Positions 1 to 64,000 of a stretch of 64,000 nucleotides of DNA are shown one piece after another. The notes beneath the pieces were generated by a model. The model saw nothing but the letters and a program-made list of their open reading frames with translations. It searched no databases and had not been told where the DNA came from. Positions within the stretch are counted from its first letter, which is position 1. Each line of letters starts with the position of its first letter. This DNA is from Saccharomycodes ludwigii (taxonomy: Eukaryota > Ascomycota > Saccharomycetes > Saccharomycodales > Saccharomycodaceae). A program made the position numbers and the translations under genes. The DNA lies in NCBI RefSeq assembly GCF_020623625.1, contig NC_060200.1:2748001-2812000 (forward strand), given 5' to 3'.

Positions 1-154
1 TTTTTCTTTTTATCCATGTTTTTCTCTTTATTAAAAAAAAAAAAAAAAAAAAAATAGCCATTTCGTACCACAAATCATTATTTTCTTCGTTCTCATTTTG
101 ATCTTCATGTTAATTTTTAACGTTGCATATATACCCAAGTTCTTACTTTTTAAT

Positions 155-868
155 TTATAAATCATTATTTCGCCGCCCTCTTTCCAATTCAATAACTCTA
201 TTATTTAAAGTTTCAATAATTTTGTAACATTCCTCATTATCCTTTAACAAATCACTGTATAATTGGTATAATTGATAATACTTGTCGTACAACTCTTTTG
301 AAGAACGCAATTCTTTTATTAGTTCTTGTCTTATTTGCAGGTATTTAATTTTGTACTTTTCTTCTTCCTCTATGGATGATGATAAATGTATCTTGTTAGA
401 TAGATCTTTTAGTCTGTTATTGTTTGAATCTATAGTGCTTATTATATTGTCAACAAGTTGTGATCCTATTTCATTGTCTGTATTTATTTTGGAAAAACCA
501 CCAGGGACAGCAATAGCATTCTTATTAACATTGTCATTTTCTTGCTTATAAGTTTTTGCATAATTTTCTTTTAACTTGCCTTTAAGTTCTTTCTTATATT
601 TGAAGGTATCATTATCATCATATGGATACAAATTAAAAGGGTTAGTAGGAACTTGATTAGTAGACTTTACTTTTTTTTCAATCCTGGGCGTTCCCAAATC
701 CAAGGAATCCGATAATATATTATGATCGCTATAAGTCTCATTAGTGTCATTTTCTATTGGATTATTATTATTACTCCTATTACCAAAAATAGCATCTATA
801 GTCCATTTTATTATTCCCGTATTAGTACTATCATTATCAGCATCTTCTAATAGTTCTGGTTTGTCCAT
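155..868 (-). CDS. BBP1: Spindle pole body component Bbp1-like (short form)
   Basis: Predicted 237-residue protein. In S. cerevisiae Bbp1 helps insert the duplicated spindle pole body into the nuclear envelope, with Mps2. The N-terminal motif GIIKWTIDAIFGNR (residues 18-31) matches the conserved Bbp1 N-terminus (GLFKWTKDALFG in S. cerevisiae). The C-terminal helix containing RQELIKELRSSKELYDKYY matches the Bbp1 coiled-coil region. It is divergent from the G1 cyclin gene, as BBP1 is from CLN2 in S. cerevisiae, which supports the call. The protein is much shorter than the roughly 385-residue S. cerevisiae form: the long distal coiled coil is missing and the frame ends at a plain stop. The start is an ATG at 866-868. 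Identity is fairly sure; function is inferred by homology. Confidence 0.82.
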   Translation of the reverse strand: MDKPELLEDADNDSTNTGIIKWTIDAIFGNRSNNNNPIENDTNETYSDHNILSDSLDLGTPRIEKKVKSTNQVPTNPFNLYPYDDNDTFKYKKELKGKLKENYAKTYKQENDNVNKNAIAVPGGFSKINTDNEIGSQLVDNIISTIDSNNNRLKDLSNKIHLSSSIEEEEKYKIKYLQIRQELIKELRSSKELYDKYYQLYQLYSDLLKDNEECYKIIETLNNRVIELERGRRNNDL

Positions 869-1269
869 ATTATTTGTTCTTAGTTGTTATTGTTTCTTAT
901 TTTTTTATTAATTGTTTATTATTATTTAGTTATCCATTTATAAAGCCATCTTAGTTTATCCGAATATTATTATATTTATAATCCGTAATCCGTAAGTTGG
1001 TTTAAATGGTACACCGATATTTTTTTTTTTTCTTTGGCGAATTTGTATTATCTTATCTAGGAACAAATTGTAAGCATTCTATTTCTCAGTTTCTTTTTTA
1101 ATATCTTTTTTACTTTTTACCGCATTGGGTCAAGAAAATTTTCTACAAAAAAAAAAAAAGGTACAATTGTGATTTACGTAATGTCCAACTAAAAAGTTTT
1201 GCGATAAACCAGTTTATTATATATATGTATACACGTGACAGAAAAAATGTAAGAATTTAAATATCATTT

Positions 1270-1284
1270 TTTCGCGCGAAAAAA
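1270..1284. promoter_or_regulatory. Palindromic SCB-like site (SBF)
   Basis: The bases TTTTCGCGCGAAAA form an inverted pair of CGCGAAA half-sites, the core bound by Swi4/Swi6 (SBF). It lies between BBP1 and the G1 cyclin gene. CLN1 and CLN2 in S. cerevisiae are SBF targets, so this fits positive feedback on cyclin expression. Seen in sequence; binding is inferred. Confidence 0.5.
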
Positions 1285-1430
1285 AAAATGTATGCAACAG
1301 TAATAAAATTTTTTTTTTTTTTCTCCATCCAGGAAAAGCTCTTAGGGTGAAGGGAAAGGAAAGATTGTTGTACAGAATAAATTACAAAGTTCAAATTTAA
1401 TAAAATATTTTTGGGAAAATAAAAACATTC

Positions 1431-1439
1431 CGCGAAAAA
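1431..1439 (+). promoter_or_regulatory. SCB-like site CGCGAAA
   Basis: A second CGCGAAAAA core lies about 155 bp from the palindromic site in the same divergent promoter. Two such GC-containing cores in very AT-rich DNA suggest an SBF-responsive element serving the cyclin gene, possibly also BBP1. Confidence 0.45.
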
Positions 1440-1639
1440 TATGTATTTATTTTTCTTTGTATTGTTTAGATTAATTGCTACGTGATGGTACAAGAAATAA
1501 TAAAAAAGATCTAGTACCCGTCCGATACAAATAGACATATACATTATTGGGGTGAAGGGGAGGGGGTGAACAGATGATTTACAGCGCTTTATATATATAT
1601 ATTTTTTAATACAATAACGTATTATTTTGTGTTACTGTT

Positions 1640-1696
1640 TTATTTTTATTTTTATTTTTATTTTTATTTTTATTTTTATTTTTATTTTTATTTTTA
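1640..1696. repeat. ATTTTT hexamer microsatellite
   Basis: About nine to ten copies of a TATTTT-type hexamer in the BBP1/cyclin intergenic region. A similar array lies at about 12638-12680 upstream of LRO1. The repeat makes an open frame encoding alternating Phe-Ile, which I do not regard as coding. Confidence 0.85.
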
Positions 1697-1836
1697 ACTT
1701 TAAATTTTTCGTTGCTTTTTTTTTTCCTTTCAACTTTTTTTTTTTTTTTTTAGGTGAAATGACAAAAAGAACATATAACCAACATCAAAAACGTAATAAA
1801 AAATTGAGTGTGCTACGACATTTTACTGAAAATTTA

Positions 1837-1873
1837 TAAAACAAAACAAAACAAAACAAAACAAAACAAAAAA
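1837..1873. repeat. AAAAC pentamer microsatellite
   Basis: About seven tandem copies of AAAAC. A complementary TTTTG array appears at 15179-15206 and again at about 21900-21930, so this pentamer recurs in the window. Confidence 0.85.
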
Positions 1874-1900
1874 TGAAACTGAAAAATTAGTTATTATATG

Positions 1901-1940
<40 letters not shown>

Positions 1941-2209
1941 CCAGCTTCTCATTTTGTACTACCACATCTCTCTTTTTTTTTTTTTTTTAAATACATGTAA
2001 CTTTGTCTCATTTAACAATAAGTAACGGCGAGAACTTTCATAAACAAAAATAAATCGAATTGTAGTAAGTAATATTACTCTGTAATAAAAGTTTTCCAAG
2101 ATATCAATCAATCCTTCCTTTCTTTCTTTTTTTTCCGAGCCAATTTCTACAGCAAATAATTAACCTACTTGGTATTTTTGGCGGATGATTTTTTTTTATT
2201 TTACTAAGA

Positions 2210-2240
<31 letters not shown>

Positions 2241-3134
2241 AAATAGGAAATAAAGTTCAAATTTACATATAATATTATATCGTTCGTTATTCTCTACTAG
2301 TAATATATATTTTTTTTTTTTTTTTTTTTCCCTCTCTTTTTATTTCTACCTGACTACTCTCTGTTCAAAATCAAAATCTCATTCAATTTCTTTATTGTTT
2401 TATATATAAGTAAATATATAAAAACTTATTTCTCTCTTTATCATTTATATATATATATATATATATATATGTAATTGTCCCTCTTTTCTTTTCTCTTTAT
2501 ATTTTATTTGTATTTTTATTTTTATTTTTATTTAAGGTACCTTGATATTTTAATAAATCAATTAATTACTATTATCCACCCTACTGTCAAGCTGCAACAA
2601 AGATATATCTATCTATCTATATTTATACATATATAAGGTAGAGGAAAAGGGGAATAAAATAAAAAATAAATCCACAAAGATCATACTTGATACACTGGTA
2701 TTAATTAAGTTTTTTTTATATATTGCCGTATTGATATTTTATACACAGATCGAAAAACTTTTTCTCCTCTTTTAATCTTTTATTTCCAATTTTCAATTTT
2801 TCAATAGATTGAAAATTATACCCCTCTAAACATTATACAATCACTATAAGTATTTTATATTCAGAGAAGGTTTTATTTTTTTATTTTTTTATTTTTTATT
2901 TTTGTCTTTCGTTTTTGCATTTTAAAGGGAACCTATAGATCTAACCAGGATTTAAAGATCAATTTTTTTTTCTTTTTTTTTTTTTTTAAATCTCAATCAT
3001 ATTACCTTAATTTTTAATATCATATACCCATTTCAACTATCCTTTGCTGTTGCCAAATTATAGAATTTTTTTTTTTTCTTTTTCTTTTAGCTTATTTTCC
3101 AATCAGAATATATTTTATTTGAAATAAAGAAACA

Positions 3135-5219
3135 ATGGTCAATTCTTCCTTAGGTTTAATTGTTACTGCTAAACAAAAATATTATCCGATAGAGTTGTCT
3201 AATGCGGAACTATTATCTCACTATGAGACTATTCAGGAATATCATCAAGAAGTTTCCCATAACATTTTACAAAGCAATTGTAAATTCAAACCGGTTGTGA
3301 AGTTGATGTCTCAGCAACCAGAAATGCCGCCATCCACAAGACATCAAATGGTTTCGTTTTTATTTCAACTAAGTTGTAAAACCAGGGTAACCAATGGGAT
3401 ATTTTATCAAAGTTGCAGATTGTACGACAGATATTGTTCTAAGAGAATTGTGTTAAAGGACCAAAGTAAACTAGTCATAGCCACTTGTCTTTGGTTAGCC
3501 GCTAAAACTTGGGGTGGCTGTAATCATATTATCAATAATGTTGCTGTCCCAACCGGTGGTAGATTTTATGGTCCTAATCCAAGAGCAAGAATCCCTAGAT
3601 TAACTGAATTGGTCCATTACTGTGGTGGAGCTAATGAAAGTTTTGATGAAAGTATGTTTATTCAAATGGAAAGACATATTTTGGATACACTACAATGGGA
3701 TGTTTATGAACCAATGTTAAACGACTATTTACTAAATGTCGATGAAAATTGTTTGAGCCAGTACGAATTGTACCAAAAACAATTACAATCTTTGAAAAAA
3801 AATTACATCAACAGCAATAAGAGGGATTCTCAAGATAGCCAGGCCACCGAAACCGATGAGGAAATGATATTGGACGAACTGGAAGCTGAAGATGAAGATG
3901 CTGATTTAACCCATAAAATTCAGTTAATTAATGTTAAAAAATTCTTGATCGATTTAACTTGTTGGCAATTTGATCTATTGAATTTTGAACTTTTCGAAAT
4001 ATCTCATGGCATATTTACTTTGCTTAATAAATTTTTGATCCTAGGCGACGATCCTGGCACCAACACTACTAATAGCACCACCACCAATGCTAGTTTGTTG
4101 AATACCCCTAATTCTTCTGGTCTACTAGAAAACAACTCCAACTTACAAAACTCTTTATTATTATCTCCCTTACCAAGTAAATATATTACTAACAAAATTG
4201 TTAATATATTTATTAATGCTATTGCTGTTCATAAATTGCCTAATTGTTTGATGCAAATTTATTCTAAGCAACAAGGAGTTTTAGGGTTTATTACAAAAAT
4301 AAATAATTATTATGAAGAACAACAACAGATCATGCTAATGATGAGCAACGGTAACATTAATAATAGTACTACCCCCAATACTAGTAATAATATTGGTAAT
4401 AGCGACAACAATACCCCAAGACCATTAATGAAAAACGCTGCTGGTGTAGATGGTGCTAAAAATTACCATCAAATGCCAACTCCTATTTACTCCACCCCAC
4501 CAAATTCAAGAAACTCATCCACTTCCTCGTCTACTCCTTACTTAAATAATAACGGTGCTAATATGACTGGAAAATTTGATCAATCCGAATGTACTTCAGT
4601 TGCTGGTCTCGCTTCCATAAATAATACTAGTCTAAACACTACTACTAATAGCTCCATATTTTCAAACGATCCTACTAGTAACCACAACGTTGGTAATCCA
4701 CATCGTGTTATTAGTCAACAGCCTTCTCCCATAACACCAATAATGTACTCTTTTTCCAATTGCCAGACTGGTTCAATAAATCAAAAAAATAATACTAAGG
4801 GTAATAATATTTTTGGCATGTACAATACTGGCAATGCTGTTATGAATACTCATAATACTAATGCTACTACTACTAATAATACTAATACTACTACTACTAC
4901 TACTAATAATAATAATAAAAATAATAATAACAGCAATTGTTACAGTATTAGTCAGCCAAATATGCATAACGGGTTTATGAATAGATCAATGACTAGTTTG
5001 AATTCAGTTGGCACTGGTATAAGTATGGGTAAAGTCAACAAGAGATTTAAAGAGAGTGAGAGTTGTATAAGTATTGGCTCCAATAACAGTGATAATGGTG
5101 TTACTAGAGCTACAGCTACTATTTTTAATACCACTGGAGCAGCTTCAAATAATACTAATGGTAGTGGTATGTTCATTGAAAGTCATAATAGCATTGGAGT
5201 TAAAACTGGATTTCAATGA
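3135..5219 (+). CDS. CLN2: G1/S cyclin of the Cln1/Cln2 type
   Basis: Predicted 694-residue G1 cyclin that would activate Cdc28 (Cdk1) at Start. The N-terminus [20 protein letters not shown] is nearly identical to Cln1/Cln2. The cyclin box spans roughly residues 65-210, including [27 protein letters not shown] and [16 protein letters not shown]. An acidic stretch follows near residue 245. The C-terminal third is rich in Asn, Thr and Ser, with TP/SP sites typical of the Cdk-phosphorylated degradation tail. It is about 150 residues longer than the S. cerevisiae proteins, mainly through Asn/Thr runs. One gene stands where S. cerevisiae has the CLN1 and CLN2 ohnologs: ROT1 follows as after CLN1, and BBP1 is divergent as at CLN2. 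The symbol could equally be CLN1. Confidence 0.95.
4853..4932 (+). repeat. Trinucleotide ACT/AAT repeat inside the cyclin gene
   Basis: A run of ACT and AAT codons encodes Thr and Asn tracts in the cyclin C-terminal tail. It probably arose by slippage and explains part of the extra length of the protein. The reading frame is kept because the unit is three bases. Confidence 0.8.
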
Positions 5220-5308
5220 CTAGCAAGCAGATATGAACGATGTTTTTAATGATAACAAATTTATTTAAAGTTATATAGTTTGAACGATTATTACTATTAG
5301 GTTACATG

Positions 5309-5343
<35 letters not shown>

Positions 5344-5815
5344 ACAAAGGTATTTTGTTTTTAACTTAATATGAAACCTTTTTAAAATAAATAGCTTCTA
5401 TGTATATTAATTCTCATTTTAATTAATGCTATTTTTAACTTTCCTTTCCTTTTTTTTTTTTTAAAGTAAAGGGGGGGCTTAGTTTTTATTTATAGCAATT
5501 GACTAACGTTATATCATTGTTACTATTTTTATCTATGTACCCTTTTTAAAATGGACTACCAAACCAATAATTTGTTGATGAACAAAATATATTTGATGTG
5601 AAAAATTTACAAAATTAACGCTTTACACGTCTTTCCATTTCTCAAACAATCCAATTTACTCTTGCTGGGAAGATAGAGATGGAAGATGAATTTAGAACAA
5701 CAGTTCTTTCCTTTATTATTTATTTGTTTGATTAACGTATCTTAATATGCATTTAAAATAAATTGCATTTTATACGATAAGTGTAATTCCCAAAAAAGAT
5801 ATTAAATAAAGATTG

Positions 5816-5857
<42 letters not shown>

Positions 5858-5929
5858 TAGAATAAAAACATTTGAAACCGCTTATATTTCTTTTATTTAT
5901 TCACTTATTCCGCATGTCCGTTTTTGTCC

Positions 5930-5972
<43 letters not shown>

Positions 5973-6235
5973 TTTTCTTTTAATTTTAATTTTAACTTTA
6001 ATTTTAACTTTAATTTTAACTTTAATTTTAATTTATTAATTGTTACAGTTCATAGTTAAAAAAAAAAAAAATTCGCTTATAATTGTTGAGTAAAGTATTT
6101 CCCTCCTTCTCAATTTTGTACTTTCAGTATAACCCGTAAGAATAACTAAAAAATTAAGAAAAACAAAGCCAAGAAGCCCGTAAATATATACTTTCAACAT
6201 TTATTAGTCTATATCCGCAGCTGAACACGAAAAAA
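5220..6235. other. Intergenic region, cyclin to ROT1
   Basis: About 1 kb between two genes on the same strand. It holds A-runs near 5309-5330, a T37 run at 5819-5855, a TTA array at about 5933-5971, and a 12-bp imperfect TTTAATTTTAAC array at about 5976-6036. No gene or RNA was recognised. Confidence 0.7.
5976..6036. repeat. AT-rich 12-bp tandem repeat
   Basis: About four to five copies of a TTTTAACTTTAA-type unit, directly following a TTA microsatellite, about 200-260 bp upstream of ROT1. It has no visible coding value. Confidence 0.7.
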
Positions 6236-7114
6236 ATGTTTTCAATAATAACACTTTTGTCACTATATTTATCTTTTCATATTACTGTTGTCAAATCAGA
6301 TGACACCGCAACTACCTCTGAAGATGATTCTCAGTCTTCTAGTACCGCCTCAGCTAGTGCAACGGCAACAATTTCTACAAAAGAACAAGAGTTTATGAAT
6401 AGGTTAGAAGGTACTTGGTCATCTAAATCACACCAAGTATTTACAGGATCTGGATTTTATGATCCAGTAGATGAGTTAATTTTTGAACCATCGCTACCAG
6501 GTATATCATATTCCTTCACAGCAGATGGTCATTTCGAACAAGCTTTATATAGGGTCACAAGTAATCCAAAAAAACCAGCCTGTCCCATTGCTGTTATTAC
6601 TTTCCAACATGGAAGTTATGAAGTTTTGGATAATGGTACTGTTATATTGAACCCTATTGAGATCGATGGTAGGCAATTAGTTAGTGATCCATGTAATGAT
6701 AATGGCACTTCATCTTATACAAGATTCAACTCTACAACTGTTTTTAAATGGTTCACTGTTGAACTAAACACATACCATGGTATTCAAGAGTTACAATTAT
6801 ATCAATATGACTGGTCTGCATTACAACCCTTATATTTGGTTTATAAACCACCTCTCATGTTACCTACTATAACTTTAAATCCTGTTTCAGAAGGCACCCA
6901 GTCTGTAACAGTTAGCAGTAAGAAGAGGAAGAGAGACTCATTTATTGGGAATAATCTAAATGTTAGAGATAGAGTCAGGAGATACTTGGAGAATAAACAC
7001 AAGACAAATGCTAAAAAATTAATAAATAAAAATGAATTGTTTGATTCTAGTTATTTATGGTGGATTGCTAGTTTATGTATATGTATTGGGTCTGTTTTAT
7101 TTTTGTCTGCATAG
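6236..7114 (+). CDS. ROT1: ER membrane chaperone-like protein Rot1
   Basis: Predicted 292-residue ER membrane protein. Rot1 is essential in S. cerevisiae and assists protein folding and beta-1,6-glucan and cell-wall assembly. An N-terminal signal sequence (about residues 1-21) is followed by a Ser/Thr-rich stretch. The conserved lumenal core includes GTWSSKSHQVFTGSGFYDP, PGISYSFTADG, NPIEIDGRQLVSDPCND and LYLVYKPPLMLPT. A basic segment follows (KKRKRDSF, NKHKTNAKK), then a C-terminal membrane helix at about 273-291. Several NxS/T sequons suggest glycosylation. It is slightly longer than the 256-residue S. cerevisiae protein, mostly in the Ser/Thr-rich N-terminus. It lies downstream of the G1 cyclin, as ROT1 does after CLN1. 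Confidence 0.95.
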   Translation: MFSIITLLSLYLSFHITVVKSDDTATTSEDDSQSSSTASASATATISTKEQEFMNRLEGTWSSKSHQVFTGSGFYDPVDELIFEPSLPGISYSFTADGHFEQALYRVTSNPKKPACPIAVITFQHGSYEVLDNGTVILNPIEIDGRQLVSDPCNDNGTSSYTRFNSTTVFKWFTVELNTYHGIQELQLYQYDWSALQPLYLVYKPPLMLPTITLNPVSEGTQSVTVSSKKRKRDSFIGNNLNVRDRVRRYLENKHKTNAKKLINKNELFDSSYLWWIASLCICIGSVLFLSA

Positions 7115-7563
7115 ATAGAAGATGATGTTTAAACAGTGGAATACACACTATATATTATATATCTAGGTATATGCAATTGGATTTGATTTAATTTAATTTA
7201 ATTTAATTTTTTTTTTTTTTTTGTCATTATTTTAATTTTTGCATCGTTTTCGCATAATTTTTTGCACAAATGGCGTTTGCCCGAGGACATCCTTTACTCC
7301 TCAATCGGATTATCATTTTTATGGTTTCGATAAGCCCGCCTGCTCGCCTTCCCCTCCCTCCTTTTTTTTTTTTTTTTTTTTTTTTTTCTTTCTTTCTTTT
7401 CTCTCTTTTTCTAAGTTTAATAATAATCTAATGAAAATACTCTTTGTATGATTACAAGTTCAAAAAACTTATCACTTTAGAGATTTAGTACTCACCAATT
7501 ACAAATAAACACTGAATATATATATATATATATACCAAAGATAATAAAAATAGTAACTTAAAA
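7115..7563. other. Intergenic region, ROT1 to VPS27
   Basis: About 450 bp with an ATTTA-type run near 7188-7206, T runs including about 7363-7387, and a TA run just upstream of VPS27 (7519-7534). A modestly GC-rich patch lies at about 7270-7360. I see no gene or RNA here. Confidence 0.6.
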
Positions 7564-9789
7564 ATGCCGCAAGTTTCTAATACTACTAGGTTAGACGCAC
7601 TAATCGAACAAGCCACTAGTGAAAATATACCTAATGGTGACATAGACTTAGCCACAAGTTTTGAAGTATCTGATGTCATAAGATCCAGGGCTATTCAACC
7701 AAAAGATTGTATGAGATGCCTAAAGAAAAGAATCACATCTACTAAAAACAACCCAAATGTACAGTTGTCCACTTGGCGATTAGTAGACATTTGTTTGAAA
7801 AATGGTGGGCTACCTTTTATTAGAGAAATTTGTTCTAGAGAATTTATGGAATGTTTTGAATCCGTTATTATTGGCAGTTCCAAAGAGTACGGCGGTGACT
7901 CTTACGATCCAGATTTATTTAAATTGTGTTGCCAGCTATTATTTGACTTAACAAACTTAAGCAATATTGATGGAAACGATGCCACCAGAACCTACAACAA
8001 ATTAACACGAGAAAGAAATATTAAATTTGACACTGAAAAAAGCAACATGATGGATTACTCTGTTATTTCCAATAACTTTTTTGACTCTAAAACACCTGCT
8101 GATTGGATCGATTCTGATGCTTGTATGATTTGTTCCGATACATTTAATATATTCAATAGAAAACATCACTGCAGATCTTGTGGTGGAATTTTTTGCAATA
8201 AAGATTCAGCCCATTTTATTCCGTTACCTGACTTGGGTATTATGGATGAAGTACGTGTCTGTGATAATTGCTACGATGACTATTCCTTTAAAAAGCAAAA
8301 ATACTCCAACACAAAGAAAAAGCACCGTAACAATCATCATAATAAGATTAAGACTAATGAGGAACCAAACTTTGATGACGATTTGCAAAAAGCTATAGCT
8401 TTATCTTTGCAAGAATCTGGCCAGGGTAAAGAAGAAAAAATAGAAAAAGAACAGCAGCAACAACGGGAACTATCTGAAGAGGAAGATCCTGATTTGAAAG
8501 CAGCTATTGAAGCTAGTTTAAAAGAGGCGGAAAAACAAGGGCATATAAAAAAAGAAACGCCGGAGCCTATTATTCCGCCAAATACGGGTGAATTAAGCAC
8601 TAGTGAAGAAGAAGATATTTATCTATTTGCTTCGTTGGTAGAAAAATTAAAAGGCCAACCGGTAACTGCTGTTTTACAAGATAATAACTTGGCCCAACTT
8701 TATCAAAATATTATTGCCTTGAAGGGTAAATTAAATTCTCAAGTTGCTGAGACAGCTTATAAATACAATACTTTTATAGATATGAATGCCAAGTTGTCTG
8801 ACATCACCAATATTTATGATTCTATTTTGGAGAGACAATTACAATCAATTAACTTGAGCCAACAGAACAAGTATAATAGTGGCGTTGGTACAGCTCCTGT
8901 CATGCCAACTGACCCATATATGTATTATACTCAGACACAACAATCGCAATATACTTCTCCGATACCACAGCCACAATATTCTTCTCCAGTGCAACCTCCA
9001 CAATATACTTCTCCAGTAACACAGCTACAATATACTTCTGCGGTGCAACAGCCACAACACACTTCTCCAGTAGCACAACCACAATACACTTCTCCGGTAG
9101 CACAGCCACAACACACTTCTCCAGTAGCACAGCCACAACACACTTCTCCAGTAGCACAGCCACAACACATTTCCCCAGTACCACAGCCACAATACACTTC
9201 CCCAGTAGCACAGCCACAATACACTTCCCCAGTAGCACAGCCACAATACACTTCCCCAGTAGCACAGCCACAATACACCAAACCTTCGCCAGTAGCACAG
9301 CCACAATACACCAAGACTTCCCCAGTACAACAGTCAGAACACCCTTCCCCTGTATTACAAGCACCACAATATCAATCCCAGCCCCCACAAAGTTTACCTC
9401 AATATGTCCCTGCGCAAAATGAATTACAAAGTATAGTTTTCACACCAAGTGAAGCACCATACCCTGAACAAAATGACGAAGTTATTCCTACGAAAATGAA
9501 TAATTTGGAAAACAATGCTGTTGAAGAAACTGGCCAATCTTTTAAAAGCGAAACTGTCGTACCTTATCCTATCAAAAATGATGAAAAGGAAATGAAAGAA
9601 ATTATTAATGATGGCTACGCAAATGTGGCTGGAAATGAAGCCCCTTATCCGGTTCCTATTACAAAAGTAAAATTTCCAACCGTTCCTGTTTCCAAACCTT
9701 CCCAAGTGAGTGCCGGCCCAAAAAAAGAGGAAGAGGATAAGGAAAGTCAAATCCAACCTGCACAGGAAGAAATGTTGATAGAATTGTAG
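7564..9789 (+). CDS. VPS27: ESCRT-0 subunit Vps27 (VHS-FYVE-UIM)
   Basis: Predicted 741-residue endosomal sorting protein. With Hse1 it forms ESCRT-0, which binds PI3P and ubiquitinated cargo and recruits ESCRT-I. A VHS domain occupies about residues 7-150. A FYVE zinc finger lies at about 180-245 with the signature RKHHCRSCGG and the RVC motif (VRVCDNC). Two ubiquitin-interacting motifs follow: DDDLQKAIALSLQES near 265 and DPDLKAAIEASLKEAE near 305. An ESCRT-type helical region covers about 340-440. Residues 463-602 are a tandem 9-residue Pro/Gln repeat. Short APYP motifs recur after it, and the C-terminus ends in LIEL, resembling a clathrin box. It is longer than the 622-residue S. cerevisiae protein mainly because of the repeat. 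Confidence 0.96.
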   Translation: MPQVSNTTRLDALIEQATSENIPNGDIDLATSFEVSDVIRSRAIQPKDCMRCLKKRITSTKNNPNVQLSTWRLVDICLKNGGLPFIREICSREFMECFESVIIGSSKEYGGDSYDPDLFKLCCQLLFDLTNLSNIDGNDATRTYNKLTRERNIKFDTEKSNMMDYSVISNNFFDSKTPADWIDSDACMICSDTFNIFNRKHHCRSCGGIFCNKDSAHFIPLPDLGIMDEVRVCDNCYDDYSFKKQKYSNTKKKHRNNHHNKIKTNEEPNFDDDLQKAIALSLQESGQGKEEKIEKEQQQQRELSEEEDPDLKAAIEASLKEAEKQGHIKKETPEPIIPPNTGELSTSEEEDIYLFASLVEKLKGQPVTAVLQDNNLAQLYQNIIALKGKLNSQVAETAYKYNTFIDMNAKLSDITNIYDSILERQLQSINLSQQNKYNSGVGTAPVMPTDPYMYYTQTQQSQYTSPIPQPQYSSPVQPPQYTSPVTQLQYTSAVQQPQHTSPVAQPQYTSPVAQPQHTSPVAQPQHTSPVAQPQHISPVPQPQYTSPVAQPQYTSPVAQPQYTSPVAQPQYTKPSPVAQPQYTKTSPVQQSEHPSPVLQAPQYQSQPPQSLPQYVPAQNELQSIVFTPSEAPYPEQNDEVIPTKMNNLENNAVEETGQSFKSETVVPYPIKNDEKEMKEIINDGYANVAGNEAPYPVPITKVKFPTVPVSKPSQVSAGPKKEEEDKESQIQPAQEEMLIEL
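8950..9369 (+). repeat. 27-bp coding minisatellite in VPS27
   Basis: About 15 tandem units encode (Y/H)TSPVAQPQ. The first 12 units are nine residues; the next two are eleven and the last ten. The middle copies are almost identical at DNA level, which suggests recent slippage or unequal exchange. The unit is a multiple of three and lacks stops in the other frames, which is why long antisense open frames appear opposite it. It replaces the disordered ESCRT-I/clathrin-recruiting tail seen in other Vps27 proteins. Confidence 0.92.
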
Positions 9790-9838
9790 ATGAAAAAAAA
9801 AAAAAAAAAAAAAAAAAATTATATACACATATATATTG

Positions 9839-10963
9839 TTAAAATTTAATTTCTTCTACTTCTAAACCGCATCCATTACATCTTCGTATAACCATAGCTA
9901 GCCCTTCATCATTAACTTTATTTGTTTCTAAAGGTGCACTGAACTCGTGTATATGTTTTTCGCCAAACTTATTTTTTTGTAAAAGAGAAGTATATTCCTG
10001 AGCTCTAATTTTTTTTCTCATTTTCTTTAAATTCAGCTGAAATTTTTTCTCTTTCCTTTCCATTTTATTAACTTCTCTATCCTGCCATTCTTGGTCCAAA
10101 CCTTCCTCCCCACCCCACTTGTTAAAGCTAAACTTTTCCACTTCACACCTTAAAAAAAGTTGCATCCTGGCAAATGTACCACTATGGGGATTGGCTTTTT
10201 CTATTCTATGAAACAAATTCTCATCATTTAGTTCAGGATCTGTTAATAAATAATCTTGTTTACATTCTGTCTTCGTTAACAAAGAGTATTTTTGTGGATG
10301 CTCCAAAACGCATTTTTTGCATATTTTTCTATTAAAGTATTTGAATAGAATTTTATCAAACTCATGATTTTTATGACATTCTTCACATGTAGGTAAATTT
10401 TTCAAATCAATGATTTCACCACCTAGATTCTGAATATTATCGGTATTTTCTACAACAAATGTTTCATCATCATCTTTACCAAATTTCAAACGTGATTTTT
10501 CAGCCTGTTCACGTTTCCAATCGTCAAATGTTTTTTCTTGATTTTCAAGCAAAGAATCCCTCTCTGATAACTGGTCATTATTAATAAATCCACCATAGCT
10601 ATTTTCCATTGTTGAAAAATCATATTCTATAAAGTCTTTTCTTCTAACAGTTGGCCTTATATATTTCAATTCGGCTTTACCAGATGCATCCCGTTTGCTA
10701 AGCTCAGGCACGACGGTGTTATTATCATTTGATGGTATACTTTTATTTAGGGTATCTTTTGTAGTATTATTACTGATGATATCATTATTTGAGCTATTCA
10801 CAACTGTAATTTGTGTTGATAAATTCTTATTATTATTTTGGTTAATCCTTGATTCCAATTTTTTTAATTTTGCTCTTGGTACTAGTCCCCTTTCTTTAAG
10901 CCTTTGTAATGCACGCTGTCTATTGGCTTCAATTTTTGCTTTTTGTTCAGCAGTCAAAACCAT
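9839..10963 (-). CDS. RAD14: Nucleotide excision repair protein Rad14 (XPA)
   Basis: Predicted 374-residue DNA-damage recognition factor, homolog of human XPA, acting with RPA and TFIIH in nucleotide excision repair. The N-terminus is basic and helical (AEQKAKIEANRQRALQRLKE), as in Rad14/XPA. A C4 zinc finger lies at C193-x2-C196-x18-C215-x2-C218. The XPA DNA-binding core follows, with KTECKQDYLLTDPEL. The C-terminus carries CNGCG. Length is close to the S. cerevisiae protein (371). It is convergent with VPS27, the two stops about 50 bp apart around a long A run. In S. cerevisiae it follows ROT1 (YMR201C). Confidence 0.95.
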   Translation of the reverse strand: MVLTAEQKAKIEANRQRALQRLKERGLVPRAKLKKLESRINQNNNKNLSTQITVVNSSNNDIISNNTTKDTLNKSIPSNDNNTVVPELSKRDASGKAELKYIRPTVRRKDFIEYDFSTMENSYGGFINNDQLSERDSLLENQEKTFDDWKREQAEKSRLKFGKDDDETFVVENTDNIQNLGGEIIDLKNLPTCEECHKNHEFDKILFKYFNRKICKKCVLEHPQKYSLLTKTECKQDYLLTDPELNDENLFHRIEKANPHSGTFARMQLFLRCEVEKFSFNKWGGEEGLDQEWQDREVNKMERKEKKFQLNLKKMRKKIRAQEYTSLLQKNKFGEKHIHEFSAPLETNKVNDEGLAMVIRRCNGCGLEVEEIKF

Positions 10964-11137
10964 TTTTATTTTGTTATTTCTAGTAATATATTATATTGGT
11001 CAGACGTATACTACCTAACTAAAAAAAGAAAGGGAAATGAAAAAGCAAAAAAAAAAGCTTATTCCATGCTTTATTACTGCTTTTTTTTTTTTTTTTATAG
11101 CTTTTTTTTTATAGCTTTTTTTTATAACTTTTTTTAT

Positions 11138-11175
<38 letters not shown>

Positions 11176-11329
11176 ACTCTTTTACTTTCCTTTTAATATT
11201 TTACATTACATACAAGAAAAAAAATGTACTATAACTTTCCTACCGTATCAATTTTAAAGACAGAAATAGTTTCAACTAGAAGAACTTTAAAATATCTATT
11301 CCATGTTATATATATATATATGTTGAATT
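10964..11329. other. Intergenic region, RAD14 promoter and ATG3 3' end
   Basis: About 365 bp between two minus-strand genes. It contains a degenerate array of TAGCTTTTTTT/TAACTTTTTTT units (about 11096-11140) running into a T run of about 35 ending at 11174, and a TA run at 11309-11320. No gene was recognised. Confidence 0.65.
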
Positions 11330-12280
11330 TTATAAACCTTCCATGGTATAATCATATTGAATACCTGGTGTGACACTACTTATAAATTTTAAAAAAACTA
11401 TTAAATATTGGTCAACTCTTAAACCGGAGTCTTGTAAAACTTCCCAGTCATCTTCATTTCCTAGATCGTCCATACTACCATCATCTTTAGTTCGATCAGG
11501 GTCGTTATTCCTTAACAATAACCTATTAATTAACATTTTCATTACGTTGGCATGTTTACAAGGATGTATGGATATCGAAATAATATTTTTCTTTGATTTT
11601 TTAAAAACAGGCAATGTCTCAATAGTGGCAGTTTTGGCCCTATAGTCCGGACTTATGTCTTGCAACATTTGATCCGGTGTTAATGGTAGTCCATTGGAAT
11701 CAAACCCAACCAAATACATTTTCGGCACTCGATAAGAAGTGGAATAAGTAATATATAGATCATAATACCTTCTATTTTCATTAACTAATTCATACGGAGT
11801 GACAATATCGTCATCCTCATCCTCATCAAGTATTTCTTGTATTTCATTTTCTGCAACAGTTTTTGCATTGCTATTTTGCTGCGGCTCTCCGGTTTTACTA
11901 GTCAGTGTATTATAATTATATCTTTCATCAACAGTTTCTAGCACCCAACCATCCTTTTCTTCTTCAGTAAAATTGTCGCTACTACATCCAGCATTACTTT
12001 CCGTATTTTCTTCAGATATCCTTTTATCACAGACCACTTTCCTAGTAACCAAAAATTGTTTTTCTAATGGTAAGAAATCCCTGATCTCCAAAACAGATTT
12101 AGGGTTTTCACTACTTTCAATACCAGTGCCGTTCCATTTCCAAGTGGGAAACATATGTTGTAGATAATCGCCACTTGCAACAAATTCTTCAGGGGTGATC
12201 ATACCAGTTTCCCTGAAGGTAGATTTATGAGAAATGGGAGTTAGATATTCTCTCCATGAAGATAGTGTTGATCTGATCAT
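11330..12280 (-). CDS. ATG3: Autophagy E2-like enzyme Atg3
   Basis: Predicted 316-residue E2-like enzyme that transfers Atg8 from Atg7 to phosphatidylethanolamine. The N-terminal amphipathic segment RSTLSSWREYLTPISHKSTF matches the membrane-sensing helix of Atg3. The conserved FVASGDYLQHMFPTWKW follows, then an acidic flexible insert (about 145-165). The catalytic motif SIHPCKHANVM carries the active Cys at position 241. The C-terminus VDQYLIVFLKFISSVTPGIQ and DYTMEG matches the family. Length is essentially that of S. cerevisiae (310). It is divergent from LRO1, as in S. cerevisiae (YNR007C/YNR008W). Confidence 0.97.
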   Translation of the reverse strand: MIRSTLSSWREYLTPISHKSTFRETGMITPEEFVASGDYLQHMFPTWKWNGTGIESSENPKSVLEIRDFLPLEKQFLVTRKVVCDKRISEENTESNAGCSSDNFTEEEKDGWVLETVDERYNYNTLTSKTGEPQQNSNAKTVAENEIQEILDEDEDDDIVTPYELVNENRRYYDLYITYSTSYRVPKMYLVGFDSNGLPLTPDQMLQDISPDYRAKTATIETLPVFKKSKKNIISISIHPCKHANVMKMLINRLLLRNNDPDRTKDDGSMDDLGNEDDWEVLQDSGLRVDQYLIVFLKFISSVTPGIQYDYTMEGL

Positions 12281-12789
12281 TATATAATGGTTTCTTTGAA
12301 TGTATTTTTTCGGTGTTTATTTAGTTGAGGATAATAGTGATAAAATATTTTGTAATTAATGGTATATTAAATTAAAAGATGCTTTTTAAAGGGATGAGAA
12401 AGAGATTATTATGTTTTAATCATTTATTTATCAGTTATATATGTATTTGTATTCCGAACTGTGTGTTTGTAAACATTCGTATAAACAGAGGATAAAAACT
12501 GTCCGTATAATTAATAATTATTGCTGTTATCACTTATTCATATTGACATTCTTTTGCTACTAAAAAGGAAAAAAATATTTTTTTTTTTTTCTCTTATTTT
12601 TCCGTTAAAATAAAACTTATCCGATCTATCCTTTTATTTATTTTTATTTTTATTTTTATTTTTATTTTTATTTTTATTTTTTTTTTCTTCTTCATTTCTT
12701 TTCTTTTCTTAGATACAAAACTTTATTCAATTATTTGTAAACATAAATAGGCTAGAAGGATAGCCATAACCACACACACAACCCACACA
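12281..12789. promoter_or_regulatory. Divergent ATG3/LRO1 promoter region
   Basis: About 510 bp between divergent genes. It holds an ATTTTT hexamer array at about 12638-12680 and T runs near 12577-12590. A motif TGTATTTGTATTCCGAAC near 12440-12457 resembles a CDEIII centromere core, but no matching CDEI is found. No specific regulator site is claimed. Confidence 0.5.
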
Positions 12790-14892
12790 ATGGCTAAAAA
12801 GAAATCAGCTCCAGGTTCTATTAGAAAAAAAACTCACAAAAAAAATTCCAATGACTCTTTATTAAATAGTACAAAAAATAATGTAAATCAATCAGATTTA
12901 AGAAATAGACAAAATGGTTCATCGGCTAGTAGCAACACTGTCACCACCACCACTAAAATCTCCTCATATGATGATGATACCATAACTCAATCCAAAAATT
13001 CAATTGAAAAAGAACATAAAAAAATTGAGAACAAATCCTATTCTCAGAGAGCTGGAAAAAAATTGAAAGATCGGAGAAGAGTATTTTTCATGTTTGGTAC
13101 TTTACTAGGAATTATAGTTGCATTTTATTTTGGCCAAAAGTCAAGCTATTTATCAGATAGCACAATGAGTCAATCTTTTGATAATTTAGTTAATTTTGAA
13201 AATTTCCAAGTAGCCTTAGATGATTGGAAAGAAGCATTGCCTAATGGACTAGTCAATATGTTTGGAGATTTCCAAACATATCTTACAGGGTTTGATTTTT
13301 CAAAAATATATCCAAATAACAAAAACGATTTAACAGAAAACTTTGCAGTGGGAAAACAACTAAGAAAAGAATTGAATTTAACCGATAAACATCCGGTGGT
13401 TATGGTTCCTGGTGTAATTACAACGGGGTTAGAAAGTTGGGGGTTATATGGGGACGCAGAATGCAGCAGTGAACAGCATTTCCGGAAAAGATTATGGGGA
13501 TCGTTTTATATGTTAAAAACTATGGTTTTAGATAAAGTTTGTTGGTTAAAACATATTAAGCTAGATCCCATTACTGGGTTGGATCCGCCCAATTTTAAAT
13601 TAAGGGCAGCGCAAGGCTTTGAAGCAACAGATTTTTTTGTAGCTGGGTATTGGATTTGGAATAAAATTTTGCAAAATTTGGGCGCTATTGGGTATGACCC
13701 CAACAAGATGGTGACTGCAGCATATGATTGGAGACTAGCTTATTTAGATTTAGAGAAAAGGGATAAATACTTTAGTAAATTAAAAGAACAAATTGAAGTT
13801 TCATACGAACTGACCGGTGAGAAAAGTGTCATATTTGGTCACTCAATGGGTGCACAGGTTGTATTTTATTTTTTAAAATGGGTTGAAGCAGAAGGTGAAC
13901 ATTATGGTAATGGTGGTTCTGACTGGTGTAATAAGTATATTGATACTGTTGTTGATATTGCAGGCTCCACTTTGGGTGCACCCAAATCTGTTCCGGCGCT
14001 AATTAGCGGCGAAATGAAGGATACAGTCCAGTTGAATGCTGTAGCAGTTTATGGTTTGGAGAAATTTTTCAGTAGAAGAGAAAGACTAGACATGTTGCGA
14101 ACTTTTGGTGGTATACCATCGATGCTACCCAAAGGCGGGAACATGTTATGGGGGGATATACATTTTTCCAAAGAAGACGAATTACATAATAATACAGATA
14201 CTTTTGGGAATTTTATTAGGTTTGTTGAAAACAAAGCGTTAGTGAAGAATAATAGTAACTTTCATTCATCTGTAATGAAGCACAATTTTACGATGGAAGA
14301 TGCTCTCAATTATATAATAGAAAATAGTCCGTCATGGCTACATAATCGTATTGATGATCAATATTCATACGGGTTTGCTAAAACAGAAAAAGAGTTGCAA
14401 GAAAATGTTAAGCATCATTCTCATTGGAGCAATCCGTTGGAAGTTCCATTACCCAACGCACCAGATATGAAAATTGTTTGTTTATACGGCGTGGGTAATC
14501 CAACAGAACGTGCATATGTCTACACCAATGAAGATTATAACACAACTGGCATGAATATTACCATTGCGTATGATCAAGAACAATCGGTGTTTTTCACTGA
14601 TGGCGATGGTACAATTCCTCTATTATCTCATAGCATGTGCCATAAATGGAAGCAAGGGAAATCAGCATACAATCCCGGCGGGTTAAAAGTTAAAGTTGTT
14701 GAATTAAAACATGAACCTAACAGATTTGATATTAGAGGTGGAGCAAAAAGTGCTGAACATGTTGACATATTGGGCAGTGCTGAGTTAAATGATTATTTGT
14801 TAAAAATCGCATCTGGTCATAATGAAATGATTGAGGAAAGGGTTATTACTAATATAAGCAGATGGGTTGATGAGCTCAACTTTCCACTATAA
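12790..14892 (+). CDS. LRO1: Phospholipid:diacylglycerol acyltransferase Lro1
   Basis: Predicted 700-residue ER enzyme that makes triacylglycerol by moving an acyl group from a phospholipid to diacylglycerol; homolog of LCAT. A Lys-rich, Ser/Asn-rich cytosolic tail (1-95) precedes one membrane helix at about 98-115, then a lumenal alpha/beta hydrolase domain. The nucleophile elbow GHSMG has Ser352. The Asp is in TDGDGTIP (about 604-606) and the His in AEHVDILG (H657). The lid region and HPVVMVPGVITTGLESW are typical of the family. It is slightly longer than the S. cerevisiae protein (661), within the N-terminal tail. Confidence 0.97.
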   Translation: MAKKKSAPGSIRKKTHKKNSNDSLLNSTKNNVNQSDLRNRQNGSSASSNTVTTTTKISSYDDDTITQSKNSIEKEHKKIENKSYSQRAGKKLKDRRRVFFMFGTLLGIIVAFYFGQKSSYLSDSTMSQSFDNLVNFENFQVALDDWKEALPNGLVNMFGDFQTYLTGFDFSKIYPNNKNDLTENFAVGKQLRKELNLTDKHPVVMVPGVITTGLESWGLYGDAECSSEQHFRKRLWGSFYMLKTMVLDKVCWLKHIKLDPITGLDPPNFKLRAAQGFEATDFFVAGYWIWNKILQNLGAIGYDPNKMVTAAYDWRLAYLDLEKRDKYFSKLKEQIEVSYELTGEKSVIFGHSMGAQVVFYFLKWVEAEGEHYGNGGSDWCNKYIDTVVDIAGSTLGAPKSVPALISGEMKDTVQLNAVAVYGLEKFFSRRERLDMLRTFGGIPSMLPKGGNMLWGDIHFSKEDELHNNTDTFGNFIRFVENKALVKNNSNFHSSVMKHNFTMEDALNYIIENSPSWLHNRIDDQYSYGFAKTEKELQENVKHHSHWSNPLEVPLPNAPDMKIVCLYGVGNPTERAYVYTNEDYNTTGMNITIAYDQEQSVFFTDGDGTIPLLSHSMCHKWKQGKSAYNPGGLKVKVVELKHEPNRFDIRGGAKSAEHVDILGSAELNDYLLKIASGHNEMIEERVITNISRWVDELNFPL

Positions 14893-14964
14893 ATTTTTTT
14901 TTTTTTTTTTGTAATTCTTTTTATTTTTGTAATTTTTTTTATTTTATGTTTTTAATTTTTATTG

Positions 14965-14970
14965 ACGCGT
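14965..14970. promoter_or_regulatory. MCB site ACGCGT (MBF)
   Basis: An exact ACGCGT, in the context GACGCGTTTT, about 380 bp upstream of NRM1. MBF binds this core, and S. cerevisiae NRM1 is both an MBF target and an MBF corepressor. The site therefore supports the gene call and suggests a conserved negative feedback loop. Confidence 0.6.
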
Positions 14971-15020
14971 TTTTTTTTACAACCGAAATTGGCGTATGTG
15001 AATGTAATATTTTAGTTTCT

Positions 15021-15027
15021 TTTCGTG
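15021..15027 (-). promoter_or_regulatory. SCB site CACGAAA (SBF)
   Basis: CACGAAA is read on the minus strand (TTTCGTG on plus), about 55 bp from the MCB core. This heptamer can occur by chance, but pairing with an MCB upstream of a G1/S regulator makes it plausible. Confidence 0.4.
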
Positions 15028-15347
15028 ATAAATGACATCAGAATATTATAATGGGGTTTCTTAGAAACACTTGCACTGCATTGACTATTACTACTATGAT
15101 TTTTTTTATTTTTTATTTTATTTTTTTTTTTTTTTTTTTTTGGTGTTTTACAAAACAATTTTTTTTTTTTTTTTTTTTTGTTTTGTTTTGTTTTTTGTTT
15201 TGTTTTGGCGTAGTTACCAATTATAATTTGCTAGCACTAACAATGATAAAATATTATCGTGTGTTCAAACTTATTTTTCTATTGCAAAACACTAATAAGA
15301 ACAACCTCATTTTAAAATTAGAAAAAGAGACAATCATCAGCACGAAA

Positions 15348-16229
15348 ATGTCTAATCGTTTGCCATTAACCACATTATCAAAATCCCAAATTAACTCTAT
15401 TATTCATTCACCATCAAAATGCAACAATAATAGTAATAATACCACCAATATATCCCCTACTAATAATCCTATTACTACTAGCCGTAGTATTTGCAGTAGT
15501 ACAAACACAGCTATCACAGCTAGTGTTACGTCCACTGTTATTGATAATGATAATGCTGAAAGGACGAGCAGTACAAAAAGAAACCAATTTTCAGGACTGG
15601 ATACATCTCCTTCAAAATCTGTTCTTCATAAGGGTAATGCCAAGAAAAAACTGTCATTAAATTCAACAACAAACATTCATAAAAATAGTATTAATTCAAC
15701 CGCATCTGATTCTCCTTATAGCAATTCATATCATCGTACCACTGGCAATACAATTATCTTACCTGCTTTAAAAAAAAGACTTTTAAGAACAGAATTAGAT
15801 AAATCCAACAATGTACTAGATAGTTTCACGGGAACCAAGCCTGCTTCTAGATCTAATAAAAATACTATATACAAAAAATTAGGACAAAAGAATACTACCT
15901 CTACCTTTCGTGCGAAATTGATTTGTGAAAAATTAAAAGTTAGATTAAAAATTGCATTGTTTAAACACCAGAACAACATTAAATCTATCAAACCTTTACT
16001 GCTAGAAAATGACTTGTATAAAAATAGCAAGAGAAATCCAAATAATATTACCCCACAAAAGAAATTAATAGGTAACACAGAAAAGAGCGATAATAGTTCA
16101 ATAGTTCTCATTCCAAGCACTTCTGCTCATACAACCACTACTACAAATAATAACAACAATAAAGCTACTCCTGTCAGTGTCAAGGCAGCCAAATCGTTGT
16201 TGAGTTTGTATGAATCAGCATATCATTGA
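15348..16229 (+). CDS. NRM1: Whi5/Nrm1-family G1/S transcriptional corepressor
   Basis: Predicted 293-residue protein from the ATG at 15348. The only recognisable domain is the GTB motif of Whi5/Nrm1 proteins at about 190-215 (LICEKLKVRLKIALFKHQNN), which binds MBF or SBF to repress G1/S genes. The N-terminus NRLPLTTLS contains an RxxL box that could serve APC/C-dependent turnover. The rest is disordered, rich in Ser, Asn and Thr, with SP/TP sites. Position between LRO1 and ERG2/CSE2 matches YNR009W (NRM1) rather than WHI5 (YOR083W). The longer frame from 15051 is rejected because its extra 99 residues are mostly poly-Phe from T runs. Confidence 0.8.
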   Translation: MSNRLPLTTLSKSQINSIIHSPSKCNNNSNNTTNISPTNNPITTSRSICSSTNTAITASVTSTVIDNDNAERTSSTKRNQFSGLDTSPSKSVLHKGNAKKKLSLNSTTNIHKNSINSTASDSPYSNSYHRTTGNTIILPALKKRLLRTELDKSNNVLDSFTGTKPASRSNKNTIYKKLGQKNTTSTFRAKLICEKLKVRLKIALFKHQNNIKSIKPLLLENDLYKNSKRNPNNITPQKKLIGNTEKSDNSSIVLIPSTSAHTTTTTNNNNNKATPVSVKAAKSLLSLYESAYH

Positions 16230-16353
16230 TTAGATATACGAATTCCGACACTTTTCATTAAAGATCTGTGTGTATCTATGGACGTACATAATTCTATGTT
16301 ACATTTGTATATTATAAATTACTTTCTATGTCGTTTAAAAGGGCAAAAAATCT

Positions 16354-16385
<32 letters not shown>

Positions 16386-16667
16386 CGCTTATTTTTTTTT
16401 TCGCCGTTTAGGAAATAAAATGTTTTTATTAGTATATTATATATATTATATATATATATATAGATAATTTTTTTTTTTTTTTTTTTTTTTTTTTTGATTT
16501 TTGAGCACATAATTACAGATTTTCGATTGTCCGTTCATTTTTTTATTTTTTTTTTTACATCTACAGAAGTGATTTATTAAAACAAAATGAATTTTTGAAA
16601 AAAAAAAAAACTCATATCAACGATTATCGAATCATCCTTTACTCCTCTTTCCTTTTATAGAGTATTC
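16230..16667. other. Intergenic region, NRM1 to ERG2
   Basis: About 440 bp with T runs of about 25 (16361-16385 and 16470-16495) and a TA-rich stretch between them (16434-16462). I see no gene or RNA. Confidence 0.65.
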
Positions 16668-17330
16668 ATGAATTTGTTAAGACTTTTTTTCTGGTTATCA
16701 TTAATTTTTATTGGTGCAAACAAGTTATTTTATACTTGGCTTCCTACCAATTACATATTTGACCCTAAAACTTTAAATCAAATCTGTAATTCGGTTATTG
16801 AAAACCACAATGAAACGACCAATCCCGAAGCTCTATTGAACGACGTTCGTGATAGATTGGTTGAACATTATGGCGAACAATATATCAATAAATTTGTTAA
16901 AGAAGAATGGTTTTTTAATAATGCTGGTGGTGCAATGGGTCAAATGATTATTTTGCATGCTTCAATTAGTGAATATTTGATTTTCTTTGGCACCAGTGTT
17001 GGTACTGAAGGTCATACTGGTGTTCATTTCGCCGATGATTATTTTACAATCTTGGCAGGTGAACAAACTGCTACGTTACCTTATGAGTTGACAAAGGAAG
17101 TTTATAAACCTGGGATGACTCATCACTTACATAAGGGTTATTCCAAACAATATAGTATGCCTAGTGGATCATTTGCTTTGGAATTAGCTCAAGGCTGGAT
17201 TCCAGCTATGTTGCCTTTTGGGTTTTTAGATACCTTTAGCAGTACGCTGGATTTCCATAACTTATACAGAACAGTTTATTTAACTGCCAGAGATATGGCT
17301 AAGAATTTGATTATAAATAGAAAGTTTTAG
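16668..17330 (+). CDS. ERG2: C-8 sterol isomerase Erg2
   Basis: Predicted 220-residue ER enzyme that moves the sterol B-ring double bond (fecosterol to episterol) in ergosterol synthesis; related to the sigma-1 receptor. An N-terminal membrane segment (about 3-20) is followed by conserved blocks: [67 protein letters not shown] and [21 protein letters not shown]. Length equals the S. cerevisiae enzyme (222). In S. cerevisiae ERG2 (YMR202W) follows RAD14 (YMR201C) and precedes TOM40; here NRM1 and CSE2 from the sister block are interleaved. Confidence 0.97.
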
Positions 17331-17510
17331 TTTAGTGTAAAGGATTCTTTTTTATCTATTTAATTTTTATACGATATATAAATGATATTGTTGTATAATT
17401 GAATTTATTTTTTATTTTTTTTTTTTTTTTTTTTGAAGGCTGGTACTTTTTGAAATTATTATACGGTGGGTGTATTCCGAATGTCACTCGGATATATCAA
17501 TAATTTATGA

Positions 17511-17544
<34 letters not shown>

Positions 17545-17561
17545 TTAAGTTTCTTTTATAA

Positions 17562-18041
17562 ATGTTACACCTTCACAACAAAAATAATAAACTCATAGAA
17601 AACTATAACATACTAAAAACAATGGCTACTACAGATGTTAACCAGAAATATGAACATGAAGGACTAGAATATATTAATAATCAAATAAATAGTGAAAATA
17701 TGGAATTAATACCCCAACTATACCAATCATTATTTACTTTAATAAATAAAACAAGTGGTACCGATACCACCGGTAATGCAAACACAAATTTTAATATAGA
17801 AACTGCAAATATAAGACACAAATTAAAATTAGTCAAGAGTTATATACTTTCAGAATATAATGCTCGAAAGACTACAGATAACAATCAAGACCCAAAACAA
17901 GTTAATTTTGTAGAGCTTTTATCCAAAAGTGTTGAAGAATGGGAGGTGGAATGTGACAACAAAATCAAAGAATTGAATAATAAAAAACATATAATTTCTC
18001 TTTTACAAAATAAAATTACAAATAATAAATATACTGATTGA
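17562..18041 (+). CDS. CSE2: Mediator middle-module subunit Cse2/Med9
   Basis: Predicted 159 residues from the first ATG, or 139 from the in-frame ATG at 17622, which I slightly favour because it has a better context (ACAATGGCT). Med9 sits in the Mediator middle module that bridges activators and RNA polymerase II. The segment LIPQLYQSLFTLIN and the block IRHKLKLVKSYILSE, then LLSKSVEEWE and a terminal helix, match S. cerevisiae Cse2 (IPHIFYSLHQIR, IRHRLKLCKSLISE, LLSKSPSEWQ). The place next to ERG2 and TOM40 fits interleaving with YNR010W. Identity is fairly sure; the start is not. Confidence 0.88.
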   Translation: MLHLHNKNNKLIENYNILKTMATTDVNQKYEHEGLEYINNQINSENMELIPQLYQSLFTLINKTSGTDTTGNANTNFNIETANIRHKLKLVKSYILSEYNARKTTDNNQDPKQVNFVELLSKSVEEWEVECDNKIKELNNKKHIISLLQNKITNNKYTD

Positions 18042-18536
18042 ATTCTATGATTCATCATTAACATTCCACACTATCGTGCTATCCATACGCCTTTCGGACT
18101 ATAAATACCGAACAAGGAAAAAAAAAAAAAAAAAAAAAAAGGAGTGCGGTATCTTCGTATAAAGTGATATACATAACAATATATAAAATAATATTTTTTT
18201 TTTTTTTTTTTTTTTTTAAGGTATTTCGTACTAAATTATATTTCATAGAACTCTTTGTAGATATTTGTTAAAAGGTAAAAATAAAAAAAAAAAAAAAAAA
18301 AAAAAAAAGAAAAAATTACATGAAAAAAATGAAAACAACAAAAAATTTTTTTTCTTTTTCATTTTTCATTTTTTTTCATTTTTAAATGTGGTAAATTGCT
18401 AATAGTTCAACCTTTTATTATTACTGTTACTATTGTCACTATTACTATTATTCTTATCGGTATTGATCTGCTTGTATTATTGTATATCTAAAAAAAAAAA
18501 AATAAGCACACAAACAGAAGAAAAATTAAAAGAATA
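18042..18536. other. Intergenic region, CSE2 to TOM40
   Basis: About 495 bp with A runs (about 18118-18140 and 18284-18308), a T run near 18194-18217, and a possible AT hairpin around 18318-18375 (GAAAAATGAAAA against TTTTTCATTTTTCAT). It is not assigned a function. Confidence 0.6.
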
Positions 18537-19736
18537 ATGTCTGCTCCAGCTAACCAATTACCTGTTGGTGATTTTTCACAATTAACAACTCCTTTGCCAG
18601 CTAGTCTGTCTCCAATTACTAATAATTCTCCTTCTGAGTCCAGCTCCTCTTCCAAATTTTTAAGTACTAACCCAGTTTTCACTTATTTAAATGGCGTTTA
18701 TAACAATATTCATAATCACAGAAGGTCTCTTTCCTTAGTTAATCCAGGTACTATTGAAAATTTAAATAAGGAAGTTTCCAAAGATGTTTTTGTCAGCCAA
18801 TATTTTTTCACTGGTTTAAGAGCTGATTTAAATAAAATCTTCAATATAAACCCAGCTTTTCAAACTTCTCATACTTTTTCTATTGGTTCTCAATCTTTGC
18901 CAAGTTATGCATTTAGTGCTATGCTTGTCAATGACAAGTTGTTTGCTCAGGGTAATGTTGACAATGAATTTGGTCTTAGTGGTAGAGTCAATTATGGTTG
19001 GGATAAATCTAATATCTCCAAGTTAACTTTACAAATTGCTGCTAGTCAACCAACTATGTTACAATTGGAACATGATTACCAAGGCTCTGATTTCTCTTTG
19101 AACTTTAAAGCTTTGAATCCAGACTTGTTACAAGGTAACAAATTCACCGGTGTTGCTGTCGGATCTATTTTACAAAGTATTACTTCTAATTTGGCTGTTG
19201 GCCTGGAAACTATTTATTCTCGTTCTCAGGCAACCATGCCAGCTGATTCTGCCATCTCATATTTTGGTCGTTATGTTTCCACCAAGAAAGATTGGATTGT
19301 TTCTGGTCAAGTTCAGGCTAGTGGTAATGTAATCGGTTCTTTCTGGCGTAAAGTCACACCAAACGTTGAAGCTGGTTTGGAAACTCAGTTGCAAGCTAGT
19401 TTACTCCCAATCAACGATCCTGTCATTGGTGCTCCAATCGGTTTCCAACCAACCATTGAAGGTGTCACCACTCTTGCTTGCAAATATGAATACAGATCAT
19501 CATCTTTCCGTGGTGGTATTGATTCCAAGGGCAAAGTTTCTTGTTTTGTAGAAAAAAAGATTTTGCCAACTTTGGGTGTTTTGTTTTGTGGAGAAATAGA
19601 TCATGCTACAAAGGATTGTAAAGTTGGTTGTGGTTTACAATTTGAAACTGCAGGTACTCATGAAATATTTATGATGCAACAAGGTTTGGATGTTAATGGT
19701 AATCCATTGCAAATGCCAGCTCAACCAACTGCTTAA
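18537..19736 (+). CDS. TOM40: Mitochondrial outer membrane import channel Tom40
   Basis: Predicted 399-residue beta-barrel that forms the protein-conducting pore of the TOM complex. The N-terminal 50 residues are Ser/Pro-rich. The barrel begins near residue 75 (NPGTIENLNKEVSKDVFVSQYFFTGLRADL) and continues to a C-terminal strand region (GCGLQFETAG). Length is close to S. cerevisiae (387). Codon use is among the most regular in the window, as expected for a well-expressed gene. It precedes INP1 and PFK2 as in the YMR203-205 series. Confidence 0.97.
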   Translation: MSAPANQLPVGDFSQLTTPLPASLSPITNNSPSESSSSSKFLSTNPVFTYLNGVYNNIHNHRRSLSLVNPGTIENLNKEVSKDVFVSQYFFTGLRADLNKIFNINPAFQTSHTFSIGSQSLPSYAFSAMLVNDKLFAQGNVDNEFGLSGRVNYGWDKSNISKLTLQIAASQPTMLQLEHDYQGSDFSLNFKALNPDLLQGNKFTGVAVGSILQSITSNLAVGLETIYSRSQATMPADSAISYFGRYVSTKKDWIVSGQVQASGNVIGSFWRKVTPNVEAGLETQLQASLLPINDPVIGAPIGFQPTIEGVTTLACKYEYRSSSFRGGIDSKGKVSCFVEKKILPTLGVLFCGEIDHATKDCKVGCGLQFETAGTHEIFMMQQGLDVNGNPLQMPAQPTA

Positions 19737-20111
19737 ATGTAGTGTTTATATGCGTGCGTGTGTTTGCTTTATATTGTAAATATATATTATCATTTTGTTT
19801 TTTTATCTATTTATTTTTTATTTTTTTATCTTTTATTTTTTATTTTTATTTGTTTTGGTAAAGATGAGTGTTATTTTTTTTTTTTTAATGCTGCAATATC
19901 ACCGCCTTTAGTTGTGATTTTTTTATTTCTTTTCAATCGATTAAATGGATGATATATATATATTTATTTTATCTTCCTCCTCCTTTGTCCATCTCTATTT
20001 ACCTCATCTTTATTTTGCTACTATTATTTTTTTCACCATAACGAAAATAATAACGATGATAATAATAAATATGTATATGACTTGTTTATAGTAATGCTAA
20101 ATAATAGAATG

Positions 20112-20154
<43 letters not shown>

Positions 20155-20176
20155 CATTAAATAAATATATAAGTAA
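19737..20176. other. Convergent 3' region, TOM40 / INP1
   Basis: About 440 bp between convergent genes, probably holding both 3' UTRs. It includes TATTTT repeats at about 19798-19850, a TA run near 19953-19963, and an A41 run at 20112-20152, one of the longest homopolymers here. No gene was recognised. Confidence 0.65.
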
Positions 20177-21526
20177 CTAGTCTATAAATTTTTTAAATAA
20201 ATCTTCTAATTTGGTATCGTTATAAAATTCTAGTGGAACTGAAATAGACCTCCTATTTAATAATTTTCTATCAGATCTGACATTAGAAAAAGGGTCTATT
20301 ACAAAGGATGTATTATTATTATTATTATTATCGTTTAAATAATCTCTATCAATCATATCATAACTACTAAATCTTTTATTTTTTGCCTTGTTATTGTTAG
20401 AAGAGAAATTAATATCTGTTTTATTAAAAAAAGTGTTCAAAGTTCCGTTAGAAAGCTCATTATTTGTTTTCTTATATGTAATATTACTCATTGCATTTTG
20501 GAACACTTGATTTACTCTTTTATTATAGAGTAAATTTTCTTGATATTTGGAAGATGTTACCATGGAACCACTTATATCATTGCAAAATTCTTCATCTCCA
20601 GTTACTTCATAATCATCATCTGAATATAAAAACTCTTCTATTTCATCCGTTTCCAGTTCTTCTTTTACCACCGAGTATAGTTGGTAATTACAGATTTTAC
20701 TTAAAACATCAATAAATTCTAATCTCGAGGAAGTAAGCATGTCTTCAGGAAATATTAATTCCCAATACTTCAGGGTTGGTAGGGACGCAAAAAAATATAT
20801 TTGATAACGTAAATTATCTTTACTAATGTTAACGATTTTCAACTTGGGCAATATTGGATTGACTATTTTATCATTTTTCCCTAATGAGAGATAGCAACCT
20901 ATACTTATATTATTTTCATCCATAGTTTTGATCTCATAGATTTCAATCGGTTCTTCAATGACTAGGGCCTGTCGTATTTCCTTGGTCAAGCCGTGGTCTT
21001 GTGTTGTTTTTAAAGTACTACCATAACTACTGGAACTACAGTTAGTACTAGTACTACTATGATTATCACTTATTAGGGTATCATTACTCTCACTAGCTCC
21101 ATCCACACCAGATATGAATCTTGAACTGCCTAATTTTTGCTGCTGATCATACACAATATTCACTGTTACCGATGGAAACTGAAATAATGAAACCCTTTGT
21201 GCGCTCATAGGTCTTTTCCTATGTTGCAATAAGCTATTTTTCCTTGATGGTTTATTATTGCTGCTGGGTGTAACTTTATTAGGACTATCAATGGTGCTAG
21301 AACTAGATTTTTTTTTCTTTGCTGCATTAATCTTTGTTGGGGTACTATCAGTGCTTATTTTCGATAATGCTGGTTTAAAATTATGAATTTTTTTACTACT
21401 ACTGAGCATATTATATGGCGTTTTCATTTTGTTATAATAATAATTTTTTAGCTTATTATTTGTTGTGGAACTGGTATTATAAATTACAAAATTTCCCTGA
21501 TTATTGTTATTATTGGTTGATGACAT
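20177..21526 (-). CDS. INP1: Peroxisome inheritance protein Inp1
   Basis: Predicted 449 residues from the ATG at 21524-21526. Inp1 tethers peroxisomes to the mother-cell cortex in S. cerevisiae, with Pex3 as its peroxisomal anchor. The matching segments are RPMSAQRVSLFQFPSVTV, EEPIEIYEIK, a core with YLSLGKNDKIVNPILPKLKIV and KYWELIFPED, an acidic stretch (YSDDDYEVTGDEE), and the C-terminal KRFSSYDMID and LNRRSISVPLEF. The N-terminus is basic and Ser/Asn-rich, and internal Asn runs are present. The gene lies between TOM40 and PFK2, exactly like YMR204C. Confidence 0.9.
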   Translation of the reverse strand: MSSTNNNNNQGNFVIYNTSSTTNNKLKNYYYNKMKTPYNMLSSSKKIHNFKPALSKISTDSTPTKINAAKKKKSSSSTIDSPNKVTPSSNNKPSRKNSLLQHRKRPMSAQRVSLFQFPSVTVNIVYDQQQKLGSSRFISGVDGASESNDTLISDNHSSTSTNCSSSSYGSTLKTTQDHGLTKEIRQALVIEEPIEIYEIKTMDENNISIGCYLSLGKNDKIVNPILPKLKIVNISKDNLRYQIYFFASLPTLKYWELIFPEDMLTSSRLEFIDVLSKICNYQLYSVVKEELETDEIEEFLYSDDDYEVTGDEEFCNDISGSMVTSSKYQENLLYNKRVNQVFQNAMSNITYKKTNNELSNGTLNTFFNKTDINFSSNNNKAKNKRFSSYDMIDRDYLNDNNNNNNTSFVIDPFSNVRSDRKLLNRRSISVPLEFYNDTKLEDLFKKFID

Positions 21527-22236
21527 CAAAATAACTTATAAAAAATATCAATAGACTTCCGATACTTTGTTTGATACTCAAATAGAAACTTTGTTTGTCA
21601 TGTGATTCTCTGTGGATGGGGGGAGGGGGTTTATTTTTAATTTAGAAAGGTTGCAGTTATAGTTACAAAGGCAAAATGCAATACATTATAAATAGATATC
21701 AATAATGGAAAGAGAAAAGGAAAAAAGAAAGACAGAAGTAAATACGATGTTCTATTTATAACATAAACAAAACAAGTCAATGGTGCAGAAATCTAAAAGT
21801 TTTACATATAAAAGCAAAAACTGAATTTAAAAAAGAAAAAAAGAAAATAAATAAATTATATTGATATAGATTTATCATATACAATTATCGTGTTTTATTT
21901 TATTTTGTTTTGTTTTGTTTTGTTTTGTTTATCATATTTTATTTCTACCACCGCTTCCTCGTTGGGATCTATATATTCCGAAACACCGAATGTACACACT
22001 CCGGCAACCATATCCGTCAAGAAAAAAAAAGAAAAGAAAAAGAAAAAGAAAAGAAAAAAAAAAGAGAAACAAAAAATAAAATCAATCTGGATTAAACAAG
22101 TGATCTAGTCATTTAAAAAACATAATCACATACACATATATATATCTAGGATATACGTATATATAATTTTACATAAACTATAAAATATTAAAATAAAAAA
22201 TAAAAAAAAAAAAAAAATACATTAAAAATTTAAGAC
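21527..22236. other. Intergenic region, INP1 promoter and PFK2 3' end
   Basis: About 710 bp. It includes a G-rich patch (21617-21629), a TTTTG repeat at about 21900-21930, purine-rich runs (22020-22075) and a CATGTGAT motif at 21599-21606. Short plus-strand open frames here are made by the repeats and are not accepted as genes. Confidence 0.6.
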
Positions 22237-25158
22237 TTACAACTTCTTTCTACCCACTAGATGGTCAGCAATTATTCTTGTCTTTGTCCAATGAATAAAT
22301 TTAGGCATTCTCTTACTAATTTCAGCTTCGAAATCATATAATTGGTTAATAGAAGTCAAAACAACGTGCGAACCCTTGATACCCAAAACTGAAGCAGTGG
22401 CATGTAATGCAATGTCATCTGGATCGTAACAATAGTTGTCAGAACGAGCTTCAGCAATAACATCTTGGTTATTTTCAATGAAATTAACTGCTCTAATGGC
22501 TAATCTTGTACCTCTCGTTCTATCAATTGGAGATGGCAATTCACCTTGTTGAACATGACCTGGAACAGCCCCCTTACAGTCAAATTCACCTTCGGCTTCT
22601 TCGGTAATAACATCGCTCAAGTGTTCAGCATTGAAAACTTTAGAAGCGTTAATACTCTTCAAAATCAAACGACCAAATCTATTTCTACCCTTTGATAACT
22701 CAAAGTATTCACGCATTGTTTTGATATCTTGTTGTAATTGTTCTAATGATATACCCTCTTCTGGAACATAAGAAACTTGGGCACCAACAGCCATAGAGGT
22801 TAAACTAGCTAGGTAACCGCTATTACCACCTTGAACTTCAACTACAAAGGCTCTATCTCTTGTGGAAGAAGCAGATTGTTTAATCACATCACAGTATTCC
22901 ATCAAAGAGTTCAAAGCAGTGTCGGAACCCAAAGAATATTCAGAACCTGGAACATTGTTGGACAAAGTGGCTGGAATCAAAACCATTGGAATTCTAAAAG
23001 CAGGATAATTATCTCTAGCCCTTTCTAATTGATGTAAAGAAACAAAGGCTTCAAACCCACCAACAATAATCAAACCGTCAAATTGGTATTTTTGGAAATA
23101 GTAGGCAATCATACCAATATCGGCTTCTTCAGGAGTGGTTCTGTTGGTACCAATTTCGGAACCACCACGGCTTTGCCAGCCAATCATATCCAACCAATTC
23201 AAAGATCTAACGGATTCGTGTCTTGTCAAACCAGTCCAACCATTGTAAATAGCATATGGCTTGTGACCTTGAGACATACAATAGGTAGCCATAGAATAGA
23301 CTGCACTGTTCATACCTCCTGCTGGAGCACCAATATTAACAATAGCAAGTCTCAATCTCTTGTCGTGTGGCAAGTTAGGTTTGTTGTGGTCAGCACTGTT
23401 AATAGCCATAAAATTGTTCAAATGCTCAATAAACTCGGTATCTCTTAATGACATTGCCTTTTTGAAATCTTTAGCTTGGATTGCTGCAGCAACATCCTTT
23501 GTCAACTTAACAGATTCAACCAAAGACTTTCTATGAATTTGATTTTCATTGATGGCAATTAATGGAGATGGTGTTTGTGGAGTACTTTCCAGAACAGCAT
23601 CAACAGCTTCAACACCTTGCAAAGTGGCTAAAATACGATCAAAAGCAACTGGAGTACCACCTCTTTGGACGTGACCCAATATGGTGACCCTAGTGTCCAA
23701 GTGTAATCTATCAACTAAAACTTCCTTGACATCTTCAGCTTTAATTGGTGTCAAGTCAGCGGAAATAGCACCTTCGGCAACAATAACAATGGTGGTTCTT
23801 TTACCTCTGTTTCTATGTTTAGCGACAATGTCACACATTTGATCTTGCCAGTCTCTTGAGGAGGCTGGTTTTTCCGGAATCAAAATATAATCGGCAGATG
23901 TGGCAATACCAGCCATTAAGGCTAACCAACCACAGTTTCTGCCCATAACTTCAACAACAAAGGCTCTTGAGTGAGAAAAGGCAGTAGACTCAATATAATC
24001 AATGGCCGTACAAATTCTGTCTAAGGAAGAGTAAGCACCAATAGTTGCATCGGTAGTGGCCATATCGTTATCGATAGAACCAACAGTACCACAAATATTC
24101 AAGTGTTGATAAGTCTTATATTGGCCGCTGGTAATTCTGTTAGTGTCCAACAACTCCTTGATTAAAGATGGCCATTCGTGTCTGAATAAATCAGCACCAG
24201 TCAAGGAACCATCACCACCACAAACAATCAAGGCATCGACACCAGCTTCAATTAAATGCAAGGCACCTAACAATCTACCTTCTCTGGTTCTAAATTCTTT
24301 ACAACGAGCAGTACCAATATTAGTACCACCTTGACTACTCCAATCACGAACGTCATCCCAACTCATTTGTTTGATGTACTCTGGACCACCTTCAACTAAA
24401 CCAGTATAACCTTCCATGACGGCGTAGGCACGACAGCCTCTGAACAAGGCTGTTCTAACAATAGCCCTAACGTTACTGTTCATACCTGGTGCATCACCAC
24501 CTGAAGTCATAACAGCGATAGCTTTTCTGGAAGAGTCATCACCGGTAGATGACAATGGCAAGTATGGGAAAACATCGGAAGTCAATGTTTGGTGTTTAGA
24601 GATTAAATTAGAAACTGAACCAATGGAGGATAATTTGTTATCTGTAAACTTGGCGACATTGTTTGTGTTACCTGCGCTGGTTGGAGGACCTGTTGGTTTA
24701 GTGGAAATTGCATTCTTGGTGTTGGAAACACCGACCAAATTACCATTAGGGTCTAACGTGTACAATTCCATAGGGAATAAGTCACTTGGATACCCTTGGA
24801 ACTTCAAGTCTGGGTATCTAGCCAATAAAACATCCAAAAAGGTCTTGATGTTGCTAGTATTTAAAACAAAAGATTCCTTTGTACTTGTTCTCCAATCTTT
24901 GGTGTCACGAATGAAAAGCAAATCTTGATAAGTTTCATCACATTTTGCTTGTTTAACTGGATCTTCACCTTCAAAGACAATCTTAATGGAAACGGTATTA
25001 GAATCGTTCGATAAAAAGGTTGCGTTGTTTGCACTTGAATCTTTATTCAATTGGAATAAAGTTAAATAAAAGTCGATAGTAGATTCATAATTCTTGGAGG
25101 AATAAGTTCTAACAGTGTATAGCGAAGTACCGTTCACTATAGGAATGTTTTCTGTCAT
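22237..25158 (-). CDS. PFK2: 6-phosphofructokinase beta subunit Pfk2
   Basis: Predicted 973-residue ATP-dependent phosphofructokinase subunit; the eukaryotic enzyme is an alpha4-beta4 octamer catalysing the committed glycolytic step. The N-terminal fungal extension (about 1-190) is a glyoxalase-like domain (TSLYTVRTYSSKNYESTIDFY). The catalytic half follows (about 210-570) with AVMTSGGDAPGMNSNVRA, VCGGDGSLTGAD and GTVGSIDNDM. The second, regulatory half (about 600-960) contains VNIGAPAGGMNSAVYSM and IIVGGFEAF. Sequence and position (between INP1 and a YMR206W-like neighbour set) match the beta subunit, YMR205C. Codon use is regular, as for a highly expressed gene. Confidence 0.96.
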   Translation of the reverse strand: MTENIPIVNGTSLYTVRTYSSKNYESTIDFYLTLFQLNKDSSANNATFLSNDSNTVSIKIVFEGEDPVKQAKCDETYQDLLFIRDTKDWRTSTKESFVLNTSNIKTFLDVLLARYPDLKFQGYPSDLFPMELYTLDPNGNLVGVSNTKNAISTKPTGPPTSAGNTNNVAKFTDNKLSSIGSVSNLISKHQTLTSDVFPYLPLSSTGDDSSRKAIAVMTSGGDAPGMNSNVRAIVRTALFRGCRAYAVMEGYTGLVEGGPEYIKQMSWDDVRDWSSQGGTNIGTARCKEFRTREGRLLGALHLIEAGVDALIVCGGDGSLTGADLFRHEWPSLIKELLDTNRITSGQYKTYQHLNICGTVGSIDNDMATTDATIGAYSSLDRICTAIDYIESTAFSHSRAFVVEVMGRNCGWLALMAGIATSADYILIPEKPASSRDWQDQMCDIVAKHRNRGKRTTIVIVAEGAISADLTPIKAEDVKEVLVDRLHLDTRVTILGHVQRGGTPVAFDRILATLQGVEAVDAVLESTPQTPSPLIAINENQIHRKSLVESVKLTKDVAAAIQAKDFKKAMSLRDTEFIEHLNNFMAINSADHNKPNLPHDKRLRLAIVNIGAPAGGMNSAVYSMATYCMSQGHKPYAIYNGWTGLTRHESVRSLNWLDMIGWQSRGGSEIGTNRTTPEEADIGMIAYYFQKYQFDGLIIVGGFEAFVSLHQLERARDNYPAFRIPMVLIPATLSNNVPGSEYSLGSDTALNSLMEYCDVIKQSASSTRDRAFVVEVQGGNSGYLASLTSMAVGAQVSYVPEEGISLEQLQQDIKTMREYFELSKGRNRFGRLILKSINASKVFNAEHLSDVITEEAEGEFDCKGAVPGHVQQGELPSPIDRTRGTRLAIRAVNFIENNQDVIAEARSDNYCYDPDDIALHATASVLGIKGSHVVLTSINQLYDFEAEISKRMPKFIHWTKTRIIADHLVGRKKL

Positions 25159-25395
25159 TTTTATTTGGTAACTTTGTATTCTTTATTTGTTTGTATGTTG
25201 TTTGGTTTCCCAGCTGCAATGAGATAAGTTAAAGAAAAGAAAGGAAAAGCAGTTGTAAGATGACAAAAAAAAAGAAAAATGGAAAGAGATAAGACAAAAA
25301 GGAAAAGAAGAGAAAAAAGAAATTAATAACGAAAATAAAAATGTTTATGGTTGTTGTTGAAGCATAGAATGAAGGGGAAAGCAAAGGATTTAGAG

Positions 25396-25426
<31 letters not shown>

Positions 25427-26473
25427 AGTTTCCTTGAACTTGGAAGGTTTAAAAGGATGTAGATGAATGATGGTAATGGCATCCTTAAAGAGAGAACGCA
25501 GAAGGGGGAAAAAAAAGAAAAAAAAAAAACAATTTTAACCGAAGACGAGAAAATTTAAATTTTTAGGTTTTTACTTTTATAGTTTGTTAGATTAAATTTT
25601 TATAAGGTAAGAAATTCTTATTTGTTATATTGCTGATGTCTCCTTTTTTTTATTTTTTTTTTTTTTTTTGATTATGATATTCAAATGTTGTTTGCACCAC
25701 GATCTGGTTTCCTTTTTTAGTTATATTTGTAAAAGCAAAAAAAAAAAAAAAGAGAAAAAAAAGAGAAAAAGTAAGACCAAAAAATTAAAATAAAAAGAAT
25801 ATTCATTTTTATTTTTATTGGTAGTTAAATTTAAATTAGTTAAAAAAAAAAAAAAAAAAGACGAAGGCCATTATGTATTTTATTTGTACGGGTCTTTTTT
25901 AAAACGATAGAATAACATAACATGATGTAGTTTATCCTGCTGTCTGAGTGTGAACGCAGCCTTTTGCCTAAGAATTTAAGGGAAAATGAGAGAACGACAC
26001 GGCCTGTTGACTTGCTTATAACAAAATCCATTTTTTTTTTTTTTTTTTTAATCAACTATCAAAATTGTACACTTGAACCGATCCACTCATAAATCAATTC
26101 TATCTTACTCCCCCCCATCCTTAATTTATTTATTTTAGAGGAAGTTGTCTATTCTGATACGTGATCGAATAATCATAAAATAATATAAAAATAATAATAA
26201 TAATAGTGGAAGCTAAATGCAACTATATAATATATCCTAATTATACGAACGCGGAAAAAAAAAAAAAAAAAAAAAAAGAAAAATTAAACAAACCGCTTTT
26301 TTCTTTCCATTCTCTCTTTAGTCCGTACTTCAACAATAATGGTTTATATTATTTGTTATACATTTTTTTTTTTTAATATTACCACAAGGCAGCAAAGCTG
26401 AATAAATAAATAAAAAAAAGAAAAAAAAAAAACGCTAACAAACTGCGTTTGAATTTTCTTCATATACGCACTA
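25159..26473. other. Intergenic region upstream of PFK2
   Basis: About 1.3 kb between PFK2 (minus) and the 3' end of GLO1 (minus). Purine-rich DNA and several A runs (25398-25424, 25738-25752, 25842-25859, 26255-26277) dominate. One patch at 25861-26030 is less repetitive and richer in GC than its surroundings; it is listed among the findings. No gene or tRNA was recognised. Confidence 0.6.
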
Positions 26474-27457
26474 TCACAAAGTCAACCCGTATGGAACGAT
26501 TTCAATGGAATAGTTGTCGGGATCTTTAATAAAGGCCAAATTCTTCATTTTACCTTGGTTATATTTAACCCCCCATTTGATATGATCTCCATATTTTGAA
26601 TCAATTTCATTACACAACTCAGCAGGGTCCTTGCAGGAAATACAAATGTGTCCATAACCTTGCGGCTTGTCGTTCCCGTTATGATAATGAAAATCTGGTT
26701 CATTTTCAGTTCCCCAATTGTGAGTTAGTTCCAAAATCCCTTCTCTTTTCCATCTATTATTACCATTGTCTTCATTTTTTCCGTACGCTAAAAAATACGT
26801 TGTAAACTTGCCATTTGCATGCTCACTCACATCCACTAAATCCATACCTAAAACATTCTGATAAAATTGAACCGATTTCTTGGAGTCTTTAACACGAATC
26901 ATTGTGTGATTTAATTTATAACCTTCGTCGGAAAACTGAACTCCATTTCTGGAGCCGTATTGTACCAATTCAATCCAATATCCGTCTGGGTCTAAAACAA
27001 AGGCAATATCCTTTTGTCTACCATCACTTAATTTCTTTCTAAACGTGACTTTTTGTTCGTTTTCTAGGTAATCACATGTTTTCACAATATCACAACAAGA
27101 AAAACAGACATGTCCAAACCCACGGTTTGGTTCAACGTTACCGTTGTTAACTTTGAAGGTTGGATCGTTTTCAGTTCCGTAATTGTGAGTCAACTCTAAA
27201 ATACCGCTCGATTGGAAAACATCGATTTCGCCTTTAGAATTTTTCAATTTGCTTTTATTCTCATTAGTATCAAATCCTAGAAAGTATAAATCAAATTTGT
27301 ATTCTGGAAACTTGTGTTGCTTTAACAATTTCATTCCAAATTTCTTGGTATAAAATTCAACACTAACTTTAGGGTCTTTGACACGTAAACAGGTATGGTT
27401 CAAAGTTATTTTTTGCAGACTTTTGATAACATGAGGATAGTAAGAAGATGTAGCCAT
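26474..27457 (-). CDS. GLO1: Glyoxalase I (lactoylglutathione lyase)
   Basis: Predicted 327-residue monomeric two-domain glyoxalase I, converting the methylglyoxal-glutathione hemithioacetal to S-lactoylglutathione. Two glyoxalase folds are visible. The first has LNHTCLRVKDP, GILELTHNYGTE, GFGHVCFS and YWIELVQYG. The second has LNHTMIRVKDS, GILELTHNWGTE, GYGHICIS and YSIEIVPYG. These supply paired His/Glu metal ligands. Length equals the yeast enzyme (326). The position between PFK2 and PRP2 is not the S. cerevisiae context (YML004C), so it marks a rearrangement relative to that genome. Confidence 0.97.
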   Translation of the reverse strand: MATSSYYPHVIKSLQKITLNHTCLRVKDPKVSVEFYTKKFGMKLLKQHKFPEYKFDLYFLGFDTNENKSKLKNSKGEIDVFQSSGILELTHNYGTENDPTFKVNNGNVEPNRGFGHVCFSCCDIVKTCDYLENEQKVTFRKKLSDGRQKDIAFVLDPDGYWIELVQYGSRNGVQFSDEGYKLNHTMIRVKDSKKSVQFYQNVLGMDLVDVSEHANGKFTTYFLAYGKNEDNGNNRWKREGILELTHNWGTENEPDFHYHNGNDKPQGYGHICISCKDPAELCNEIDSKYGDHIKWGVKYNQGKMKNLAFIKDPDNYSIEIVPYGLTL

Positions 27458-27951
27458 TGTTGGTCTTGGTACTATTATTATATTTCTATGATCTTTAATT
27501 TTATTTGTTACATCTATAAAATTGAATTAATGCAGAAGAGTTAGAATATATTTAAAAAAAAAAAATATAATAAAATTTCATGTTAATTTAATACAATATT
27601 ATCATTATTTATAATGTAACTTTTTATTTTATTTTTAATTTTTTTTTTTTTCTCTACTTATTCCTGCCTTTTTCTCCCCTATGCATTTTTAATAAAAAAA
27701 AAAATTGATACTTCGGATTTTATAAGCGGCGATCCCCACATTTAAAAATAACAAACAGTTTTATAAATGGATATCTAAATTCCGCTAATATATACTATTT
27801 CTTATTCTCATTCTATTTTATCATACAGTTTTATTCCATACATCAAACACAACAGTTCACAAACTAGGATTTAAAAAAAAAAAAAAAAAAAAAAGTTAAG
27901 AATTATACAGAAATAATCATCCTTCGTTGCACTTTCTTCAAACCATTGCTG
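27458..27951. other. Intergenic region, GLO1 promoter and PRP2 3' end
   Basis: About 490 bp, AT-rich, with A or T runs near 27553, 27635-27651, 27697 and an A run of about 22 at 27873-27894. No motif could be assigned with confidence and no gene was seen. Confidence 0.6.
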
Positions 27952-30600
27952 TCATGATACGAAAAATTGTGGTACCATTTCTTTTAACCATTCTTCTTTA
28001 TAAACAGGTGTACAATCTCTCATGAATTCTTTAGAAGTCATAATCAATTGATGGTATAATATTATCTTGTAAGGTTTCATACCCGCAGTTTTCATTCTAC
28101 ACGAAATTAAACTTGTAGGATGTAAAACCATCGAAATGTTGGAATTGTTTTGTTGTTTGTACTGTCCATTTCTTCCTATAATTGCAATATTATTTGGAAA
28201 CCCACTAATAAAACTTTTAATAATACAACTTTCTAAGGAAATAGGAGAGCATCCTACCATATTATTACCATGTTTGTTATTTAAATCCATAATTTCACTC
28301 CTATTTTTACAATATCTCCACAATTGCTTTCTGATATTTTCCACTCTTGACATCGTTTTGCTTTGGATCTTATTAACAACACACCAACTCTTACTACAAT
28401 TATTTTCTTTCCAAGCATTGTAAATGTTCAACAATAACATATGATCACTGACAACATTGGGGAACATGCTTGCTTTGTCCAAATTTTTTTCATTACTAAA
28501 GAGTGCTTGTGTCTCATGTAGCATGGCCACTATAGTCAAAACTGGTTCCAAAACACCAAATTTATCCGCTGCAACATATAAAACTTTTAAAAAATTAGGC
28601 TCGCAAGGGAAATCATTCATTATGTACCCTAAATGTGTTATTTGTCCCTTGCTGTTCAATCCACCTAATAAATACAAATTTTCTAAACCTTTACTCAATT
28701 GTGGAATACTTGGTCTATCTAGTAATGGGAAGTCTAGCAAGTTTTTCACACCTAACGACATTAATAATAAAATAACACTGCTAATATTGGTTCTTGATAT
28801 TTCGGGCTGCGGCAACAATTCCAATTCATGTTCATAGCTCCATTTAGTAAATATTCTAAAGCATTTACCAGGACCTACACGCCCAGCTCTCCCGGCTCTT
28901 TGATCAACAGATGCTTTCGAACAAGGCACAGTTGATAACTGAGACATCCCAGTCTGCGGTATAAATGTTTTAATTTTCACAAACCCGGGATCTATTACAT
29001 ATTTAATACCATTAATGGTCAATGACGTTTCTGCAATGTTAGTGGCCAGAACTACCTTCCTATAGGCGGCAGGTGTTGGTTTAAAAATTTCTGCCTGTTG
29101 ATCCTGTGGCAAATTGCCGTAGATTGGTGTTATTAACATTGGTATGCAATTGGTATCTTGTAGTTTGCAGTTTATATCTTGTAAAATTGAATTTAGGTAC
29201 TCGATTTCATCTTGTCCCGTTAGGAAAACCAATATATCACCGGGAACAGGTTGCGATAAATGTATTTGAAAAATCGTTGTTAAAACAGCTTGTATGTAAT
29301 TTGCTTCCGGTTGCAACGTGTAATGGATATCTACCGGGAACCTCCTACCTGGTACATTGAAAAGTCGTGCACCATCAAAAAACTCAGAAAATTTCGAAGC
29401 ATTCATTGTTGCTGAAGATATTATCAACCTTAGCGGACGAAGCTGTTCATCGCCATTAACTTTATCACCAGTTAGTGGTCTGCTCTTCAATAGTTCTTTT
29501 AATAACCCTAATAATACATCTGTTGATAAAGTCCGTTCGTGTGCTTCATCTATCATGATACAATCGTATTTCAACAGTTTAGAATCCGCAAGGAATTCTC
29601 TTAATAACATACCATCGGTGACATATTTTAAAACCGTTGTTTGCTCATTACTTTTATCATCAAACCTAATGGTATATCCAACTTCTTGACCCAACTCAAC
29701 ATTCATTTCTTCACTAACCCTTTTAGCAACAGAGGTAGCTGCAACTCTACGTGGCTGTGTACAGGCAACTTTCCAATTTCTGTCCAAGACTAGGTATTGT
29801 GGTAATTGGGTCGTTTTACCGGAACCTGTTTCACCAACCACTATCAAAACTTGATTTTTATCAATAGCCTCCAATAACTGGGGTTTCATTTTAGTAATTG
29901 GTAGTTCCAAATCCTGCTTGCTTGCTGGATCATCACTGAAGTTTGCTCCTGGATCCACATTTTCATTATCTGGTGTAAAATCTATAAATGTCTCTTTATC
30001 AAACACATACTCGTATTTATCAGAACCTTTAACATATATTTCATCAGTGCTCAAATTCTGAGTCGCTTGTTTTAATTGCAATAATTCCCACTGCTCTGCT
30101 CCCTTTTTATTTAATTTATCATTAACAGTTCCAAAATTACCCTTTTCATCGGGTAAATGAAAATTTGCTTCGTATTTGGATTTGGTGACCCCTTTATCTT
30201 TATATAAAAGTGCAATTTCTTTTTGCAATTTGTATCGCTGATACCGTTGATCAGGCAAACTTTTGGAACTGTGGGTCAAATAAGGCAATTCATCTCTCTC
30301 AAATTTGTGTACAGATTCTACCAATTTTTGTAATTTCATATTTTCTTTTTTGTTCAAGTATTTTTTTTTAACCAAAACACGCAAATTGTCCAAACTTTCA
30401 TCCTGAGGAGCTTTCTGGATCTTGTCAGTTTTTTTAGTGTTTAAAATATGCGGGGTTGGCTGCTGCTTTGGTTTTTGTAGCAAATTAGGTTGTTGTGGCA
30501 ATTCATATTTGTCATTTATTTCATTAAAAACTCTTTTGACTCTTTTTTTAGCTTCACCTGTAAGACTAATAGGTGACTTTCTACCACTGCTATCAGTCAT
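27952..30600 (-). CDS. PRP2: DEAH-box pre-mRNA splicing ATPase Prp2
   Basis: Predicted 882-residue RNA-dependent ATPase that remodels the spliceosome before the first catalytic step. A lysine-rich N-terminal region (about 1-230) precedes the helicase core. Motif I is GETGSGKTT (256-264), motif Ia TQPRRVAA, motif II DEAH (351-354), motif III SAT (near 397), and motif VI QRAGRAGRVG (near 590). The winged-helix/ratchet and OB-fold regions follow, ending in the Prp2/22/43-type C-terminus with SCRMKTAGMKPYKIILYHQLI. Length matches S. cerevisiae Prp2 (876). It is divergent from URK1, as YNR011C/YNR012W are, which favours Prp2 over related Prp22, Prp16 or Prp43. Confidence 0.95.
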   Translation of the reverse strand: MTDSSGRKSPISLTGEAKKRVKRVFNEINDKYELPQQPNLLQKPKQQPTPHILNTKKTDKIQKAPQDESLDNLRVLVKKKYLNKKENMKLQKLVESVHKFERDELPYLTHSSKSLPDQRYQRYKLQKEIALLYKDKGVTKSKYEANFHLPDEKGNFGTVNDKLNKKGAEQWELLQLKQATQNLSTDEIYVKGSDKYEYVFDKETFIDFTPDNENVDPGANFSDDPASKQDLELPITKMKPQLLEAIDKNQVLIVVGETGSGKTTQLPQYLVLDRNWKVACTQPRRVAATSVAKRVSEEMNVELGQEVGYTIRFDDKSNEQTTVLKYVTDGMLLREFLADSKLLKYDCIMIDEAHERTLSTDVLLGLLKELLKSRPLTGDKVNGDEQLRPLRLIISSATMNASKFSEFFDGARLFNVPGRRFPVDIHYTLQPEANYIQAVLTTIFQIHLSQPVPGDILVFLTGQDEIEYLNSILQDINCKLQDTNCIPMLITPIYGNLPQDQQAEIFKPTPAAYRKVVLATNIAETSLTINGIKYVIDPGFVKIKTFIPQTGMSQLSTVPCSKASVDQRAGRAGRVGPGKCFRIFTKWSYEHELELLPQPEISRTNISSVILLLMSLGVKNLLDFPLLDRPSIPQLSKGLENLYLLGGLNSKGQITHLGYIMNDFPCEPNFLKVLYVAADKFGVLEPVLTIVAMLHETQALFSNEKNLDKASMFPNVVSDHMLLLNIYNAWKENNCSKSWCVVNKIQSKTMSRVENIRKQLWRYCKNRSEIMDLNNKHGNNMVGCSPISLESCIIKSFISGFPNNIAIIGRNGQYKQQNNSNISMVLHPTSLISCRMKTAGMKPYKIILYHQLIMTSKEFMRDCTPVYKEEWLKEMVPQFFVS

Positions 30601-30608
30601 ATCTGTAA

Positions 30609-30645
<37 letters not shown>

Positions 30646-31119
30646 CAGTGTATATTTTTGCGTTATTCTTTTTGTTTAATCATTATTTTTATCTTATCAT
30701 GCTTAAAAGTATCGACCAATCTTTGCATTAAATTAAGAGCTGTCGAAAAAAAAAAATATAATAATAAATAACTAAAAAAATATATATATATATTTCCGTC
30801 GGAGATAATATATAACCGTCTCTTTTATTTAATTTTCTTTTTTCTTTTTTTCTTTTTTTTTTTTTTTTCATTTTTTTTTTTTTTCCTTTTTTTTTGACAC
30901 TACCACGCTGTTTTTCTTTTTAATAAAATACTGATTTAATATTTTAAAATCTCTTATAAATAAATACTTGGCTAACTTTTTATAAAACTTCATCTAATCT
31001 CTAACTAAAAGTAATGTTTATATTCCAACAGTGATAACAAAAAAAAAAAAATAAAAAATAAAAAAATTGATAGCTAAGAAACAGAAAAAAAAAAATAAAA
31101 TAAAATTAAATAAAAATTA
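30601..31119. promoter_or_regulatory. Divergent PRP2/URK1 promoter region
   Basis: About 520 bp between divergent starts. T runs lie immediately upstream of PRP2 (30611-30642) and centrally (about 30837-30893), and A-rich DNA abuts the URK1 ATG. No specific factor site was identified. Confidence 0.55.
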
Positions 31120-32586
31120 ATGTCAGACCTTGAATTATCCTCATCAGTTACAACACCATCATCAACACCATCACCATCATCATCACCATCACCATCATTG
31201 ACACCACCGTCCCTAAAAACAATTAAATATTTACCACCATGGACAGATCCATACATCATTGGAATTGCTGGAACAAGTGGTTCGGGGAAAACCAGCGTGG
31301 CTTCTAAAATTGTATCCAGTATGAACCAGCCCTGGACAGTTTTAATATCAATGGATAATTTTTATCATCCATTAACTCCAGAGCAACGAAATGAAGCATT
31401 ATCTAATAATTTTGATTTTGATAAGCCCGAATCAATAGATATGGACGCTGTATATCAAGTTTTGAAGAACTTAAAAAGTGGGAAAAGGACAAAAATACCT
31501 GTTTATTCATTTAACTTGCATAATAGGATTCCCAATGAATTCATTAATATCTATGGTGCAAGGGTTATTGTATTTGAAGGTATTTACGCTTTGTATGATC
31601 CTAAAATCACAGCTATGATGGATTTGAAAATTTATGTCGATGCTGACTTGGATATCTGTTTGGCGCGCAGGCTATCCCGCGATATTATTAACAGAGGAAG
31701 GGACATTGACGGATGCATTCAACAATGGAACAGATTTGTCAAGCCCAATGCTGATAAATTTATTAAACCTACCATGAGAAACGCAGATGTAGTTATTCCC
31801 AGTGTCAGCGACAACAGTGTTGCGGTCCAATTATTGATTTCCCATATAAAAACCAAATTAATTGAAAAATCACAAGAACATGTAAAATATTTAAAAAACC
31901 TTACGGTTAATTATAGTGAAAAAATTACTTTAGATGCGGTCCAAGTTTTGCCTCAAACTAATCAAATCAACTGCATGCTAGATATCCTATTGGATAAATA
32001 CACTTGTCGGGACGATTTTGTGTTTTACTTTGATAGATTATCTTCATTATTGCTAAATAAAGCACTGGACAATATGCCCAACATTATTCAATATAAAAAT
32101 ATTGAAACCTCAACAGGAATTAAAATTGAAAACAGCTGTTATTTGAATTATGAAAAAGTTTGTGCGGTGCAAATTATAAGATCTGGGGATTGTTTTGTGA
32201 AGTCATTAAAAAGAACGATACCATATATTCCAATGGGCAAGCTTTTAATTCAAAGTGACTCAACCACTGGTGAACCACAATTACATTTTGACAGTTTGCC
32301 CAGGGATATATCAACAAATTACGATGCAATTATTCTATTAGATGCACAGATAATTTCCGGTGCCGAGCTTATAATGGCAATCCAAGTTTTATATGATAAT
32401 AATGTCCAATTAACTAAAATTAAAGTTGTTGTAATGATTGCTACTGAAATTGGCTTAAGGAGGATCATCAATGCGTTTGGAAGTGAATTACAAATTATAG
32501 TTGGAAAATTGGTTAAACATGAAGATTTAGAAACCAATCCATGGGCTAGAATAAGGTTTTTAGATTCAAAATATTTTGGCACCTAG
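31120..32586 (+). CDS. URK1: Uridine/cytidine kinase Urk1
   Basis: Predicted 488-residue enzyme that phosphorylates uridine and cytidine in pyrimidine salvage. A Ser/Pro-rich leader (6-30) precedes the kinase domain. The P-loop is GTSGSGKT (51-58), followed by ISMDNFYHPLTPEQ, FDFDKPESIDMD, and VFEGIYALYDP. The later RLSRDIINRGRDIDGCIQQW is also typical. A C-terminal uracil phosphoribosyltransferase-like domain begins near 270 and ends with NPWARIRFLDSKYFGT. Length matches S. cerevisiae Urk1 (501). It is divergent from PRP2 and convergent with PHO91, as in the YNR011-013 block. Confidence 0.96.
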   Translation: MSDLELSSSVTTPSSTPSPSSSPSPSLTPPSLKTIKYLPPWTDPYIIGIAGTSGSGKTSVASKIVSSMNQPWTVLISMDNFYHPLTPEQRNEALSNNFDFDKPESIDMDAVYQVLKNLKSGKRTKIPVYSFNLHNRIPNEFINIYGARVIVFEGIYALYDPKITAMMDLKIYVDADLDICLARRLSRDIINRGRDIDGCIQQWNRFVKPNADKFIKPTMRNADVVIPSVSDNSVAVQLLISHIKTKLIEKSQEHVKYLKNLTVNYSEKITLDAVQVLPQTNQINCMLDILLDKYTCRDDFVFYFDRLSSLLLNKALDNMPNIIQYKNIETSTGIKIENSCYLNYEKVCAVQIIRSGDCFVKSLKRTIPYIPMGKLLIQSDSTTGEPQLHFDSLPRDISTNYDAIILLDAQIISGAELIMAIQVLYDNNVQLTKIKVVVMIATEIGLRRIINAFGSELQIIVGKLVKHEDLETNPWARIRFLDSKYFGT

Positions 32587-32759
32587 AAAGAAGGTGGGGC
32601 CGGAGGTGGAAAGGAGTGGAAATATAAACATTATTGTTCACTGTTCTATTTTATTTTATTATTTTATTATTTATTTATCTTATATAGATATACAGTATCA
32701 TATAATAATAAAATTAGAAAATTTTTATGTGTTCGAATTGCTATATATATATATATATA

Positions 32760-32762
<3 letters not shown>

Positions 32763-32812
<50 letters not shown>

Positions 32813-32822
32813 AAAAAAAAAA
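32763..32822. repeat. A37-G-A22 homopolymer at a convergent gene end
   Basis: An A37 run (32763-32799), one G, then A22 sits in the 270-bp gap between convergent URK1 and PHO91, next to a TA run (32743-32762). It is about the longest near-pure A stretch in the window. The exact length in the assembly may be unreliable. Confidence 0.85.
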
Positions 32823-32855
32823 GAAAAATTAAAATTAAACAAAAGATTTGTACAT

Positions 32856-35699
32856 TCAATATCCAACAAACCTCATTAATCCATATCCAACTATTACAAT
32901 CATTAAATAACTCCACAAGGTAGCTGGAACACCTCTTGTAATGAAATTACCCACAGTTAAATATCTTTCGCCAAAATCATCAATCATAGAAATGGCTGTG
33001 ACATTGGGGAAACCTGACGTTGGTAGAGCCATAGCACCGCTACACAATAAAGTGCTGACCATAATCAATAAATTAGAATGGTTGCCAGAAGGTAGCTTTT
33101 CACCTAGCTCTTTCATTAATGGTAATATAATCATGGCAGCAACAGTATGAGAAACAAAAGTGGCCATGGTAACAACAACTAACCCAAATAGCAAAACGAT
33201 AGTAAAAACAGGTTTTGTTTCAACAGAAGTTTTTAAAGTTTCGGCAATACTGCTTAATAACCCAGAACTACTGACAGCTTTACCTAAAGTGGTTCCTCCC
33301 ATAGCCAAGATAACAATAGTCCACATGAAATTGTTAAAGTCATCACTACTTAATAAACCAGTACCAAATAATAAAGCCATTGGTAATATAGAAATAATAC
33401 CCATTTCACCAAACACTTCTGTTAGAGCATTAGCTAAACACCACAGAATAATTGTAACAACAGTGACCAGTACCACATACCATTGTTTTAAAGTGAAAGG
33501 ATCTCTAATTGGGTGAAATTTCAATATTTTCAAATTTGCATCGATCGGGAAAGTTAATAGCAACAAAAGCCAGATACCAGCTATGGAAAAGGCACAAACC
33601 GGTAGTGCCACAATAAACCAGGTGGCCCATGAAGGCGTTGGTGACATAATGCCGATGGAAATGATGTTTTGTGGGGAAGCAATTGGAGACGCCATACCAC
33701 CAACATTACTGGCCAGAGCAATACCCAAAATTAGAGATTTGGCGAAAGATGAGTGTTTGGGCAACGTTCTTAATAGTGGTTGGATGATAGAGTAGCATAA
33801 AACTGGTGCAGCTACATTGGAAACCCACATCGAAACGAACAACGCAACCAGCATATTTGTCAATAAAATGATCTTTGGATTAGTACCCGCACGTGATAAG
33901 ATGTGGGTGGACAAAACTTTGGCAATGTTATACTTTGACAAGGCTGCGGCTAAAGTGAAACCACCCAATAATAGCATAATAACAGATGACCACATGGTGG
34001 ATAAAATATACTGAGAAGATTGGACCGGAGTTAAAGGTTCATTGGTGCTAGCGTTTTTCAAAACTGGCATAACAACGATCAATAAGGGAACTAGTAGAGC
34101 AGTAATGAAAAGAGGGATAGTTTCAGTCGCCCATAATAGAGATGCAAATACTAAAATGACCAAACAATTCTTTTGTTGAATATCACTAAATGGCGATTTA
34201 AAATAAAAAATGGTTGCGATAGACGAGATGAAAATGAATTTCAACAAGGGAGTATTGTACAAAATGAAAAATTTAATGAACTTCCAGGGGGAAATTTTAA
34301 ATAAATCTCTGAAAGTAACGATATTATCAATGGCAGAACTTTCTTCATCACTGTTGGCCAAAGACAAGGAGTTATTGTCCATTTCTGCTAATTGACCCAA
34401 TTCCTGTTCAACCTGGTTTTCTGTTACTCTTCCATCAGTGCTAGCGTAATCGCTGGGGGTACTGTTAGAACTTTTTCTGCTGTTATTACTCTGATTAAGC
34501 TCTGATTTTTTTTTCGTAATTTTTTTCTTATTACGGTTAAAACTTTTCTTTTTGGCAACTTTGATGTTCTGTGATTTTCTTTCCAAGTTCATCATATCTT
34601 TCCAAACAGTATTTCTTTCCCAAACAACATGCTCCCTTAGATGTAAACTTAATTCATTTTCAGCCTCTTGAAAGTTTATCGAACTATCATTTTTATAGGG
34701 ATCTTCAGAATTATTTAGATCGCCACTAAGTAACTTTGCATACATTACAATTGTCTGATTAATCAAATTGTCTAATTTTTTTAGAGTGTTTGGGTCAAAA
34801 ATGTGTGATTCCAGGGGCAACTTGGTTAGATAGTTCAGTTTTATATTAGTTTCCAAACTTTTATCAAATTTCTTACAAATTTTGGAAAACCCAGTTTGAT
34901 TCAATTCGATATAGCTTTTCAATTCACTTAATTGAGTAAACATTGAAATTATTTTCTTTTTTAATGTAACTTTGTGTTCTAAATAACCTTGTTGATAGTC
35001 ATTTAGAGTGGATGACGAATTAATTTTAGAGATAACTGGGTTAATCAACATATCGTGAACAGAGGCAATAATACTGTTACCTAGAGTATTACCGTACTTT
35101 CTATTGCTAGTATTGCTGTTACGTCTATTTAAAGAAGTTAGACTACCATTATCATAGGCATCATATTCGTCTTCATCATCTTCAGATAATAAACGTTCGA
35201 TATTACTGTCATCCTGTCCAATTTCTGGTGGAGAAGAGGAAGATCTGCCTCGTTGCGGAATATCGTTTTGTCCCTCATCATTTACATTTGAACCATAAAT
35301 TAACGAATTGTTATCACCATTTGAAGAAGTCGTATGAACATTGTATATTTTTTCTGAATTAACGTATTCAGTAAAAGATTGTAATAAATCATCAAATTGA
35401 TCAATTAAAAGTAGTTCTTGAGCGGTATAAAATCTGTCAATTTTGGTTAGTTCACGGTCCAAAGCAGTGACAAAAGTTTTTATAGGGTCAAATTTAGAAG
35501 TATCAGCAGGATTATTGTTATTGTGGATTAATGGAGTGGATTCTAAATCAGAATTACTGGCTGTTGTTGCAGTACCTGAGTCATAATACAACTTATCTTT
35601 TTGTAAAGAATAAATTAATTTTTTTAGTTGTGAATAGGCAATATACCTACTGCTCCACTCAGGAACAGCATTAAATTGCAAAGAATGTGAAAATTTCAT
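32856..35699 (-). CDS. PHO91: Low-affinity phosphate transporter Pho91 (SPX)
   Basis: Predicted 947-residue transporter. In S. cerevisiae Pho91 exports phosphate from the vacuole and is regulated through its SPX domain. The SPX domain (about 1-300) starts MKFSHSLQFNAVPEWSSRYI and contains YSQLKKLIYSLQK. It is interrupted by a long Ser/Asn/acidic insert (about 75-210). A basic linker (KKKSFNRNKKKITKKKS) precedes roughly a dozen membrane helices from about 475 onward, of the DASS/SLC13-like type, with VSNVAAPVLCYSIIQPLL and ASNVGGMASPIASPQN. Pho87 and Pho90 share this layout; position beside URK1 (YNR013C) favours Pho91. It is about 50 residues longer than S. cerevisiae Pho91. Confidence 0.9.
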   Translation of the reverse strand: MKFSHSLQFNAVPEWSSRYIAYSQLKKLIYSLQKDKLYYDSGTATTASNSDLESTPLIHNNNNPADTSKFDPIKTFVTALDRELTKIDRFYTAQELLLIDQFDDLLQSFTEYVNSEKIYNVHTTSSNGDNNSLIYGSNVNDEGQNDIPQRGRSSSSPPEIGQDDSNIERLLSEDDEDEYDAYDNGSLTSLNRRNSNTSNRKYGNTLGNSIIASVHDMLINPVISKINSSSTLNDYQQGYLEHKVTLKKKIISMFTQLSELKSYIELNQTGFSKICKKFDKSLETNIKLNYLTKLPLESHIFDPNTLKKLDNLINQTIVMYAKLLSGDLNNSEDPYKNDSSINFQEAENELSLHLREHVVWERNTVWKDMMNLERKSQNIKVAKKKSFNRNKKKITKKKSELNQSNNSRKSSNSTPSDYASTDGRVTENQVEQELGQLAEMDNNSLSLANSDEESSAIDNIVTFRDLFKISPWKFIKFFILYNTPLLKFIFISSIATIFYFKSPFSDIQQKNCLVILVFASLLWATETIPLFITALLVPLLIVVMPVLKNASTNEPLTPVQSSQYILSTMWSSVIMLLLGGFTLAAALSKYNIAKVLSTHILSRAGTNPKIILLTNMLVALFVSMWVSNVAAPVLCYSIIQPLLRTLPKHSSFAKSLILGIALASNVGGMASPIASPQNIISIGIMSPTPSWATWFIVALPVCAFSIAGIWLLLLLTFPIDANLKILKFHPIRDPFTLKQWYVVLVTVVTIILWCLANALTEVFGEMGIISILPMALLFGTGLLSSDDFNNFMWTIVILAMGGTTLGKAVSSSGLLSSIAETLKTSVETKPVFTIVLLFGLVVVTMATFVSHTVAAMIILPLMKELGEKLPSGNHSNLLIMVSTLLCSGAMALPTSGFPNVTAISMIDDFGERYLTVGNFITRGVPATLWSYLMIVIVGYGLMRFVGY

Positions 35700-36924
35700 A
35701 CCCCTATTGAGTTAGCTGTATTTTACTTTATGTGTATAATTATCTACCTTTATTGTTGTTATTTTTTTTAAAGGACTTTTAAATTCTCAAAGTGGGAAAT
35801 AGCAGACGGCAACAGTACGAGTTGAGTATCTGTTTTTTTTTTTTTTCTGTTTTTTCTGTTTTTTCTATTTTTGTATTTTATTCTTGAGCAGAAAAAAAAA
35901 AAAAAAAAAAAAAAAAAAAGCAGTCATATTGAGTTTATATATGTAAAGTAAAAACATTGTAAGAAAATCCAAAACAAAAATAATAAAAAAAAAAAAAAGA
36001 TAAAAATAGGGCGATAACCACGTGCTGCAAACGATCAATAATATTTTTTTTATTTTTTTTTTAAATGTGGAAGAAAAATGCGACAGAAAAACAAAAAAGA
36101 GGAAGATAGAAGAATTATCAATGACGGACAGATCGGTATATATGGATAGTATTGGTGTGTGGGTGTTATAGTCCGAAAAGGGTTAAATATTAGTTTCGGA
36201 AAGATGGTGATTTTTATTTTTTATTTTTTATTTTTTAATGATAAACGATATGTAAATATATTTAAAAAAGGGATAAAAACAAGGGGAGAAAATAAAAGAA
36301 ACAGTTTTAATGTATTATCAAACCCACGCATGCACCCACGCTTTGTTTTTATTTATATTGCTGCAAACTTTGGTAAGATTGACCGGGGCGAGAGGAGGGG
36401 GGGGGACAAGGGGAGTCACTTATATACGGCCCTTTAATTTATATTTATTTTTTCCATATTCTTTGCGTTATCTTTCCAATTGCATTTTAATCTGCTTAAT
36501 TGTGCGGGGCGGGGCGGGAGAAAGGAACCATCCATTCCTCCCTTCCTTCCCCCTCCACGAAAAAAAAAAAAAAAAAAAAAAAAATAGCCGCGTAACCATA
36601 AAAACAAAAAAAAAAATAAAATATGTATATAAAAATCACTAAATACATAATTAATTATAGCGTGATATTTATTATATATATATACACCATATTCACAAAA
36701 CCTTTTTTTTTTCTTTTTCTTTTCCTTTTCCTTTTCCCTTTTCTTTTCTTGATCCTCAAAGACAAAAAAAGAGTAAAATAATATCAATTACCATTACTAT
36801 ATAAAAAAAGAACCAACTCGCTCGTAAAATAATAAAAACTACTGTTATAAGCATTAACTATCATCATTCTAAGAAAAAAAATAATAATAAGCTAAAATAA
36901 AATAAAATAAAATAAAATATAACC
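35700..36924. promoter_or_regulatory. Divergent promoter, PHO91 / YNR014W-like gene
   Basis: About 1.2 kb. It holds an E-box CACGTG at 36019-36024, a G-rich patch at 36384-36413, a second at 36506-36518, A or T runs (35892-35919 and 36559-36584), and an AAAAT repeat beside the right-hand start (36893-36918). Overlapping short open frames on both strands come from homopolymers and are not accepted as genes. Confidence 0.55.
36019..36024. promoter_or_regulatory. E-box CACGTG (Pho4/Cbf1 type)
   Basis: CACGTG in the context ACCACGTGCTG, about 320 bp upstream of PHO91. Pho4 and Cbf1 both bind this core. A phosphate-response role would fit the neighbouring transporter, but a single hexamer is weak evidence. 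Confidence 0.4.
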
Positions 36925-37476
36925 ATGATTAGTAATAAAAGCAATGCTAACATCGCTGCTACTCCTATCAGAAAAGATAGTATTGTCAGTACCAATAATA
37001 AACCCTTAAGAGCTCATGTCTGTGTAAACTATTACTCTCAACCATCACCATCACCATCGACTGAAAACTGTGCAACTCCTAAGGATGAAAACGGAAATTT
37101 GGGGTGCTTTTGTTTTAAAACAACAACATTAGATTTGGAGCCACCCTTTGATGACAACGAACAACGTTACGACGAAGGTACTAATTCATTTTTTGATAAT
37201 TTTTTCCTAGAAAAAGATAGGTCACAAGGAAATTCAAGGAAAAACAGTATTTCCAGCCTTGATAGTCTCAACAATCGGTTAATCCAATGCGATCATGAAA
37301 ACTGTAACAAAAGTGAGATCAGTCCATCGAAAGAACCCTCAGAAACCGATGAGTATGATGAGTGCGAACATACTGCAAATACTTGTATTAATTCTTTGAA
37401 ATGTCATAGGCATCATCATAGAAGAGGTTCTGTTGCAATTAAATTCGACAAGAAAATTGTAAGTTATAATGATTAA
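36925..37476 (+). CDS. YNR014W/YMR206W-like protein of unknown function
   Basis: Predicted 183-residue protein. I do not recognise a domain. It is largely disordered: a Ser/Pro-rich N-terminal part, a Cys-containing segment GCFCFKTTTLDLEPPFDD (about 71-88), an acidic-polar middle, and a basic His-rich C-terminus with RRGSVAIKFDKKI. The RRGS sequence could be a PKA-type site. The assignment to the YNR014W/YMR206W family rests on position and strand between PHO91 and SMM1, not on a remembered alignment. In S. cerevisiae those two genes sit after PHO91 and PFK2 respectively, consistent with a single pre-duplication gene. Confidence 0.65.
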   Translation: MISNKSNANIAATPIRKDSIVSTNNKPLRAHVCVNYYSQPSPSPSTENCATPKDENGNLGCFCFKTTTLDLEPPFDDNEQRYDEGTNSFFDNFFLEKDRSQGNSRKNSISSLDSLNNRLIQCDHENCNKSEISPSKEPSETDEYDECEHTANTCINSLKCHRHHHRRGSVAIKFDKKIVSYND

Positions 37477-37791
37477 TGAAGATATATATATATTTTTTTT
37501 TTTTTAAATTATTAATATAGGTTCTAATAGTACTTTTTATTCTTTTTATTTTTTTTTTTTTTTTTTTTTTTCATATATATTTTATGGGGTCGGATAACAA
37601 CATATACATTAAAGATTTATAGCTACATATACATGTGTTTATTAAATAAATAAATTAAAAAAAAAATATTTTTTTCATATTAAAATAATACGTATTACAT
37701 ATTTAATGTTTGAAAAATGGATATTTCCCCTTTCATTTCCCTCAGAGATACATATTAATTTGCTATTAATAATGATACAAGATATTAGTGT
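37477..37791. other. Convergent 3' region
   Basis: About 315 bp between the YNR014W-like gene and the MSB1-like gene, whose 3' ends face each other. It contains a TA run and T runs (37494-37505 and 37551-37571). Nothing else is seen. Confidence 0.6.
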
Positions 37792-40616
37792 TCATTGTTT
37801 AATATTCTGCGCAGTAACAAAACTATCTGTACTGTAATCATTGAAATCCACACGACTGTTTAAATTTGGCATTGAGTCAGCCTTATTCCAAACCAACTCA
37901 CCGCGAGTTTTCCCCATGTAGTATTGTTTCTTATGATCTTTTTCATAATCGCTATCCATATCAACATCTGATATTTTCTTCATAGATACGCTGCTCTTTG
38001 AAGCAAAATCACATATGGGGGGTCTTAACCTTTGCGGTAGTTTTATGTTTCCCTTGCCTATTGAAGTGTATGTATGATGTTTTGTAGGTGTAGTAAGGTC
38101 TTTCTGGATAAATACATCTGTATTATTTATATCGCTCTCTGGACTAGTTTCAAATTCCCTATTTTTTGTGCCAGATTCAACTTTAAAAGTTTCAGGTGTT
38201 GTTGGACCAGAACGATCAGTGTTATTATAGTAAAGTCTATTATACTCTAATTCTAGCTCTTTTTGCTGTTGACCAATTGCAAATATATTATCTTCAGCAT
38301 TGGTATCATTTAAGGATTGAATGTCTAGGACTGGTTTATCTAAATTGGTGGTAAATGATTCACTCTTTCTGTGCGACTTTTTCGTTTTTGATGAATAAAT
38401 ACTTGATGAGCAATCGGTACCATGTTGAACTTTGGTTGTTTCTATTTTTGTTGTTTGTCTGATGGTTGTAATTATTTCATTTTTATCACCGTCAATACCA
38501 TCATAATTATTTTCAATACTAGCAACATCTGTTATTGGTGGCGTCAAAGTTCGAAATTTTTCATCAAATGTGGTCTTAGGGATAACCTTTACAGAAACAG
38601 GTGTACCAGTTTTCGAAAAAGTTTGCCCCACTTGCGGTTGTAAAGACGCCATAGATTTTATTTCTGTTCCCTTCTCCTCTTCTTCTTGTTGATCAAAAAT
38701 TTTTGTATATAAATATTCTTTGTCTAATTCATTTTCTATAAAAGTGGGTTTCGATGATTTTCTAATAGTATCAGTATTGGGACTAATTATACTTGTACTT
38801 TCATTTTCTTTACCTTTAGAGGTTCTCCCACTGGCCTTGGTGTCCGCTTTGCTGACATTTTTTCGCGCAATAAAACTGAAGTCATTTTCATCAAATAGAT
38901 CACTTTCAACAATAATTAAATATTTAAAATTATTAACTCTGACATTTAACTCAAAAATTAATATTTTTTTATTTATAAATCCTGATGTTGAATCTCTGAT
39001 AAAATTCAAGTATAACCAGTCATTAAATTCCATTTTAAAACACCCAACTGAATTGACCAAAGCTATATCACCTTCATCGTGAGAACTAGCGTTTTCCAAA
39101 GACTTGAAAAATAAATTGGTAGCAAGTCTATCGGATTCAAAACCAATCCAATCAGCCACACCATATTGGTTCCATTTTTCAAAAACTGCATTTCTAATGC
39201 TATTATCATCAACATCACTATGCTGCCTATTTTTGTTATTGTAATCATTCTCATTATTAATATTTTCCAAACTCCCTGTTTTTTTGTCGCAAATTTTAAA
39301 ATGAGGATCCATTTTAAGCACATGTTTTTTAGAGTTTTCAGTAAATAATTTATTGTATATAGATACAGGATCATCATGTAATCGATCCAATAGATCATTT
39401 TCCAACTTTGTAAAAACTACATTCTTTTCGTATCTTCTGTTTAAAACCAACAAACTGCAAGTTTCAAATAAACCAGAGGCAGTGTCTATCTGTGAAGATG
39501 GTACGGATAAAATTAACGCTTTATCCTCTATATTCCATAAAGAACTAAACTCTGGAGGATATTTTGTCAAAATATTAAAATCTTCAATGAGATAAAAATC
39601 TTTTAATTTTTTTTCTTCGTATAAAGATCTCATATAAGCAACCAAAACATGGTACAAAGATTCAGCTTTAACCTGATAATCTATGTAATAATCCTGGAAA
39701 GTTTCCAATGATACAATATTCTTGGGGAAACAATATTGAGCCATGTGAAATAACCAATATAACATGGAGTCCTTGGTACCCAATAATAATAAGGCTCCGT
39801 TACTTATAACTGCCAACACTAGCTCAAAAAATTCAAAACAACAACATGTATAATTATGGTCTGGTAGAGTTAGTGAAATATATTGATAAAAAGATTTCAT
39901 TGGGAAATTATTTTGTTTTTCAAGTTTGGTGAACTTAATGTATGATTTCCATGGAATAACACCCTTGGGCATTTTAGACCATAAAACTAATAAACTTTTA
40001 AAAACTAAAATTATATCTTTTTGGAAAGTGGATTTTATACTATCCTCTAAAATTTCCCCATTTAATGAACAGCCTTCCCAGGGGAAAAATTTAACTAACA
40101 TATTACACACTAGTTTATCTTTTTCACTCTCAGAAATGCCAGTTAAAGATTCCCAAACATTCAATACTATATTAACATTGCTATTGACATTGTTCATAGT
40201 ATTAGTGTTATTTTCAACTAGCAACGTCTTGAAATATTTGGTTAAATAATGGATGACATATCTTGCAGAAGTGGGATTAACACCATTTTTAGTTTTAAAA
40301 ATATTATAACTGGTATCATATAAATCATTTTCATTAGTAGGACCTATATATTTATCAAAATCATAGATGTAATATTTTTCAGAATGTTTTCGGTTAATGT
40401 TAACCTGTTTAATTAAATTTGCATGACTGAAAATTGCCTCATCAGTGGTAGGGGTAGTGGTCATATTGTTGGATGTGCCAGGTGAAACTTTTTTTTTTTT
40501 AGTTTGAAAATTTGATCCAGTCAACTTTTTGCCCAACTCATCTTTAGATTTATCTAATACTTCTTTTGTTTGTTGATTTGAAACTTTTTTTTTAATCGAT
40601 TTTGTAAATCTCTTCA

Positions 40617-40617
<1 letters not shown>
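37792..40617 (-). CDS. Msb1/Mug8-domain protein (MSB1-like)
   Basis: Predicted 941-residue protein. The N-terminus is lysine-rich. Residues about 95-430 resemble the Msb1 domain: the block LVLWSKMPKGVIPWKSYIKF followed by NFPMKSFYQYI and FEFFELVLAVISNG aligns with S. cerevisiae Msb1 (CRLPNSEIIGWKSYLEF, KFPRKSFLEIM, YDFFDLIISISSNS). LYHVLVAYMRSL and KYPPEFSSLW also match in order. The C-terminal half is disordered, Ser/Thr-rich with many TP sites. Msb1 acts in polarity and cell-wall integrity with Cdc42, Pkc1 and formins, so a similar role is inferred. S. cerevisiae MSB1 (YOR188W) is elsewhere, so this could be a relocated ortholog or a paralog lost from S. cerevisiae. Confidence 0.68.
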
Positions 40618-40648
<31 letters not shown>

Positions 40649-41522
40649 TTTGTCACCCTTTTTTAACTTTAAATTTATCCAAAAAAAAAAAAAAAAAACA
40701 AATTTGGTAGGTTCGATTTATTAATATGGAAATAATCAACGAAAAATATTTGATCAAATGTATATTTATATATGTATGATATTTTCGAGTGTTTTTTTTA
40801 GAGTGACTGACCAAATAAATGATTAAACCAAATAGGTATTTTCTTTTATATACTTTTTCATTTTAATTGCAAAAAAAAAATAAAATAAAATTGTTCTTTT
40901 TTTTTTATTTCAAACATTTTTCTTTTACATATGAAAATGTTATAAAGTTGTATTAAAAATTTATTAAATAAATATATTTTTTTTTGTTATGAAATTGGTT
41001 AATAAGTTCAATTATATAATCTCTACCCTTAAATTTATATTATTTTTAGTAAAAGTCTAGAAATGTATAGACATTACTGCAAATATCAATTATGAACATT
41101 TCTAAAACGTATTTAAAACAACAAAGATTTGCAAATTGTCTTTTTTTTTTTTTTTTGAAAAAAAAAAATGAAACATTATCTTATATGATATTGTTATTCA
41201 AATAATATTATATATAAAAGTGATACACATTTGAAAAATTTACTCTAAGGCGAGAGACAAGAACTTATGACACTGACACAACCTATTTTTTCAAAAACAT
41301 TATTAGCTATAATAATTTATTTTTTGTTGTTGTTTGATATTTTTTTGATTCAATATATTTTATGAAATAAATAGCATTACAAATAATGATTAAATATATG
41401 TGTAATTTTTCAAAGTGTAGTTTTGAATTTTCTTGACGCAAATATTATTTTTTTTTTTTTATGTTTTTGAGGTTTATCATTTCCTTTCTCCCCCCATCCG
41501 GATTATTTTTATGCTTATCTTT

Positions 41523-41553
<31 letters not shown>

Positions 41554-41727
41554 CATTATTAAAAAAAAACGTTTACTTTATTTCTTATATTTTTTTTTTT
41601 TTTTTTCCGAATAAAATTTAAATTTAAATTCGAGCTATTTCACCAATACAGCAATATAGATATTTTAACATAAATAAAAAAATAAAAAAAAAAAAAAAAA
41701 AAAACATTCATTTGACAAAAAATAGAA
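40618..41727. promoter_or_regulatory. Divergent promoter, MSB1-like / SMM1
   Basis: About 1.1 kb, AT-rich. A T run abuts the MSB1-like start (40618-40643), and others lie at 41141-41156, 41525-41553 and 41590-41606. An A run abuts SMM1 (about 41685-41704). A small C-rich patch with the palindrome ATCCGGAT lies at about 41490-41505. No gene or RNA was recognised. Confidence 0.55.
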
Positions 41728-42885
41728 ATGGTTGTTTATACCAGCAAGTTATGTTTAGCCCCTATGGTTAGGGCGGGTGAATTGCCTACAAGATTATTAG
41801 CCTTAAGATATGGTGCTGATTTGGTATGGGGACCAGAAATAATTGATAAAAAGTTAGTTCAATGCAAAAGAGTAGTCAATAATACATTAAATACTATTGA
41901 TTTCGTGGCTCCAAACAATAATAAAAATGGTGATTCTAATATCGTCGTCTTTAGAACGTATCCTAAAGAAGAAAGTGGTAAATTGATTTTTCAACTAGGA
42001 ACCTCCACACCAAGCATAGCCGTTGAGGCAACTTCAAAAATTATAAAAGATGTTGATGGAATTGATGTCAACGCAGGTTGCCCTAAACATTTTTCTATTC
42101 ATTCAGGTATGGGAGCTGCATTGTTAAAGACTCCAGACAAGTTGTGTACCATTCTAAAAGAATTAGTGGAAAAAATTGGTAATCCAAATAATAAACCTAT
42201 AAGCGTTAAAATAAGAATTCTAGATCACAAGGAAGATACTTTGAATTTAGTAGAAAAATTATGTCAAACGGGTATCAAAAATCTAACAGTCCACTGCAGA
42301 ACACCAATAATGAGGAATAGGGAACTCCCCATTAGAGATTATATACCATTTATCTTTGACATTTGTGAAAAAAATGGTGTAAGCTTAATAATGAACGGTG
42401 GATTGAAAAATCGCAAACATTTTTTCGAAATTAAAGAAAAAATGAAATTAAACAATAAAATTGGCGGAATGTTTGCTGACTGTGCTGAAGCTAATCCGAG
42501 TATCTTTAGTGAATCACCGCTCTATTGGTTCCAAGTCGTAAAGGATTACATTGAGGTTGCCAATCAATTTGATCATTCTGTTCACAATGTTAAATATTCT
42601 TTGACAAGAATTATACCTGGCAAGTCCAAATTGTATCAGCTTATAACGAGAAGTAAATCCTTAAAAGAAATTAACTACATTTTAACAAATTACATTCTAG
42701 ATAACAAAACTGGCGAAGCTGATAAAGTAAATGCTGAAAAGTATTTAGATGAATGCAGAGAAAAGGAAAAAATAGTCAAACAAGAATTGAATAAACTCAA
42801 ACAAGAACAAGCAAAGCATAAGCTTGTTCCAGATATCGTGAATGCTACTAATAATCTTAAAGCTAATAAAAGGCATAAAACTTAA
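41728..42885 (+). CDS. SMM1: tRNA dihydrouridine synthase Dus2 (Smm1)
   Basis: Predicted 385-residue FMN enzyme that reduces U20 to dihydrouridine in cytoplasmic tRNAs. The N-terminus KLCLAPMVRAGELPTRLLAL and the motif YGADLVWGPEIIDKKLVQC are nearly those of S. cerevisiae Dus2. The catalytic Cys is C118 in VNAGCPKHFSIHSGMGAALL. KPISVKIRILD, LTVHCRT and SLIMNGGLKNR complete the TIM-barrel signature. The helical C-terminal domain ends in a Lys-rich tail. Length equals S. cerevisiae (384). It is convergent with ACC1, as YNR015W/YNR016C are. Confidence 0.97.
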   Translation: MVVYTSKLCLAPMVRAGELPTRLLALRYGADLVWGPEIIDKKLVQCKRVVNNTLNTIDFVAPNNNKNGDSNIVVFRTYPKEESGKLIFQLGTSTPSIAVEATSKIIKDVDGIDVNAGCPKHFSIHSGMGAALLKTPDKLCTILKELVEKIGNPNNKPISVKIRILDHKEDTLNLVEKLCQTGIKNLTVHCRTPIMRNRELPIRDYIPFIFDICEKNGVSLIMNGGLKNRKHFFEIKEKMKLNNKIGGMFADCAEANPSIFSESPLYWFQVVKDYIEVANQFDHSVHNVKYSLTRIIPGKSKLYQLITRSKSLKEINYILTNYILDNKTGEADKVNAEKYLDECREKEKIVKQELNKLKQEQAKHKLVPDIVNATNNLKANKRHKT

Positions 42886-42966
42886 AGATCCTTAGCTTTC
42901 TTAATTACATTGCATTTATTTTTTTTTTTTCTTCTCATATATTCTTATTATATCATATATAGATAT

Positions 42967-43001
<35 letters not shown>

Positions 43002-43233
43002 CATATATTTCTTTTTTATTTTCATTAAGACAGAACAAAAAACGTAAAAGAAAATTATGAATTTACATCTTTTAATAATCAACTAAGTAATATATATATA
43101 TATACGTATGTATGTATAGGGAAAAAAAAAAAAGTTAAATAAAAACAGGCAAACACAATATGATATAAAAAAAATTAAAGTTTATATCGTAAAAAAAAAA
43201 ACAGGCATAACAAAAGAGAAAATAAAGTCAAGT
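42886..43233. other. Convergent 3' region, SMM1 / ACC1
   Basis: About 350 bp shared by two 3' ends. It holds a TA run at about 42966-42998, a second at 43091-43104, and short A runs. Nothing else is seen. Confidence 0.6.
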
Positions 43234-46200
43234 TTATTTCAAATTCTTTAAAATCTTTTCCTTATCAGAAGCAGATAATAGTTTCAAAACTTCAGATAAT
43301 CCAACAATAGCATTATCATGATCACTTCTCAAGGACTTGGCTAGATTTTGAGCAATAGCTTCAACCTTGATAGATTTTAATTTTTCGTCTAACAACTGGT
43401 AATTCTCTTCTACCCAATTCGTAACTTGTCTATCATCTTGTTGATTAACAGAAGCTGGATACCATGATCTGATTCTGGCAAGCAACTCTAACCTGGAAGC
43501 TGATGGTAGTTCAGATTGTAATCTTCTGCACAAATATTCTTCGTTCAACTTTCTTCTCAACCTCCAGAAAAAGTAACGACGAGCATTAGTCCATTTCAAG
43601 GCTTCTCTAATAACATGTTTAGCCAGCATACGGTCAGATCTATCATGCAAATCAGCAAATTGAACAGTAATTTGATGATAAATTGGTAACAACCATTTTT
43701 CACGTTGAGCCAAAGCTGTGGAAATAGTTTTATGTTCCTCAGCATTCAAGGAGCTGTCGGCCAACTTATCCTTCAATTCTTTATATTTGTCGTCCAATCT
43801 GTACATAGTATTCAACAACTTTTCTCTACGGTATTTGATACCCACCATACCCTCGGGTTCCAAAACACCAGCTCTGGAATCAACATCTGCATACATTTCC
43901 ATGTGGTCAGGATTAATGGTTGGATCTACAACAACCCAAGAACCACCTCTCAATTCACCGGTTGGTGGAATATAGACAAAGACAGGTTGTTTGTAGGCAA
44001 CTAATGCATCAACAATAAAAGAACCATATTTCAAAACCTCATTGTACATATCACGTTGGCCACCAGAGAAACCTCTCCAATTAGCCAAGATCATCAAAGG
44101 CAATTGTTCACCATGGTTGAAATCATTAATGGCTTGAGCAGTCTTAAATGCAGAATTTGGATACCAAACTTGTCCAGCCTCTTGAACCAACATCTCAGTA
44201 GAATCAGGATTAGCAGGGTCCGCTGGAATCAAGTTTTCAACAGTTCTAGTCTCAACACAAATAACACCCATTGGAATACCACCCAAACGAGCTCTTCCAA
44301 CAACAACACCCTTGGCCCAACCAGATAAGGTTTCCTTGAAGGAGCCCTTATCAAACAAACCATATTCAAAACCATCTTCATCTTGTTTACCTTCAATCAT
44401 CCATCTAACGTCGTAAGCCTTCTTAGGTTCTGGAGCAAAATCAACATCTCTATCCCAAGTATCTTCAGATTCTAAAATAGGAACCGGCATATCACGTTTG
44501 GCTGGAATGTAGGATAGCCATTCTATGATCTTAGAAACACCATCTAAATCATCCTTGGCAGTTAAGTGAGAAACACCGTTGTTGTACATAATTTGAGTAC
44601 CACCCAATTGCAAGTTAGAAGAGTAAACTTCTCTTCCCAACAACTTGTTAATAGCTGGTGCACCAGTTAAAATAATCGGTTGTCCTTCAACTTGAATAGC
44701 TCTTTCACCTAATCTAACTAAATAGGCACCAATACCAACGGATCTACAAGAAACTAAGGTAATGGTGAAAATGTCCTTGTATGCTCTAGAAGTGGCACCA
44801 GCAATCAACCCAGAGCCTCTTAAACATTCAACACCTAAACCATCCTCAGAACCAATAATAGTCTTAATAACAAATCTCTCTTCACCATTTTCAACAACAC
44901 GTTCAGTAAGAACACTGTTTTCTTTACCGTCTTTCTTCAACTGAGCTAGACCATCAGCCGTCATGTACAAATATTCGAATCCCTTGGCTGGATCAGAGGC
45001 ATCCTTCCAGGCGACTTGGTAATATGGAATCAATTCATCAGCAATACCGATTCTAGCACCAGAGTTTGCAGATAAGTAGATTCTTGGAATACCCAACTTT
45101 CTAGCATATTTGGTGGCCTTGTTGAAAAATTCGTCCTCCTTTGGACCAAAAGAACCAATCTTAAAAGTAATATCATTTGCAATAACAACAAATTGACGAC
45201 CACGAGAATATTCTGGAGTTCTGGCTGTAATCTTGAAAGCAACCATACCAATAGTATTGGCACCAGCCTCACGCTCCACTTCGGTCAACTCACCATTCTC
45301 ATCTTCAATCAATTCGTTTGAAATGAAAAACAAGTCAGTAACTTTTGTCATTGGAGAAGTCTTTTTCCATTCAGAAACAAGAGCTTGGCGGAATAACTCG
45401 GGGAAATCATAAACATAAGTTGTACCCATTAAATGAGCCTTATAACGTTTTGGTTGCAACCATTCTTTAACAGGATATGGTGTAGCAATAGGCCTTAAAT
45501 GCATGGATCCCGGTTTATCTAAAGACTTGAAAACCCAAACACCTTCAGAGTTCTTAATTTCAGTGTACAATTCCGTTTTAACAACATAACCAGAAACATT
45601 ATTGATCAAAGCTCTCAATGGAACTGGTGACCCGGTCTTTGGATCCTTGATAATAATACGTATTTCAGCAGCAGCAATACGTAAACGCAATAATCTTTTA
45701 CCAAATCTCTCCAAGAACCCACCAAAGGCAGCTTCAACATCTTCTGGAGTAATATCGAAAACAGAAGAAAAATTAATGAAAATATGGTTCAAGTCCGAAT
45801 TAGAGGTGTCGATAATTTCCAAGTTATCTAAAATATCAGACATCAACCTATTGGCTTCGGATGTTAAGTATTCTTGAATACTGATGTCATCACGAATACG
45901 ACCAGTTCTAATAATACCTCTGGTGAAAAATCTTTTATCAACAGGAGAATTCTTTGCAATGGCTTCGTAAACATGGATATTTCTATTACCAGTAAAAATT
46001 TGCTTAATATTAAAGTTGGACATTCTTCCTAATTCCAATTGGAAAGCTAATGCAGGTTCAACGTTACGGATGGTTTCATCTTCCTCATAATTAGGACCAC
46101 GGAAGGTATAGAACTTAGGATAACTACCATCATTGTAGGTGAAAATAAAAGTAATACGACGAATAGAGGCATTTACCAAACTCTTCTTGTTCATATCCAA

Positions 46201-49200
46201 AATTTCCCTTAATCTCTTCAAAACCTGTTTGTCGTTTTCAAAACCGTCAGTAGAAGAAATGAAAACATTAGCAACATTGCTCAACGTTGAGTGGCCAAAA
46301 GATCTATTTGGAGCTGGACCCGAAGCACTATTTTGATGTGGAATAATACACAAAGCATCGGAAAGAGAATCATCAATATCATCCAAGTGTTTGGCAGCTA
46401 CTAAAACACCAGTTCTTAAAGGTTGGGTTCCATCGTTGGAAATAAAAGACAAATCAGAAACCGACATGGCCCTGTTTAAGCCCAATTTATTCTTCATCTG
46501 AGGAACAGAAATTGAAGAGTTACTTGGCAACTGGAATTTCCATTCAACGACAGGAGAACCACTGACTTTATGATGTTTCACATCACCAATTGTGTACGCT
46601 CTATAAGCACGACGAATGTAAACATCAGCAGCAGCAGAAGCAATATCCACATCGTTATCATTAAGAAATTGAGACAGAACATCAAAAACAACATAATTGG
46701 AATCAATTAAATCCTTTAAAATATTCAAATCTGGTTCAGAACGTCTAGCGTTGGATCCATATGAAGCCTTGACAACAGAGCTTTTCAAAATATGTTCAAC
46801 TTGAGCAGTTCTTTCAGAAATAGAAGGCAAAGCACCTTGAATTAAAATTTCTCTTGCTTGTAGAGCAACCTTAGCTGTAGCCTTGGACTCCAATTGAACA
46901 ATATTCTTCAAAGGCTCGGAAATAGCAGCAGCGACATCCGAAGAAATTTTGCATAATGGTTGGTAATGTTTCAAAATGGCCAAAATCAAATTGTTTTTCG
47001 CAAAGACTCTGGAGTGTGATAAAACGGTCAAAACAACCTTATTTAAATCGTCGGTATGCTCATCACGTAATTTTAAAATAACATCTTCCTCACGAACATT
47101 GGACCCACTGAATAAGCTTTCAACGTCATAATATTCCTCCAAAAACTTTGCAAAAACAGAGTGCTCATGAGCTTTCAAGCCGTTCGAATAACGTCTTGTA
47201 ATATCCAATAGTGGTTCAACAGTGGCAGAAAACAAAATAGACTCTGAATGTTCTTCGATCGAATGTTCCAACAATTTGTTAAGTTGCTTGGCAGGAAAAT
47301 CAGCAGAACGTTTTTCAGATCTGCTCACCAAGTCAGTCAATTTATCGTCCAGCTCTTTGGGTAATCTGGAATGCAAAGCAGAAACTTGCAGGCGCCATTC
47401 ACTATAAGGCAATTTTGGGTCTCTTAAGACTTGTATCAAATTTTGTAACGAGGTATTCATGATAACCTGATTATCATAACCCTTCAAAATATTTTCTAAA
47501 GTGGTAACTAAACTCTTGAACTTGTAGGCTGGTTTGGTACCTTCAATGATCGGAGCACCCAACTCTGGTAACATTCCTTCAAATGGCAAGGCATGTTTGA
47601 CCTTACTAGGATCATCTAAACTCAAAATACCTAAAATATCGCCTGCAGAAACGGTGGAACCTGGCTGTTTCAACAATTGAACAATACCGCTTTCTTGGGA
47701 AACTAATGGCATTTGCATCTTCATGACTTCAACTTCAGCATATGGTTGGCCAGCATTGACATGATCACCGCTTTCAACCAAATATTTAACCAACTTACCT
47801 GGCGATGGAGTACGCAATTGAGTTGGGTCATTTTCAGCTTCCAATAAAGTAGTCATGGAGTCAATAGACAATCTAGTAGCAGAAACTTCCTCCTTCCAAT
47901 AAATGGTGTGTGATTTACCGCCAACAGAAATCAATAAACCACCATCAGACAACTTACGAACTCCAACCTCACATTTGGAACCGTTAATAAACAAAGTATA
48001 ACGTTCATCTGCAGATTGGGCAACTGTAAACTTAAATCTCTTGTCTTCGTGAATAAATTCAATTGGGTACATAGTTTGCAACAATGATTTATTTGGAACT
48101 TGACCTCTTTTCAAGCTGTTGATATATTCTTCATGTGCCTTGGAAGATACAATATAGGCCTTTGTTGCAGCCCCACAAATGACAGCCAAAGTAGAGTCTG
48201 GTTTTTCGGCACTCATTTTCTGGCTGATTAAATCATCCAACCAACCAGTAGTAATAGTGTTTTCTTCAAAATCCTCAGTTTCTAGCAACTTGATTAAATA
48301 TTCAACAGTGGTTCGGAAATCACCTCTTATAGATAACTCTTTTAAAGCCACAACCATATGTCTTCTAGAGGCTTCTCTATTTTCACCAAAGGCAAAAATA
48401 TGACCGAACTGCGAATCCGCAAAAGAATGGATACCACCATTATTACCTACAGAAAAATAACCCCAAACATTTGATGAAGAACGGAAATTCAATTCGTAGA
48501 TTGAACCACCAGATGGCTTGAAACCTTCATTTGGATCTTCAGAGGTAATACGACAAGCGGTACAATGACCCTTTGGAATTGGTTTTCTTTGAGTTTTTAA
48601 GGATTCCTCCGAGGAGAAATCAAAATCAATCTTGGTTGCAGTACGTGGATCAACACCATAGAACAACCTAATATCCCTGATTCTATGCATTGGAATACCC
48701 ATAGCAATTTGCAATTGAGCCGCTGGTAAATTGACACCGCTAACCATTTCAGTAGTTGGATGTTCCACTTGCAATCTTGGGTTCAATTCCAAAAAGTAAA
48801 ATTTATCGTCTTCATGAGAATATAAATATTCAACGGTACCAGCAGAAACGTAGCCGACTAGCTTACCTAACCTAACAGCAGCCTTTTCCATCTTGGAAAA
48901 AGTTTCTGGTTTGGCAATAGTAACAGGTGCTTCTTCAATAATCTTTTGGTGACGTCTTTGGACCGAACAGTCACGGCCAAATAGAGAAATGTTGGTGCCG
49001 TACTGATCCGCCAATAATTGGACTTCTAAATGACGGGCTTGCCCAGCCAGTTTCATAATAAAAATAGGAGAGCCAGGAATTTCATTGGCAGCTTGATCAT
49101 ATAACGTCAAGAAATCCTCTTCACGTTCAACCTTTCTGATACCTTTACCACCACCACCTTCAGATGCCTTAACCATAATTGGGAACCCAATTTTTTTGGC

Positions 49201-49926
49201 AACAAGTAAACCTTCTTCGGGAGAAGAACAACAACCTTTTTGGTAAACAGAATCTTCAACAGAAACCAACCCATTATTTTTGTCAACAACAACTTGATCA
49301 ACACCAGTACCAGACCATGGAATGCATGGAACCTTGGCATGTTGGGCAACAATTGTGGAAGAAATTTTATCACCTAGAGATCTCATAGCATTTCCTGGAG
49401 GACCAATAAAGATGACTTTTCTTTTAGAAGCAGCCAATTTTTCTGGTAATAATGGGTTCTCAGACGCATGACCCCAACCAGCCCAAACTGCATCAACATT
49501 GGTTCTCTCCGCTATTTCCACAATTAAATCTACATTGGCATAATTGTTGTTATTAGTTCCACCTGGGACCTCGACATATTGGTCAGCCATTCGAATATAT
49601 TCGGCATTAGCTTCCAAATCTTCCGGAGTGGCCATGGCAACAAATTCAATAGTTCTTTCGTTACCAAATGTATCATAAGCCCACTTCCTAACAGATCTGA
49701 TTTCTTTGACAGCACCAATACCATTGTTTGCAATTAAAACTTTGGAAATAACGGTGTGACCACCATGAGACTTGACAAACTCTTTTAATATACCTTCCTC
49801 TGCCTTATCCAGGGTATTCAGACCAATGAAGTTGGATGGTAATTTAGCATGTTCTTTAGAGTAATCTGTGACTTCAAACTGCTTGTGTTGAGACTCAGCA
49901 ACTTCGGATAAATTTTCTTCACTCAT
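43234..49926 (-). CDS. ACC1: Acetyl-CoA carboxylase, cytosolic AUG form
   Basis: Predicted 2230 residues from the first in-frame ATG (49924-49926, MSEENLSEVAES, matching the S. cerevisiae Acc1 start MSEESL). The enzyme carboxylates acetyl-CoA to malonyl-CoA for fatty-acid synthesis. Order of domains: biotin carboxylase (about 50-560, with KASEGGGGKGIRKVE), biotin carboxyl carrier (EVMKMQMPL, near residue 740), a long central regulatory region with NRAMSVSDLSF (the site class phosphorylated by Snf1), then carboxyltransferase (about 1480-2100, with NSGARIGIADE and FRGFSGGQRDM). Similarity to S. cerevisiae Acc1 runs end to end. It is a single gene at the place corresponding to both ACC1 (YNR016C) and HFA1 (YMR207C). 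An upstream coding extension is listed separately. Confidence 0.98.
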   Translation of the reverse strand: MSEENLSEVAESQHKQFEVTDYSKEHAKLPSNFIGLNTLDKAEEGILKEFVKSHGGHTVISKVLIANNGIGAVKEIRSVRKWAYDTFGNERTIEFVAMATPEDLEANAEYIRMADQYVEVPGGTNNNNYANVDLIVEIAERTNVDAVWAGWGHASENPLLPEKLAASKRKVIFIGPPGNAMRSLGDKISSTIVAQHAKVPCIPWSGTGVDQVVVDKNNGLVSVEDSVYQKGCCSSPEEGLLVAKKIGFPIMVKASEGGGGKGIRKVEREEDFLTLYDQAANEIPGSPIFIMKLAGQARHLEVQLLADQYGTNISLFGRDCSVQRRHQKIIEEAPVTIAKPETFSKMEKAAVRLGKLVGYVSAGTVEYLYSHEDDKFYFLELNPRLQVEHPTTEMVSGVNLPAAQLQIAMGIPMHRIRDIRLFYGVDPRTATKIDFDFSSEESLKTQRKPIPKGHCTACRITSEDPNEGFKPSGGSIYELNFRSSSNVWGYFSVGNNGGIHSFADSQFGHIFAFGENREASRRHMVVALKELSIRGDFRTTVEYLIKLLETEDFEENTITTGWLDDLISQKMSAEKPDSTLAVICGAATKAYIVSSKAHEEYINSLKRGQVPNKSLLQTMYPIEFIHEDKRFKFTVAQSADERYTLFINGSKCEVGVRKLSDGGLLISVGGKSHTIYWKEEVSATRLSIDSMTTLLEAENDPTQLRTPSPGKLVKYLVESGDHVNAGQPYAEVEVMKMQMPLVSQESGIVQLLKQPGSTVSAGDILGILSLDDPSKVKHALPFEGMLPELGAPIIEGTKPAYKFKSLVTTLENILKGYDNQVIMNTSLQNLIQVLRDPKLPYSEWRLQVSALHSRLPKELDDKLTDLVSRSEKRSADFPAKQLNKLLEHSIEEHSESILFSATVEPLLDITRRYSNGLKAHEHSVFAKFLEEYYDVESLFSGSNVREEDVILKLRDEHTDDLNKVVLTVLSHSRVFAKNNLILAILKHYQPLCKISSDVAAAISEPLKNIVQLESKATAKVALQAREILIQGALPSISERTAQVEHILKSSVVKASYGSNARRSEPDLNILKDLIDSNYVVFDVLSQFLNDNDVDIASAAADVYIRRAYRAYTIGDVKHHKVSGSPVVEWKFQLPSNSSISVPQMKNKLGLNRAMSVSDLSFISNDGTQPLRTGVLVAAKHLDDIDDSLSDALCIIPHQNSASGPAPNRSFGHSTLSNVANVFISSTDGFENDKQVLKRLREILDMNKKSLVNASIRRITFIFTYNDGSYPKFYTFRGPNYEEDETIRNVEPALAFQLELGRMSNFNIKQIFTGNRNIHVYEAIAKNSPVDKRFFTRGIIRTGRIRDDISIQEYLTSEANRLMSDILDNLEIIDTSNSDLNHIFINFSSVFDITPEDVEAAFGGFLERFGKRLLRLRIAAAEIRIIIKDPKTGSPVPLRALINNVSGYVVKTELYTEIKNSEGVWVFKSLDKPGSMHLRPIATPYPVKEWLQPKRYKAHLMGTTYVYDFPELFRQALVSEWKKTSPMTKVTDLFFISNELIEDENGELTEVEREAGANTIGMVAFKITARTPEYSRGRQFVVIANDITFKIGSFGPKEDEFFNKATKYARKLGIPRIYLSANSGARIGIADELIPYYQVAWKDASDPAKGFEYLYMTADGLAQLKKDGKENSVLTERVVENGEERFVIKTIIGSEDGLGVECLRGSGLIAGATSRAYKDIFTITLVSCRSVGIGAYLVRLGERAIQVEGQPIILTGAPAINKLLGREVYSSNLQLGGTQIMYNNGVSHLTAKDDLDGVSKIIEWLSYIPAKRDMPVPILESEDTWDRDVDFAPEPKKAYDVRWMIEGKQDEDGFEYGLFDKGSFKETLSGWAKGVVVGRARLGGIPMGVICVETRTVENLIPADPANPDSTEMLVQEAGQVWYPNSAFKTAQAINDFNHGEQLPLMILANWRGFSGGQRDMYNEVLKYGSFIVDALVAYKQPVFVYIPPTGELRGGSWVVVDPTINPDHMEMYADVDSRAGVLEPEGMVGIKYRREKLLNTMYRLDDKYKELKDKLADSSLNAEEHKTISTALAQREKWLLPIYHQITVQFADLHDRSDRMLAKHVIREALKWTNARRYFFWRLRRKLNEEYLCRRLQSELPSASRLELLARIRSWYPASVNQQDDRQVTNWVEENYQLLDEKLKSIKVEAIAQNLAKSLRSDHDNAIVGLSEVLKLLSASDKEKILKNLK

Positions 49927-50145
49927 TATGCTTGATAATGATGTACTTTCTTTGTTATTATTGTATGATAAAGTATTGATACACCTAAGAAAAATATTTC
50001 TTAATAAAATGTTACTATGTATATTGCAATTATGCGAACGATAAAATATATCTCTAAATAATGGTAAATATTGTCTTGACCTTAATTGGCTATTAATTTT
50101 GTATAAATCTTTAGCAAAAAATAAAAGTCTATTTAAAATCAGCAC
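49927..50145 (-). CDS. ACC1: Putative non-AUG mitochondrial presequence of ACC1
   Basis: The ACC1 frame stays open for 73 codons above the canonical AUG, back to an in-frame TAA at 50152-50154. There is no ATG in this stretch. The first codons after the stop read ACC, AAA, GTG (50143-50145), CTG (50140-50142), ATT (50137-50139). The encoded leader has about ten Lys/Arg and only three Asp/Glu, is rich in Leu, Ile, Ser and Asn, and starts with the amphipathic-looking LILNRLLFFAKDLYK. This is a typical mitochondrial targeting signal. S. cerevisiae Hfa1 is known to start at an upstream AUU, and cryptic leaders are reported in unduplicated yeasts. The exact initiating codon here is not known. Confidence 0.75.
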
Positions 50146-50154
50146 TTTGGTTTA

Positions 50155-51473
50155 AAATTTATGAGGATAGTCCTGTAACTTTTTTTCTTGTGATTTTGTT
50201 AGTAAACGTTAATTAGATTTATAATTAGTGGATAATAATGATCTTTTTTTTTTTTTTTTTTTGTAAGCAATTGGGACAAAATAGTAATTGACTGTGTTTA
50301 TATTTTAGACTGTGTTTAATAACAATGTTATTTTTCTCTTTCTCTGCTGAAATTTTTTTTTTTTTACTACACTCATTAAATGAGAAAATATTGTTTTGAT
50401 ATAAACTTTTCTTTGGATTTTAATGTAATATGGTATAATAACAGACTTTTTTTTTTTTTGTCCTGCTTCTTAATTATCAATTTGCGTCCATCTTATTTTG
50501 TAACTTGCAGTTTACATAATGTTTTTTTTTTGTTGAAAAAAAATTTTTTTTTTTTTATCAAAAGGGTAGATTTCGTTTAGATTTAATTAAAAAAAAAAAA
50601 AACTTTCTGCTAATCGAGTTACAAAAATATTTTGCTAATTTTAACTTAGCCAACGTTAGCTCTTGAAATTTTCCATAAAAATTTAAGAGAATTGATAAAA
50701 AAAGATATATTGTACAGTCACTATACCCATTTCCTGCGTAAAATGGATGGGTTAAAAATTGCAATTTTCCATTGAACCCAATTGTACTCTAACTATACAT
50801 GATCATTATTGTAAATCTTTTTTTTTTTTTTTTGTAAAAAGAACCCTCATTAGTATAAAAATAGTAGACATACCTTTCCGAGTGAAGAATTGTTGCTGGT
50901 GTTTATGTTATAACTTTTTTTAATTTGTTCTTTATTTTCTTGAATATGTCCAAATTAAATAGAATAAAAATAAAAATAAAAATGAAAAATAAAAGTAAAT
51001 AACAAAAAAGAATGTATTATAATGTGTTGTTTGCCTGCTTTATTTTTATTTTTATTTATTTATTTACTTATATGATATGAATAGGTTAAAAGTTTTAATA
51101 AGAATTCAAAATGAAAAAAATAGTTAGTAAAATGGTTAAGAATTGTTAAACAGAACAACCGAAAAACTTTTTTCTTTTATTTGAAAAGGAGAGAGAAAGA
51201 AAGAAAGAAGGTTTAAAAGTGATGAAAAGATTTGACAAGAGTGGAGAGAAGATAAGCTTTATTCTTTTTTTTTTTCTTTTATATGAAAGACATGTAAAAT
51301 ATGTTTTTTTTTTTTTTTTTTTTTTTTTGTGCTTTAATAGTGCGATGTGTAAAAATCTTAGGGTTTTTAACTTTCGGCGGTTAATTCTAATTTTTTTTTT
51401 TTTTTTTTTTTTTTTGTTTGCTCGTATTTTGCATTTTTTATTTCAGTTTTTAATGTTATTTTTTTCAACAAAA

Positions 51474-51505
<32 letters not shown>

Positions 51506-52269
51506 AAAAAAAAGCAAAAAGAACATTTTTGGTGATATAATAGAAAATATATATATATATATGTACATAATATTTTTTTTTATTTTTGTTTTTTTCCTGT
51601 CTTTAAACGCTCCTTCTTTTCCCCTCCTGCATATATTTCATAGCAATTATATGTATTAGAAAATAGTTATCCCCAACTTTACTTCATTGTTGAACATCAT
51701 TATGTACGATAGAATTATGTAAGATAAACTTATGTAATGGTTGAATCTTGAATTATAGATTGAAAGAACTCTTTAATTTTATTTTTTCTCAACAATTTGA
51801 ACTTTTTTTTTTTTTTTTTTGTTGAGTAATTTCCCCTCTCCCCTTTAATTTTATATTTTCAATTACTTGATTTTCAATTCTTCAAACATAACCAAATAAA
51901 TAATATTATTAACCCTTTAATGTGCCTAGTTTATCTATGAATAAATATTTACGTTTGATTTATTATATTTCATCAATATTTTTTTTACAATTCCAGCCGA
52001 AAAAAAAATGGACATCTATTTAAATCCGCTACTTTCTTATAAAAGCTATACAAACAATAAATAAAATATATTCTAAATCTTGTGTATAAGGGTTTTATTA
52101 TGCTGCGCCAAACGTTATAGTTTTGGTCATTGGTTCTATTATTTGTTATCCATTTAATGATGATAAAAAAACACTTATAATATAGAGACCGTTGTTTCTC
52201 AAATATATCTTAGAAAAAAAAAAAGTTACTATTTTGTGTTAATTAAAAATAGCCTACAAATGTTTTTCA

Positions 52270-52300
<31 letters not shown>

Positions 52301-52455
52301 TGCTATATAGTTATAACATTAGACAACAAATATCCAAGTCTTTTCACTTTAAAAAATAATATATATAATCCTAAACGTGAATATAGCATGATAAAGATAG
52401 AAGAACGAATAAACAAAAAAAAAAAAAAAAAAAAAAAATTGGTTTGTAAAATTCA
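50155..52455. other. Long intergenic region upstream of ACC1
   Basis: About 2.3 kb between ACC1 and the 3' end of the next minus-strand gene, the longest gene-free stretch in the window. It holds many T runs (for example 50244-50262, 51304-51328 and 51391-51415), an A run at 51478-51502, and TA runs at 51549-51561 and 52275-52300. I looked for tRNA box B and Pol III patterns, a further ORF and repeats with gene-like content, and found none. It probably contains the ACC1 promoter and the other gene's 3' UTR; an unannotated ncRNA cannot be excluded. Confidence 0.55.
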
Positions 52456-54576
52456 CTAATGTGGCGAAGTGAAATCATAAATTAAAATATTTGCCTCATC
52501 TTTGGTGCCTCTTTTGATTTTTAACAAATTGACGCTAAATTGTTCGGTTGTGACAGTTTGATGCGCCATCTGATAATCATCGCTCAATTTATCATCAAAT
52601 GTTCTTGCAGTAGCATATAACCTAGGGTCTTCCGAGGGAGTAAAATAAAAATGTTTTAATCTTATATTTTCACTTAATGTAGAAGTGGGGGAAGCGCAAC
52701 TGTTCTTGTTCTTGTTAACATTCATATTTCTGGTAACACAAGAGTTATGAGGAAGAGGGACATTATCAGAATCATCATACGCAGAGGTAAATTTAAATAA
52801 ATTAAGTATTTTACTATAACAGGTTGTTATAGTCTTTATTTGAGTCTCCTTATTGTTAATTGTTTTTTTTTCATCGTTAGGAGGTATTTCCTTCAATGCT
52901 ACATTTGGATGGAATCTAACACTTTTCGTCTTGGTTCTTTTAACATTTTTATGGACAGGTATATAATCACTATCCAAAAGATTATATTCCCAAGGTTTTA
53001 AATCAGCATTTGCATTAGAGTCATCATTATTTCCCTCATACTCTCTCCTAACAAAAATATTGCTTTTTTTTAAAGAATTCATTTTTTCATATTTTTCTAG
53101 TTCAGTTCTGATCTGCCAATCATGGAAAATTCTCAATTTGGCTAGTGTCATTTGCTCATTATATTGTAATTCGCTATTCTTGCTCCCATTTTTACGCTTC
53201 AACGTTCTCTTTTGTTTTTCCAATGATCCAGCAGTTAATCCAGGTTCCAAAGTTCTATGTGAATAATCCGGTGAGATAAATATTATTTCCTCATTTCTTT
53301 GTACTATCGTTTTTGTTAGATTGTTTTCAGAGGCAGTAGGTGAGTATAGCATATCTTTTGTGTGGTAATATTCTTTGGTATATTTTTTCTCGTCATCGCT
53401 ATGGTAATCCATAAATTTATTAAAATAAAAATGTTTAAATCCAGTTCTGCCTTTACATTTAGCTGAATTTAGGCTTGGTATTGAATCTGTTGAGGAAAAA
53501 AAATCATTCTTATTATCTTCAGTTATGTACACAGAATTGTTGCTAGAGTCTTTGTAATTATCATTTTTAATAATTCTAAAGCTCCTATTAGATAATGTTG
53601 GTGGTGTGATTAATAATTCGTCTTTTTTCTCAAAATTATCGACCAATTGTGTGTCGCTGATAATAGTGTCTGATAAAATATTTGATACTTGAGTTGGTTT
53701 TTTCTCGGTATTTTTTTCACTTATACAACCCATGGTATGTGTATTGATTTGTTCAGAAGCAGGAACAGAAGTGTTGGTTGTTGCTGATGATACAGGAACC
53801 ATTGATTCGCATGTGAAAAAACTCTCCTTGCTATCAGAATTGTTTTCCAGTTCAACCAAACAGTTTTTTTTACCATCTGATGTTATTTTTTCCAATAAAC
53901 CTGGGTTGGTGTTGGTAATGTTGCACGCATTAGTAATATCATAGTTGTCCAAATTACTTTCCGTAGATACTCCCTTTTCATTTTGACTGGGTAACTTAGT
54001 ACAAGGTTTCTCGGGCTCATTTAAAAGAACATATTCTTGTAAATCTTTCTTAACATCAAAAGATTTCCCACTATTGTAGCTGTCATCCTTCCCAATGAGT
54101 AGATTAACTTGCATATTTTTTTCAGATAAACTTGGGTGCTTATCTTTACTGAAGCAAGTACTGAATTGGTCGCTGGTTATCATAGTGTCTTTGTCTTTTT
54201 TTTCATTAAACAATTGATTTATTTCAAAGTTCTCTGATGTGATATCTGTATTTACAAAAGTGAAATCATTAGTGTTGTCAGTATTTTTAAAAAAATCTGA
54301 AGTATCGTCAAGATCAGAGGTAATACTAATTTCATCAATAAAAGTTATCTGTCTGTCAACATTATCTTCATGGCTTGAAAGCTCGTTAAATAAGGTAGGA
54401 TCAATATATTCATTTTCTTCAATTTTTTTGGAATTGTAAACTTCCATTTGCAATACTTCAGAATATTTCATCAGAATTTCATCATTGTTATTGGGTTTAT
54501 TTATTTTTCTTTTTAATTTTAATTTTTTTTTTAAGAAAATTGAATATTTGTTGTAGCTTTTTGATAATCTCGACAT
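52456..54576 (-). CDS. Hypothetical protein, 706 residues
   Basis: I do not recognise this protein. It starts at an ATG (54574-54576) with a strongly basic segment (residues 1-30, KKKLKLKRKINK). A long acidic, Ser/Thr/Asn-rich disordered region with many potential phosphosites follows. The C-terminal third has short ordered-looking blocks: RTGFKHFYFNKFMDYHSDDE, TLAKLRIFHDWQIRTELEKYEK, KTKSVRFHPNVALKEIPPND and LKHFYFTPSEDPRLYATART. KHFYF occurs twice. S. cerevisiae has no gene here between ACC1 and TIM23 that I recall. The intact 706-codon frame and regular codon use in AT-rich DNA make it a real gene. A cell-cycle or cytoskeletal scaffold would fit the composition, but that is speculation. 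Confidence 0.85.
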   Translation of the reverse strand: MSRLSKSYNKYSIFLKKKLKLKRKINKPNNNDEILMKYSEVLQMEVYNSKKIEENEYIDPTLFNELSSHEDNVDRQITFIDEISITSDLDDTSDFFKNTDNTNDFTFVNTDITSENFEINQLFNEKKDKDTMITSDQFSTCFSKDKHPSLSEKNMQVNLLIGKDDSYNSGKSFDVKKDLQEYVLLNEPEKPCTKLPSQNEKGVSTESNLDNYDITNACNITNTNPGLLEKITSDGKKNCLVELENNSDSKESFFTCESMVPVSSATTNTSVPASEQINTHTMGCISEKNTEKKPTQVSNILSDTIISDTQLVDNFEKKDELLITPPTLSNRSFRIIKNDNYKDSSNNSVYITEDNKNDFFSSTDSIPSLNSAKCKGRTGFKHFYFNKFMDYHSDDEKKYTKEYYHTKDMLYSPTASENNLTKTIVQRNEEIIFISPDYSHRTLEPGLTAGSLEKQKRTLKRKNGSKNSELQYNEQMTLAKLRIFHDWQIRTELEKYEKMNSLKKSNIFVRREYEGNNDDSNANADLKPWEYNLLDSDYIPVHKNVKRTKTKSVRFHPNVALKEIPPNDEKKTINNKETQIKTITTCYSKILNLFKFTSAYDDSDNVPLPHNSCVTRNMNVNKNKNSCASPTSTLSENIRLKHFYFTPSEDPRLYATARTFDDKLSDDYQMAHQTVTTEQFSVNLLKIKRGTKDEANILIYDFTSPH

Positions 54577-54669
54577 ACTTGGTATTTTTTATTTAGTTGT
54601 TTTTTTTTTTTTTTTTTTTTCCCTTCAATACTTGTTTTATTTATTAAAAGAAAATCACGAAAATTAAAA

Positions 54670-54700
<31 letters not shown>

Positions 54701-55519
54701 TATTTACATTAATTTGATTTGCTTTTATATTATCGATCATATCCAAGATTGATTTGAAATAATAATAAGTTTTTGCTAATTTAACTATTTGCTTCTTTAT
54801 CTAGTTTCGTTTTGTTTTGCTACTTTTTACTTTCTTTTTTTTGCTTTTTAAAAAAAAAACAAAAATTAATAAATAGACATTATAATTTTTAATTTATAAT
54901 AATGATAATAAACATTTGCTGACATTTTTTTTTTGACACATTTTTTTTCCTTAGTGTCTTGTCCGTAATAGTTACGGACAAAGTGGTTATTGTTGACTTA
55001 AAAATGTTAGTAATTATTGTAATAATAGAAAAACGTGAAAATATTACAAGTAAATCAAAAATCTTTTTATACGAAACACTCTTTTTTCTCTTTTCCTCTT
55101 TTTTTCTTTTTTTTTTTTTTTTTTTCTTTTTTTTTTTTTTCTTTCATCTTCGAAATAAATAGAAAATCAATCCAGCACATAAAAACCCTCGCACAATAAA
55201 AGAGAAATCAATCAGCAAAAAAAGTTGCAATTCACTTTAAATCCACCATTCAAAAACAAAAAAAAAAAAAAATCTTCACCGTGAAAAAATAAACTCATAT
55301 ATATATAAAATTTTTAATTTTTTTTTTTTTTTTTAAAACATTCTAACTCCTCCCTACGATTTCTAAAAAAAAAAGAATAAAAAACAGAAAAACCTTTTAT
55401 TTGCGTTACAATTCATAGCTACTTATTAAAATAATACGCATATCTGTGAATACAATATATACACTAATAATAGATAGATAAACCTAAAACAATAATAATA
55501 GTATAGAGGCAAAAAAAAA
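54577..55519. promoter_or_regulatory. Divergent promoter, hypothetical gene / TIM23
   Basis: About 940 bp. T runs lie at 54600-54620, and mixed T tracts with C interruptions at 55099-55141. A TA run is at 54678-54703. A small inverted pair TTGTCCGTAATAGTTACGGACAA occurs at about 54959-54981. No gene or RNA was recognised. Confidence 0.55.
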
Positions 55520-56203
55520 ATGAATATGTTTGGTCTATTTGGTGTCAATACAAAGCAAAAGCAACAAGACAATCAAGACAACAACAATGCCCAGAATACA
55601 TCAACACAACTAGCACCAGCAGATTCACAGCCAACTCAAACACAACTAAACCAAACTTTGGGTTTTGACAGTGAAAAAGTTAATACAGTGAATAACACAG
55701 CAATTGATAGAATGCATGCTTTGGCTGGTGTAGATAATGGCGTTGAATATTTAGATTTGGAAGAAGAACAATTATCCAATATGGAGGGGTCCCAAGGTTT
55801 AATTCCAAGTAGAGGTTGGAATGATGATCTATGTTATGGTACAGGTGCAGTCTATTTAGTAGGTTTGGGTTTGGGTGGTACCTATGGATTTTTCGAAGGT
55901 TTGAAAAACATTCCACCTAACTCTCCCGGTAAATTACAATTAAATACAGTTTTAAACCACGTTACCAGAAGAGGTCCATTTTTAGGTAATAACGCGGGTG
56001 TCTTGGCTCTTATGTACAATATTATTGACTCTACTATCGATGCTTATAGAGGAAAGCACGATACCATTAATTCTATTACTGCTGGTGCTTTAACAGGTGC
56101 CTTATTTAAATCTACCAGGGGCTTAAAACCAATGGGTTATGCTGCTGGTCTGACAGCAGGTGCTGCTGCTGCTTGGAGTGGTTTGAAATCTTGGATTTTA
56201 TAG
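55520..56203 (+). CDS. TIM23: Mitochondrial inner membrane translocase Tim23
   Basis: Predicted 227-residue channel subunit of the TIM23 presequence translocase. The Gln/Asn-rich N-terminal domain (about 1-95), which faces the intermembrane space, ends in VEYLDLEEEQLSNMEGSQGLIPSRGWNDDLCYGTG. Four membrane helices of the Tim17/22/23 fold follow, with GLGLGGTYGFFEGLKN, NHVTRRGPFLGNNAGVLALMYN, and DTINSITAGALTGALFKSTRGLKPMGYAAGL. Length matches S. cerevisiae (222). As YNR017W it follows ACC1, with one extra gene between them here. Confidence 0.97.
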   Translation: MNMFGLFGVNTKQKQQDNQDNNNAQNTSTQLAPADSQPTQTQLNQTLGFDSEKVNTVNNTAIDRMHALAGVDNGVEYLDLEEEQLSNMEGSQGLIPSRGWNDDLCYGTGAVYLVGLGLGGTYGFFEGLKNIPPNSPGKLQLNTVLNHVTRRGPFLGNNAGVLALMYNIIDSTIDAYRGKHDTINSITAGALTGALFKSTRGLKPMGYAAGLTAGAAAAWSGLKSWIL

Positions 56204-56489
56204 TATTTTCAGGAAAAGCATATGTTATTATTTTAAACTAATTATATTTTTTTTTCTTTTTTCTTTTTTTTTTTTTTATTTTATTAAATATATTAAAGTG
56301 GCATGTATATATGGTGTATAAATAATAATGATAATACTAATATGAAGTTATAAAAAAATGCGTTCAACTTTGTTAAAAAAGGGGAAAAAAAAATATTTTA
56401 TGCCTAGTTGCATTGTTTTTCCTTCCTTCTCTTTTTAATTATATACATATATATATATATATACAACGTAATTAAGAGGTTGTACCCTG

Positions 56490-58295
56490 TTATATCATTT
56501 GTTGTAACTCCATAAACGATGGTTCTTTCCACATACTTCTACGAGATAAAATTAAGGTGTCGCTAATTGGAACATCAACATCATGTTGACTACCCATGAA
56601 ATTCAAAGATTTTATATTAAAAGTGCTGTCATCATTATCATTCAGTTCCACAATTTTTTCTAAGGAATCGCCATCATATTGTTCGCTATATATGCCGTTA
56701 AATGCTAATCTATTTGGAGTTCTTGGTTTAAAAATTAAGGTTCTTCTTTTCATAAAATGTTTCGTTGATAATTCAATTAATTTTTCCTTGATACCAGCAC
56801 TAGATTGATATTTATCTAGTAAAATCGCAACCAAGCCGGCAACGCTTGGTGCAGCCATAGATGTACCTGAATAAGCGACACTGATTTCATCGTTAACATG
56901 ACTCAATGATTTAACCTGAACGCCACTAGCAAAAATATCAACACATTCACCCCAATTAGAAAATTTCGCAATAGCATCCAATTTATCATCCATTGCCCCA
57001 ACAGTAATTGCGCTTGGTTCAGAAGCTGGGCTATTCCAACATGCATTTGTATTGGCATTACCTGCAGCAACAACAACTATTAGTCCTGAATCAACAGCAG
57101 CTTTAACCGCTTCATTAAGAACTGAATTTCTCAACGATCCTAAGCTTAAGTTAGCAACAGCCAACTTCTTATCGCCATTGTTTTTCCTGTGTTGTACGGC
57201 ATATTCCAACCCACTTATAACTGAAGTTAAATCGCCTTGTCCATCCTTGTTTAAGACTTTAATTTCAATTAGTTCCACTTTTTTGGCAACGCCATATTTG
57301 TTGGACCCGACTATACCAGCAACATGTGTCCCATGGCCGTTGTTATCCCCAGGACCTTCCCTTGTAAAATCGGCACCATGTATAACTCTATTTTCGAATT
57401 CTGGGTGGTCAGCTTTGATACCTGTATCCAATATATAAGCAGAAACAGATTCACCCTGAAATTTTGAATTATAATAATAATCATAGTGACTTTTGGAGGG
57501 TTCGATTCCTTCTTCTTCTTCTTCTCCTTCTTCTCCTTCTTCTTCTTCTTCTTCCCCTCGCTCTGTCTTTATAAATGAAATGTGCTGTTTTGAATCATCG
57601 GACCCAGTTAATTTTCTTGAGGGTGGAATTTTTTCTCTTCTGGAAAGTCTGACTAAATGTCTAGGTGCATTATTCTGAATTTGGATAATTTCGGTGTCAT
57701 CTTCGTCTTCGTCATCATCATCATCAGCATCATCACCATCATCATCGTCATAATCTTCATCATCACCACTTTCATTATCTTCTTGTCCTTCTTCTTCTTC
57801 TTCTTCTTCATTATTATCATATTTTTCATCATCATCAATATAATTAGTATCAAAGTCAGAATAATCGTCGCTGTTTGTAATAGAAGACTCGTTATCAGAA
57901 TCAATATCCTTTTCAGCTGTGCCTGTATTTAAAGAGTATTTATAGTTATTGTCATCTCGAAATGCTTGAAACTTTTCATTAAATACAATATCCGCAATCA
58001 ATGGGTTTTTTTTTAGTCTACTGATTAAATCTTTAGATAAATCTACTGAAAAGGCTTCGAATTTTCCAAACGAGAATTTTTGTTTTATTTTACTTAAGCT
58101 ATCTTGTAAGTCCTTGGCATAGGCGATTGCTGCAGAAGATTTCTTATTCGTAGAAAGGGATAAATCTTCATTAACGGAAGCTAATAATTTATTTAAGGTG
58201 TCGGGTTTCTTTAAACGAACTAAAACCTCGAAGCCCTCCACAATATTGAAAATTAATAAAAAAAAGGCAAGTACTACAAGGTTGTTGAATTTCAT
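56490..58295 (-). CDS. RRT12: Subtilisin-family serine protease, Rrt12-like
   Basis: Predicted 601-residue secreted or vacuolar S8A (proteinase K-like) protease. A signal peptide (1-21) and an I9 propeptide (about 22-115) precede the catalytic domain. The triad is Asp290 (YILDTGI), His321 (NGHGTHVAG) and Ser479 (SGTSMAAPSVAG), with oxyanion Asn413 (AAGNANTNAC). All are intact. Two acidic insertions are unusual: residues 131-203, and 245-262 inside the early catalytic domain. The gene is about 110 residues longer than the 491-residue S. cerevisiae Rrt12. Neighbours IMG1 and BUD23 match the YCR045C-YCR047C order, which favours Rrt12 over Prb1 or Ysp3. In S. cerevisiae Rrt12 acts in the spore-wall dityrosine layer. 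Confidence 0.85.
   Translation of the reverse strand: MKFNNLVVLAFFLLIFNIVEGFEVLVRLKKPDTLNKLLASVNEDLSLSTNKKSSAAIAYAKDLQDSLSKIKQKFSFGKFEAFSVDLSKDLISRLKKNPLIADIVFNEKFQAFRDDNNYKYSLNTGTAEKDIDSDNESSITNSDDYSDFDTNYIDDDEKYDNNEEEEEEEGQEDNESGDDEDYDDDDGDDADDDDDEDEDDTEIIQIQNNAPRHLVRLSRREKIPPSRKLTGSDDSKQHISFIKTERGEEEEEEGEEGEEEEEGIEPSKSHYDYYYNSKFQGESVSAYILDTGIKADHPEFENRVIHGADFTREGPGDNNGHGTHVAGIVGSNKYGVAKKVELIEIKVLNKDGQGDLTSVISGLEYAVQHRKNNGDKKLAVANLSLGSLRNSVLNEAVKAAVDSGLIVVVAAGNANTNACWNSPASEPSAITVGAMDDKLDAIAKFSNWGECVDIFASGVQVKSLSHVNDEISVAYSGTSMAAPSVAGLVAILLDKYQSSAGIKEKLIELSTKHFMKRRTLIFKPRTPNRLAFNGIYSEQYDGDSLEKIVELNDNDDSTFNIKSLNFMGSQHDVDVPISDTLILSRRSMWKEPSFMELQQMI
57496..57560. repeat. TTC/TTCTCC trinucleotide repeat coding an acidic tract
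   Basis: Reads GAA/GAG (Glu) on the coding strand of the protease gene. It encodes the second Glu-rich insertion (residues about 247-262). Together with the GAT/GAA-rich block near 57685-57830, it explains the extra length of the protein. Confidence 0.8.
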
Positions 58296-59786
58296 TATCT
58301 GAATATATAAATATGGGTTGATTTTTTATTTAATTATTTTTTTATTTTTTTTTTGTTATAGTTTTGTAGAGTATGGTGCGATGACTTGTTCTTTTAATTT
58401 TTTTTAATGTAAATACAATGCAACTTTTGTTGGCGTGATTTATTCAATATTAGGAATATAAACGAGAAATAAATATTGGAAAGTATTAACTTTTTCTATA
58501 AAGTGAAAAGGATTTTTGTTTAAATATGCTGACGGGGAAAAAAAAAAAAAATTATGTTTGTTTAGTGTCACAAAGAGAGATTTGCTTTTGAAAATATTTT
58601 TTTTTTTTTTTTTTATTGGAATTAAAAGGCAATTATTATTACACAAAGTCACTAGTAATCTTTTAGTGTATTATTTTCTATTAATGTGTCGTCTTTGTGG
58701 TTCCTGAAAAAAAGTCGTCGTTTATATCTTATAGTGCTTGGAAAAAGTTATCGTTTATTTTAAGTTAATAATTTTTATTTACGAGATATTTAACTTATTC
58801 ACATTTTTTTCTGAATATCAAATGCCAACTATTTATTTCTATTATTCTTGTTCAATAGCCAAAACTACATACTTTTTTAGGATTTTCCAGAGAATATCAA
58901 AATAAACTTAAAAGTAAGGAGTACTGTGTTTATGGAAATGATATAATATATCCGTTTACACGTATACATTTTATTTAAGATAGGTTTTAGGACACTATTA
59001 ATGATAGCAAAAATAAAAATAAAAAAAAAAAAAGATATACTTCGGAACGGTATTACTAGATGGAGGAAGTGAGATTGCTATTTTAGACATAAATAAATAA
59101 TAATGTCAGGTCTTAACGGAGAAAAACGAAAGTGGAAAAAACGGAAAAAAAAAAAAAAAAAAAAAAGATATCGTTTATAAATTAAAAAAAAAATCTGAAA
59201 CATAATGCTTAAATTATTTCTTATATCTCATTATTATTATAAGTTGTTATATATATCACAAAATATTGGCACCCTATTAGAGCCGATAGTATTTATTGAA
59301 TAAGGCATTGAATATTTGGAAGAAAAGCCAAAAAAAAAAAAAAAAAAAAAAAATAGAACACGGTCTATTTTTCCCTTATTTTATTTTTAATATCCACGCC
59401 AATTAATACCACTACTACTAGCACTCTCTACGACCAACAGAACTGCTTTATTTTTCCTTTCTTTTTTTTTTTTTTTTTTTTTTTTTCTTTATAATAATAA
59501 TCGATAAATTAAAAAAATACAAATTCTTATAATTCTCTATCGTATAAATAGAGAAAGAAATTTTCTTCTTGGATGTTAAATCAATTTATTTTTCTTTTAA
59601 CTTTTTTTCGGTTTAAGTATTTCTTATTATAATTTAAAATCTTATATAATATAATGTTTAGCAAAGCTTAGCTTATTATTCCCCAGGTTATTTGAAGCAA
59701 TTCATAGGTAATCACTAAGGATAAAAACTTAAAAGGAACATTATCAACAGGTAAAAAAAAAAAAAAAAAGACTCCCAGAAAAGAAA
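58296..59786. promoter_or_regulatory. Divergent promoter, RRT12-like protease / RCF2
   Basis: About 1.5 kb. A CCAATTA box lies at 59399-59405, about 390 bp from RCF2; it fits the HAP complex consensus CCAATNA and a respiratory gene. A or T runs occur at 58596-58613, 59147-59166, 59331-59353, 59463-59486 and 59754-59769. No gene or RNA was recognised. Confidence 0.5.
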
Positions 59787-60455
59787 ATGAAGATTTTAAC
59801 ACAAGAAGAAATTGAAGCTCATCGTTATCATACTTTAAGTGGTGGTTTGCAAGGTGCTATCGCCGGTCTAGTTGTTTCTGGTCTGATTTTCAAATTGGGT
59901 CCACGTCGTTACCCTAAGTTCAATCCAAAAAATATGCCATGGTCCATGAAAACCGCTATATTCATCACACCACCAACTTTGTTGATGTCTATTTGTGCTG
60001 AAGAAGCTTCTAACAATTTTGATAAAAGAATGTATGGTGGTGACGAAACTCACTCCGAGGCTATGGAAGAACATAGAAGATGGAAGAATCTGCCAATAAA
60101 AGATAAAGTTGTTGAAGGATTGAATAATAATAAATACAAGATTATTGTTGGTGCTTGGGCTGGATCATTGTACGCTTCTTGGAAAATTATTGACAGGGAC
60201 ACATTGATGACTAAAGCTCAAAAAGCTGTTCAAGCTAGAATGTACGCCCAAGCTATATCGGTTTTGTTGTTGTTGGCTTCTGTTGGTTTGAGTGTTTATG
60301 AAAAGAAATTACATCCAGATGCTGTTGCCGATGCTAGAAAGAAGAGATGGGAACAAGCTTTAGCTAGAGCCGAAGAAGAAGATGCTCTTGCTCAGGGTAC
60401 TATGAATAGAACTAATGAAGAAAGAGTTAAGTCTAAGATTTTCAGATATGATTAA
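59787..60455 (+). CDS. RCF2: Respiratory supercomplex factor Rcf2 (HIG1 family)
   Basis: Predicted 222-residue mitochondrial inner membrane protein that associates with cytochrome c oxidase and the III-IV supercomplex. The N-terminus MKILTQEEIEAHRYHTLSGGLQGAIAGL is the Rcf2 signature, followed by a helix and the segment GPRRYPKFNPKNMPWSMKTAIFITPPTLLMSI. The HIG1 domain covers about 110-175, with VGAWAGSLYASWKII. A charged C-terminal helix ends KSKIFRYD. Length matches S. cerevisiae (224). It corresponds to YNR018W, following TIM23, with the RRT12-like gene of the sister block interleaved. Confidence 0.96.
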   Translation: MKILTQEEIEAHRYHTLSGGLQGAIAGLVVSGLIFKLGPRRYPKFNPKNMPWSMKTAIFITPPTLLMSICAEEASNNFDKRMYGGDETHSEAMEEHRRWKNLPIKDKVVEGLNNNKYKIIVGAWAGSLYASWKIIDRDTLMTKAQKAVQARMYAQAISVLLLLASVGLSVYEKKLHPDAVADARKKRWEQALARAEEEDALAQGTMNRTNEERVKSKIFRYD

Positions 60456-60769
60456 CGAAATTTACTTTAAGTTTATGGTTGATTTCTTCTTTTTTTTTTA
60501 TATAAAATTATAATAAAATAATAGATGGTTGAGGAAAAGAGAAAATAAATTTGGTTTTTTTTTTTTTTTAGTATAGGATTTCATAACTTTTTTTTTTTTT
60601 TTTTAATTTTATTTTTTAACATATACAATTATATGATTATCCAATAATATTTATGCATTTATTTAGACTGAAAAACAAATTATTAATATAGTTTTATTTT
60701 TATCTTATTGAGCCATTTGCAGTTTTGTTATATTTCGTTATTTCGATTGGATTTAAAAGTTATAAGCGG

Positions 60770-60804
<35 letters not shown>

Positions 60805-61036
60805 TGTTCTTGTTGTGCGGGGTTTTTCAAAAAGAGAAAATGACCTTACGTGGAAAACGGAAATGCTATTTTCTTAAATAGGAAAGAGCCTTTTTTTTTT
60901 TTTTTTTTTCGCTTCCTTTTACTTAACTATGTACAAAAATAATATAATATATTAAAAAAAAAAAAAAGAAAATATGTTAAAAACTTTGTATGTACAATAA
61001 AGGGTATAATAACGCCGTTGATATTGTTACAACTCA
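60456..61036. other. Convergent 3' region, RCF2 / IMG1
   Basis: About 580 bp between convergent genes, with T runs at 60556-60569, 60589-60604, 60774-60799 and 60891-60909, and an A run near 60955-60967. No gene or RNA was recognised. Confidence 0.6.
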
Positions 61037-61642
61037 TTATTTCTTTTTTCTCAAATTGGCCTCTAAATCACCGACATCCAATTTAGTTCCTCTAATATAA
61101 TAATGTTTGTTTCTCTTCCTCTTGTTTTCGCTAGGTCTTTTTATTAAGTCAATTCTTTCTATCAATGGGGAGAAAACAGGCACTCGTAATTCAACACTAG
61201 TTTTAGAAATATGGTTTCTTAACAATATACTCGAGCCTTGTGGGGTTAGCCCACTTCTGTTAATTCCTAAAATATAACCCATAAAATCATCATTTTTAGA
61301 GTCTTTCTTATTGTAAACAACACGAACAATATCACCAGTCATTAATCTATTTGGAGAAGTTCTAGAAATTATATCTCTTCTCCATCTAGTAGGATCTAAC
61401 CTTTCTAAATCTTTGGCAACAAAATCCTGGTATGTTTTAAAAGCATTTAAATGTGGTGGTTGTTCACGAGGTGGATACACCGACAATATTTTTGGACCTG
61501 TTTTCAAAGCTGGAGCTTTATATAATCTGATAGATTGCAATAAAAACTGTTTCGTACTAATGGTGGTACTTTTAAACATTGTTTTGTTATAGTCTTTTTG
61601 TTTGATAGTGTTACTTGACGATTGTGTTGAGTACAATAACAT
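61037..61642 (-). CDS. IMG1: Mitochondrial ribosomal protein bL19m (Img1)
   Basis: Predicted 201 residues from the first ATG, or 180 from the in-frame ATG at 61577-61579 (MFKSTTISTKQFLLQSIRLYKAP), which looks like a presequence start. It is a component of the mitochondrial large subunit. The conserved core matches S. cerevisiae Img1: LMTGDIVRVVYNKK, SSILLRNHISKTSVELRVPVFSPLIERIDL and RNKHYYIRGTKLDVGDLEANLRKKK. S. cerevisiae Img1 has 169 residues. It corresponds to YCR046C and precedes BUD23 in the same direction. The shorter start seems at least as likely as the longer. Confidence 0.93.
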   Translation of the reverse strand: MLLYSTQSSSNTIKQKDYNKTMFKSTTISTKQFLLQSIRLYKAPALKTGPKILSVYPPREQPPHLNAFKTYQDFVAKDLERLDPTRWRRDIISRTSPNRLMTGDIVRVVYNKKDSKNDDFMGYILGINRSGLTPQGSSILLRNHISKTSVELRVPVFSPLIERIDLIKRPSENKRKRNKHYYIRGTKLDVGDLEANLRKKK

Positions 61643-61915
61643 TAGTGTGGAAATAAAAAAAAATTTTTTTTTTTTTTTTTTTTATTTATTTTTTAGACGT
61701 TAAAAAAATTATATATTATGATAATTAAAAAACCACGCAGAAGTATACATAGTATACATTAATAGTAGTATAATAAGCACATTAAAAAAAAAAAAAAAAT
61801 AAAAGGAAAAAAAAAAATTGTATATATCCTTTTCCATTCAAATTTTGCAAAGAAATCTTATAGTTTTATTATTATATAAAGAAATAAGTAAAGGATCCTA
61901 GAAAAAGTAGTTTCG

Positions 61916-61946
<31 letters not shown>

Positions 61947-61984
61947 ATTCAAATATTAAAAAGTTAACTAAATGCATCAAAACG
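61643..61984. other. Intergenic region, IMG1 promoter and BUD23 3' end
   Basis: About 340 bp with a T run beside the IMG1 start (61664-61683), A runs near 61784-61818 and a TA run at 61917-61940. Nothing else is seen. Confidence 0.6.
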
Positions 61985-62797
61985 CTAAAATCTAGGACGT
62001 CTCTTCCTACCAGTAAATTTTGAGTCTTTGGCAACTTTTCTACCTCTCTTACGCATTAATTCTTTCTTTCTTTGAATATACGTTTTTTTATTTTCTTTAA
62101 TCGAATTCTTCTTTTTTGTACCAGCATCTCTCTTGACTGCACTTTCGTTCATTGTAGCACCCTCCAAGTTAATATCGCTACCACCAGCGCCGCAAGTTAA
62201 AACTAAATAATATTTTTTGTTTTTTTTAGATTCTGGATTATCTATGATCAACCCACCTCCAAACCCTGCAACTTTGGCAGCCTGCAATATTTGTTGTATC
62301 TGATCGTCGTTTTTGGGATAAAATTGTGCAACAAATTTCCCACCCTTTTTTAGGCTACTATATAAAGAATTAAAAAACCTCATCAGTCTTTGCTTTGGGT
62401 CGTTATAACTAGTGTCAGCATTGCACAACCATTGAATAGCACTAATACTTATGGCTGCATCAAAAGTCCCTGGTCTAAACGGAATTCCATGACCCATATC
62501 ACTTAAAAATAAGTCGCCACCATCTAAATCTCTTGTTGATAGTCCTGTTGCTAACATATCTGGTGAGATATCAATGCCACACCATATATGATTTTCCTCG
62601 CTTAATATTTCACCACTTAGTCCTGATCCACAGCCAATATCTAACAAAAAACTCGGTTCATTTAAATTTAGCAATTCTAATGCGCGTAACGTCATTTTGG
62701 CTTGGATATGCTGAACTCTGGTGTTTTTGGTATATTTCAAAGATTCAGATTCATTGTAGAATATCTCTGGTGGAGCTAAATCTTCTGGACGGGACAT
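61985..62797 (-). CDS. BUD23: 18S rRNA (guanine-N7) methyltransferase Bud23
   Basis: Predicted 270-residue SAM-dependent methyltransferase, homolog of human WBSCR22/BUD23. It methylates G1575 of 18S rRNA with Trm112 and supports small-subunit maturation. Conserved segments are the start MSRPEDLAPPEIFYNESESLKY, SAM motif I LLDIGCGSGLSG (about 51-62), GIDISPDMLA, and AISISAIQWLCNAD. GGLIIDNPESKKNKKYYLVL follows, and the basic nucleolar-type tail ends KFTGRKRRPRF. Length matches S. cerevisiae (275). It corresponds to YCR047C; in S. cerevisiae ARE1 (with ohnolog ARE2 after RCF2) comes next, so an ARE gene may lie just beyond the window. Confidence 0.97.
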   Translation of the reverse strand: MSRPEDLAPPEIFYNESESLKYTKNTRVQHIQAKMTLRALELLNLNEPSFLLDIGCGSGLSGEILSEENHIWCGIDISPDMLATGLSTRDLDGGDLFLSDMGHGIPFRPGTFDAAISISAIQWLCNADTSYNDPKQRLMRFFNSLYSSLKKGGKFVAQFYPKNDDQIQQILQAAKVAGFGGGLIIDNPESKKNKKYYLVLTCGAGGSDINLEGATMNESAVKRDAGTKKKNSIKENKKTYIQRKKELMRKRGRKVAKDSKFTGRKRRPRF

Positions 62798-63111
62798 CGA
62801 GGATTATGAGGTATGTTAATAGATATCTATGTTGCTTTTATTTTTATATTTTTTTTTATTTTGAGGTTAGAAGGAGAAAAAGAAAATATGATTTATAAAT
62901 CTTTAAGATGACAAAAGAAAAAAAAAAGAAACGTAAAATAATAAAACGGAAAAAAAAAAAACCTTTTCCGAGAAAATGTGTCCGTGAATAAGTCCAGTGA
63001 TATTTTTTTTTTTTTTTTTTTTTTTCTCGTTTTTGCAAAATATTCATTGTAATTTAGCTTAAATGATTTGATTTACATTTAATTGAAAAAAAAATTAATT
63101 CTTTTGGAAAT

Positions 63112-63121
63112 ATTACCCGGA
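63112..63121 (+). promoter_or_regulatory. Reb1-type site ATTACCCGGA
   Basis: This matches the Reb1 consensus (V)TTACCCG(N)(H) exactly, about 315 bp upstream of BUD23. Reb1 commonly keeps promoters nucleosome-free. It is close to a Rap1-type site, a pairing seen at many growth-related yeast promoters. Confidence 0.5.
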
Positions 63122-63249
63122 TTGGTATACTATGATACTTTCTTTGCGGAATCATCTTGTATAAATATTTTTCTTACTCATAATTGTATGATTATCATGA
63201 TATTTAGGCGTTGATCAGGGAGAAGATTAACAAAAATGGTACGGGTTAC

Positions 63250-63295
63250 ACTGTGTGTGTGTGTGTGTGTGTGTGTGGGTGTGTGTGGGTGTGGG
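63250..63295. repeat. TG-rich telomere-like tract with Rap1-type site
   Basis: A TG array followed by TGTGGG-type irregular units, resembling S. cerevisiae TG1-3 telomeric DNA. Bases 63280-63292, read on the minus strand, give ACACCCACACACA, an exact fit to the Rap1 consensus ACACCCRYACAYM. The tract is internal, with unique sequence on both sides, so it is not a chromosome end in this assembly. Confidence 0.7.
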
Positions 63296-63704
63296 ATATG
63301 CTATTGACAATTTCTTCGCATCATTTTATATAAGTAACATGGTTGTAATCGACCCCCCTCCTTCCTACATTTTTGTGTCAGTATATGTTAATACTATTTC
63401 CATCATGCACAACACGTAGTTTTTTGATTGATGTTATTTTATTATACGAGATTTTATAAAATAACATGGAAATATAAATACCATATGAAAAGTAATCCAG
63501 TAAAATGAACACCGTAATTGTATATCCTACGGTCTTTATTTGCTTTTCTTTCGTATAGCGAATGTTTCTTTTTTCTTTTTTTTCTTCTTTCTTCATTCCT
63601 GCTTGATCTTTTTAGCTACGACATTTGTGATTAATTTCTGTCGCCATATAAATAGGGGAAATAAGAAAAAAGCTGTGAAACCGTCGGGCCGGGTATTAGG
63701 TGTA

Positions 63705-63737
<33 letters not shown>

Positions 63738-64000
63738 GTTTGTGGGTGGCGAGTAGTAGCAACAGTGGCAGTTTTTTTTTTTTATTATAGTAATTAATAA
63801 CTACTGAACGAAACCGTTTAATACTTCCCTAATAAAGCTTTTTATATAAAAAGAAATATAAATATATAAAATAAGGGACAAAAAGTTTCACAGAAAACTT
63901 ATAACTGTTTTTATATTTTTTCTTTTTTCTTTTTTCCACTACTTCCACTTCTTTTATTTATTCTCTTGTATTACAAGGTCAAAATAAAAGAGAAAAAAAA

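Follow-up and report, generated by a model that had tools for sequence, protein, structure and literature searches.

The ACC1 Gene and the Genome Around It

Does the acetyl-CoA carboxylase (ACC) gene ACC1 of the yeast Saccharomycodes ludwigii give rise to one protein or to two? The gene is located on the minus strand of the stretch of 64,000 nucleotides analyzed here (positions 2,748,001 to 2,812,000 of contig NC_060200.1, in the following called the window), and a preliminary description of this DNA had proposed that a cytosolic enzyme is made from the canonical AUG by leaky scanning and a mitochondrial enzyme from a GUG, CUG or AUU codon upstream of it. The lineage of S. ludwigii split off before the whole-genome duplication. 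From the canonical ATG, ACC1 encodes a protein with the Pfam domains biotin carboxylase, BT, biotinyl, ACC_central and carboxyl transferase. The matching database entry (P0001) comprises 2230 aa and thus begins at the AUG, without any upstream sequence. A search of the genome (12.50 Mb in eight contigs; the window itself has 30.7% GC) yielded one match to ACC_central and one ACC candidate in all, which is in agreement with the single, unduplicated ACC gene assumed in the preliminary description. According to the corresponding publication, the reference S. ludwigii assembly comprises 12.5 Mb in seven chromosomal scaffolds with one gap and has 30.9% GC (PMC8567612). The coordinates of all features discussed are given in Table 1.

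In Saccharomyces cerevisiae, the mitochondrial ACC is encoded by HFA1 and is translated from an AUU at position -372, upstream of the annotated AUG, whereas the single ACC gene of Kluyveromyces lactis carries a cryptic in-frame upstream leader of 83 aa that is bounded by a stop codon (Suomi et al., 2014; PMC4263661). As reported there, the K. lactis ACC carrying its leader rescued a delta-hfa1 strain in 12 of 18 isolates, compared to 0 of 18 when the leader was missing, and a single ACC gene with two starts was proposed to be the ancestral state (PMC4263661).

Table 1. Positions of the features discussed in the text; unless another location is named, numbers refer to the window.
Feature	Position	Strand	Basis
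ACC1 CDS (multifunctional acetyl-CoA carboxylase), 2230 aa counted from the canonical ATG	43234..49926	-	Pfam domains
ACC1 leader, 75 codons free of stop codons and ATG	49927..50151	-	proposed mitochondrial targeting sequence
Part of the 5′ leader predicted to lie in the second exon, ATG-free in all frames	49927..50172	-	sequence
CTG and ATT, the two codons after GTG, as alternative near-cognate starts	50137..50142	-	putative start use
GTG, favored near-cognate start of the ACC1 leader	50143..50145	-	putative start use
In-frame TAA closing the ACC1 leader at the upstream side	50152..50154	-	sequence
Candidate 5′ UTR intron, 701 nt, GTATGT...TACTAAC...ACAG, 10 ATGs	50173..50873	-	splice-site consensus
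TACTAAC branch-point box of the candidate intron	50198..50204	-	sequence
Two other candidate introns, located either 5′ of or within the coding sequence	joined L003-L022 stretch, offsets 149740-151150 and 81312-81846	-	motif pattern
FAS2-like frames	L026 G000:C1:2644472-2645884; L027 G000:C3:1402653-1404047		ketoacyl synthase matches

An Open, ATG-Free Frame Upstream of ACC1

Directly upstream of the canonical ATG and in frame with it, 75 codons are open and devoid of ATG. Downstream of the TAA that closes this leader, the codons ACC AAA are followed by GTG CTG ATT, that is, by three near-cognate codons in succession, and the leader therefore counts 73 codons from the GTG at 50145 and 75 from the TAA. 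The observations on which the preliminary description had been built, namely an open leader of 73 codons without ATG (50145 to 49927), the in-frame TAA and the presence of GTG, CTG and ATT among the first leader codons, were all confirmed by the sequence, with the addition that ACC AAA precede the GTG. On the minus strand, all three frames are free of ATG between 50375 and 49927. The triplet immediately 5′ of the GTG is AAA, which places an A at position -3, and the canonical ATG (49926-49924) has an A at -3 as well.

The length of the leader was compared with the upstream extensions of 96 non-overlapping open reading frames of at least 200 aa, ACC1 included, which were taken from the window and 200 kb of the same chromosome (264 kb in total); one of these was dropped due to a stretch of N, leaving 95. 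Among them, the ACC1 leader is the longest extension free of stop codons and ATG, followed by extensions of 65, 60, and 58 codons that are largely homopolymer. With upstream DNA modeled as a second-order Markov chain, the probability that 75 codons stay open was 0.009, so that the earlier assertion that an open stretch of this kind is unlikely to arise by chance holds.

The second argument of the preliminary description, a basic peptide with hydrophobic-basic helices, fared differently. The counts as such are right (ten Lys and Arg, three Asp and Glu), but as evidence for targeting they carry no weight, since random open translations of such AT-rich DNA are on average even more basic (net charge +8 for the leader, null mean +10.4) and contain as many acidic residues (3 vs. 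3.0). Likewise, the helical moment of the leader was at the level of the AT-rich null (0.47 vs. 0.45; for residues 1-40, shuffling gave P 0.40). Charge and amphipathicity, both being equal to the composition null, were consequently discarded as support for targeting, and where DNA is so rich in AT, basic charge alone says little in favor of a targeting peptide. The only unusual trait of the leader's composition is an excess of Arg over Lys: with P-values that are nominal and each refer to one of seven features tried, Arg was found seven times compared to 2.9 in the null (P 0.02), Lys four times compared to 10.6 (P 0.03), and the difference of Arg minus Lys gave P 0.0015.

Near-cognate starts of mitochondrial isoforms are established for two tRNA synthetases of S. 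cerevisiae, ALA1 and GRS1, whose extensions, seen by ribosome profiling, start at ACG and UUG, respectively, with the main form starting at AUG (PMC6898956). Ribosome occupancy of the extension relative to the main frame is given there as 0.1 for ALA1 and 0.23 for GRS1, and roughly every second upstream start codon that is translated in S. cerevisiae is a UUG, GUG, or CUG (PMC6898956). In the genome studied here, GRS1 has an ATG-free leader of 59 codons without any Asp or Glu (L023:1276-1452), which by its sequence looks as would be expected for a near-cognate mitochondrial isoform, and ALA1 has an ATG-free leader of 22 codons in which an ACG is followed by a short basic stretch (L024:1399-1464).

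Codon usage of the ACC1 leader lies between that of coding and non-coding DNA, nearer to the latter (P 0.067 against the null), with a score below 99.7% of coding windows. For the synonymous part of codon usage P was 0.12, and on this part a higher score was obtained for frame 2 of the leader DNA. As the leaders of GRS1 and ALA1 also score below zero, no better than the ACC1 leader, this test has little power. RNA structure gave no signal, neither around the GUG (z 0.15) nor behind it (z -0.33).

A Candidate Intron in the 5′ UTR

An element that the preliminary description had missed is a candidate intron in the 5′ UTR (Table 1), which ends 21 nt before the first leader codon and contains the ten ATGs that are nearest upstream of the leader. 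Within 2.5 kb upstream of ACC1, GTATGT occurs a single time, at 50873, and TACTAAC twice, at 51129 and at 50204-50198, with the ACAG ending at 50173. The stretch 52455-49924 contains neither a second GTATGT nor any GTAAGT, GTACGT, GTATAT, or GTATGA. Upstream of the candidate intron, the minus strand is free of ATG between 51292 and 50872, the next upstream ATG being located at 51293. Downstream of it, positions 50172-49929 contain no ATG compared to 2.03 expected from dinucleotides, which is unremarkable taken alone.

When the 1366 nt upstream were shuffled 3000 times with their dinucleotides preserved, the combination of the three intron signals arose in six of the shuffles; among 102 genes, three have it upstream, ACC1 included. 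The other two genes with GTATGT...TACTAAC...YAG upstream of their ATG have candidate introns of 653 and 92 nt. In the actin gene of the same genome, the corresponding arrangement reads ATGGATTCTG/GTATGT ... TACTAAC ... ACAG, the intron being about 1.1 kb long. A gene of the Ribosomal_S11 family, which we take to be RPS14-like, has a GTATGT that follows its tenth base, with a TACTAAC some 500 nt further on. Judged by these two genes, the signals and the size of the candidate intron are in line with local practice.

Because the TAA closing the leader would lie in the second exon, splicing of 50873-50173 adds no in-frame AUG to the leader. Given a transcription start downstream of 51293 and removal of the intron, the mRNA would keep the entire leader and contain no upstream AUG. 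The new element proposed here is thus an intron whose removal clears upstream AUGs and thereby makes a near-cognate start reachable. No paper on a UTR intron in a yeast ACC1 came up in a literature search, and one on non-AUG mitochondrial targeting upstream of yeast ACC1 led to PMC4263661 alone. The word intron is absent from the main text of PMC4263661, and a second genome paper on S. ludwigii (PMC7903802) mentions in its main text none of ACC1, acetyl-CoA carboxylase, HFA1, intron, fatty acid, or lipoic.

Leaders in Related ACC Proteins

Protein searches, from which the best 120 of 1790 and the best 120 of 3036 matches were taken, provided 139 different ACC proteins. Their canonical start was placed by alignment, and at least 20 residues ahead of it were counted as a leader. 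Among the matches listed, such a leader is present in 51 of the 138 proteins other than ACC1 and missing in 87, and in a raw composition count 47 of the 51 leaders contain less than 4% Asp and Glu. These numbers have to be read with the origin of the entries in mind, as many leader-bearing ones are metagenome gene calls, which apparently write any start as M, and many leaderless ones are annotations beginning at an ATG. In a FastTree tree based on the first 1400 residues of 61 of 120 ACC proteins, ACC1 falls into a group of five with P0016, P0046, P0051, and P0049 from Hanseniaspora menglaensis (local support 100), and it is this tree alone from which the family label of P0016, P0046, and P0051 is taken. 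Again among the matches listed, and with group names assigned by the analysis itself, leaders occur in two of the four other members of this family-level clade (P0016 and P0046), in two of nine proteins of the protoploid Kluyveromyces-Lachancea-Eremothecium group, in four of eight Zygosaccharomyces-Torulaspora-like ones, in four of 17 post-duplication ones and in both members of a long-branched pair.

An alignment of the relatives' leaders had been suggested as a check by the preliminary description. The leader part of a 13-row alignment contains no conserved column, and pairwise similarity reached P < 0.05 in one of 41 tests (P0003), where about two are expected by chance, and lost significance upon correction. 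As this set of 41 leaders included some wrongly cut entries (e.g., P0014, P0034, P0060), a recut set of 51 was used. In this set, the motif RLLF, located five residues behind the GTG, recurs in four relatives' leaders (P0002, P0003, P0061, and P0069); the sharing of some 4-mer by as many leaders gave P 0.041 in a shuffled-leader test, and the sharing of 5-mers P 0.45. Hence, the sequence of the ACC1 leader appears to be barely conserved. A scan of viral contigs provided no DNA of relatives for the leader region.

A separate observation concerns the second ACC of Tetrapisispora phaffii (P0070, TPHA_0D03740), which is deposited with a basic leader of 85 residues starting with Met and is perhaps the HFA1 counterpart.

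Genes for Mitochondrial Fatty Acid and Lipoate Synthesis

The genome contains an acyl carrier protein and a lipoyl synthase, both above their family cut-offs, as well as two lipoate-type ligases besides BPL1. All four start with ATG and have N-termini that, judged by eye, resemble presequences. A CEM1-like ketoacyl synthase is encoded by a frame of 472 aa; its score of 424.5 bits is below the NCBI fabF cut-off of 493.75, and the protein has no evident presequence. These genes, which are the ones covered by the search, are named by family match. The presence of genes for mitochondrial fatty acid and lipoate synthesis leads to the expectation that there is a source of malonyl-CoA in the mitochondria.

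One Gene, Probably for Two Compartments

Taken together, the observations make it quite probable that two proteins arise from a single spliced mRNA of the only ACC gene found in S. ludwigii, a mitochondrial one from GUG (or CUG/AUU) and a cytosolic one from AUG. The open frame, the lack of ATG, the single ACC gene, several pathway genes and the splice-site consensus can be read directly from the sequence; from these we infer the transcription start, the splicing, the initiation at a near-cognate codon and the import. In such a mechanism, the 5′ UTR intron with its ten AUGs would be spliced out, leaving a leader free of AUG ahead of the canonical start, provided that transcription begins downstream of the ATG at 51293. 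Some of the scanning ribosomes would then initiate at the head of the leader, most likely at the GUG at 50145, else at the CUG or AUU, and the resulting N-terminally extended enzyme would enter the mitochondria and supply malonyl-CoA for fatty acid and lipoate synthesis there. Most ribosomes would leak past these codons to the AUG at 49926 and produce the cytosolic enzyme. The leader itself is likely to be a mitochondrial address tag without a standard start codon. The dual-start interpretation of the preliminary description is thereby retained as far as it relies on the open frame and the single ACC gene, to which the relatives' leaders, the pathway genes and the leaders of GRS1 and ALA1 can be added, but not with respect to charge and helices, which are at null level. 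Points against it are the weak conservation of the leader, its codon usage, the lack of a leader in 87 of the 138 other proteins listed (among them two of the four clade mates and seven of the nine protoploid ones), the CEM1-like protein without an evident presequence, and the short open stretch ahead of BPL1, whose product would have to act on a mitochondrial ACC. A further, rather doubtful suggestion is that splicing acts as a switch ahead of the dual start: neither form would be made efficiently from unspliced mRNA with its ten AUGs, and the output as well as the ratio of mitochondrial to cytosolic malonyl-CoA production would be set by splicing or by transcription starts within the intron.

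It might be argued that the leader is a plain 5′ UTR with a frame that is open by chance in low-GC DNA, and that the mitochondria obtain their malonyl-CoA from another source or by importing the ACC1 protein in a different way. The charge, acid content and helical moment of the leader match what this explanation predicts, as do its codon usage in a test of low power, its weak conservation and the lack of a leader in two of four clade mates among the matches listed, and an open stretch of 75 codons is rare yet possible (0.9%). We nevertheless consider this explanation unlikely, given that the longest of 95 extensions belongs to the one gene for which a leader had been predicted in advance from other yeasts, that the relatives' leaders are low in acidic residues and that the leader has an excess of Arg. 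If, on the other hand, an extended protein is made, its role could be regulatory or cytosolic, with translation of the leader tuning the use of the AUG. This would fit targeting features that do not exceed the composition null, but it is very improbable in view of the mitochondrial pathway genes next to a single ACC found and of K. lactis, where genetic rescue identifies the leader as a targeting signal (PMC4263661). As the candidate intron lies directly upstream of the leader, it is also conceivable that the mitochondrial form starts at an AUG supplied by splicing or a longer transcript instead of at a near-cognate codon. Such an AUG from an upstream exon is disfavored by the in-frame TAA within the predicted second exon, by a first exon that, when starting within 51292-50872, offers no ATG, and by the lack of a further GTATGT or one of the four scanned variants in the region given above, which together render this possibility very remote.

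A gene with two starts, as preferred here, would place S. ludwigii next to K. lactis, and the best reading is that the same ACC arrangement already known from the latter has in S. ludwigii a further case. Common to both yeasts are a single ACC, a cytosolic AUG and a stop-bounded in-frame leader (83 aa and 75 codons, respectively). In contrast to K. lactis, where the function of the leader was shown by rescue of delta-hfa1, the leader of S. ludwigii is known from its sequence; it is in addition preceded by a candidate 5′ UTR intron, for which there is no counterpart mentioned in the main text of PMC4263661. The near-cognate start upstream of an AUG that is proposed here resembles HFA1, but HFA1 is a separate paralog from the whole-genome duplication, whereas in S. 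ludwigii one ACC was found, with a leader of 225 nt. If true, the single-gene, two-compartment ACC would extend to the lineage of Saccharomycodes and Hanseniaspora, neither of which is named in the main text of PMC4263661, and this extension would favor an ancestral origin of the dual gene.

For biotin protein ligase, cryptic upstream leaders have been predicted in other yeasts (PMC4263661). Unlike these predictions, the BPL1-like gene of S. ludwigii lacks a cryptic upstream targeting leader, with only six open codons ahead of its ATG (L033:340-360), and a mitochondrial ACC could be biotinylated before import.

Finally, in each of two separate long frames (1900 and 1854 aa), the match to ketoacyl synthase is split into two pieces, resembling FAS2 (Table 1). 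Judging from these matches, S. ludwigii may have two FAS2-like genes.
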